DNA of 21,204 nucleotides. It comes from a virus. Below, one piece after another: positions 1 through 21,204 of this stretch. The notes beneath the pieces were generated by a model. It ran no database searches, was not told where the DNA came from, and saw only the letters and a list, made by a program, of their open reading frames with translations. Where the stretch lies: the IMG/VR virus record IMGVR_UViG_3300042868_008155, positions 1-21,204 of that record. The stretch is one strand, 5' to 3'. The position numbers and the translations under genes were made by a program. Within the stretch, counting starts at the first letter, position 1. Each line of letters starts with the position of its first letter.

Positions 1-396
1 GATTTTGGCGCCGACAAGGTTGGCGCGGGCAAGGTTGGCGCCGTCAAGGCTGGCGCCGACAAGGCTGGCGCCGACAAGGCTGGCGCGGTCAAGGCTGGCG
101 CGGGCAAGGCTGGCGCGGGCAAGGCTGGCGCGGGCAAGGCTGGCGCCGACAAGGTTGGCGCCGTCAAGGCTGGCGCCGACAAGGTTGGCGCCGTCAAGGC
201 TGGCGCCGTCAAGGTTGGCGCCGTCAAGGCTGGCGCCGACAAGGCTGGCGCCGACAAGGTTGGCGCCGACAAGGCTGGCGCCGACAAGGTTGGCGCGGTC
301 AAGGCTGGCGCGGTCAAGGCTGGCGCGGTTTCCGCTTTCACCGCGCAACCAGCGCGCATGATCCGCCAACACGGCGGCGATTTGTTCCTTGGTCAT
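1..396 (-). CDS. Pentapeptide-repeat protein, 3' end outside window
   Basis: On the minus strand an open frame starts at ATG 394-396 and is still open at base 1, giving at least 132 residues. The first ~23 residues (MTKEQIAAVLADHARWLRGE and on) form a short helical leader ending in the D-H-x-x-W-L pattern common before phage pentapeptide arrays. One degenerate unit (SGNRA) and 21 units of the form (N/S)-L-(V/D/A)-(G/R)-A follow, matching the family consensus A-(D/N)-L-x-x with Leu at the central position. Such repeats fold as a right-handed quadrilateral beta-helix; some members (Qnr, MfpA) mimic DNA and bind gyrase, but nothing here shows the target. The start overlaps the stop of the upstream gene as ATGA, so the two are probably translationally coupled. 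A G-rich stretch lies 6 bases upstream of the start. The frame on the opposite strand is also open, but only because the repeat has no stops. Confidence 0.85.
   Translation of the reverse strand, partial: MTKEQIAAVLADHARWLRGESGNRASLDRASLDRANLVGASLVGANLVGASLVGASLDGANLDGASLDGANLVGASLDGANLVGASLARASLARASLARASLDRASLVGASLVGASLDGANLARANLVGAKI
7..321. repeat. 21 tandem 15-bp units coding pentapeptide repeats
   Basis: Twenty-one consecutive 15-bp units share the pattern ggcgcSgNcaaggYt on the plus strand. Only about three positions vary: bases 6, 8 and 14, with a few variant types reused many times. Read on the minus strand each unit is one pentapeptide. The near-identity of synonymous positions means the array grew by recent duplication or is being homogenised, and copy number is likely to vary between related phages. 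Confidence 0.95.
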
Positions 397-761
397 TGCG
401 CGCCCCCCCGACGCATGTTCCAGTTATCAATCGCGCGGAAGGTGCCATTTACGGCGTCATCTTCCGCGCGGCGTTCAGCTTCGGCGGTCACGGTGGCGGC
501 GCTTTCAACCAACACGCCAATCGCGTGGTCAATCGCCTCGGATGCGTCTTGGCTTGGCGCGGCGGCGGCAATGTCCAGCAACTGCGATACCATGCGCTCA
601 ATTTGCAGCATCGCAGACCAAGCCGTGGTAGCGGCATCGTGCCAGTCGCCATTTCTGTCATCCGGGCACTTTTCCAGACGGGCGCGATAACCCGCCAGGC
701 TGACCAGCGCTTCATGCTTGGCCGGCGCCTCGGGCGGTTGGATTGGCAGTAACTTGAGCAT
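393..761 (-). CDS. Hypothetical phage protein, 122 aa, first gene of leftward operon
   Basis: I do not recognise a family. The protein is soluble and mostly helical by composition, with an Ala/Glu-rich C-terminal half (about residues 55-110) and no membrane segment. ATG 759-761 is preferred because AGAGG lies 9 bases upstream and it sits about 28 bases downstream of the predicted start of transcription. A longer reading from TTG at 822-824 would use the promoter -35 box as its start codon and is therefore unlikely. The stop overlaps the pentapeptide gene start as ATGA. The last codons contain a run of seven G (minus strand, 409-403). The gene is probably repressed through the operator at 818-865. 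Confidence 0.7.
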   Translation of the reverse strand: MLKLLPIQPPEAPAKHEALVSLAGYRARLEKCPDDRNGDWHDAATTAWSAMLQIERMVSQLLDIAAAAPSQDASEAIDHAIGVLVESAATVTAEAERRAEDDAVNGTFRAIDNWNMRRGGAQ

Positions 762-795
762 GGCGTGGTGCCTCTGTTCGGGTTGCGATGTGCTA

Positions 796-824
796 ACCCT
801 ATGCCGGGCCGGTGCGGTTGTCAA
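796..824 (-). promoter_or_regulatory. Predicted sigma70-like promoter for the leftward genes
   Basis: On the minus strand TTGACA (824-819) is followed after 17 bases by TAGGGT (801-796). The -35 box is perfect; the -10 keeps T1, A2 and T6. The same pair of hexamers occurs on the other side of the inverted repeat, which strengthens the call. Transcription would begin near base 789. Confidence 0.6.
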
Positions 825-865
825 TCATAAAAAAAATGCCCGGTGCTTTTTTTTATGATTGACAA
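818..865. promoter_or_regulatory. Perfect 19-bp inverted repeat, likely operator between divergent promoters
   Basis: The left arm 818-836 (ttgtcaatcataaaaaaaa) and the right arm 847-865 are exact reverse complements around a 10-base centre, tgcccggtgc. Each arm contains the TTGACA -35 box of the promoter pointing outward, so a protein bound here would control both. The Cro-like protein encoded just downstream is the obvious candidate ligand. The A8/T8 tracts facing each other suggest bent DNA. A bidirectional terminator is less likely because the centre forms only a weak GC stem and nothing converges on it. Confidence 0.75.
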
Positions 866-888
866 GCCCCGCGCCTTGCGGTTAGGGT
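859..888 (+). promoter_or_regulatory. Predicted promoter of the rightward early operon (possibly leaderless)
   Basis: TTGACA at 859-864 and TAGGGT at 883-888 are separated by 18 bases. Transcription would start about base 895, directly at the ATG of the Cro-like gene at 896, which has no convincing ribosome-binding site. That geometry predicts a leaderless mRNA. Confidence 0.6.
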
Positions 889-895
889 TTCGGCC

Positions 896-1096
896 ATGAC
901 AGTATCAGACCTTATTGAGCGGGCGGGTGGCACGCGAAAACTGGCGGAAACGCTAGGCTGTCGCCCGAATGCCGTTTGCAATTGGCGCTACCAGGGCGTC
1001 CCGTATAAGCATCACGCCCGGTTGCGCGCCATGCTGCGCCGCCGTGTGGAACGCCTGGCGCTGGCCGAGGCGCTGGAATGGAGGCCGGCAAAATGA
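896..1096 (+). CDS. Cro/YdaS-like helix-turn-helix repressor, 66 aa
   Basis: This is a small basic DNA-binding protein. Residues ~12-33 (TRKLAETLGCRPNAVCNW and on) form a helix-turn-helix of the Cro/CI-like class: A-x-x-L-G-C turn, then a recognition helix with N-A-V-x-N-W, followed by the G-V-P motif common in YdaS/Cro proteins. The rest is an Arg/Leu-rich helix. It is the first gene of the rightward operon and lies 30 bases from the 19-bp inverted repeat, so it probably binds there and regulates both directions. There is no Shine-Dalgarno sequence and the promoter fit predicts a leaderless transcript. Its length is typical of Cro and too short for a CI with a cleavage/dimer domain. The stop overlaps the next start (ATGA). 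Confidence 0.85.
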   Translation: MTVSDLIERAGGTRKLAETLGCRPNAVCNWRYQGVPYKHHARLRAMLRRRVERLALAEALEWRPAK

Positions 1097-1683
1097 GAGG
1101 CCCTTCACCATGGACGCCTGAGCGCCTTGCCATGCTTCGCAGTGAATGGGCGACAGGCGCCCCCACGGCGGAAATCGGGCGCCGCATGGGTATCAGCAAA
1201 GGCGCCGTTATCGGCAAGGTGCATCGCATGGGATTGCCAGCGCGTGAAGCGCCGGCCAATATCGCAAAACAGAAAAGCCGGGACGTGGTGTCCCGGCCTG
1301 CCGCCCGCGCCAGTCGTGAACTTCCCGTTTCCGGTGCGCGGGCGGCTTCCCCATCGCGGCCACGTGCCGCCATCCCCTCCGGCGTTTCCTCCGCCGTTGA
1401 GCGCCAGGCTTACTCCCGGCCTGAGCGACACTTGCCCGGCGCGGTTGCCGAAACGCCGCCGCGCCGGGTCTTTTCACACAAGCAATGCCAATACATCACA
1501 AGCAGCGCTGATCGCGCGCATCGGTTCTGCGAGGCGCCGGTGGTGGAAAACGCCATGGGCAGGCCATCGCCATACTGCGCCGCGCATTATGCCGAGTGTT
1601 ACGCCACGCCGGGCAAATACCCGACCAATCCGCCGCCTGCGACTTGGCTGAAAAATCGCGGCATGCTTTGGGCGCGCGGGTGA
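1093..1683 (+). CDS. GcrA-like cell-cycle regulator homologue
   Basis: The N-terminal ~50 residues (W-T-P-E-R-L-A-M-L-R-S-E-W to G-A-V-I-G-K-V-H-R-M-G-L) match the GcrA DNA-binding domain, including the hallmark AVIGKVHR(M/L)GL recognition segment. A long Arg/Pro/Ala-rich linker follows. The C-terminal ~60 residues carry the family's Cys-rich pattern (C-Q-Y ... F-C-E-A-P ... Y-C-A-A-H). In Caulobacter, GcrA binds sigma70 RNA polymerase and activates promoters carrying CcrM-methylated GANTC; whether this phage copy does so is inference. ATG 1093 is chosen over 1078 because TGGAGG lies 8 bases upstream and it forms an ATGA overlap with the repressor gene; that gives 196 aa. The linker DNA contains two perfect hairpins (1277-1297 and 1435-1468). 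Confidence 0.8.
   Translation: MRGPSPWTPERLAMLRSEWATGAPTAEIGRRMGISKGAVIGKVHRMGLPAREAPANIAKQKSRDVVSRPAARASRELPVSGARAASPSRPRAAIPSGVSSAVERQAYSRPERHLPGAVAETPPRRVFSHKQCQYITSSADRAHRFCEAPVVENAMGRPSPYCAAHYAECYATPGKYPTNPPPATWLKNRGMLWARG
1435..1475 (+). terminator. Terminator-like hairpin inside the GcrA-like gene
   Basis: A perfect 10-bp GC stem (1435-1444 with 1459-1468) and a 14-base loop are followed by TCTTTTC. This resembles an intrinsic terminator but lies within a coding frame, so it would attenuate rather than end the operon. The T tract is short, and chance in GC-rich DNA is possible. Confidence 0.3.
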
Positions 1684-1723
1684 TGCGTTTGTTCCTGAAA
1701 ATCAACAAGACATAAGGCATTTC

Positions 1724-2716
1724 ATGACAACCGCTTTGCAAGCTATCCAAGCGGTGGAAGCCGCTGCTACGCCCGCGCAACGTGACGCGCGAATCATGGT
1801 GTTGTGCGATCAAGCCATCACTGATTTGCAGGAAGCCCGCACCATCGAAGAGGTGCGGCGGGTTGGCGATTTGGCCAGCGCCTTTGCCGCTTACACGCGC
1901 AAGATCAAGGCCGCGCTTGAAGCGCAGAATACCACTCAGAAGATTGTGCTTTTGGCTGAAGCGCGCATCGGCGCTGAATTGAAGGCGGCGCAGGAACGCG
2001 GGGAAGTGGCGAGGCGCGGGGAACAAGATCGTTTTCGTGATAATGCCCGGACTTCGGGTATTATCCCTGCTACTTTATCCGATCTTGGCATTACCACACA
2101 GCGCGCCAGTGAAATGCGTCGCCTTGCAGATGTCGGCCCCGCTGCGATTGAGGAAGCGGCGCAGGCGGCGAATGAAGCCGGCGAGCGTTTAACGCGCGAT
2201 GCGGTTTTCAATCATCGCGCGCAAGGCACTGGCGAAAATGAATGGTACACGCCGGCAGAGCATATTGAAGCCGCCCGCGAGGTTTTGGGTGAGATTGACT
2301 TAGACCCGGCGTCTTCCATCATCGCCAATAGAACCGTTCGCGCCACGCGATTCTTCACGCTTGAGGATAACGGGCTGGAGCAAGAATGGCATGGCCGGGT
2401 GTGGATCAATCCACCCTATGCCCAGCCTTATATTCTGCACTTTGCCCAGAAGATTGCCAAGGAATACAGCGAAGGCCGCACCCTAGAAGCGATTGCGCTG
2501 ACCCATAACTACACAGACACGGCATGGTTCCACTTGCTGGGGACGTATGCCGCCGCAATCTGTTTTACGCGCGGGCGCATTGGGTTTCTAAGCCCAGAAG
2601 GGCAGAAGGCCGCGCCAACGCAAGGGCAGGCGTTTTTCTATTTTGGGCCTGATCCGGCGAAGTTTTCCCAGGTGTTCACGCGCTTTGGTTTGGTGATGCG
2701 CCGCCATGGGGTTTGA
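1724..2716 (+). CDS. Phage-type DNA N6-adenine methyltransferase (Dam-like) with N-terminal helical domain
   Basis: The protein of 330 aa transfers methyl from S-adenosylmethionine to adenine N6. The catalytic NPPY motif is at residues 229-232 (WINPPYAQPY). Upstream, E-W-Y-T-P (~173-177) and I-D-L-D-P-A-S (~191-197) match the phage Dam family layout (PF05869-like), where the acidic motif sits in the SAM-binding part. Residues 1-165 are a helical, charged region (K-I-V-L-L-A-E-A-R-I-G-A-E-L), often found joined to this class in phages. AAGG about 8 bases before the ATG serves as ribosome-binding site. The target sequence cannot be read from the motifs. GATC is frequent in this window while GANTC is almost absent. 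Likely roles are protection from restriction or marking of phage DNA. Confidence 0.85.
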   Translation: MTTALQAIQAVEAAATPAQRDARIMVLCDQAITDLQEARTIEEVRRVGDLASAFAAYTRKIKAALEAQNTTQKIVLLAEARIGAELKAAQERGEVARRGEQDRFRDNARTSGIIPATLSDLGITTQRASEMRRLADVGPAAIEEAAQAANEAGERLTRDAVFNHRAQGTGENEWYTPAEHIEAAREVLGEIDLDPASSIIANRTVRATRFFTLEDNGLEQEWHGRVWINPPYAQPYILHFAQKIAKEYSEGRTLEAIALTHNYTDTAWFHLLGTYAAAICFTRGRIGFLSPEGQKAAPTQGQAFFYFGPDPAKFSQVFTRFGLVMRRHGV

Positions 2717-3227
2717 CGCTGACCTATCCTTTGGCAAGGCGGCAGAAAGCGCTATCGCGCAATGGTTGCGCGGTCGCGGCCATACCGTGCTGCCTGTTTA
2801 TGAGAAGATCATAGACGAAAAGAAAGGGCCGCAAGTCTTTCTCCCTGATGGAGAGCTTGTGGCGCCGGATTTGCTGACATGGAAGGAAGGCCGCGCTTGC
2901 TGGATTGAAGCCAAGCACAAGACGGCGTTTTCCTTTCATCGCATGACAGGCCGATGGGTGACCGGGATAGATTTGAGGCATTATCATGATTATTGCCGCG
3001 TTGCTCAATTGGCGCCCTGGCCTGTTTGGCTGATGTTTTTGCACAAGGGCGGGCAAGCGAAAGACAGCCCTGCGGAAAGTCCGGCTGGATTGTTCGGCCA
3101 GGAAATTGGGGCGCTACAGAAGGCTGAGAATCATCGCAGCGCCAATTGGGGGCGCAGCGGCATGGTTTATTGGGCGGTTGATTCGCTGCGTTTTCTAGCC
3201 CCGCTTGAAAAGGTTGCGCCGCAATGA
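2706..3227 (+). CDS. PD-(D/E)XK-like nuclease, putative
   Basis: The protein has 173 aa. An N-terminal helix (F-G-K-A-A-E-S-A-I, Glu14) is followed by V-A-P-D-L-L (Asp55) and W-I-E-A-K-H-K (Glu68-x-Lys70), the spacing and beta-strand setting of a PD-(D/E)XK active site. This fold covers phage Holliday-junction resolvases, restriction-like nucleases and recombination exonucleases; which one cannot be decided here. The C-terminal half contains hydrophobic strands (P-V-W-L-M-F-L) and no further recognised domain. The start overlaps the methyltransferase end by 11 bases, so they are coupled, which leaves open a modification/nuclease partnership as well as a DNA-repair role. Confidence 0.6.
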   Translation: MGFDADLSFGKAAESAIAQWLRGRGHTVLPVYEKIIDEKKGPQVFLPDGELVAPDLLTWKEGRACWIEAKHKTAFSFHRMTGRWVTGIDLRHYHDYCRVAQLAPWPVWLMFLHKGGQAKDSPAESPAGLFGQEIGALQKAENHRSANWGRSGMVYWAVDSLRFLAPLEKVAPQ

Positions 3228-3394
3228 CCCTCATAATCCTGACCTTCCTAATTTGCGCCGCAGACGGCACCGCCTGCGAGCCGGGCTATCAGGCGCATCA
3301 CGATTGCAGAACGGCGCAGGCGTATGTGCGGGCGGGGCTGCATCCGTCTCTGATGATCAAGGACATTGTTTGCAATGTGGAAAAGAAGAAATGA
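3224..3394 (+). CDS. Small Cys-containing protein with signal-peptide-like start, 56 aa
   Basis: This gene begins at ATG 3224, overlapping the nuclease stop (ATGA), and ends by overlapping the next start (ATGA 3391-3394). Residues 1-12 (MTLIILTFLICA) are strongly hydrophobic. After that the protein is polar with Cys at about 11, 18, 28 and 50. It may be exported, with Cys18/28/50 in disulfides, or anchored by the short N-terminus. No family is recognised. The exact overlaps on both sides are the best evidence that it is translated. Confidence 0.65.
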   Translation: MTLIILTFLICAADGTACEPGYQAHHDCRTAQAYVRAGLHPSLMIKDIVCNVEKKK

Positions 3395-3633
3395 GCGTTG
3401 ATTTTGACGAAAATCCCAGTCCAATGCGGATTTTACACCCAGCAGAAATAGCGGCCAGAGACGCGCATTTAGCCCGCTTGTCAGCCCGCACCGAATTGCG
3501 CGACCGCTTTGCTGGATATGCCTTGATCGGTCTGCTGGCTGCTGGCGATCATCACGCATACAACCGCGATGAAATGGCGGCTGAGGCATGGAAACAGGCC
3601 GACGCCATGATGAAGGCGCGCGGCCATGAGTGA
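3391..3633 (+). CDS. Hypothetical small phage protein, 80 aa
   Basis: It starts at ATG 3391 (MSVDFDENPSPMRILHPAEI), in an ATGA overlap with the upstream gene; the open frame extends further upstream but only through another gene. It is an acidic N-terminus followed by Ala-rich helices, with a weakly hydrophobic stretch at F-A-G-Y-A-L-I-G-L-L-A-A that is probably not a full membrane span. No catalytic motif is seen. Confidence 0.6.
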   Translation: MSVDFDENPSPMRILHPAEIAARDAHLARLSARTELRDRFAGYALIGLLAAGDHHAYNRDEMAAEAWKQADAMMKARGHE

Positions 3634-3751
3634 CATCCGGGATGGCCTGAAAATCGGCCTAGGCGTGGCGCTTATGTTTGCGTTGCCCATTGCGGGCCTG
3701 TGGGGCGTGGTGATCCTGATGACTTGGTTGCAAAAGGCGATGGGATTATGA
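3626..3751 (+). CDS. Single-span membrane protein, 41 aa
   Basis: The frame runs from ATG 3626 to TGA 3749-3751 and overlaps the genes on both sides (8 bases upstream, ATGA downstream). About residues 9-34 are one hydrophobic helix (I-G-L-G-V-A-L-M-F-A-L-P-I-A-G-L-W-G-V-V-I-L), with a charged N-terminus and Lys near the C-terminus. Family unknown; small early membrane proteins in phages often act in host take-over or exclusion of other phages, but that is only a possibility here. Confidence 0.55.
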   Translation: MSDIRDGLKIGLGVALMFALPIAGLWGVVILMTWLQKAMGL

Positions 3752-3837
3752 TTGAGTTTCTTTTGTTTTTCGCGCTTGGCTATCTTGCCTTTATAGCTTT
3801 AAGCTACTGGATCGGAGGAAAGAGCAATGACAACTGA
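3748..3837 (+). CDS. Single-span membrane microprotein, 29 aa
   Basis: ATG 3748 overlaps the previous stop (ATGA), and the frame ends at 3837, 11 bases into the next gene. Residues 3-21 are a hydrophobic helix (E-F-L-L-F-F-A-L-G-Y-L-A-F-I-A-L-S-Y-W) with a short polar tail. Because its tail also contains the ribosome-binding site of the next gene, one role may simply be coupling translation. It is very short, so a non-functional frame cannot be excluded. Confidence 0.4.
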   Translation: MIEFLLFFALGYLAFIALSYWIGGKSNDN

Positions 3838-4045
3838 CCAATACCGCGCGCTTGTGGAAGCCGGGCCGGCAGTGGTCATGGTGGCGAGAGAGGACATGCT
3901 GAAGATGTTGGATTGGGCAGAGTTTGGGCGGCAGGCAAGCTTCACGCTTCGCACTGTCCGAATTAGGTTGATGAATGGCGAACAAACAGCCGCGATGGAT
4001 CATCTTGAGCGACGCATAAAAAAGACGCCGGAATTATGGCCATGA
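3827..4045 (+). CDS. Hypothetical small phage protein, 72 aa
   Basis: ATG 3827 follows a good GGAGG at about 3816-3820. The protein is soluble and mixed alpha/beta by look (A-G-P-A-V-V-M-V-A-R-E-D-M-L-K-M-L-D-W), with a basic C-terminus (R-R-I-K-K). No family recognised. The next gene starts within its last codons at 4036. Confidence 0.6.
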   Translation: MTTDQYRALVEAGPAVVMVAREDMLKMLDWAEFGRQASFTLRTVRIRLMNGEQTAAMDHLERRIKKTPELWP

Positions 4046-4440
4046 CCCGCGCCTTGCCACAACGTGCCCGCAAGCCAAAGGCGCCCCAGCCGAGTGAGGA
4101 TGCGATCCACATTGCCATCCGGGCAGCGCTGGTTTTGCACGGTATCCGCAGCCGTCACGCCGCCAACGACGGCAAGCGCAGCATTGCGAGCGCCATGCGG
4201 TTGAAGCGCCTGGGCATGGTGGCGGGTGATCCTGACTTGCGTGTGTGGAAGCCGGGCTTACAGCATCCGTTGCATCGGCCTTTGGTGGGATTTCTCGAAG
4301 TCAAGTCCGCAACCGGACGCTTGACGCCGGCGCAGCAGGAAGAAATCGCGGCGCTACGGGCGGACGGGTTTCCCGTTGCGGTGGTGCGAAGCGTGGATGA
4401 AGCGCTGGCGGCGCTTAGGGAGTGGGGGTGGATTAAGTGA
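4036..4440 (+). CDS. VRR-NUC domain endonuclease
   Basis: The 134-aa protein matches the stand-alone phage VRR-NUC family of PD-(D/E)XK nucleases (PF08774-like). An N-terminal helix S-E-D-A-I-H-I-A-I-R-A-A-L comes first, then G-D-P-D-L-R-V with Asp67, then G-F-L-E-V-K-S with Glu88-x-Lys90. The family's L-T-P-A-Q-Q and F-P-V-A-V-V-R-S-V-D-E-A segments follow. These nucleases act on branched or flap DNA and are usual in phage replication blocks, as here just upstream of the helicase. A basic N-terminal tail (R-A-R-K-P-K) may help DNA binding. Length is normal for the family. Confidence 0.85.
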   Translation: MAMTRALPQRARKPKAPQPSEDAIHIAIRAALVLHGIRSRHAANDGKRSIASAMRLKRLGMVAGDPDLRVWKPGLQHPLHRPLVGFLEVKSATGRLTPAQQEEIAALRADGFPVAVVRSVDEALAALREWGWIK

Positions 4441-4586
4441 CCCCCGAACCCGTCCCATCCACCCTAGAACAGCGCCTAGCCTTCTATGAGCGCTTCGCCC
4501 GCAACCTTGCCGAGCGCGTGCCGGACGCGGTAGAGGACGCCGAGCGCGAGGCGCATTTTGAGACGCAAAAACAAGGCAAGCCATGA
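4437..4586 (+). CDS. Hypothetical small helical protein, 49 aa, GTG start
   Basis: GTG 4437 overlaps the nuclease stop as GTGA, preceded by a G-rich stretch, and the frame ends in an ATGA overlap with the next gene (4583-4586). It is acidic and helical (T-L-E-Q-R-L-A-F-Y-E-R-F-A-R-N-L-A-E-R-V). No family recognised; tight packing on both sides supports translation. Confidence 0.5.
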   Translation: MTPEPVPSTLEQRLAFYERFARNLAERVPDAVEDAEREAHFETQKQGKP

Positions 4587-4999
4587 AGCGCCGGTCAATT
4601 TACGATCCGCTTCCCGCGCCATCGGCGGCAGAGATCGCCAATGAATACGCGCGCATGTCACGCGATAGCCTAGCGATGGCCTTGGCGGCAATGGGATACA
4701 AACGCGCGATATTTCAAGCGCCGCGTATTGGAACGCCGCTTTGGTATGAATACGCCATATTGAGCGAAAGCCTAGACACGCGCTTAGACCGCGCTGATTG
4801 GCCGGTCCTTTTGCTATACCGCCACCGGAAAGCGCCCGCCGTTTGGTTTTGCACCGTATCTGGTGACTGGAAAACAGACGGAGCCAAAGGGCGAAGCATC
4901 ATCAGCCTTGCAAGTTACACTTGGGAGATGTCCGAGAATGAAGCCGCCCGTCGCATCCTTGATGCAGTCGAACCGGACGCCAGACGTGTCAGACTATGA
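4583..4999 (+). CDS. Primase-associated protein, possibly a zinc-less CHC2-like domain
   Basis: This 138-aa protein precedes the helicase. Its C-terminal part, W-F-C-T-V-S-G-D-W-K ... G-A-K-G-R-S-I-I-S-L-A-S ... E-N-E-A-A-R-R-I-L, resembles the end of CHC2 primase zinc domains (G-x-x-G-D-x-I-S-L-V ... E-A-x-x-x-L). However, only one Cys is present in the whole protein, so zinc binding as in CHC2 is not possible. The likely role is priming or loading together with the downstream helicase, inferred from position and this partial resemblance. The end overlaps the helicase start. Confidence 0.45.
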   Translation: MKRRSIYDPLPAPSAAEIANEYARMSRDSLAMALAAMGYKRAIFQAPRIGTPLWYEYAILSESLDTRLDRADWPVLLLYRHRKAPAVWFCTVSGDWKTDGAKGRSIISLASYTWEMSENEAARRILDAVEPDARRVRL

Positions 5000-6398
5000 C
5001 CCCGACGATTGGAACCGCGCCCTAACGGGATCGGCACGCCAGCAGCGCGCCGTGGCCAAGTCCGCCCGGTCAGAAGCCGGCATCATGTCTTTTTCGGAAG
5101 AACAAGCCGCCCTTGCCTTTGCGGCAAAGCAGGAAGGCAAGATGGTTTGGGACCATACCGCAGGCCAATGGTTTCTGTTTAGCAAGGGCAAGTGGACGGT
5201 TGACGGGATAGGCGAGGCCAATGACCGCGCCCGGCAATTCTTACGCGACCTACAAGCCACGCCTGGCATATCCGAGGGCGAGCGCAAGGCGATGGGCAAG
5301 CTGGCGTTCACGCGCAACGTCCTAGCGTTCGCACAGTCAGACACGCGCATCGCAGTGCATCAAGGAGTGTGGGATGCCGACCCTTGGCTTTTGGGCGTGC
5401 CCGGTGGCGTAGTGGATCTGAAAACAGGCAAGAAACGCGATGCCAAGCCCAGCGAATACATCAGCCGAAACACGCTCATAGCGCCTGCCGCGCCTTCATT
5501 CGATCCGGTCCTATGGCGCAGCTTCCTAATCGAAGCGACAGCCAATGACCCCGAGACAATCGCCTTCCTCCAGCGCCTTTGCGGGTATTTCCTGACCGGC
5601 GACGTGACGGAGGAAATGCTCGCCTTCCTGTACGGGAGCGGCGGCAACGGCAAGGGCGTGTTTGTGACCACAGTCACCACGATCCTAGGCGGTTATGCCG
5701 TGGCGGCGCCCATGGGGGCCTTCACGGCAGATAGCCGCATGAACGTGGAATATTACCGGGCCCGCATGGCCGGAAGTCGCCTTGTCACCGCGTCAGAGAC
5801 AGAGGCGGGCCACGCCTGGGCTGAAAGTCAGATCAAGGAACTTACCGGCAATGAGGCGCCGGTCTCCGCGCGCCAGCCGTTCGGGCGCCCGTTTGAATAC
5901 TGGCCGCAATACAAGCTGATGTTTGTCGGCAACCACGCGCCGCGTCTCAAGGGCCGCAGCAAGGCCATGGAGCGGCGCTTGCGTATTGTCCCCTTCGACA
6001 ATGAGCCGGCAGAACCTGACCACACCTTAAAGACCCGGCTAGAGGCAGAATACCCGGCCATCCTGCAATGGATGATCGAGGGCTGCCTTGCGTGGCAACA
6101 GCAGCGCCTCGGCACCGCGCCCGCCATTGCGGCAAAAACAGCCGAGTATTTTGACCTTCAAGACGCTTTCGGCAGGTGGATTAGCGAGCGATGCACCCTT
6201 GACGCAGTTTTCAGCGCGCGGCCTGGCGCCCTTTACGCTGACTTCCGGAATTGGACCAAAGCAAACGGGGAACACGCCCCAAGTAACCAAGAATTTGCCG
6301 AAAATATCAATCGCCGCAAGGGCTTATTCCGTCGCCGCGTTCGGGGGCAGGATTGGGTAGGCGGTATCAAACTCAAGGAGATGGAAGATGATTTCTAA
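4938..6398 (+). CDS. P4/D5-type SF3 helicase (phage primase-helicase)
   Basis: The protein is an ATP-driven replicative helicase of superfamily 3. From ATG 4938 it has 486 aa. The first ~190 residues contain the D5 N-terminal region (L-G-V-P-G-G-V-V-D-L-K-T-G). The Walker A GSGGNGKG is at ~233-240, a Walker-B-like S-R-L-V-T-A-S-E-T-E at ~280-289, and the SF3 motif C K-L-M-F-V-G-N-H-A-P at ~326-335, followed by the R-R-L-R-I-V-P-F arginine region. A winged-helix-like C-terminus ends E-M-E-D-D-F. The primase active site is not evident, so it may work with the upstream 138-aa protein. The start is uncertain: 4938 has GGGAG 10 bases upstream, 4965 is an alternative, and the frame is open from 4863. 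Confidence 0.88.
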   Translation: MKPPVASLMQSNRTPDVSDYDPDDWNRALTGSARQQRAVAKSARSEAGIMSFSEEQAALAFAAKQEGKMVWDHTAGQWFLFSKGKWTVDGIGEANDRARQFLRDLQATPGISEGERKAMGKLAFTRNVLAFAQSDTRIAVHQGVWDADPWLLGVPGGVVDLKTGKKRDAKPSEYISRNTLIAPAAPSFDPVLWRSFLIEATANDPETIAFLQRLCGYFLTGDVTEEMLAFLYGSGGNGKGVFVTTVTTILGGYAVAAPMGAFTADSRMNVEYYRARMAGSRLVTASETEAGHAWAESQIKELTGNEAPVSARQPFGRPFEYWPQYKLMFVGNHAPRLKGRSKAMERRLRIVPFDNEPAEPDHTLKTRLEAEYPAILQWMIEGCLAWQQQRLGTAPAIAAKTAEYFDLQDAFGRWISERCTLDAVFSARPGALYADFRNWTKANGEHAPSNQEFAENINRRKGLFRRRVRGQDWVGGIKLKEMEDDF

Positions 6399-6735
6399 GG
6401 CACATCTTGACCTATTTGGCCCCACAGGGGGGCGGAGGGGGCGATGCGATGGGGAGTTTTCCCAACCTTTTACAAATACGGGCGCGCGCGCATATGCGCA
6501 GGTGGGAAGGTTTGAAAAAGTCCCTCCTCGCACCGCCCCCACCGCCCCCATCGCCCCCTGCGAGGTAGCGCCAGACCCCGCCCGCAATTACCCGACCCCG
6601 GCCAGCATTAAGGCGGCCTTCGACGATTGGACCGACGCCGGCCAGCCATGGCCACCGCCTGCCGGGCTGACGAGCGCCATTGCCTCCAGGCTGATCCCGC
6701 GCCGGGAACCCCAGCACGGCAAGCGGTGGCGCTGA
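6388..6735 (+). CDS. Hypothetical protein containing a large inverted repeat, 115 aa
   Basis: ATG 6388 follows a strong AAGGAG and overlaps the helicase end by 11 bases. The N-terminal ~60 residues are low complexity (G-R-R-G-R-C, then T-A-P-T-A-P-I-A-P), shaped by the inverted repeat in the DNA. The C-terminal ~50 residues (A-S-I-K-A-A-F-D-D-W-T-D-A-G-Q-P-W-P-P-P) look like a normal small domain. No function is recognised. The first half may be translated mainly because it lies over a DNA element. Confidence 0.5.
   Translation: MISKAHLDLFGPTGGRRGRCDGEFSQPFTNTGARAYAQVGRFEKVPPRTAPTAPIAPCEVAPDPARNYPTPASIKAAFDDWTDAGQPWPPPAGLTSAIASRLIPRREPQHGKRWR
6428..6549. repeat. Imperfect ~43-bp inverted repeat, candidate replication origin
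   Basis: The arms 6428-6469 and 6507-6549 are reverse complements at about 35 of 43 positions with a one-base gap; one arm is G-rich and the other C-rich. The 37-base centre begins with an AT-rich ttacaaata and contains the perfect palindrome gcgcatatgcgc (6488-6499). It lies directly after the helicase gene, a usual place for the origin the helicase acts on. An RNA or recombination role is also possible. Confidence 0.55.
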
Positions 6736-6923
6736 TGGACATGACCCCTGCCCAAGTGGCGCGCGCCCATGCTGACGATGCGCTGGCCGAGGAGTGCCTG
6801 CGCCGCGCCAAAGCCGCCCAGGACGGCTTGCAGCACCCAAAGCTGGACCAGGAGGGCCGGGAATACCTGGAAGGGCTTGTGGCGCGGTTTAATGCGCTTG
6901 CGGCGCGGTTGAAAGGAAGCTAG
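6735..6923 (+). CDS. Hypothetical small helical protein, 62 aa
   Basis: ATG 6735 overlaps the upstream stop (TGATG). The open frame extends upstream, but the overlap favours this start. The sequence is Ala/Leu-rich and amphipathic (A-Q-V-A-R-A-H-A-D-D-A-L-A-E-E-C-L-R-R-A-K), probably a helical hairpin or short coiled coil. No family recognised. Confidence 0.55.
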   Translation: MDMTPAQVARAHADDALAEECLRRAKAAQDGLQHPKLDQEGREYLEGLVARFNALAARLKGS

Positions 6924-6925
6924 AC

Positions 6926-7423
6926 ATGAATGGAGCTATCGCCATGACGAAGCCGAAACCCGCGCGCGCGCGCGGACGCCCTGAGAAGCCCATAACCCTT
7001 GATTACGGCCCTGCCCAGCGCTTGGTGAACGGCACGGCATGGCTTGCCTACCGAGCGGACCCTGAACACCCTGGACGGCCATCTGTCAGGGCTGGCAAGG
7101 CCAAGGTAATATATCACCAGCTTTGGCTTGCCGGGCACCTGACGGATGAACAGCACGAGGCGGCAGATCGCTACCTGACGCGGCTGGAGGTGGCGAGCGG
7201 CGCCAAGGTGGACACGCGCGGGCATGGAGCGGCAAGTTATGGCCCGACTGCGGCCCAAGTCGCGGCATTGGCGGATTTGCGGATAGCTGACGCGGCGATA
7301 GGGCCGGCGCCGCTTGTGGCAGGGGTGCGGACGGTCATCGGCTGGAATATCTGGCCGCCTGACTTGGACGTGCGGGATTTCAAGGGCGCGATGCAGCGAG
7401 TGGCGGATGTGTGGGGGATGTGA
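6926..7423 (+). CDS. Hypothetical phage protein, 165 aa; candidate late regulator by position
   Basis: It has AAGGAAG upstream of ATG 6926; an internal ATG (6944) is an alternative. Residues ~7-21 are basic (T-K-P-K-P-A-R-A-R-G-R-P-E-K-P) with an R-G-R-P AT-hook-like core. A helical core follows (V-I-Y-H-Q-L-W-L-A-G-H-L-T-D-E-Q-H-E-A-A-D-R-Y-L), then a C-terminal W-N-I-W-P-P-D segment. No family is named with confidence. As the last sizeable gene before the attenuated promoter at 7620, with a basic tail, it is the best candidate for an antiterminator or late activator, but this is position-based inference only. Confidence 0.6.
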   Translation: MNGAIAMTKPKPARARGRPEKPITLDYGPAQRLVNGTAWLAYRADPEHPGRPSVRAGKAKVIYHQLWLAGHLTDEQHEAADRYLTRLEVASGAKVDTRGHGAASYGPTAAQVAALADLRIADAAIGPAPLVAGVRTVIGWNIWPPDLDVRDFKGAMQRVADVWGM

Positions 7424-7614
7424 TGGACGGGTTGCGGCATGATGTGGCGCTTTCGCTTGGCTTGCTCGTTTTAGACGCGGCTGGGCTGGCGCTGGACCGG
7501 CATGAGGCGGTTCGGGTGCCCTGGACCATTTACGACTGCGAGATTATTGTTCGGCCAAAATCGGCGCCGCGCCCGCATCCCGCGTATTTTTGGCTTGGGG
7601 CGGGGGCGGAATAA
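7423..7614 (+). CDS. Hypothetical small protein, 63 aa
   Basis: ATG 7423 overlaps the upstream stop (TGATG); GTG 7411 in the same frame is less likely. The N-terminal part is helical and hydrophobic (V-A-L-S-L-G-L-L-V-L-D-A-A-G-L-A-L), the rest strand-like. It ends six bases before the -35 box of the promoter at 7620, so it is the last gene of the early unit. No function recognised. Confidence 0.5.
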   Translation: MDGLRHDVALSLGLLVLDAAGLALDRHEAVRVPWTIYDCEIIVRPKSAPRPHPAYFWLGAGAE

Positions 7615-7619
7615 ACCGC

Positions 7620-7648
7620 TTGACAGCCCCATGATTTATTTGTAGGGG
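7620..7648 (+). promoter_or_regulatory. Predicted promoter of the packaging/virion operon
   Basis: TTGACA (7620-7625), 17 bases, then TAGGGG (7643-7648). The -35 is perfect and the -10 matches the TAGGGT of the two promoters near 830 except for its last base. It lies in one of the few true intergenic gaps. The spacer is AT-rich (atgatttatt). Transcription would start near 7655. Confidence 0.55.
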
Positions 7649-7669
7649 GACCGTATTCTGTATTTCTGC

Positions 7670-7700
7670 GCCCGGAGCCCCACAAGGCTACCGGGCTTTT
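7670..7700 (+). terminator. Terminator hairpin directly after the late promoter
   Basis: The stem GCCCGG plus AGCC (7670-7679) pairs with GGCT (7686-7689) and CCGGGC (7691-7696), with a single bulged A at 7690, a 6-base loop and then TTTT. It lies about 15 bases after the predicted transcription start and before the first packaging gene, so it would stop nearly all transcripts at about 45 nt unless RNA polymerase is modified. Confidence 0.55.
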
Positions 7701-7715
7701 CATGGCCGGGGCGCA

Positions 7716-8132
7716 ATGCACACCAAGACCACACGTGTCGGCAATGGCGCGGGCCACGGCGGACCGGCCAGCGGCACACCCGCACAGGGCGCAGGCTACG
7801 GGCCAGGCGCAGGCCCCGCTAAGGCTTTCACCAGCGATCAGCAGCCGACCGGCGAGGCCAAGTCTGCCGGTAAGGAAGTCGCAGCCGAGATCAAGGCGCA
7901 GATTGCCGCGCGCAAGGAAGAGATACTCGCCGCGCAATTTACGCGGGCGCTGGACACGGCGCACCCGCAAGGCCACGCGGCGGCGAAGGACTTGCTGGAT
8001 CGTATCGCGCCGCCTGAGAGCAAGACGGACGTAACCACGAACGGCGAGCGCCTTGGCTACGTCATCATGGCGCCGGCAGAGGCAGAGGACGCCGAAGCAT
8101 GGGCGAAACAGCACCAGCCGCCCCAAGCGTAG
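7716..8132 (+). CDS. Putative terminase small subunit
   Basis: The 138-aa protein has a disordered Gly/Ala-rich N-terminus (~1-50). A helical region follows (A-A-R-K-E-E-I-L-A-A-Q-F-T-R-A-L, then G-H-A-A-A-K-D-L-L-D-R-I-A-P-P-E), a segment seen in phage small-terminase-like proteins that sit before the large subunit. It would recognise DNA for packaging and stimulate the large subunit. The call rests mainly on position; no clear helix-turn-helix is visible. The ribosome-binding site before ATG 7716 is weak (GGGGCG). It overlaps the large subunit by 34 bases. Confidence 0.55.
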   Translation: MHTKTTRVGNGAGHGGPASGTPAQGAGYGPGAGPAKAFTSDQQPTGEAKSAGKEVAAEIKAQIAARKEEILAAQFTRALDTAHPQGHAAAKDLLDRIAPPESKTDVTTNGERLGYVIMAPAEAEDAEAWAKQHQPPQA

Positions 8133-9547
8133 TCTGGCGCCCCCAGGCAGGCCCGCAAACGGCGCTGCTGACCTGCCCGGTCTTTGAGGTTTTCTTTGGT
8201 GGTGCCCGAGGTGGCGGCAAGACTGACGGAATGCTGGGCGAATGGGCGGTACACGCCAATCGCTACAAGAAAGACGCTATCGGCCTGATGGTGCGCCGCA
8301 CCCGGACCGAATTGACTGAAACATTCGAGCGCGCCAAGATCTTGTTCACGCCGATAGGCGCGCAATTCACCAGCGTCCCTATGCGATGCATCATGCCAGG
8401 CGGGGCAAGACTGAGTTTCGCCTATCTGGAGCGCGACGCGGACGCCGAGGGCTATCAGGGTCACAGTTATACGCGGGTCTATGTGGAAGAGGCGGGCAAT
8501 TTCCCAAGCCCGGCGCCGATCCTGAAGCTATTTGCCACGCTGCGTTCCGGTTCGGGCGTTCCGTGCCGCATACGCCTGACGGGCAATCCGGGCGGGCCTG
8601 GGCATCAATGGGTGCGGGCGCGTTATATTGACCCGGAGCCGATGGGCTGGCGCGTCATGAAGGATGACGTAAGCGGCCTGGAGCGGGTTTATATCCCGTC
8701 ACGGGTCGGCGATAACCGGCACTTGGGCGCGGATTATGTGGCGCGGCTAAGGGCAAGCGGAGCGCCGGAATTGGTGCGGGCTTGGCTAGAAGGCGATTGG
8801 TCAGTCATTGCCGGGGCGTTCTTTCCCGAGTTTGACATGGGCCGGCACGTCATCGCGCCGCGCGAATTGCCGGAGCATTGGTTCCGGTTCCGGTCTTTGG
8901 ACTGGGGCAGCGCTAGGCCCTTCTCGGTGGGCTGGTGGGCCGTGTCTGATGGCGAATTGCCTGACATCCCGCGCGGTGCGCTGGTGCGATACCGGGAATG
9001 GTATGGCAGCACTGGCAAGCCGAATGAGGGCTTGCGGATGACTGCCGAGGAAGTGGCGTTTGGTATCGCGCAACGTGAGGCGGGCGACCCCAAGCCTGAG
9101 AATGGCCTTCACGGCGTGGCGGACCCGGCCATTTTCAGCAGCGACGGCGGGCCGAGCATCGGCGAGCGCATGGCGCGGTCCGCCAAGGTTTTCTTCCGCC
9201 CGGCGGATAATGCCCGCGTGTCGCGTCAAGGCGCGCTTGGCGGGTGGGACCAAGTGCGAGCGCGGTTGCGCGGTGATGAAACCGGGCCGGGCTTGCTGAT
9301 CTTCAGCACATGCCGCGACCTAATCCGCACTTTGCCGGCGTTGCAGCATGATCCTGACCGCCCGGAAGATGTGGACAGTGACGGCGAAGACCACGCGCCG
9401 GACGAGGCGCGCTACGCTTGCATGAGCCGCCCTTGGGTGCGGCAAAAGCCGGTGCAAAAGCCGGGGAATATCGTGTCAGTTGGTGGCACGAACACCGCGA
9501 CTTTCAATGATTTATGGAAAACCGCGCCGCAAACCGCGCGCTGGTAA
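8099..9547 (+). CDS. terL: Terminase large subunit
   Basis: This 482-aa motor-nuclease packages DNA into the empty head. The ATPase domain has Walker A G-G-A-R-G-G-G-K-T (34-42) and Walker B R-V-Y-V-E-E-A (~126-132, Glu130/131 catalytic). The coupling motif region is near L-T-G-N-P-G-G (~161-167). The nuclease domain begins with L-D-W-G-S (Asp268) and continues with G-V-A-D-P-A-I-F (Asp ~343), two of the acidic residues of the RNase H-like site. Length is normal. The order small subunit, large subunit, accessory genes, then portal is typical of the head module. The T-number or packaging type (headful or cos) cannot be read from sequence alone. Confidence 0.95.
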   Translation: MGETAPAAPSVVWRPQAGPQTALLTCPVFEVFFGGARGGGKTDGMLGEWAVHANRYKKDAIGLMVRRTRTELTETFERAKILFTPIGAQFTSVPMRCIMPGGARLSFAYLERDADAEGYQGHSYTRVYVEEAGNFPSPAPILKLFATLRSGSGVPCRIRLTGNPGGPGHQWVRARYIDPEPMGWRVMKDDVSGLERVYIPSRVGDNRHLGADYVARLRASGAPELVRAWLEGDWSVIAGAFFPEFDMGRHVIAPRELPEHWFRFRSLDWGSARPFSVGWWAVSDGELPDIPRGALVRYREWYGSTGKPNEGLRMTAEEVAFGIAQREAGDPKPENGLHGVADPAIFSSDGGPSIGERMARSAKVFFRPADNARVSRQGALGGWDQVRARLRGDETGPGLLIFSTCRDLIRTLPALQHDPDRPEDVDSDGEDHAPDEARYACMSRPWVRQKPVQKPGNIVSVGGTNTATFNDLWKTAPQTARW

Positions 9548-9558
9548 GGAAATTTGCC

Positions 9559-9849
9559 ATGTTGAATGCCCCATTCTCGCCCGGCGAGACCTTAACGCTT
9601 TCCGTAACAACCACCAGCAGCAACGCAAGTTTTGCGACGGCTGGAACGGCGGCGTCTGTCATTGAAGTGCAGAATACTGGCTCTTCCCCATGCTTTATTG
9701 TTTTCGGAGCCACCGCAACAACGGCGGGATATCCGATTGGTGCCGGTCAGGCCAAACTATTGAGTAAACCGCCCGGACAAGCGCAGATCGCAGCCATTTG
9801 TGGATCTGGCAGCACCACGCTTTATGTCACGTCAGGCCAGGGCCGTTAA
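9559..9849 (+). CDS. Putative virion accessory (head decoration-type) protein, 96 aa
   Basis: ATG 9559 is chosen because AAGGAAA lies 7-8 bases upstream. The protein is nearly all beta by composition: V-I-E-V-Q-N-T-G, C-F-I-V-F-G, then I-A-A-I-C-G-S-G-S-T-T-L-Y-V-T-S-G-Q-G. The N-x-G ... v-x-x-G ... t-x-x-G-x-G pattern is common in small phage virion proteins encoded near terminase and portal. Exact location in the particle is unknown. Confidence 0.6.
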   Translation: MLNAPFSPGETLTLSVTTTSSNASFATAGTAASVIEVQNTGSSPCFIVFGATATTAGYPIGAGQAKLLSKPPGQAQIAAICGSGSTTLYVTSGQGR

Positions 9850-10552
9850 ATTGTCACAGCGCCTAAATACGCGGTTGCGGGCGGTGGCTGCGGCGGTTAG
9901 CAGTGGCATCGTCACCAGCGGCCTCGTGATGCACTTGGACGCGGGCAACGCCGCATCCTATCCCGGCAGCGGCACGGCTTGGACGGACCTGACCGTGAAC
10001 GGGAATAACGGGACGCTGACCAATGGCCCAACCTATAGCGCGGCAGATGGCGGACAGATTGTTTTTGATGGTGTGAATGATTACATCATCGGGACAAATA
10101 ATGCATCCGTACAGATTACTGAGGGAACCATAGCGTGTTGGGTTCGGTGTCAGACTGAACCTAATTATGTCGGTCTAATAAGCAAAAATAATGCATGGGC
10201 CCTAGTGGCTAACAATGATGTGCTTGGCTGCTATGATTGGGGTAATGCTGTTTTTCGATCTACTGGCTTGAATATAGCAGATAATGCTTGGCGTTATATC
10301 AGTATGACTTTCACAAACACAGTTGGAACACCATCAAACAACGCGATTATTTATGTTAATGGTTCTGCTGTGCTGACCACCACAACAAAGCATGTGAATC
10401 AAGCTACGGAATTTGGTTTAGCGGTAGCGCAAGCAGTTTCTGGCGAGAATTTGCGTGGTGGTATCGCGATTGGTCATATCTACAACCGCGTCCTTTCGGC
10501 AGCAGAAATCCAGCAAAACTTTGACGCCAACAAAGCGAGGTTCGGCCTATGA
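9824..10552 (+). CDS. LamG/concanavalin A-like domain virion protein
   Basis: After a short basic leader, a LamG (laminin-G-like jelly roll) domain covers about residues 35-235. It starts G-L-V-M-H-L-D-A-G-N-A-A-S-Y-P-G-S-G, continues N-G-N-N-G-T-L, I-V-F-D-G-V-N-D-Y and W-R-Y-I-S-M-T-F, and ends with the usual I-G-H-I-Y-N-R-V-L-S-A-A-E-I closing motif. Such domains bind glycans or other particle proteins, so surface attachment or decoration is likely. The start is unsure: ATG 9824 lies inside the previous gene without a clear ribosome-binding site, and TTG 9851 is an alternative. The middle of the gene is markedly AT-richer than its neighbours. Confidence 0.8.
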   Translation: MSRQARAVKLSQRLNTRLRAVAAAVSSGIVTSGLVMHLDAGNAASYPGSGTAWTDLTVNGNNGTLTNGPTYSAADGGQIVFDGVNDYIIGTNNASVQITEGTIACWVRCQTEPNYVGLISKNNAWALVANNDVLGCYDWGNAVFRSTGLNIADNAWRYISMTFTNTVGTPSNNAIIYVNGSAVLTTTTKHVNQATEFGLAVAQAVSGENLRGGIAIGHIYNRVLSAAEIQQNFDANKARFGL

Positions 10553-10965
10553 TCGAATGGAAAATCGCAAACCTATTTGCCACGCTAAGCAATTCAGAGA
10601 TGGACCAGCAGCGCCCCAATGGCGCGATTGTGGTGCGCGCTGAATGGCAGGTAACGGGACGCGACCAGAACATCACGGCAAGCGTGACGGGCTTTCAAGA
10701 ATTTGTTTATAACCCGGAAACGGAGTTCACGCCGTATTTGGAATTGACGGAAGAACAGGTTTTGTCGTGGGTTCATCGCGCAATGGCCGGGCAGCGCAAA
10801 GCCTATGAAGATATGGTGATGCAGCAAGTGGCGCAGAAGAAGGCAGAGCCGATCACGCTGCCGCTGCCGTGGCATCAGCCCGCGCCTATTATGGTGGAAC
10901 AGCCTTCCGGCAACGACACGCTGATAGGCGGCAACGGCAATGATAGTCTTGGGGGTTTGGCGTGA
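10549..10965 (+). CDS. Conserved-type phage protein with RTX-like C-terminal tail, 138 aa
   Basis: ATG 10549 overlaps the LamG gene stop (ATGA). Residues ~1-95 (M-I-E-W-K-I-A-N-L ... V-R-A-E-W-Q-V-T-G ... L-T-E-E-Q-V-L-S-W-V) resemble a small phage family with a W-x-I start and L-T-E-E-Q-V motif; function unknown. The last ~20 residues contain G-N-D-T-L-I-G-G-N-G-N-D-S-L-G-G, nearly two RTX-type calcium-binding nonapeptides, which is unusual for this kind of protein. Two repeats alone are below the usual number for a stable calcium roll. Confidence 0.6.
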   Translation: MIEWKIANLFATLSNSEMDQQRPNGAIVVRAEWQVTGRDQNITASVTGFQEFVYNPETEFTPYLELTEEQVLSWVHRAMAGQRKAYEDMVMQQVAQKKAEPITLPLPWHQPAPIMVEQPSGNDTLIGGNGNDSLGGLA

Positions 10966-11240
10966 CCCTCAAGATACCGCCTGGCCTAAGCCATGCCTTG
11001 ATCGGCGCTGCGCTGACTGTAGTCATTGGTATTCCATGCGCTTTGATTGGCTTGCCTGCGCTTATCGGCGCTGGTTTTGCCATCGGGTTCTATGTCGGGC
11101 GCGAACGGCGCCAATCGGAAGAACACTTTGGAAGCAACCGCATCTGGCCGTGGCAATGGAAGCCGCGCGCTGGGCGTGATATCGCTTGGCCTGCGCTGGC
11201 GGCGGCACTTGCCGCGCTTTTGATTGAGGTTTTAGCGTAA
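10962..11240 (+). CDS. Membrane protein, 92 aa, two to three spans
   Basis: GTG 10962 overlaps the upstream stop (GTGA), with a GGGGG stretch before it. Hydrophobic segments lie at ~10-28, ~28-45 and ~74-91, separated by a charged loop with G-R-E-R-R-Q-S-E-E-H-F and W-P-W-Q-W-K. Similar small membrane proteins with a G-R-E ... Trp-rich loop are common near phage structural genes; some are suspected holins, but no direct holin signature can be claimed. It ends one base into the portal start (TAATG). Confidence 0.6.
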   Translation: MTLKIPPGLSHALIGAALTVVIGIPCALIGLPALIGAGFAIGFYVGRERRQSEEHFGSNRIWPWQWKPRAGRDIAWPALAAALAALLIEVLA

Positions 11241-13429
11241 TGTCGCAGGAGCCGGACGATCTCAAATACAAGACGCCAGAGGGCAAGTATCGCCGCTGGC
11301 TGGTCGAGATTGATCAGGCCGAGAAGTGGTGCCGCGATTGGCATGAGACTGCCAAGAAGTGCTTGAAGCGCTACCGCGACGACCGGAATGAGCTTCAGAA
11401 AACACAGCGCCGCATCAATATATTTTGGTCAAACGTCGAAACCCTGAAGCCTGCGCTATATGCGCGGCGCGCGAAGCCCGTGGTTGAGCGGCGTTTTCGC
11501 GATGCTGACCCAATTGGCAAGGCGGCGGCGGAAACGCTGGAACGTGCCACGACCTTTGCCACGGACAGCGACCAGTTTGACGAGGTAATCCGCCAAGCGC
11601 GCGATGATCGGCTTATCGTCGGGCGCGGCACGGCCTGGCTGCGCTATGTGCCGCATTTCCAGCAGATGAACCCGCCGACGCCCGCCGATGGCGTCAGCGT
11701 GACGGATGACGCCGCCGAATATGAGGCGGAAACGCAAGCCCAGGCGCCAGTTGAGGCGCTGGTGTTTGAAGAAGTCGCGCATGACTATGTGGCGTGGGAA
11801 GACTTCCTTATGTCGCCGGCCAAGACTTGGCGCGAGGTGTCATGGGTTGCCCGCAAGGTGCAGATGACGCGCGCCGAATTGGTGGAGCGTTTCGGCAAAG
11901 AGATTGGCAGCGCGGTTCCGCTGAATGAGCGGGCCGACAAAAACGGCAATGATTCTGCGGAGGCGCGTTTTCGTGATGGGCTTTCCGCCCGCGCTGACGT
12001 GTTTGAGATTTGGAGCAAGGCAGAGCGCAAAGTGTGTTGGCTTGCGCGCGGCTATGAGGGCTTGCTTGACGAGCGCGACGATCCGCTGCGCTTGCGTGAT
12101 TTCTTTCCGTGCCCGCGCCCGATGTTTGCGACCGTTACCACAGAGAGCCTAATTCCGATCCCTGACTACATGATGTATAAGGATCAGGCTGACGACTTGG
12201 ACAGCGTGACGCTGCGCCTTTCCATGCTGACGGAAGCTTGCCGCGTTGCCGGTGTTTATGACGCATCGCAGGACGCCAGTGTTGGGCGTCTGTTCTCCGA
12301 GGCCAGCGATAATCAGTTGATCCCGGTGAATACCTGGGCCGCGTTCTCTGAAAAGGGCGGGCTTCGCGGAGTGTTGGATTTCGTGCCGCTGGATGGCATT
12401 ATCGCCACCATCCGCGAATTGACGTCGCGCGAGCAAGTCTTGAAAGCGCAGATTTATGAGATCACGGGCATTTCTGACATTGTTCGGGGCTATTCCGCGC
12501 CGTCAGAAACCGCCACGGCGCAGCAAATCAAGGGGCAATTCGCGGCGCTGCGGTTGCAGGAACAGCAGTCCGAGGTGGCGCGGTTTGCGCGTGACGTGAT
12601 TGCGATGACGGCGGAAATCATCTCCGAGCATTTCCAGCCGCAAACGATTGCGCTGATGTCTGGCCTGGCAGAACAGGCGCCAGAGTTTCAGCAGAATTTC
12701 ATGGCGGCGGTGCAACTTTTGCGTAATGATCGGATGCGGAGTTTCCGCATTGACATCGAGACGGACAGCACGATTGCGGTTGATGAAACCGCCGATAAGC
12801 AGGCCGCGACTGAGTTCCTTACAGCAATGGGCAATTACATGGCGTCCAGCTTGCCAATGGCGCAGCAAGCGCCGGAATTGTTGCCGGTGATTGGGCAAGG
12901 CGCGGTATTCCTGGCGCGGCGCTTCCGGGCTGGGCGGCAATTGGAAGGGTCAATCGAAGCGTCATTCCAGGCGCTGGAGCAACGCGCGCAACAGATGGCG
13001 CAGCAGCCGCAACAGCAGCAGCCTGACCCGGCCATGCTGAAGGCGCAGGCTGATCAGCAGCGCTTGGCCATGGAAGGCGAAATTAAGGGCCGTGAGCTGA
13101 TGCTGCGAGAGCAGGAATTGACGTTTAACGCGGATTTGAAAGCGCGCGAGATGGGCTTGCGCGAGGCCGAGATGATGCAGTCCCGCAAGGACGCGCTATT
13201 GCCTGACCGTGAAGCGCTGGTGCAAGGCAACGAAGGCGCTTTGACGCAATTGGCGGCATCCCTTGCCGCATTGGGCCAAAGCCTAGAGATGATGCAGCAA
13301 CAGCAAACAGACACGGCGCAAATCCAGATGCAGGCGCTGGCGCAGTTGGCGGCTTCCATGACGGCACCTAAGCGCGTGGTGCGAGGCCCTGATGGCCGCG
13401 CCATGGGCGTCGAAACCGTCTTGAACTGA
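11240..13429 (+). CDS. Portal protein (P22-like)
   Basis: The 729-aa dodecameric ring forms the DNA entry channel at one head vertex and binds the terminase and the tail adaptor. The N-terminal portion (A-K-K-C-L-K-R-Y-R-D-D-R ... I-F-W-S-N-V-E-T-L-K-P-A-L-Y-A-R) and G-R-G-T-A-W-L-R-Y match large podovirus/P22-type portals. The middle holds Y-K-D-Q-A-D-D-L-D-S-V and I-T-G-I-S-D-I-V-R-G. The C-terminal ~170 residues are Gln-rich and helical (A-Q-Q-M-A-Q-Q-P-Q-Q-Q-Q), like the barrel extension of P22 portal. Size fits this group and exceeds HK97-type portals (~400 aa). Confidence 0.88.
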   Translation: MSQEPDDLKYKTPEGKYRRWLVEIDQAEKWCRDWHETAKKCLKRYRDDRNELQKTQRRINIFWSNVETLKPALYARRAKPVVERRFRDADPIGKAAAETLERATTFATDSDQFDEVIRQARDDRLIVGRGTAWLRYVPHFQQMNPPTPADGVSVTDDAAEYEAETQAQAPVEALVFEEVAHDYVAWEDFLMSPAKTWREVSWVARKVQMTRAELVERFGKEIGSAVPLNERADKNGNDSAEARFRDGLSARADVFEIWSKAERKVCWLARGYEGLLDERDDPLRLRDFFPCPRPMFATVTTESLIPIPDYMMYKDQADDLDSVTLRLSMLTEACRVAGVYDASQDASVGRLFSEASDNQLIPVNTWAAFSEKGGLRGVLDFVPLDGIIATIRELTSREQVLKAQIYEITGISDIVRGYSAPSETATAQQIKGQFAALRLQEQQSEVARFARDVIAMTAEIISEHFQPQTIALMSGLAEQAPEFQQNFMAAVQLLRNDRMRSFRIDIETDSTIAVDETADKQAATEFLTAMGNYMASSLPMAQQAPELLPVIGQGAVFLARRFRAGRQLEGSIEASFQALEQRAQQMAQQPQQQQPDPAMLKAQADQQRLAMEGEIKGRELMLREQELTFNADLKAREMGLREAEMMQSRKDALLPDREALVQGNEGALTQLAASLAALGQSLEMMQQQQTDTAQIQMQALAQLAASMTAPKRVVRGPDGRAMGVETVLN

Positions 13430-13446
13430 TCGGCGGGGCATAGATT

Positions 13447-13848
13447 ATGGCGGTTCAGCTTTCTGTCGCAGTGCGTAACGCGCGGCTTGATGCAATTGAA
13501 ACGACTATCGGCGCATCTGCGGTGTTGAAGATTTTCACGGGCAGCCCGCCAGTCAATTGCGCGGCAGCGGATAGCGGCACCGTGCTTGCCACGATCAATC
13601 TGCCTTCCGATTGGATGGCGACGGCAAGCGGTGGCAGCAAGTCCAAAAGCGGCACATGGGAAGACTTGAGCGCCGATAACACCGGCACGGCAGGGCATTT
13701 CCGGGTTTATGATAGCGGTGTGACGATTTGCCATATTCAAGGCACGGTCGGCACCAGTGGAACAGATATGACGGTCAATAGCACTAGCTTTACTGCGGCG
13801 CAGCCCTTCACAGTCAATTCCTTCACCCTGACGGATGGAAACGCATGA
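13447..13848 (+). CDS. Putative virion protein, 133 aa
   Basis: Its start L-S-V-A-V-R-N-A-R-L-D-A-I-E-T-T-I-G is characteristic of a phage protein group encoded near portal or capsid genes. The rest is beta-rich with many Gly, Ser and Thr (L-A-T-I-N-L-P-S-D-W-M-A, then F-T-V-N-S-F-T-L-T), consistent with a particle surface or tail-tube-like protein. Exact role unknown. The stop overlaps the next start (ATGA). Confidence 0.6.
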   Translation: MAVQLSVAVRNARLDAIETTIGASAVLKIFTGSPPVNCAAADSGTVLATINLPSDWMATASGGSKSKSGTWEDLSADNTGTAGHFRVYDSGVTICHIQGTVGTSGTDMTVNSTSFTAAQPFTVNSFTLTDGNA

Positions 13849-14282
13849 GCGATTTCGTAGGTTACACGCCGGGGTCTGGCGAACAGATCGCGGTTGACAA
13901 TATACCGGGCGGCAAAGTCCAGCGCGTCAAGGTAATGCTTGGCCCTGACGGCGTAGATGGAGGCGATGTTTCGAGTTCAACGCCGCTTCCGGTCGCCGCA
14001 TATGGTGAATTGATTGAAGCAATCGAGGCCATGCGGATTGCGATTGCGGCCCTGACCAAAACCATCGGCTTCGCGCTTCCAAATGCGCTTGGCCAGCCGA
14101 TCTTTGAGGCGCGTCAAGGCACTGCGGGTAACTTGCTGATGACCGCAAACCTGGCGGGCAATCAAACCTTAGCCACCTTGACCAATCAAACGCAGATGGG
14201 CGGCTTTGCATCAAATGACCAAATTCCCGCGCTAATGCACCTTCAGGCGGACAACCTCCGCCGCAACATTACGGTGAGCTAA
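13845..14282 (+). CDS. Hypothetical virion-region protein, 145 aa
   Basis: It overlaps the previous gene (ATGA). The N-terminal ~45 residues are strand-like and acidic (V-D-N-I-P-G-G-K-V-Q-R-V-K-V-M-L-G-P-D-G). A helix follows (L-I-E-A-I-E-A-M-R-I-A-I-A-A-L), then a Gln/Asn-rich end. This head-helix-tail plan is seen in small phage proteins that accompany virion fibres, but I cannot name a family. Confidence 0.55.
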   Translation: MSDFVGYTPGSGEQIAVDNIPGGKVQRVKVMLGPDGVDGGDVSSSTPLPVAAYGELIEAIEAMRIAIAALTKTIGFALPNALGQPIFEARQGTAGNLLMTANLAGNQTLATLTNQTQMGGFASNDQIPALMHLQADNLRRNITVS

Positions 14283-14283
14283 A

Positions 14284-15723
14284 ATGGCAACCACAAACGG
14301 CAATAAAAAAATTCTTGATCTAAAGCGGTGGGAATTTTGTGCCATTCTGCCCACCACCACGCAGGCTGGAACCTTCGTTGCTTCATCGCGCCATTTTCGA
14401 CAGCAGCAGCTTTGCGTTCGCAGCAACTCCGAGGCTTTCATCTATAATCCCTCCGAGGATGGATGGGTGCCGATTACCTCACCGGGCTTGGCCGGTACGT
14501 TTGGCGCGGGCGCGGCTGGGGTTTCTGGCGCGTGGTCAACAGGCTCGACGGTGGGCGCAGCTTCACTGACTGCGACGGGTGGCAGCACAACCACGATTAT
14601 TACAAACCAAACCCTTGCGCGGGACTTGCGTGGCTACAAGGTCCTCATTATGGCCGGGCCGAACGCTGGCGCGGTTTTGGATATTGCGTCCAACACCATC
14701 GCCGCAAATGCGGTTATTACCGTCACGCCTGCCCAGGCGGTCGCGTTTTCTGCTTCGACGGTCTATCGCCTGCTGACGCCGCGCTGGTATGTCTTGGGTG
14801 CGGGAACTTTGGCGGCGGCATCCTTTCGCGTTTATGACTACGCGACCAACACATGGACAACGCTTTCGCAGACGGGCCTGCCTGCTTCTTTAGGCACTGA
14901 CGGAAAGCTGATTGCTACACCCTCAATGATTGACGGTGATTTCAAAAGCTTTGCCACCGGCACAGCGACCAGCGCTACCGGCACGACACTGGTGCAGACC
15001 GGCAAGACATGGGCCACATCACAGTGGATCAATTCGCAGGTCCGCATTACTGGCGGCACGGGCGCAGGCCAGATCAGGACCATCACTGCTAACACGGCGG
15101 ACACGCTGACCGTTGCCACTTGGACCACAACGCCAGACGTCACCAGCACTTACGCCATTTCTGGCAATGACAATTTTCTTTACTACATCGGCAACAACGC
15201 CGTTACAATGTATCGCTATGACATCACGGCGAACACATGGTCAACGCTATCCCCGATAGCGGCGAGGGCAAACGCACCTCAAGCTGGGATGTCCGGGCAT
15301 TGGGTGCATTCGGTGCCGGTTTCGGAGAGCGATTGGAACAACGAAAGCGCCATTCTGAACGGACGCTATATCTACTCCTTTCAGGGTGGCGGTTCTGCAA
15401 ACCTGCATCGCTACGACATCGCGGGCAATACCTGGGCGACCATCACCTACGCGCCCAATGCCGAAGTGTTCAGCACGGGCACTAAATACGCGCTGCACAA
15501 CGGAACGCTGTATATTCAGAAAGACCAAATTGGCCGCTGGTATGCGTATGATTTTGCCCGGTCAGAAATGTTTCCGTGGGGCATGATGCTTTACCCTCAA
15601 GGTTCAGCCATTGTGGGCGATACCGCGTTTGATGTGCTTTATAAAGATGGCGCTACGGAAATTTACTACATTTACATGGTTCTGAATACGCTCAACATCA
15701 ATCTCAGACAGCAGGTGATCTAG
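14284..15723 (+). CDS. Kelch-like beta-propeller virion protein, 479 aa
   Basis: Repeated motifs of the form (V/M/L)-x-R/V-Y-D-x-x-x-N-T-W-x-T-(L/I), seen at F-R-V-Y-D-Y-A-T-N-T-W-T-T-L, M-Y-R-Y-D-I-T-A-N-T-W-S-T-L and L-H-R-Y-D-I-A-G-N-T-W-A-T-I, match kelch blades. Between them is a ~60-residue segment with T-G-G-T-G-A-G-Q-I-R-T-I, a motif seen in phage virion proteins. It probably forms a propeller on the particle surface, a glycan- or protein-binding platform. It lies between portal and scaffold genes, unlike a usual tail-fibre position. The ribosome-binding site is weak (GGTGAG). Confidence 0.7.
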   Translation: MATTNGNKKILDLKRWEFCAILPTTTQAGTFVASSRHFRQQQLCVRSNSEAFIYNPSEDGWVPITSPGLAGTFGAGAAGVSGAWSTGSTVGAASLTATGGSTTTIITNQTLARDLRGYKVLIMAGPNAGAVLDIASNTIAANAVITVTPAQAVAFSASTVYRLLTPRWYVLGAGTLAAASFRVYDYATNTWTTLSQTGLPASLGTDGKLIATPSMIDGDFKSFATGTATSATGTTLVQTGKTWATSQWINSQVRITGGTGAGQIRTITANTADTLTVATWTTTPDVTSTYAISGNDNFLYYIGNNAVTMYRYDITANTWSTLSPIAARANAPQAGMSGHWVHSVPVSESDWNNESAILNGRYIYSFQGGGSANLHRYDIAGNTWATITYAPNAEVFSTGTKYALHNGTLYIQKDQIGRWYAYDFARSEMFPWGMMLYPQGSAIVGDTAFDVLYKDGATEIYYIYMVLNTLNINLRQQVI

Positions 15724-15725
15724 CC

Positions 15726-15896
15726 ATGGACAAAGAAGAATTGATCGCAATGCTTGAGGCGAAAATTAATAGCCTTGTCACCCTAAAAGGGTCACTTGAG
15801 AGGCTAAACGAATTGCAGCGGGCGCAGGAGGTGGAGATTGAAATTAACGACACGCAAGCCCTGCTGAACGAGCAGCTTTCGCCGCCTAGCGAGTAA
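15726..15896 (+). CDS. Small coiled-coil protein, 56 aa
   Basis: It starts at ATG 15726, two bases after the kelch gene stop, and ends at TAA 15896. It is almost entirely heptad-like (L-I-A-M-L-E-A-K-I-N-S-L-V, then L-E-R-L-N-E-L), rich in Glu and Leu, with a short Pro-Ser tail. It probably oligomerises. Possible roles are chaperone or trimeriser for the neighbouring virion proteins, inferred only from structure and position. Confidence 0.6.
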   Translation: MDKEELIAMLEAKINSLVTLKGSLERLNELQRAQEVEIEINDTQALLNEQLSPPSE

Positions 15897-15901
15897 ATCC
15901 T

Positions 15902-16543
15902 ATGACGCTGCTGACGCTCCTTCAGTCTGGCGGCGCGTCCGTAGGGATTACGGCTGATCTTAGCGTCACGCTTGGGGCGCTTACCCTATCATCGGACGCG
16001 ACGGTAAGCAGCGCGGGCATTACCGCCGATCTGAATGTCACGCTTGGAAGCCTGGCGCTATCTTCAACGGCGACCATAACGCAACCGCCGATCACGGCTG
16101 ATCTAAACGTCACCCTGGGCGCTTTAACGCTGGTCTCCAGCGCCACGCCCGAGGCAGGCGGCCAAACGCGCGGCGGGTTCTATACCAAAGAGGACCGCAA
16201 GCGTCACAAGCGCCTGTCTGAATTGGCGGTGCAGCGCCGCGATAAGCAACGCGACGAGCAAGACGCATTCAGAAGCGCCCTAGAGGACGCATACGACGCG
16301 GCCCTGGGGCTTGTGGATGAACCAGCGGCAGAAACCCGCGCGGAAGTGCGGGAAGCCATTGCAGAGGCCGCGCAAGCGGCGCCAGAGCCTTACCGGGCGG
16401 AAGTGCAACGCCTGCGCGACTTGGCACGGCAGGCTGAGACGCTGGCGCAGATTGAACGAGTGATAACACGCATCGCGGCCATTCAGGCGAGGGCGGAAGC
16501 CGACGCTGATGATGATGAAACCGTGCTGATGCTGATGGGGTGA
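15902..16543 (+). CDS. Virion-region protein with three 24-aa beta repeats and helical C-terminus, 213 aa
   Basis: Residues ~16-87 are three tandem copies of I-T-A-D-L-(S/N)-V-T-L-G-(A/S)-L-(T/A)-L-x-S-x-A-T, likely beta-strand repeats of the type found in phage virion proteins. From ~95 on the protein changes to charged helices (K-R-H-K-R-L-S-E-L, E-V-R-E-A-I-A-E-A-A-Q), with a long coiled-coil-like region. It may bridge repeats on the surface to an internal helical part. Function unknown. Confidence 0.6.
   Translation: MTLLTLLQSGGASVGITADLSVTLGALTLSSDATVSSAGITADLNVTLGSLALSSTATITQPPITADLNVTLGALTLVSSATPEAGGQTRGGFYTKEDRKRHKRLSELAVQRRDKQRDEQDAFRSALEDAYDAALGLVDEPAAETRAEVREAIAEAAQAAPEPYRAEVQRLRDLARQAETLAQIERVITRIAAIQARAEADADDDETVLMLMG
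15947..16162 (+). repeat. Three tandem 72-bp coding repeats
   Basis: Units begin at 15947, 16019 and 16091, each coding a 24-residue I-T-A-D-L block. The protein repeat is well kept while third codon positions differ, so the duplication is older than that of the pentapeptide array. Confidence 0.8.
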
Positions 16544-16544
16544 C

Positions 16545-16892
16545 ATGAAACGCAAATTCATCTGGCACGGCGGCGAATGGCGCGACGTGACCAATGCCAA
16601 GCGCGCGCCGCGTGTTGGGCCTTACATTATGACGGACGGAATGAAGGCTTGCTTCCACCCGGCAACGGGCGAGATGATGGACAGCAAGAGCGCATTCCGC
16701 CGCGTCACGCGCGACCATGGCTTGACCGAGGTTGGCAATGACGCGCCGGCCATGACTGCGCCCGCGCCAAGCGGTGTCGCGCATGACGTGGCGCAGGCTT
16801 ACCAGATGCTTGAACAAGGCTACACGCCGCCGCCGGTCGAGAGTGCCGGCACCCTTGACGGAGCGAGCGTGGAAACAAGACTTTTTACCTAA
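16545..16892 (+). CDS. Conserved-type phage protein, 115 aa, upstream of scaffold
   Basis: The N-terminal part (W-R-D-V-T-N-A-K-R ... V-G-P-Y-I-M-T-D) and the block M-D-S-K-S-A-F-R-R-V-T-R-D-H-G-L-T-E-V-G-N-D match a small phage protein group: Y-(I/V)-M-x-D, S-(R/K)-S-x-x-R, then E-V-G-N-D. These are usually encoded next to scaffold and capsid genes, but no biochemical role is established to my knowledge. The C-terminal ~45 residues are Pro/Ala-rich. Confidence 0.65.
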   Translation: MKRKFIWHGGEWRDVTNAKRAPRVGPYIMTDGMKACFHPATGEMMDSKSAFRRVTRDHGLTEVGNDAPAMTAPAPSGVAHDVAQAYQMLEQGYTPPPVESAGTLDGASVETRLFT

Positions 16893-16904
16893 AGGAAAAT
16901 GAGC

Positions 16905-17948
16905 ATGACGCTTTCGGAAAGCGGGGCTGCTGATGCAGCGCCTGCCGATGATCTGCGCGCCGATCTTGACGCCGCGTTTGACAGCATTGCGGGCAATGAA
17001 GCGCCCGCCGATACCAAAGAAGCGGAGCCGCCGCGCGATGACGCCGCGCCCGCCGATGAACAGCCCGCCGAAGGCCAGGCGCCCAAGGCGGAAGAAACCA
17101 AGGACGAAGCCCGTCAGACAGAAGGCGACAGCACCGCAAAGGTTGCACCGCCCGAAGGCTGGCCGTCTGACGCAAACTTAGCCTGGGATCGCCTGCCCAA
17201 AGCTGCACAAGACGCGCTTCGCGCGGACTTGGACGCGGGGCGCATCACCATTGGCAAGCCTGCGCAGGGCCCAATCGCACCTGACCCGGTGCAAGAAGTG
17301 GTGAAGACCTATCAATCGGAAATTTCGCGGCGAGGCATGGCGCCCGAACAGGCGGTCAAAGTCCTGTTTGAAGCCCAGCGCGCGCTTGACGAAAACCCGG
17401 TCGAGGCCCTGCGCCAGCTTGCCCGCTCCTATGGTGTGGACCCCGCAATCCTCGCGCCTTCCAATGGCGCACAAGCACCGCAATACTCGGCTGATCCCGT
17501 TCTTGGGCAGATGCAGCAGGAATTGGCAACGCTACGGGGCTATTTGACGCAACAGCAACGCGCGCAGCACGACGCCACAATGGCGGACCAGCACCGCATC
17601 ATTTCCGATTTCGCCCAAACGAAAGCGGCAGATGGCGCGGCGGCTTATCCGCATTTTGAGCAAGTGCGCGTGACCATGGGCAATCTTCTACAGGCTGGCG
17701 AAGCCAAGTCTTTGAAGGATGCCTATGACATGGCGGTTTGGGCACGTCCCGACCTGCGCGAGCGCATCCTGGCAGACCAGCGCAAGGCAGAAGATGCCAA
17801 GCGCGAGGCCGACGCCCGCAAGGCGGCAGAAGATGCGCGCAAACGTGCCGTGAGTGTCAAAAGCAATCCGAGCATGGCCCCCAATGCAACGCCCGCCGGC
17901 AGCCTGCGCGACGAGCTTGAGCGCAATTGGTCTAGCGCTTCTTTTTAG
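16905..17948 (+). CDS. Capsid scaffolding protein, putative
   Basis: It directly precedes the major capsid gene. ATG 16905 is preferred over 16899 because AAAGGA (16891-16896) lies 8 bases before it but only 2 before 16899; that gives 347 aa. Residues ~1-90 are acidic and disordered (Ala/Asp/Glu/Pro). A helical middle follows, then a long Lys/Arg/Glu/Ala coiled coil (Q-R-K-A-E-D-A-K-R-E-A-D-A-R-K-A-A) and a short basic C-terminal end (L-E-R-N-W-S-S-A-S-F). Low complexity with a basic helical C-terminus that binds coat fits P22-like scaffolds. Its job would be to shape the procapsid and then leave. Confidence 0.75.
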   Translation: MTLSESGAADAAPADDLRADLDAAFDSIAGNEAPADTKEAEPPRDDAAPADEQPAEGQAPKAEETKDEARQTEGDSTAKVAPPEGWPSDANLAWDRLPKAAQDALRADLDAGRITIGKPAQGPIAPDPVQEVVKTYQSEISRRGMAPEQAVKVLFEAQRALDENPVEALRQLARSYGVDPAILAPSNGAQAPQYSADPVLGQMQQELATLRGYLTQQQRAQHDATMADQHRIISDFAQTKAADGAAAYPHFEQVRVTMGNLLQAGEAKSLKDAYDMAVWARPDLRERILADQRKAEDAKREADARKAAEDARKRAVSVKSNPSMAPNATPAGSLRDELERNWSSASF

Positions 17949-17958
17949 GAGATAAACA

Positions 17959-18966
17959 ATGGCCATTTCTCCCGGCCTTAATGAGATCGTGACGACTACG
18001 CTCCGCAATCGTTCCGGCAAGCTTGCCGACAACGTAACCCGCAACAACGCCTTGCTCAATCGCTTGCGCGCCAAAGGAAAGACCAAGTCTTTCTCCGGTG
18101 GCCGGTCCATTGTGCAAGAAATCGAATATGCCATGAATGGCACCTACCGCCGCTACAGTGGCTACGAGGTGTTGAACATTCAGCCGTCTGACGTGATGAC
18201 GGCGGCTGAGTTTCCAATCCGCCAGGCGGCGGTGGCGGTTTCGATTTCGGGCCTTGAAATGCTGCAAAACAGCGGCAAGTCTCAGGTGATTGACCTGCTT
18301 GAAAGCCGCATCGGCAATGCCGAGCGCACTTTCATGAACAGCATTTCCGCCGATATTTACTCGGACGGTACTGCTTCCGGTCAGATTACCGGCCTGCAAG
18401 CGCTTATTGCCAACTCGCCGGGTTCCGGCACCATTGGCGGTATTGATCGCGGCACCTGGCAGTTCTGGCGCAATATCAGCTTCTCTTCCGTCTCTGACGG
18501 CGGCGCGCCTGCAACCAGCGCGAACATCCAGAGCTATATGAACCGCGTGGCGCTGCAACTCGTGCGCGGCAATGACGGGCCTGACCTGATCGTAGCGGAC
18601 AACAACTATTTCCGCCTGTATCTGGAAAGCCTGCAAGCCATCCAGCGCGTGACGGATGACCAGCAAGCGGGCGCTGGCTTCACCGGCCTAAAATACTACG
18701 GCGCGGGCCGTAGCATTGACGTGGTTTTGGACGGTGGTTTCCAGGGCTTTAGCACTGATCCCGGCGGGGTTGGTGGTGCGCCTGTTGATCGGATGTATTT
18801 CCTCAATACGAATTACGTCCATTACCGCCCGCACAGCGACCGCAACATGGTCCCGCTTGATCCTGACCGTTTCAGCGTCAATCAGGATGCCATGGTGAAG
18901 CTGATCGGCTGGGCCGGCAACATGACCCTTAGCAATGCGCGCCTTCAGGGCGTGTTGCGCGCTTAA
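17959..18966 (+). CDS. Major capsid protein
   Basis: The 335-aa coat protein is expected to have the HK97-type fold. It starts with a scaffold-free N-arm (S-P-G-L-N-E-I-V-T-T-T-L-R-N-R-S-G). It has the E-I-E-Y-A-M-N-G-T-Y-R-R-Y-S-G-Y-E segment and ends with the group's R-F-S-V-N-Q-D-A-M-V-K-L-I-G-W-A-G-N-M-T-L-S-N pattern. A strong TAGGAG lies before ATG 17959. Scaffold upstream and a decoration-like gene downstream support the call. Absence of a protease gene nearby suggests the coat is not processed. Confidence 0.85.
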   Translation: MAISPGLNEIVTTTLRNRSGKLADNVTRNNALLNRLRAKGKTKSFSGGRSIVQEIEYAMNGTYRRYSGYEVLNIQPSDVMTAAEFPIRQAAVAVSISGLEMLQNSGKSQVIDLLESRIGNAERTFMNSISADIYSDGTASGQITGLQALIANSPGSGTIGGIDRGTWQFWRNISFSSVSDGGAPATSANIQSYMNRVALQLVRGNDGPDLIVADNNYFRLYLESLQAIQRVTDDQQAGAGFTGLKYYGAGRSIDVVLDGGFQGFSTDPGGVGGAPVDRMYFLNTNYVHYRPHSDRNMVPLDPDRFSVNQDAMVKLIGWAGNMTLSNARLQGVLRA

Positions 18967-18981
18967 TCGGAGGACAACAGA

Positions 18982-19482
18982 ATGTCTTTTTCCATCTCCA
19001 ATATGCTGGGCGCTGCGGTACTTGATACCAATGCGGTCACAACGACTTCGCTGGAATATCCGGCGCCGCCTTTTGCCGTTGGCACTCGCGCCGTTGGCAA
19101 TAACGGCACGGAATGGATTTACGTCCAGGCTTCTGCGGCGGTCACGGCGACTTTCGCTTGCGTTATCAGCGTGACCCATACTGTGGCGCACATGACCACA
19201 ACTACGGGCCTTCGCGGGCTTTTGGTTGGTGTGCCGGCGGTTGATATTGCCGCCAGCTCTTACGGTTGGGTGCAGATCAAAGGGCCGGCCAATTTGCAGG
19301 TTCTGGCCTCTGCGGCTGCCAATGTGCGGTTGAACACCACGGCAACCGCTGGCGCGCTTGATGATGATGGCACTGCTGGTTCGAAGGACGTGCTTGGCAT
19401 CGCCCTGACCACGGCTCGCGCGGCTTCGCAAGGCTTGGCTCCAGCCATGCTTAACTATCCCGCCGTTGGCGTGACGCTCTAA
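18982..19482 (+). CDS. Putative capsid decoration protein, 166 aa
   Basis: CGGAGG lies before ATG 18982. The protein is beta-rich and Ala/Thr/Val-heavy (V-Q-A-S-A-A-V-T-A-T-F-A-C-V-I-S-V, then Y-G-W-V-Q-I-K-G-P-A-N-L-Q-V-L). The Y-G-W-V-Q-x-x-G ... V segment is typical of small head proteins encoded after the capsid gene. Exact site on the head unknown. Confidence 0.65.
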   Translation: MSFSISNMLGAAVLDTNAVTTTSLEYPAPPFAVGTRAVGNNGTEWIYVQASAAVTATFACVISVTHTVAHMTTTTGLRGLLVGVPAVDIAASSYGWVQIKGPANLQVLASAAANVRLNTTATAGALDDDGTAGSKDVLGIALTTARAASQGLAPAMLNYPAVGVTL

Positions 19483-19488
19483 CGGGAC

Positions 19489-19511
19489 GGGCCGGGCATA
19501 TCGCCCGGCCC
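19489..19511 (+). terminator. 9-bp perfect hairpin after the capsid genes
   Basis: gggccgggc (19489-19497) pairs with gcccggccc (19503-19511) around a 5-base loop, in the 52-base gap after the decoration-like gene. There is no T tract, so full termination is unlikely; partial stop or 3' end protection of the capsid mRNA, raising its yield over downstream genes, is more plausible. Confidence 0.4.
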
Positions 19512-19534
19512 CTTCCACTTTCAAGGAAATCCCA

Positions 19535-20137
19535 ATGTCTGAAAATTTCGCGTTTATGGGTGGAACGGTCCACTCTGACGGCGCGGTTTCAATGGGCAGC
19601 GATGCCCGCCTTTACGTCGAGTTCTTTGCCCATTCAGAGCATCAGCCGTGGAAATCGGCAGAGCAAGGGCGCCCAATTTACGAGAAGAAGGACTACATCA
19701 AGATCATCCAGCCGGGCGAGCGCGACCAGATGGTGCGCGAAGTCACTGACCTGGATAAGATGCGCTTTCCGAAACAATGGCAGGCGTATGAAAATCAGCA
19801 AGCGCAAATTCCCGATGGAACGCCGCTTGCGGTGATGTTTCCCCAAGACCCGCAGATTTGCGACCAGTTTCGCGCGTTGAAAATCCACGTTGTTGAACAC
19901 CTGGCTGGGCTTGGCGAAGAAGGTATCAAGCGCCTTGGAATGGGCGGGCGTGATCATGTGGAACGCGCCAAGAATTTCCTTGCCGCCGCGTCCAACATGA
20001 AGGGCGCGCATGAAATGCAGCGCCAGATTGAAACGCAGAAAGACGAAATTGCCACGCTCAAGGCGGCCCTTGAGCAATTGAAGGCGGAATTGGCCGCTAA
20101 CCCCAAGCGTCGCCGGGCGGCGCAGGAAGAGGATTGA
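19535..20137 (+). CDS. Conserved-type phage head-region protein with coiled-coil C-terminus, 200 aa
   Basis: AAGGAAA lies 8 bases before ATG 19535. The first ~95 residues hold a small conserved domain (R-L-Y-V-E-F-F ... D-Y-I-K-I-I-Q-P-G-E-R-D ... D-K-M-R-F-P-K-Q-W-Q-A-Y ... D-G-T-P-L) found in proteins encoded just after phage capsids. Residues ~115-190 contain V-V-E-H-L-A-G-L-G-E-E and then a Lys/Glu/Leu coiled coil with a basic end (P-K-R-R-R-A). Function not established to my knowledge. Confidence 0.6.
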   Translation: MSENFAFMGGTVHSDGAVSMGSDARLYVEFFAHSEHQPWKSAEQGRPIYEKKDYIKIIQPGERDQMVREVTDLDKMRFPKQWQAYENQQAQIPDGTPLAVMFPQDPQICDQFRALKIHVVEHLAGLGEEGIKRLGMGGRDHVERAKNFLAAASNMKGAHEMQRQIETQKDEIATLKAALEQLKAELAANPKRRRAAQEED

Positions 20138-20141
20138 TACA

Positions 20142-20513
20142 ATGAACGGTCTTGGTTCTGATATGATGGGCCTTGGGATGCCTTCCGCGCTTGCCAATTT
20201 GGTAGGCGAAAGCATTCCGGCATCTGTTGCCGGTGTTGGCACGGCGCAATCTGGCGCGACGCCGCTTACTGGCACGATTAACCAAGTGACAACCGCGTCA
20301 GGCCAGACGGCGGTGGTGTTGCCTTCTACGCAGCCGCTTGGCACTTCGGTCAGTGTCTATGTCAGCACTGCCACAACGGCGCTGGTGTTTCCGCCTTCAG
20401 GTGGCGGTATCAACGAAGGCGCGGCGAATGCTTCCTTCAGCGTGGCGCAATCCCGTCTGGCGTCCTTTGTCCGCGTAAGCGCGACAAAGTGGCTGGTGCT
20501 GTACGGCTCATAA
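20142..20513 (+). CDS. Hypothetical beta-rich virion-region protein, 123 aa
   Basis: It begins four bases after the previous stop. After a Gly/Met-rich leader it alternates Ser/Thr/Val strands (T-S-V-S-V-Y-V-S-T-A-T-T-A-L-V-F-P-P-S-G-G) and ends F-V-R-V-S-A-T-K-W-L-V-L-Y-G-S, a common close of small phage virion proteins. It is similar in style to the gene at 9559. Role unknown. Confidence 0.55.
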   Translation: MNGLGSDMMGLGMPSALANLVGESIPASVAGVGTAQSGATPLTGTINQVTTASGQTAVVLPSTQPLGTSVSVYVSTATTALVFPPSGGGINEGAANASFSVAQSRLASFVRVSATKWLVLYGS

Positions 20514-20516
20514 GCC

Positions 20517-21204
20517 ATGTCTTACACTTGGCTTCAGCTTGGTCAGGCCGTGGCGGCGGAAATGGGGCTTGGCTCCATTCCCGCCACGGTGGCCGGCGCA
20601 AACGATGATCAAACGCGGCAGATTGGCGCGCTTGCCAATCGGTGCGGCGAGATGTTGCTGCGAATGCGCGAATGGATTGCGCTGCAAGCCGAGTGGGAAA
20701 TTTCTGTCACTACGCCAATCACGCTGACGGGCGACCTGACGCTAGGATCGGCTACGGTGACGGGCCTTGCCAGCACGGCGGGACTATTGGCCGGGCAAAT
20801 GGCCGTCACAGGCGATTATCTGGTCCAAGCAACCCGTCTTGCGGCGGTGGTGGACGCGAATACCGTCACGCTCACGCAGCCCGCCACGGCCACGCTTGCG
20901 GGCGCCACGCTGGCCTTTGGGCAGGATACCTATGCGACGCCTGCGGACTTGCTGGCGCCGATCAATCGCACGATGTGGGATCGCTCGCGGCGATGGGAAT
21001 TGATTGGCCCGATGTCGCCGCAGGAAGATCAGTGGATGCGTTCGGGCATTGTGGCGACCGGCCCGCGTAGGCGGTTTCGATTTGTCGGGCGCGGCGTCAA
21101 CACGTTCCGCATCTGGCCCCCACCGACTTCGCTTGATAGTCCATCGGTTTTGTCGTTCGAATACACGTCCGCCCATTGGGCCACGGCGGCGGACGGCACG
21201 CCAA
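20517..21204 (+). CDS. Head-completion / tail accessory protein (P22 gp4-like), 3' end outside window
   Basis: The frame is open from ATG 20517 to the right edge (229 codons). The N-terminus (W-L-Q-L-G-Q-A-V-A-A-E-M-G ... R-Q-I-G-A-L-A-N-R-C-G-E) is helical. Between there and about residue 110 lies a Thr/Gly/Val-rich insert (T-L-T-G-D-L-T-L-G-S-A-T-V-T-G). The later part, A-T-P-A-D-L-L-A-P-I ... M-W-D-R-S-R-R-W-E-L-I-G-P, then F-R-I-W-P-P-P and L-S-F-E-Y-T-S-A-H-W, matches the pattern of adaptor proteins that join portal to tail in podoviruses. The location after the capsid block fits. The missing C-terminus prevents a length comparison. Confidence 0.7.
   Translation, partial: MSYTWLQLGQAVAAEMGLGSIPATVAGANDDQTRQIGALANRCGEMLLRMREWIALQAEWEISVTTPITLTGDLTLGSATVTGLASTAGLLAGQMAVTGDYLVQATRLAAVVDANTVTLTQPATATLAGATLAFGQDTYATPADLLAPINRTMWDRSRRWELIGPMSPQEDQWMRSGIVATGPRRRFRFVGRGVNTFRIWPPPTSLDSPSVLSFEYTSAHWATAADGTP

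What the first reader, a model, noticed from the sequence alone, without database searches (positions are those of the whole stretch)
6428..6549. Large G/C-strand-biased inverted repeat behind the helicase, candidate origin
About 43-base arms, roughly 80% matched, surround a centre with an AT-rich stretch and a 12-base palindrome. One arm is G-rich (ggggggcggaggggg), so the strands can also form unusual structures. It shapes the encoded protein into low complexity, implying the DNA structure is what is being kept. The position just after an SF3 helicase gene fits an origin.
Basis: partly seen in the sequence, partly recalled or inferred. Interest (0 to 1): 0.6.

Follow-up and report, generated by a model that had tools for sequence, protein, structure and literature searches.

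The report
Phage replication origin beside helicase gene
Just after its DNA-unwinding helicase gene this phage carries two facing sets of short repeats around a distinctive alternating core, an arrangement that more than a hundred related phages, prophages and plasmids keep in the same place with different repeat sequences, and that is very probably where the phage starts copying its DNA.

Summary
The inverted repeat is real, and its arms are arrays of 9-bp iterons (two left, three right, opposite orientation) around AT-rich shoulders and an alternating purine/pyrimidine core. True span 6428-6562. Synonymous variation inside it is about five-fold suppressed. The same anatomy, with different iterons in each lineage, follows the helicase stop in most of 163 homologous loci: the best inverted-iteron centre of the whole locus lies there in 102 (7 expected by chance). 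The annotated replication origin of phage Sfi21 has this form and place; cos in Sfi21 and phi105 lies elsewhere. Iteron sequence tracks the helicase's C-terminal winged-helix domain. Best reading: the phage's replication origin, bound by its own D5-type SF3 helicase through that domain. One-arm changes in iteron number argue against a simple hairpin. The organisation is known from SaPI/PICI and Sfi21; new here are its breadth in phages, the core with probable selection for purine/pyrimidine alternation in GC-rich hosts, and its placement inside a gene whose product begins with a clamp-binding-like motif. No replication was measured here.

The parts
4986..6398 (+). D5-type SF3 helicase (D5_N + DUF5906 + C-terminal winged helix), proposed origin-binding initiator; likely GTG start at 4986
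   Evidence: Pfam/PHROG; translation; AlphaFold model pLDDT 93.5; SaPI5 primase-helicase 7ola Z 29.8 over 382 residues
6282..6338 (+). Codons for the recognition helix and start of the wing (SNQEFAENINRRKGLFRRR, residues 401-419 of the model; residues 412 and 419 change together with the iteron)
6388..6735 (+). 115-aa ORF overlapping the helicase end; begins with a clamp-binding-like motif (HLDLF here, QLDLF/QPDLF/QPSLF in relatives); its linker is encoded by the origin
   Evidence: in-frame indels only in relatives; no family match
6428..6436 (+). Left iteron 1 GGGGGCGGA
6437..6445 (+). Left iteron 2 GGGGGCGAT
6450..6479 (.). Left AT-rich shoulder (TGGGGAGTTTTCCCAACCTTTTACAAATAC)
6482..6500 (.). 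Alternating purine/pyrimidine core GCGCGCGCGCATATGCGCA (19 nt, holds the 12-bp palindrome)
6501..6528 (.). Right shoulder (GGTGGGAAGGTTTGAAAAAGTCCCTCCT)
6532..6540 (-). Right iteron 1 GGGGGCGGT
6541..6549 (-). Right iteron 2 GGGGGCGGT
6550..6558 (-).

Best explanation
It is the phage's replication origin. The helicase made from the gene just upstream binds the 9-bp iterons with its C-terminal winged helix, one oligomer on each facing array; the two complexes meet across the core, melt the AT-rich shoulders and start two forks in opposite directions, after which host (or other phage) polymerases take over. Shown here: the anatomy, DNA-level selection, position behind the helicase across a large family, concerted iteron change in both arms, iteron/C-terminal-domain association, and identity of form and place with the annotated Sfi21 origin. 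Inferred: binding, double hexamer, melting at the shoulders, bidirectional start. The core is proposed to be kept for its purine/pyrimidine alternation (Z-prone or easily unwound under negative supercoiling).
For: Best inverted-iteron centre of each locus falls -20..+400 of the helicase stop in 102/163 loci, 7.0 expected; 91 elements listed. Alternating run of 12 or more within -30..+220 of the stop in 134/163 loci, against 3.2% of random windows and 41/1254 windows after other long ORFs; either feature in 143/163. Positive control: the Sfi21 record annotates 'origin of replication' at 34487-34784, right after its primase gene; the detector puts its best centre of 15.7 kb there (24 against 9 elsewhere). 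Also in phi105, AcaML1, Marcoliusprime, CrimD, PeggyLeg03 and plasmids pMNOD03, pM44601, pSINAC02. Iteron distance tracks C-terminal-domain distance (Mantel r 0.245, p 0.0005; partial r 0.224, p 0.0005 given the other domains), not the AAA+ or N-terminal part (partial p 0.20, 0.90). Iteron spacing peaks at 9-10 bp, about one helical turn. Synonymous suppression. Literature: SaPI Rep recognises iterons directly downstream of its gene with its C-terminal domain; the D5-type Cch2 C-terminal domain binds its downstream repeats (PMC7581432); PICI origins have two iteron sets flanking an AT-rich region 3' of rep, and the EcCICFT073 rep-ori segment replicates a plasmid (PMC6092414).
Against: No replication, binding or read-depth data for this phage. 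GC skew shows no switch at the element. 20 of 163 loci show neither strong iterons nor core, and the Thermaerobacter plasmid shows none. In the window itself the strict 7-mer score is only 7, against 9 elsewhere, probably because its G-runs differ at the variable positions and low-complexity words were skipped; the alignment-based score does single it out.
Confidence: 0.88

Rival explanations
1. A structural (cruciform/hairpin) origin of the pRN1 type: the folded stem, not the iterons, is what the helicase recognises.
For: Strong fold of the strand (DNA z -4.9, RNA z -5.0); pRN1's 3' stem-loop is needed for replication and one compensatory pair of mutations restored it (PMC4234260).
Against: Iteron units are added in one arm only (L005) and left/right counts differ in 37 of 71 elements; phase and number vary while the unit is kept; the iteron tracks the winged helix. 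BPP-1, proposed to be pRN1-like, did not show this anatomy by eye.
Confidence: 0.08
2. Operator or RNA element controlling the replication operon (autoregulation, terminator, leader).
For: It lies at the end of the helicase gene among genes of one direction; an initiator could repress its own operon.
Against: No promoter-like site and no terminator there; Rfam hits are far below cut-off and only reflect a G/C hairpin; it lies behind, not before, the gene; it has two facing arrays with a core; in Sfi21 the same element is annotated as the origin.
Confidence: 0.03
3. Packaging (cos/pac) site, as terminase genes follow in the window.
For: The large terminase gene starts about 1.5 kb downstream.
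Against: phi105 cos is at the genome ends, the element at about 33.9-34.0 kb; Sfi21 cos at 40.7 kb, the element at about 34.6 kb; in AcaML1 the terminase genes are 8 kb away.
Confidence: 0.01

Closest known systems
Streptococcus phage Sfi21 origin of replication (NC_000872, 34487-34784, as annotated)
   Same: Directly after a D5-like primase/helicase gene; facing iteron arrays around an AT-rich centre; separate from cos
   Different: AT-rich centre of TAAA/TATA repeats instead of the CG/CA alternating core; annotated as non-coding; different iterons
SaPI/PICI rep-ori module
   Same: Origin immediately 3' of rep; two iteron sets flanking an AT-rich region; SaPI5 primase-helicase is the nearest solved bacterial structure (7ola)
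   Different: Here in a phage with its own large terminase, not a satellite; PMC6092414 wrote that no other known bacterial replicon shares the organisation; no alternating core described in the passages read
pRN1 orf904 / BPP-1-type stem-loop origin
   Same: SF3 helicase with C-terminal winged helix, cis element 3' of the gene
   Different: pRN1 has a stem-loop without iterons (PMC4234260)
SCCmec Cch2 downstream repeats
   Same: D5-type helicase whose C-terminal domain binds repeats downstream of its operon
   Different: Only direct repeats are needed for binding there; inverted repeats dispensable (PMC7581432)

Membership tests
Sfi21/PICI-type origin (iteron origin behind a D5/SF3 helicase) | Lies directly 3' of the initiator helicase gene | tested here: met
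   Element begins 30 nt past the helicase stop; core midpoint median 67.5 nt past the stop in the family
Sfi21/PICI-type origin (iteron origin behind a D5/SF3 helicase) | Two iteron sets flanking an AT-rich region | tested here: met
   2 left and 3 right iterons; family-wide shoulders 50-56% AT against 37% background
Sfi21/PICI-type origin (iteron origin behind a D5/SF3 helicase) | Helicase plus origin suffice for autonomous replication | not testable with these tools
   needs a plasmid assay
PICI (as an element) | Satellite without its own phage packaging and structural genes | tested here: not met
   Large terminase in the window; portal and capsid genes were not searched, so this rests on the terminase
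D5-type SF3 helicase | D5_N + DUF5906, Walker A GxGGNGK, SF3 helicase fold | tested here: met
D5-type SF3 helicase | Self-loading, origin-specific unwinding as a hexamer | not testable with these tools
   biochemistry needed
pRN1-type stem-loop origin | Stem arms paired one-to-one, no iterons | tested here: not met
   Iterons present; one-sided unit gains

The most novel reading that the evidence does not exclude
The alternating purine/pyrimidine core at the dyad is a selected, Z-DNA-prone switch of a very widespread phage origin class: negative supercoiling flips it, which sets the spacing or opening of the two helicase rings. In this lineage the origin also encodes the linker of a clamp-binding protein that delivers the host sliding clamp to the origin.
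Probability: 0.3. Interest if true: 0.75.

Novelty: new variant of a known kind. Interest (0 to 1): 0.56.

Why it matters
It gives a simple rule for finding replication origins in a large group of uncultured phages and prophages, with examples from Pseudomonadota, Actinomycetota, Bacillota and a planctomycete plasmid, and a ready set of initiator/iteron pairs for working out how an SF3 helicase reads its origin. It also contradicts the published statement that this origin layout is peculiar to PICI satellites, and points to a core whose alternation, not sequence, is conserved.

Tried and rejected
GC skew: no informative switch. Rfam: only sub-threshold miRNA hairpin matches. Nucleotide search of phage records: no match. 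BPP-1 downstream region: no facing iterons with a core seen by eye. Transition/transversion test of the core: odds ratio 4.9 (p 6e-22) when both partners were chosen for having a core (biased). Without that choice it is 1.8 at 68% identity or more (77 pairs, many poorly aligned) and rises to 5.0 at 80% or more (22 pairs, p 0.0007); at CpG sites alone it is significant only from 76% identity. So selection for alternation is likely, not proven. C-terminal DLF motif on the helicase itself: only 18 of 163 loci, all with similar tails. Searches for papers on Z-DNA at phage origins found none, in an open-access library only.

Full report
Observation. The window is a phage contig. Right after the stop of a D5-type helicase gene (6398) lies an inverted repeat whose arms match in 35 of 43 columns. 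Its score of 28 compares with 8.0 +/- 1.6 in 5000 dinucleotide shuffles (max 17) and with at most 24 anywhere else in the contig. The arms resolve into a 9-bp unit, GGGGGCGNW: two copies on the + strand (6428, 6437) and three on the - strand (6532, 6541, 6550), so the element runs to about 6562, beyond the given end. Between them lie AT-rich shoulders and a 19-nt alternating purine/pyrimidine core.

Constraint. The element sits inside a 115-codon ORF. In the 14 sequences compared the ORF has only in-frame indels, and 4-fold degenerate sites differ 6.5% inside the element, 33% in the rest of the ORF, and 27% in the end of the helicase gene. The 9-bp unit equals three codons (Thr-Ala-Pro on the right), so gain of a unit keeps the frame.

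Relatives. Close relatives (L003-L021; L037) keep both arms. In L017, L018, L019 and L037 the unit is GGGTGCNNN in both arms. L005 has gained a unit on the right only, and L003 carries a further degenerate one. Homologues at roughly 36-58% identity from viral and bacterial contigs have quite different units (GTGACGGAT, TTCGGACAG, GGGTGCCCA, CCAGCGACG and others) in the same layout. In 102 of 163 loci the strongest facing-repeat centre of the entire locus lies just behind the helicase stop (7.0 expected), and 134 of 163 have an alternating run of 12 or more there, against about 3% of control windows. Many of the 163 are related to each other: 96 elements remain after dereplication below 60% identity in register, and the Mantel and iteron counts used 71 dereplicated loci.

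Function. In phage Sfi21 the depositors annotate 'origin of replication' at 34487-34784, just behind the D5-like primase gene, with cos 6 kb away; the detector, with slightly wider spacing limits, puts its best centre in that feature. The experimental paper behind that annotation is not held and was not read. phi105, AcaML1, two mycobacteriophages, an Arthrobacter phage and three plasmids show the layout too; phi105 and AcaML1 separate it from cos and terminase. SaPI Rep and Cch2 are reported to bind downstream iterons with their C-terminal domains (PMC7581432), and a PICI rep-ori segment replicates a plasmid (PMC6092414).

Recognition. The model of the helicase (pLDDT 93.5) matches the SaPI5 primase-helicase over nearly its whole length (Z 29.8, rmsd 4.4, 382 residues) and ends in what reads as a winged helix (H381-394, H402-411, strands 416-431). 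Iteron distance follows the C-terminal domain and not the other two. Within the close family all GGGGGC members carry NRRKGLFRRR and the four GGGTGC members NRHK(G/D)LFRRT, that is residues 412 and 419, at the end of the putative recognition helix and in the wing; this may be one or few evolutionary events, so it is a lead and not proof. Iterons are mostly 9-10 bp apart, about one turn, so neighbouring subunits would sit on one face.

Hairpin or iterons. The strand folds well (z about -5), but copy number differs left and right in 37 of 71 elements and changes on one side. Binding sites explain this; an obligatory stem does not.

The core. Runs mix CG, CA, TG and TA steps, so alternation is kept rather than a sequence. 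Substitutions in the core favour transitions, which keep alternation: odds ratio 4.9 when both partners had a core (conditioned), 1.8 to 5.0 without that condition, growing with alignment quality. In AT-rich phi105 the core is a TATATATATA run. Z-DNA formation, easy unwinding or a host factor's site are all possible; none was tested.

The overlapping protein. All close relatives carry [QH][LP][DS]LF at its start, or QPSLF in L017/L018. This resembles the bacterial sliding-clamp motif (consensus from memory). It suggests, no more, that the protein brings the clamp to the origin.

Noticed in passing
6388-6735: Small overlapping ORF starts with a clamp-binding-like motif (HLDLF; QLDLF, QPDLF, QPSLF in relatives) and has a conserved C-terminal part without family match.
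   Followed up: partly
L068, L095, L132, L168, L187 and others, helicase C-termini: A set of homologous helicases with similar tails ends in a DLF motif (e.g. DSNSDLFSGE), absent from the window's helicase, whose downstream overlapping ORF has such a motif instead.
   Followed up: partly
6-326: 21 copies of a 15-bp tandem repeat (TGGCGCCGACAAGGC) at the contig end, open as an RLAPT-type repeat protein.
   Followed up: no
1078-1683: GcrA-family protein next to a Dam-type methyltransferase gene (1724-2716), suggesting an alphaproteobacterial host.
   Followed up: no
7602-7610 and 3148-3156: Single isolated copies of the iteron-like 9-mer (GGGGGCGGA, GGGGGCGCA) outside the element.
   Followed up: no
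4583-4999: 138-aa gene before the helicase without a family match; its end (KGRSIISLASYTWEMSENEAARRIL) looks like a DnaG zinc-domain remnant by eye.
   Followed up: no
L019, roughly 200 nt past the helicase stop: Extra iteron pair (AGGGTGCAAAGGGTGCAATGCG) beyond the right array, with an insertion between.
   Followed up: no
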